DNA of 5,367 nt from an uncultured Spirochaetales bacterium. Lineage in GTDB: Bacteria > Spirochaetota > Spirochaetia > Sphaerochaetales > Sphaerochaetaceae. Shown here one piece after another: positions 1 to 5,367 of the stretch; positions within the stretch are counted from its first letter, which is position 1, and each line of letters opens with the position of its first letter. The position numbers and the translations under genes were made by a program. The stretch covers positions 1 through 5,367 of the forward strand of contig CALFMX010000042.1 of the NCBI GenBank assembly GCA_937902565.1. The letters run 5' to 3'. The notes beneath the pieces were generated by a model that was not told where the DNA came from, made no database searches, and was given only the letters and a program-made list of their open reading frames with translations.

Positions 1-389
1 GGCCAGGACTTGCCAGAATGATAAGAGGCCAGATACTTTCGTTAAGAGAACAGGAATTTGTTCAGGCTGCAAGAGCTTTGGGGATCAGGGACAGTAAAAT
101 CATATGGAGACATTTAATACCCAATACGGTTGGTTATATAATTGTCAGCGCCACAATGGGGATGGCGGCAGCAATAATGAGTGAGGCGGCTTTGTCCTTC
201 TTAGGACTTGGCGTAACTCCTCCCGTACCTACTTGGGGAAATCTTGTTCAAAATGCAAGGGATATATATGTATTGAAAAATCGTGTATGGTTGTGGTTAC
301 CGCCGGGAATTGCTATTTTTTTAGCGGTTATGGGAATCAATTTGTTTGGCGACGGATTAAGAGATGCCATTGATCCTAAGTCTAAATAA
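1..389 (+). CDS. oppC: Oligopeptide/dipeptide ABC transporter permease, OppC/DppC type (5' end missing)
   Basis: This is the C-terminal part of an inner-membrane permease subunit of a peptide importer. The open frame runs from the window edge: the codons before the first ATG (position 18) read PGLAR, which matches the family's conserved run into the EAA loop, so that ATG is internal. The coupling loop reads QAARALG, then IIWRHLIPN, which is the EAA motif that docks on the ATPases. A hydrophobic segment around YIIVSATMGMAAAIMSEAALSF follows, then the conserved GLGVTPPVPTWG periplasmic stretch and a last membrane segment (WLWLPPGIAIFLAVMGINLF). The tail GDGLRDAIDPKSK is typical of OppC/DppC/AppC proteins. 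The gene ends 13 bp before oppD. It is AT-rich, with AGA, ATA and TTA codons, unlike genes beyond ~1010. OppC, DppC and AppC cannot be told apart from this fragment. Confidence 0.93.
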   Translation, partial: PGLARMIRGQILSLREQEFVQAARALGIRDSKIIWRHLIPNTVGYIIVSATMGMAAAIMSEAALSFLGLGVTPPVPTWGNLVQNARDIYVLKNRVWLWLPPGIAIFLAVMGINLFGDGLRDAIDPKSK

Positions 390-395
390 GGGGGA
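389..395 (+). promoter_or_regulatory. Ribosome binding site fixing the oppD start
   Basis: AGGGGGA lies 7 nt before the ATG at 403. This supports 403 over the in-frame ATG at 364, which lies inside oppC, has no ribosome site and would add 13 residues that precede the usual ATPase N-terminus. Confidence 0.7.
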
Positions 396-402
396 TAGAG
401 GT

Positions 403-1398
403 ATGGATAAACTATTGAAAGTAAAAGATTTAAAGACTTATTTTTATACTGACGATGGAGTAGTGAAAGCCGTAGATGGTGTGGATTTTGATGTCGAATC
501 GGGGAAGACCATAGGAATAGTAGGAGAGTCAGGCTGTGGCAAAAGCATTACGGCTATGTCTATATTGCGTTTAATACCAAGTCCTCCAGGAAAAATTGTC
601 AATGGACGGATAACATTTAATGGGGAAGATCTTTTAGAAGTTTCCGAAAATAAAATCAGAGATATTCGCGGAAATGATATTTCAATGATATTTCAAGAGC
701 CTATGACGTCGCTGAATCCTGTATTTACCGTAGGATTTCAAATATCCGAAGTTCTGATGCTTCACCAGCATATGACTGAGGAAGAAGCCAGAAAAAGGAC
801 TATTGAGATGATAAAGGTTGTAGGGATTCCCAGAGCTGAAAAGATAGTTGATGAGTATCCCCATCAGCTTTCAGGAGGAATGAGGCAGAGAGTAATGATA
901 GCCATGGCTTTGGCTTGTCAGCCTAAGCTATTAATCGCAGATGAACCGACTACCGCATTGGATGTTACTATACAGGCCCAGATTCTCGAATTGATCGCCA
1001 AACTTTCAGTGAAGATGGGGACGGCGGTGATCCTCATCACCCACGACCTGGGCGTCGTGGCCGGGATGTGTGACCACGTCTGTGTCATGTATGCCGGCAA
1101 GATCGTGGAGCGGGCCGAGACCGGCAAGCTCTATGCCTACCCCGCCCACCCCTACACCGAGGGGCTCATCAAGAGCGTGCCCCGGATGGATACTACCAAG
1201 AAGGGCGAGCGCCTCTTCTCCATCGAGGGCCAGCCCCCCAACGTCATCGACCTGCCACCCTGCTGCCCCTTCCATCCCCGTTGCCACAAGGCGATGGAGG
1301 TCTGCCACCACGCCTACCCTCCACTCAGGGAGCTGGAGAAGGGCCACGAAGTGAGCTGTTGGCTCTACGTTGATGAGAAGGAGCGAGTGTATGAGTAA
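403..1398 (+). CDS. oppD: Peptide ABC transporter ATP-binding protein, OppD/DppD type (compositionally mosaic)
   Basis: One of the two ATPases that power peptide import, acting on the cytoplasmic face of the OppB/OppC channel. From the start at 403 it has 331 residues, the normal family length. Motifs in order: Walker A GESGCGKS (41-48), Q-loop Gln98 in IFQEP, signature LSGGMRQ (156-162), Walker B LLIADE ending at Asp180-Glu181, D-loop TALD, and H-loop His214 in ITHD. The C-terminal oligopeptide-transporter extension has cysteines at 288, 294, 301 and 319 (C-x5-C-x6-C-x17-C). The last 8 bp overlap oppF, so translation is probably coupled. The first ~190 codons are AT-rich, with about ten ATA isoleucines. 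From about codon 203 the gene is GC-rich and all six remaining isoleucines are ATC. The frame and catalytic motifs survive the switch, so the protein should be functional if the join is real. OppD versus DppD is not resolved. Confidence 0.95.
   Translation: MDKLLKVKDLKTYFYTDDGVVKAVDGVDFDVESGKTIGIVGESGCGKSITAMSILRLIPSPPGKIVNGRITFNGEDLLEVSENKIRDIRGNDISMIFQEPMTSLNPVFTVGFQISEVLMLHQHMTEEEARKRTIEMIKVVGIPRAEKIVDEYPHQLSGGMRQRVMIAMALACQPKLLIADEPTTALDVTIQAQILELIAKLSVKMGTAVILITHDLGVVAGMCDHVCVMYAGKIVERAETGKLYAYPAHPYTEGLIKSVPRMDTTKKGERLFSIEGQPPNVIDLPPCCPFHPRCHKAMEVCHHAYPPLRELEKGHEVSCWLYVDEKERVYE
976..1011. other. Composition breakpoint inside oppD (recombination or assembly junction)
   Basis: Upstream codons mix A/T-ending forms (ACT ATA, ATT, GAA, AAA CTT TCA). 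From position 1009 twenty codons in a row end in G or C (GTG AAG ATG GGG and onward through 1068). Sampled GC content goes from about 32-50% per 60 bases to about 65%. The junction falls in the highly conserved stretch just after the Walker B/D-loop (around VTIQAQILELIAKL). Homologous genes from different species are most alike there, which would favour either recombination or misassembly. Confidence 0.7.
1378..1383 (+). promoter_or_regulatory. Ribosome binding site fixing the oppF start
   Basis: AAGGAG sits 7 nt before the ATG at 1391, inside the end of oppD. It favours 1391 over the in-frame ATG at 1370, and it makes the predicted N-terminus (MSKQEPLLEVRDLK) match the usual start of OppF proteins. 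Confidence 0.75.
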
Positions 1399-2464
1399 GC
1401 AAGAACCTCTCTTGGAGGTCAGGGACCTGAAGCAGCACTTCCCTATCTCCAGCGGGTCCATCCTGCAGAAGCAGGTCGGGTTCATCCGTGCCGTCGATGG
1501 CATCAGCTTCGATGTCTACCCGGGCGAGACACTGGGCATTGTCGGCGAGAGCGGCTGCGGCAAGTCAACGACCGTGCGCTCGATCAGCCAACTGCACAAG
1601 CCGACCAGCGGGTCGGTGTTCTTCGGGGGCATCGACCTCGTCACCGCCGACAAGCACCAGATGCTCAAGGCACGGCGTGAGATGCAGATGATTTTCCAGG
1701 ACCCCTACGCATCGCTGGATCCACGGATGACGGTCCGCTCGATCATTGCGGAGCCACTGGTGATCTACAATCGCCGCGGGCTCCTGGAGAAGCCGCTGAC
1801 CAACATCGAGATCGAGCATCGCGTCGAGGATCTCATGGAGCGGGTGGGCCTGAACAAGCTCTTCAAGAACCGCTATCCCCATGAGTTCAGCGGCGGTCAG
1901 CGCCAGCGCATCGGCATCGCCCGCGCCCTGGCCCTCAATCCGAAGATCATCCTTGCCGATGAGCCGGTCAGTGCCCTGGACGTCTCGATCCAGAGCCAGA
2001 TCCTCAACCTGCTCAGCGACCTGCAGAAGGAGTTCGGCCTCACCTACATCTTCATCGCCCATGACCTGGCCGTCATCCAGCACATCTCGACCCGGGTTGC
2101 CGTCATGTACCTTGGCAAGTTCGTCGAGGTCAGCGATGCGGTGCGCCTCTATGACAATCCGCTCCACCCCTACACCACGGCGTTGCTCAGTGCAGCGCCG
2201 ATTCCCGACCCGACGGTCGAGAAGGGAAGACAGCGCATCATCCTCAGCGGTGATGTGCCATCCCCGGACCAGGAGCGCTTTGGCTGTTACTTCTATGAGC
2301 GCTGTCCTAAACGGATGCCCTGGTGTTCCTGCCACATCCCCCCGATGTTCGATTATGAGAGGGACCACCAGGTCGCCTGCTGGCTCTATGACACCACACG
2401 GGACTACCAAAACGTCTCGATGGAAGAGGCACAGAAGGCAGCCGCCTCATCACAGGTCGTGTAG
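1391..2464 (+). CDS. oppF: Peptide ABC transporter ATP-binding protein, OppF/DppF type
   Basis: The second ATPase of the importer, which pairs with OppD as a heterodimer under the membrane channel. It has 357 residues. Visible motifs: Walker A GESGCGKS (52-59), Q-loop Gln103 in MIFQDPYASLDPRM, signature SGGQRQR (from 167), Walker B IILADE ending at Asp190-Glu191, D-loop SALD, and H-loop His224 in IAHD. FQDPYASLDPRM and the DEPVSALDVSIQ stretch are typical of the F subunit rather than the D subunit. The C-terminal extension carries cysteines at 299, 305, 312 and 330, with exactly the spacing seen in the neighbouring D subunit, plus an extra Cys314. The gene overlaps oppD by 8 bp at its start and, tail-to-tail, a minus-strand gene by 15 bp at its end. 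It is uniformly GC-rich, like the rest of the right-hand part of the window. The final ~20 residues (NVSMEEAQKAAASSQVV) form a hydrophilic tail with no recognised role. Confidence 0.95.
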   Translation: MSKQEPLLEVRDLKQHFPISSGSILQKQVGFIRAVDGISFDVYPGETLGIVGESGCGKSTTVRSISQLHKPTSGSVFFGGIDLVTADKHQMLKARREMQMIFQDPYASLDPRMTVRSIIAEPLVIYNRRGLLEKPLTNIEIEHRVEDLMERVGLNKLFKNRYPHEFSGGQRQRIGIARALALNPKIILADEPVSALDVSIQSQILNLLSDLQKEFGLTYIFIAHDLAVIQHISTRVAVMYLGKFVEVSDAVRLYDNPLHPYTTALLSAAPIPDPTVEKGRQRIILSGDVPSPDQERFGCYFYERCPKRMPWCSCHIPPMFDYERDHQVACWLYDTTRDYQNVSMEEAQKAAASSQVV

Positions 2465-3004
2465 CGTGAGGTTGGTCTCCATGTCCCGAGGCCGATCGAT
2501 ATAGAGAGACAAGCCGGTAGCCGCCCCAATCCTGCGGGCGGCTTCCTCTACCCTGCCCGCCGACCGTCGCTCCCCCATGATCTGGATGGAGCGCTCCCCT
2601 CCTTCGGCAAGGCGGATGGAAAAGACCACCATGGCCCCTCCCCGCCTCCGCCTGACGAGGCGCGTGCCGCCTGCGCTCCCCCCTTTGACGAAGTGGGACA
2701 ACTCCAGCCGATCGACCTCATCAAAGGAGTATGAGGTACGCTTGACGAACGGGCCGAACCCCCACAACGAGGTGATGGTCCCCCCACTCGTGTCAAAGAC
2801 CCAGCTGTCGCGATAGAGTGCCCCGGCGATTGAGATGAGCAGGAGAAACACGATGTGGATCATGGAGCTGAAACGCACGCCGTCAGTGAGACTGGACGCC
2901 AATCCCCAGAGCAAAAAGAGGGAAAAAGAGAGGCAGAGAAGCGAGAAGAATCGGGAGATACGGTAGATGGGGCCGGCTTGCTTCATCACCAACGTGTACT
3001 GCAT
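2450..3004 (-). CDS. Hypothetical membrane protein with two N-terminal helices and a soluble C-terminal domain
   Basis: I do not recognise a named family. The start is the ATG whose first base is at 3004, preceded at 6 nt by GGAGGGG on the minus strand. An in-frame TTG at 3019 overlaps that ribosome site and is unlikely. The protein has 184 residues. Two hydrophobic segments are visible at about 19-39 (FFSLLCLSFSLFLLWGLASSL) and 48-64 (MIHIVFLLLISIAGALY). A soluble region follows, with alternating hydrophobic residues suggesting beta strands (DSWVFDTSGGTITSLWGFG, then YSFDEVDRLEL), a basic run RRRR (118-121) and a helix-like end around 148-164. A membrane hairpin followed by a short beta-rich domain resembles bacterial PH-like (bPH) proteins, but that is only an analogy. 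It is probably a real gene: strong ribosome site, plausible membrane topology, sensible coding in this frame, and it fills a gap that the flanking genes leave free. It separates oppF from oppA and faces both transcription units. Confidence 0.75.
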   Translation of the reverse strand: MQYTLVMKQAGPIYRISRFFSLLCLSFSLFLLWGLASSLTDGVRFSSMIHIVFLLLISIAGALYRDSWVFDTSGGTITSLWGFGPFVKRTSYSFDEVDRLELSHFVKGGSAGGTRLVRRRRGGAMVVFSIRLAEGGERSIQIMGERRSAGRVEEAARRIGAATGLSLYIDRPRDMETNLTLHDL

Positions 3005-3010
3005 CCCAAT

Positions 3011-3017
3011 CCCCTCC
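3011..3017 (-). promoter_or_regulatory. Ribosome binding site of the minus-strand membrane protein
   Basis: On the minus strand this reads GGAGGGG, 6 nt before the ATG at 3004. It decides that start over the TTG five codons upstream. Confidence 0.7.
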
Positions 3018-3026
3018 AATATCCTC

Positions 3027-3043
3027 TATGCAAAAGGTGCATA
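3027..3043. repeat. Short inverted repeat TATGCA-N5-TGCATA in the divergent intergenic region
   Basis: Perfect 6-bp arms at 3027-3032 and 3038-3043 flank a 5-bp spacer, just upstream of the minus-strand gene's ribosome site. A further TATGCA occurs at 3057-3062, and TACGCA occurs twice (3066-3071 and 3074-3079). These could be operator half-sites for a regulator of one or both divergent genes, or simply short chance repeats in AT-rich DNA. Function is not shown. Confidence 0.3.
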
Positions 3044-3102
3044 AACCAGCTTTACATATGCAAATTACGCACATACGCATGATAAGCTATTTGCGTTTTC
3101 AC

Positions 3103-3131
3103 TTGATTCATGGTTTAATGTATCCTATGCT
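3103..3131 (+). promoter_or_regulatory. Candidate sigma70-type promoter for oppA
   Basis: A -35-like TTGATT (3103-3108) and a -10-like TATGCT (3126-3131) are separated by 17 bp, matching 8 of 12 consensus bases. An alternative pair, TTGCGT (3091-3096) and TTTAAT (3114-3119), is also spaced by 17 bp and scores the same. Either lies in the AT-rich region immediately upstream of oppA and would give a short 5' leader. Which one is used cannot be decided by eye. Confidence 0.4.
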
Positions 3132-3158
3132 AAGTTGAACGTCTACACTTAGAACTAC

Positions 3159-3164
3159 AAGGAG
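3159..3164 (+). promoter_or_regulatory. Ribosome binding site fixing the oppA start
   Basis: AAGGAG lies 8 nt before the ATG at 3173 but only 2 nt before the in-frame ATG at 3167. Spacing therefore favours 3173, which also gives a standard MKKFLAILL signal peptide start. Confidence 0.75.
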
Positions 3165-3172
3165 ATATGTCT

Positions 3173-4879
3173 ATGAAGAAGTTTCTAGCTATCCTGCTGA
3201 GCGTGCTTCTTGTCAGTGCACTCTTTATTTCCTGCGGGAAGAAAGAAGCACCGGCAGCACCTGCTCCTGCAGCCCCGACTCCCACAGCTGTTGCAGCCCC
3301 TGCAGCCCCTGTTGCTCCCGCTGCCCCTGCAGCCCCTGTTGCTCCCGCAGCTCCAGCTGCCCCGGCCGTCAAAGAGGTGGTATTCCGCATCTCGAACGGT
3401 GCTGAGCCCGAGTCATTGGACCCTGCCCTGATCCAGGGTGTTCCCGAACATCGGATTTACCAGGCAATCTTCGAAGGCCTCGTCGCCTACGACCCTGAGA
3501 CCTCCTTTGCAGTTCCCGGAGTTGCAGAGAGCTGGACCAGCAATGATGATGGGACCCAATACACCTTCAAGCTGCGCAAGAACGCCGTCTGGAGTGACGG
3601 AACCCCCATTACAGCCGATGACGTCGTCTACAGCTGGCTGAGGATCCTCGCCCCCGAGACTGGTGGACCCTACGCTTGGTTCCCCGCCATGTTCCTCGTC
3701 GGAGCCGAAGAGTACAACAGTGGAGCAGCTGGTCCTGAGGCAGTCGGCATCCGCGCCCTCGATGACCACACCTTCCAGATGGACCTCATCGGGCCGCTTC
3801 CGTACGCCGTCGACGCCCTTGCCCACTACAGTTTCGCCATCGTGCCCAAGCACACCATCGAGAAGTATGGCTCCGCTTGGACCGACCCGGCCAACTTCGT
3901 CGGCAACGGCCCCTTCGTGCTGACCGACCGTGTTGCACAGACCTCGATCACCGTCTCCAAGAGCCCGACCTACTGGGATCGCGACAAGGTGAGCCTGGAC
4001 AAGGTGGTCTTCTACAGCTCCGACAGCTCGACGACCAACTTCAACATGTACCTCAACGGCGAGCTTGACTGGGCAACCACCGTACCGCCGGATCAGATCA
4101 ATGCCGCCCAGATGCGTGATGACTTCCAGGCATCCCCGCAGCTGGCCACCTACTACTACGTCTTCCAGACGGAGAAGGCCCCGATCAACAACCCGCTCGT
4201 ACGCCAGGCCCTTTCGCTGGCCATCGACCGCGAGGCACTGGTCGAAGGCATCCTGAAGGCTGGACAGATCCCCGCATGGGGCATTGTCAGCCCGATGGCC
4301 GGTTACGATGGACTTGAGTTCCCCTTCAGTGACATGGATGAGGCGATCGAGAAGGCACAGAGCCTGCTTGCCAAGGCTGGCTACCCCAACGGTGCCGGTT
4401 TCCCGACCATACCGATCCTCTACAACACCGACGAGGGACACAAGCAGATCGCCGAGTTCATCCAGCAGGAGTGGAAGAACAACCTGGGTATCAACGTCGT
4501 ACTTGAGAACCAGGAGTGGGGCACCTACCTCTCCAACCGCAACACCGGAAACTTCGTGGTCTCACGTGCCGGTTGGGTTGGTGACTACCAGGACCCCAAT
4601 ACCTTCCTTGACATGTTCATCACCGGAGCCGGTATGAACGGTGGCCAGTACTCCAACGAGCTCTATGACCTCTTCATCAACGAAGCAGCCCGCATGCCGG
4701 CAGGCGCAGACCGCTTCGGAGTCCTGATGACCGCTGAGGACATCATGATCAACCAGGACCAGGCTGTCATGCCGTTGTACTACTACGTCAACCTTGGCAT
4801 GGTCGACCTGGACAAGTGGGGCGGCTGGCATCCCAACACCATGGATATCCACCCGCTGAAGGACGTCTACCTCAAGTAG
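3173..4879 (+). CDS. oppA: Peptide-binding lipoprotein of an ABC transporter, OppA type (SBP family 5)
   Basis: The extracytoplasmic receptor that binds peptides and hands them to the OppBCDF importer. It has 568 residues from the ATG at 3173. Residues 1-20 form a lipoprotein signal peptide (KK, then a hydrophobic core) ending in LFIS before the lipidated Cys21. The Phe-Ile-Ser before Cys is a relaxed lipobox of the kind known in spirochaetes. Residues 26-66 are an Ala/Pro-rich tether. The family 5 binding domain follows: EPESLDP (78-84), [42 protein letters not shown] (from 339) and [17 protein letters not shown] (464-480). In this last motif Asp471 lines up with Asp419 of enteric OppA, which pairs with the peptide's free amino group. 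That suggests true oligopeptide binding rather than nickel or haem binding. The gene has its own promoter candidate and terminator, and is separated from oppCDF by an opposing gene. The exact ligand is unknown. Confidence 0.95.
3296..3348 (+). repeat. Tandem repeat, 27-bp period, encoding the Ala/Pro tether
   Basis: Two identical 26-base copies (3296-3321 and 3323-3348) are offset by 27 bp, so each unit adds nine residues of the APAAPVAPA kind without shifting the frame. The repeat lies within the low-complexity linker between the lipid anchor and the binding domain of the OppA-type protein. Copy number could vary by slippage or recombination. Confidence 0.8.
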
Positions 4880-4898
4880 ATCCAAAACCTTGCCTACT

Positions 4899-4928
4899 AC
4901 GGCCCCCGAGCAATCGGGGGTCGTTTTC
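4899..4928 (+). terminator. Intrinsic terminator of oppA
   Basis: An 11-bp stem (left arm 4899-4909, right arm 4914-4924, with one G-T wobble) is capped by a GCAA loop of the stable GNRA type. The core is CCCCCGA paired with TCGGGGG. The stem ends in a T run (TTTT at 4924-4927, then C). It begins 20 nt after the oppA stop codon and should separate oppA from the following aldolase gene. Confidence 0.88.
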
Positions 4929-4939
4929 TATGGGGAGAG

Positions 4940-4968
4940 TGGACGTACCGGCCACTTCGGGCTATAGT
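4940..4968 (+). promoter_or_regulatory. Candidate sigma70-type promoter for the threonine aldolase gene
   Basis: A -35-like TGGACG (4940-4945) and a -10-like TATAGT (4963-4968) lie 17 bp apart, matching 9 of 12 consensus bases. They sit just after the terminator and 24 bp before the start codon, so the leader would be short. The position fits a gene that is transcribed separately from oppA. Confidence 0.45.
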
Positions 4969-4992
4969 TTTCAGGAATCGGGAGGAGATGCA

Positions 4993-5367
4993 ATGAAACG
5001 CTTTGACCTGCGCAGTGATACGGTTACCAAGCCCACCAAGGGGATGAGAGAGGCGATGGCACGCGCCGAGGTCGGTGATGATGTCTACCGTGAAGACCCC
5101 ACCATGACAGCACTTGAAGAGCGTGCAGCCGCCCTCACCGGCAAGGAGGCCGCCCTCTTCGTCCCCTCAGGCTGCATGGGAAACCTCATCCCCCTCTACA
5201 TCCAAGCGGGGCGGGGCAAAGAGGTCCTCACTGCCTCAAGCAGCCACATCATCGGCCATGAGATCGGCTCGCTTGCCGCCATTGCGGGCACCCTGCCCAT
5301 CACCATAGACGCACCTCGGGGCATCCTCAGCGCCTCTGACCTGGAGGGGCGGGGGAAGGCCGGCTCC
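4993..5367 (+). CDS. ltaE: Low-specificity L-threonine aldolase (3' end missing)
   Basis: A PLP-dependent enzyme of the aspartate aminotransferase fold that splits threonine (and allo-threonine) into glycine and acetaldehyde in the cytoplasm. The first 125 residues are present, against about 340 for the family. They contain the diagnostic [11 protein letters not shown] (5-15), [11 protein letters not shown] (27-37), the [16 protein letters not shown] stretch (50-65) and His85 in SSHI, which lines up with the histidine that stacks on the PLP ring in the E. coli enzyme (His83). The PLP-binding lysine lies beyond the window. The start ATG is preceded by GGGAGGAG with 5 nt spacing. Codon use is GC-rich like oppF and oppA. 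An L-allo-threonine or phenylserine aldolase specificity cannot be excluded from the N-terminal part. Confidence 0.93.

Follow-up and report, generated by a model that had tools for sequence, protein, structure and literature searches.

A mosaic oppD gene joining clostridial and Sphaerochaeta sequence in a Sphaerochaetaceae contig is most probably an assembly chimera

Gene exchange between Sphaerochaeta and Clostridia has been reported, and the transfers on record would be whole genes that have diverged since the event. The locus described here involves the same pair of lineages, but its clostridial block is cut in the middle of a gene and is nearly identical to one living species. Known OppBCDF oligopeptide ABC transporter operons of Sphaerochaeta and Tissierellales offer a further comparison: each side of the locus is ordinary for its own lineage, and only the hybrid OppD is odd. 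As for assembly, k-mer graphs can contain paths that match no genome and, in one mock community, the chimeric sequence always lay at contig ends (PMC8172020). Chimeric contigs have also been described in metagenome-assembled genomes, although misassembly is called relatively rare there (PMC8201837). Such k-mer assembly chimeras resemble our contig in that the sequence of two organisms stands in one contig (PMC8172020, PMC8201837) and probably in a short common word at the join, which is seen here in relatives; the mock-community chimeras share with it the foreign part at a contig end (PMC8172020). The mock-community example joined two close genera, whereas the two sources here come from different phyla and have only a conserved gene segment in common.

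The window, by which we mean the whole stretch of 5,367 bases that was analysed, is one entire contig (C42) of genome G000. This genome has 332 contigs, a completeness of 86.08% and an estimated contamination of 2.1%, from which we infer that it is a metagenome bin. The features of the window are given below, where G064 is a genome from the order of Anaerosphaera multitolerans (which we take to be Tissierellales), G014 and G006 are relatives on the Sphaerochaeta side, and P0018 and P0003 are proteins recovered by database search.

3..389, + strand: 3' part of oppC, Tissierellales (clostridial) type, cut by the contig end; BPD_transp_1 domain; protein identity 100% to G064 and 48% to G014 and G006
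403..995, + strand: 5' part of oppD, of clostridial origin; together with 1-402 identical to G064 at 992 of 995 bases; residues 1-195 are 99.5% identical to P0018
973..995, + strand: likely zone of the exact word common to both parent genes, and so the join site; from the relatives' oppD against the G064 gene, the overlap in P0003 being presumed
996..1398, + strand: 3' part of oppD, Sphaerochaeta type; residues 204-331 are 100% identical to P0003, and the first P0003-specific residue is 198
1391..2464, + strand: oppF, Sphaerochaeta type; ABC_tran and oligo_HPY domains; protein identity 90-92% to G014/G006 and 54% to G064
2450..3019, - strand: gene of 189 aa, without a match in a Pfam search of its product; identity 77% to G014 and 68% to G006, with the same place in both
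3167..4879, + strand: oppA in the native operon region, encoding the substrate-binding protein; SBP_bac_5 domain; 91-92% identity to G014/G006

Beyond oppA another gene begins, whose product has a Beta_elim_lyase domain (Pfam), and on the opposite side the AT-rich block reaches the contig end at base 1. The slot of the reverse-strand gene between oppF and oppA is kept in both G014 and G006.

The original prediction had described an abrupt switch in composition within an intact oppD frame, and this description held. Counted from its ATG at 403, the frame at 403-1398 encodes 331 aa (as listed, the open reading frame begins at 364), and the hybrid product is by its domains an OppD-type ABC ATPase, passing both Pfam cut-offs (ABC_tran, 106 against 25 bits; oligo_HPY, 66.7 against 27.1 bits). 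At third codon positions the oppC fragment has a GC of 0.364 and bases 403-987 of oppD one of 0.344; beginning with the codon that contains base 996, the value in oppD rises to 0.851, with oppF at 0.829 and oppA at 0.746. Overall GC is 0.413 in 1-995 and 0.597 in 996-5367. The largest GC step in the window between adjacent 995-base stretches amounts to 0.212, compared with a largest step of 0.181 in a background of 28 readable contigs (40 of the 332 contigs of G000 were sampled, 12 of which were masked); that background step adjoins a gene boundary and does not lie within a frame. Low GC is not unique by itself, since 2 of the 1,871 stretches in these 28 contigs were as low or lower. On contig C50 (L151:3901-5160) we observed a low-GC stretch (to 0.41) with two large reverse-strand frames, next to a GC-rich ABC ATPase gene. 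It is possibly an acquired surface-protein region; it was also considered as a possible second chimera, and its GC step adjoins a gene boundary.

Each part of the hybrid OppD turned out to have its own parent. In a search of 5.77 billion proteins, 8,000 candidates were scored. The 120 that were listed included no full-length relative with more than 80% identity, although the contig's own protein is possibly hidden there, and the named relatives among these 120 were Sphaerochaeta and other spirochaetes. P0018 (338 aa, 40 contigs) is 99.5% identical to residues 1-195 and only 49.6% identical over 117 residues of the second part; among the matches listed, most of its named relatives belong to clostridia, for example Anaerosalibacter, Schnuerera and Tissierellia. 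Conversely, for P0003 (338 aa, 6 contigs) identity is 64.8% in the first part and 100% across residues 204-331. Both parents thus exist as whole, unmixed genes. They differ from each other at 144 residues, of which the window agrees with P0018 at 69, with P0003 at 74 and with neither at one (residue 139), and these parent-specific residues form two unmixed blocks, P0018-like up to residue 176 and P0003-like from residue 198. The reading of the sequence as a mosaic was correct. The separate search of the two halves that had been proposed as a check did return different closest relatives, a result that fits transfer and chimera alike. In a part-by-part comparison of 236 of the 239 proteins, 2 of the 117 from the full-length OppD list were closer in their first part than in their second, as were all 119 from the clostridial list. 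The three proteins dropped, P0001, P0002 and P0167 (493, 561 and 563 aa), exceed a single OppD. P0001 and P0002 look like two fused Opp ATPase parts and perhaps represent additional joins or deletions in conserved segments; P0167 was judged by its length only.

To place the AT-rich block, bases 1-975 were compared with 249 genomes from the order of A. multitolerans, 219 of which gave some match. The match to G064 is listed at 100%, with the runner-up among the 249 genomes at 78%. A further 16 genomes of the order cover nearly all of 1-975 at 70-78% identity, which indicates that the block is at home in Tissierellales. Base by base, the window is identical to G064 at 992 of the 995 positions in 1-995. 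The three exceptions are bases 588, 816 and 817, and one of these changes alters residue 139. From base 996 on the identity collapses (137 of 400 bases over 996-1395), so that the species edge is placed at 995/996. The switch does fall inside the predicted interval of 976-1011, but it lies at this edge and not at about 1000-1009. The G064 contig is 3,743,723 bases long (3.74 Mb, for a genome listed at 3.7 Mb), and its genes run oppA, oppB, oppC, oppD and oppF, with oppB assigned from its frame and position. Its OppD equals P0018, counted from its second methionine, and its oppA is only 23% identical to the oppA of the window. A scan of genome contigs with the AT-rich part found relatives at only 54-63% (best 80 of 592). 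No source of the block turned up among plasmid records, the best of which, from Acetoanaerobium noterae, reached 66.1% over 71% of the query, or among viral contigs, which gave a single relative at 51%.

Past base 996 the window matches G014 and G006 in the same order, with 68-93% protein identity (the G014 contig stops within oppA). In both relatives the genes run oppB, oppC, oppD, oppF, reverse gene, oppA; their oppC represents a longer type, with a 538-codon frame. The OppD of G014 is P0004, which NCBI names Sphaerochaeta sp. Both sources of the contig carry a co-linear oppB-oppC-oppD-oppF, and the join lies in register within a conserved segment. The search for relatives covered 60 genomes, from which 19 were fetched (18 of the genus and one of the family). 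In all 19, OppD resembles the window more closely in its second part (78-93%) than in its first (63-67%), and the hybrid joint is accordingly absent from all of them; the proposed check for the same junction in related genomes came back empty for these 19. A 24-base string over the joint occurred in only 4 of 127 loci, all of which are this contig.

The joint itself probably coincides with a short word common to the two kinds of oppD. When the G064 gene was compared with the oppD of each of the 19 relatives, which are not independent of each other, 11 had their longest exact common word, or one tied for longest, inside 973-995; in the other 8 it lay outside this interval. In 4 of the 19 (L015, L016, L021 and L022) this longest word has 17 bases, spans 979-995 and ends at the last clostridial base. 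From these relatives we infer that the true Sphaerochaeta parent, P0003, would have a similar exact-word overlap.

Of the native upstream half, most of oppB, oppC and the 5' half of oppD did not turn up in G000, which is only 86% complete: P0003 had no second match better than 51%, and the oppC of G014 matched at 43% or less outside the window's contig (49% on it). A piece of the start of native-type oppB is present on a separate contig, C150 (80 bases at 84%); about 3 kb are absent between the oppB break on C150 and base 996. C115 has two weaker oppB matches, which are part of a different operon. The alignment of C150 to G014 and G006 runs for 1.6 kb at 77-78% up to this oppB start; the last 37 bases of the contig are foreign, and the first 29 of them recur exactly on C40, C96 and C221. 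On C96 these 29 bases adjoin a frame with a DDE_Tnp_ISL3 domain. From this recurrence, the assembled strain likely carries an ISL3-type insertion near codon 27 of its native oppB (C150, L162:1-117, - strand), which would break its opp operon and be a natural cause for a contig to end. Conversely, a 14-kb piece of G064 around the operon matched G000 only at C42:1-1109 and over 82 bases of C79 (80%).

Taken together, these data favour the reading, to which we assign a probability of about 0.94, that the mosaic oppD is a chimeric contig made by the assembler at a short common word, rather than a gene present in any cell; the hybrid OppD is then probably not a natural protein. G000 would be a bin from a sample that also held a strain of the clostridium, and the assembly graph would have left the Sphaerochaeta path at the common word and followed the clostridium to the contig end, possibly helped by an ISL3-type insertion that broke the true path upstream. 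The argument rests on two unmixed parents (blocks of 69 and 74 residues, with one site neither), a clean switch, the near-identity of each part to a different source, a foreign block that runs off the end of the whole contig and an edge that probably lies at a shared word. The confinement of the joint string to the contig's own four loci, the sparse matches of the 14-kb piece and the native-type oppB start on C150 also count for it. Counting against it are the 8 relatives with their longest word elsewhere, the relative rarity of misassembly as stated in PMC8201837, and the missing native half, which a real replacement would also produce, in a genome of limited completeness. Misassembly, named at the outset as the competing explanation, has thus become the best one.

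That missing half leaves a small probability for a real and very recent recombination, in which a Sphaerochaeta cell exchanged the upstream section of its opp operon for DNA taken up from a Tissierellales neighbour, with an in-frame join at the short oppD word. The intact frame and domains and the co-linearity of block and operon agree with such an event, and the cut in oppB on C150 makes replacement of a broken operon imaginable; the corresponding sequence of events, an ISL3 break of the cell's own oppB followed by a swap of the upstream half at the word of about 20 bases, is nevertheless quite improbable. The transferred block proposed originally is disfavoured because it differs from one extant species at only 3 of 995 bases and runs off the contig end (a native-type oppB start stands on another contig, C150), because the whole native allele P0003 exists in 6 contigs, because the joint is missing from all 19 relatives, because the edge falls where the longest exact word common to the two genes tends to lie and because homology just beyond the edge is low. 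An older transfer with later drift is contradicted by the freshness of both the three differences and the one-base edge, and a natural composition shift within one gene by the near-identity of each part to a different whole gene. Chimeric molecules that arise by template switching are usually rare and would seldom determine a contig consensus. If the template had switched before assembly, while the library was amplified by PCR or a whole-genome method, one clean switch within a conserved segment would result as well, and on that background this origin is very improbable.

Were the joint real, it would be an unusually fresh between-phyla recombination in a conserved ATPase, only a few mutations removed from its occurrence. 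On the reading as an assembly chimera, the lesson is that such contigs can pass for cross-phylum gene transfer, since an in-frame join of orthologues leaves the frame and domains intact and the estimated contamination of the genome is only 2.1%.
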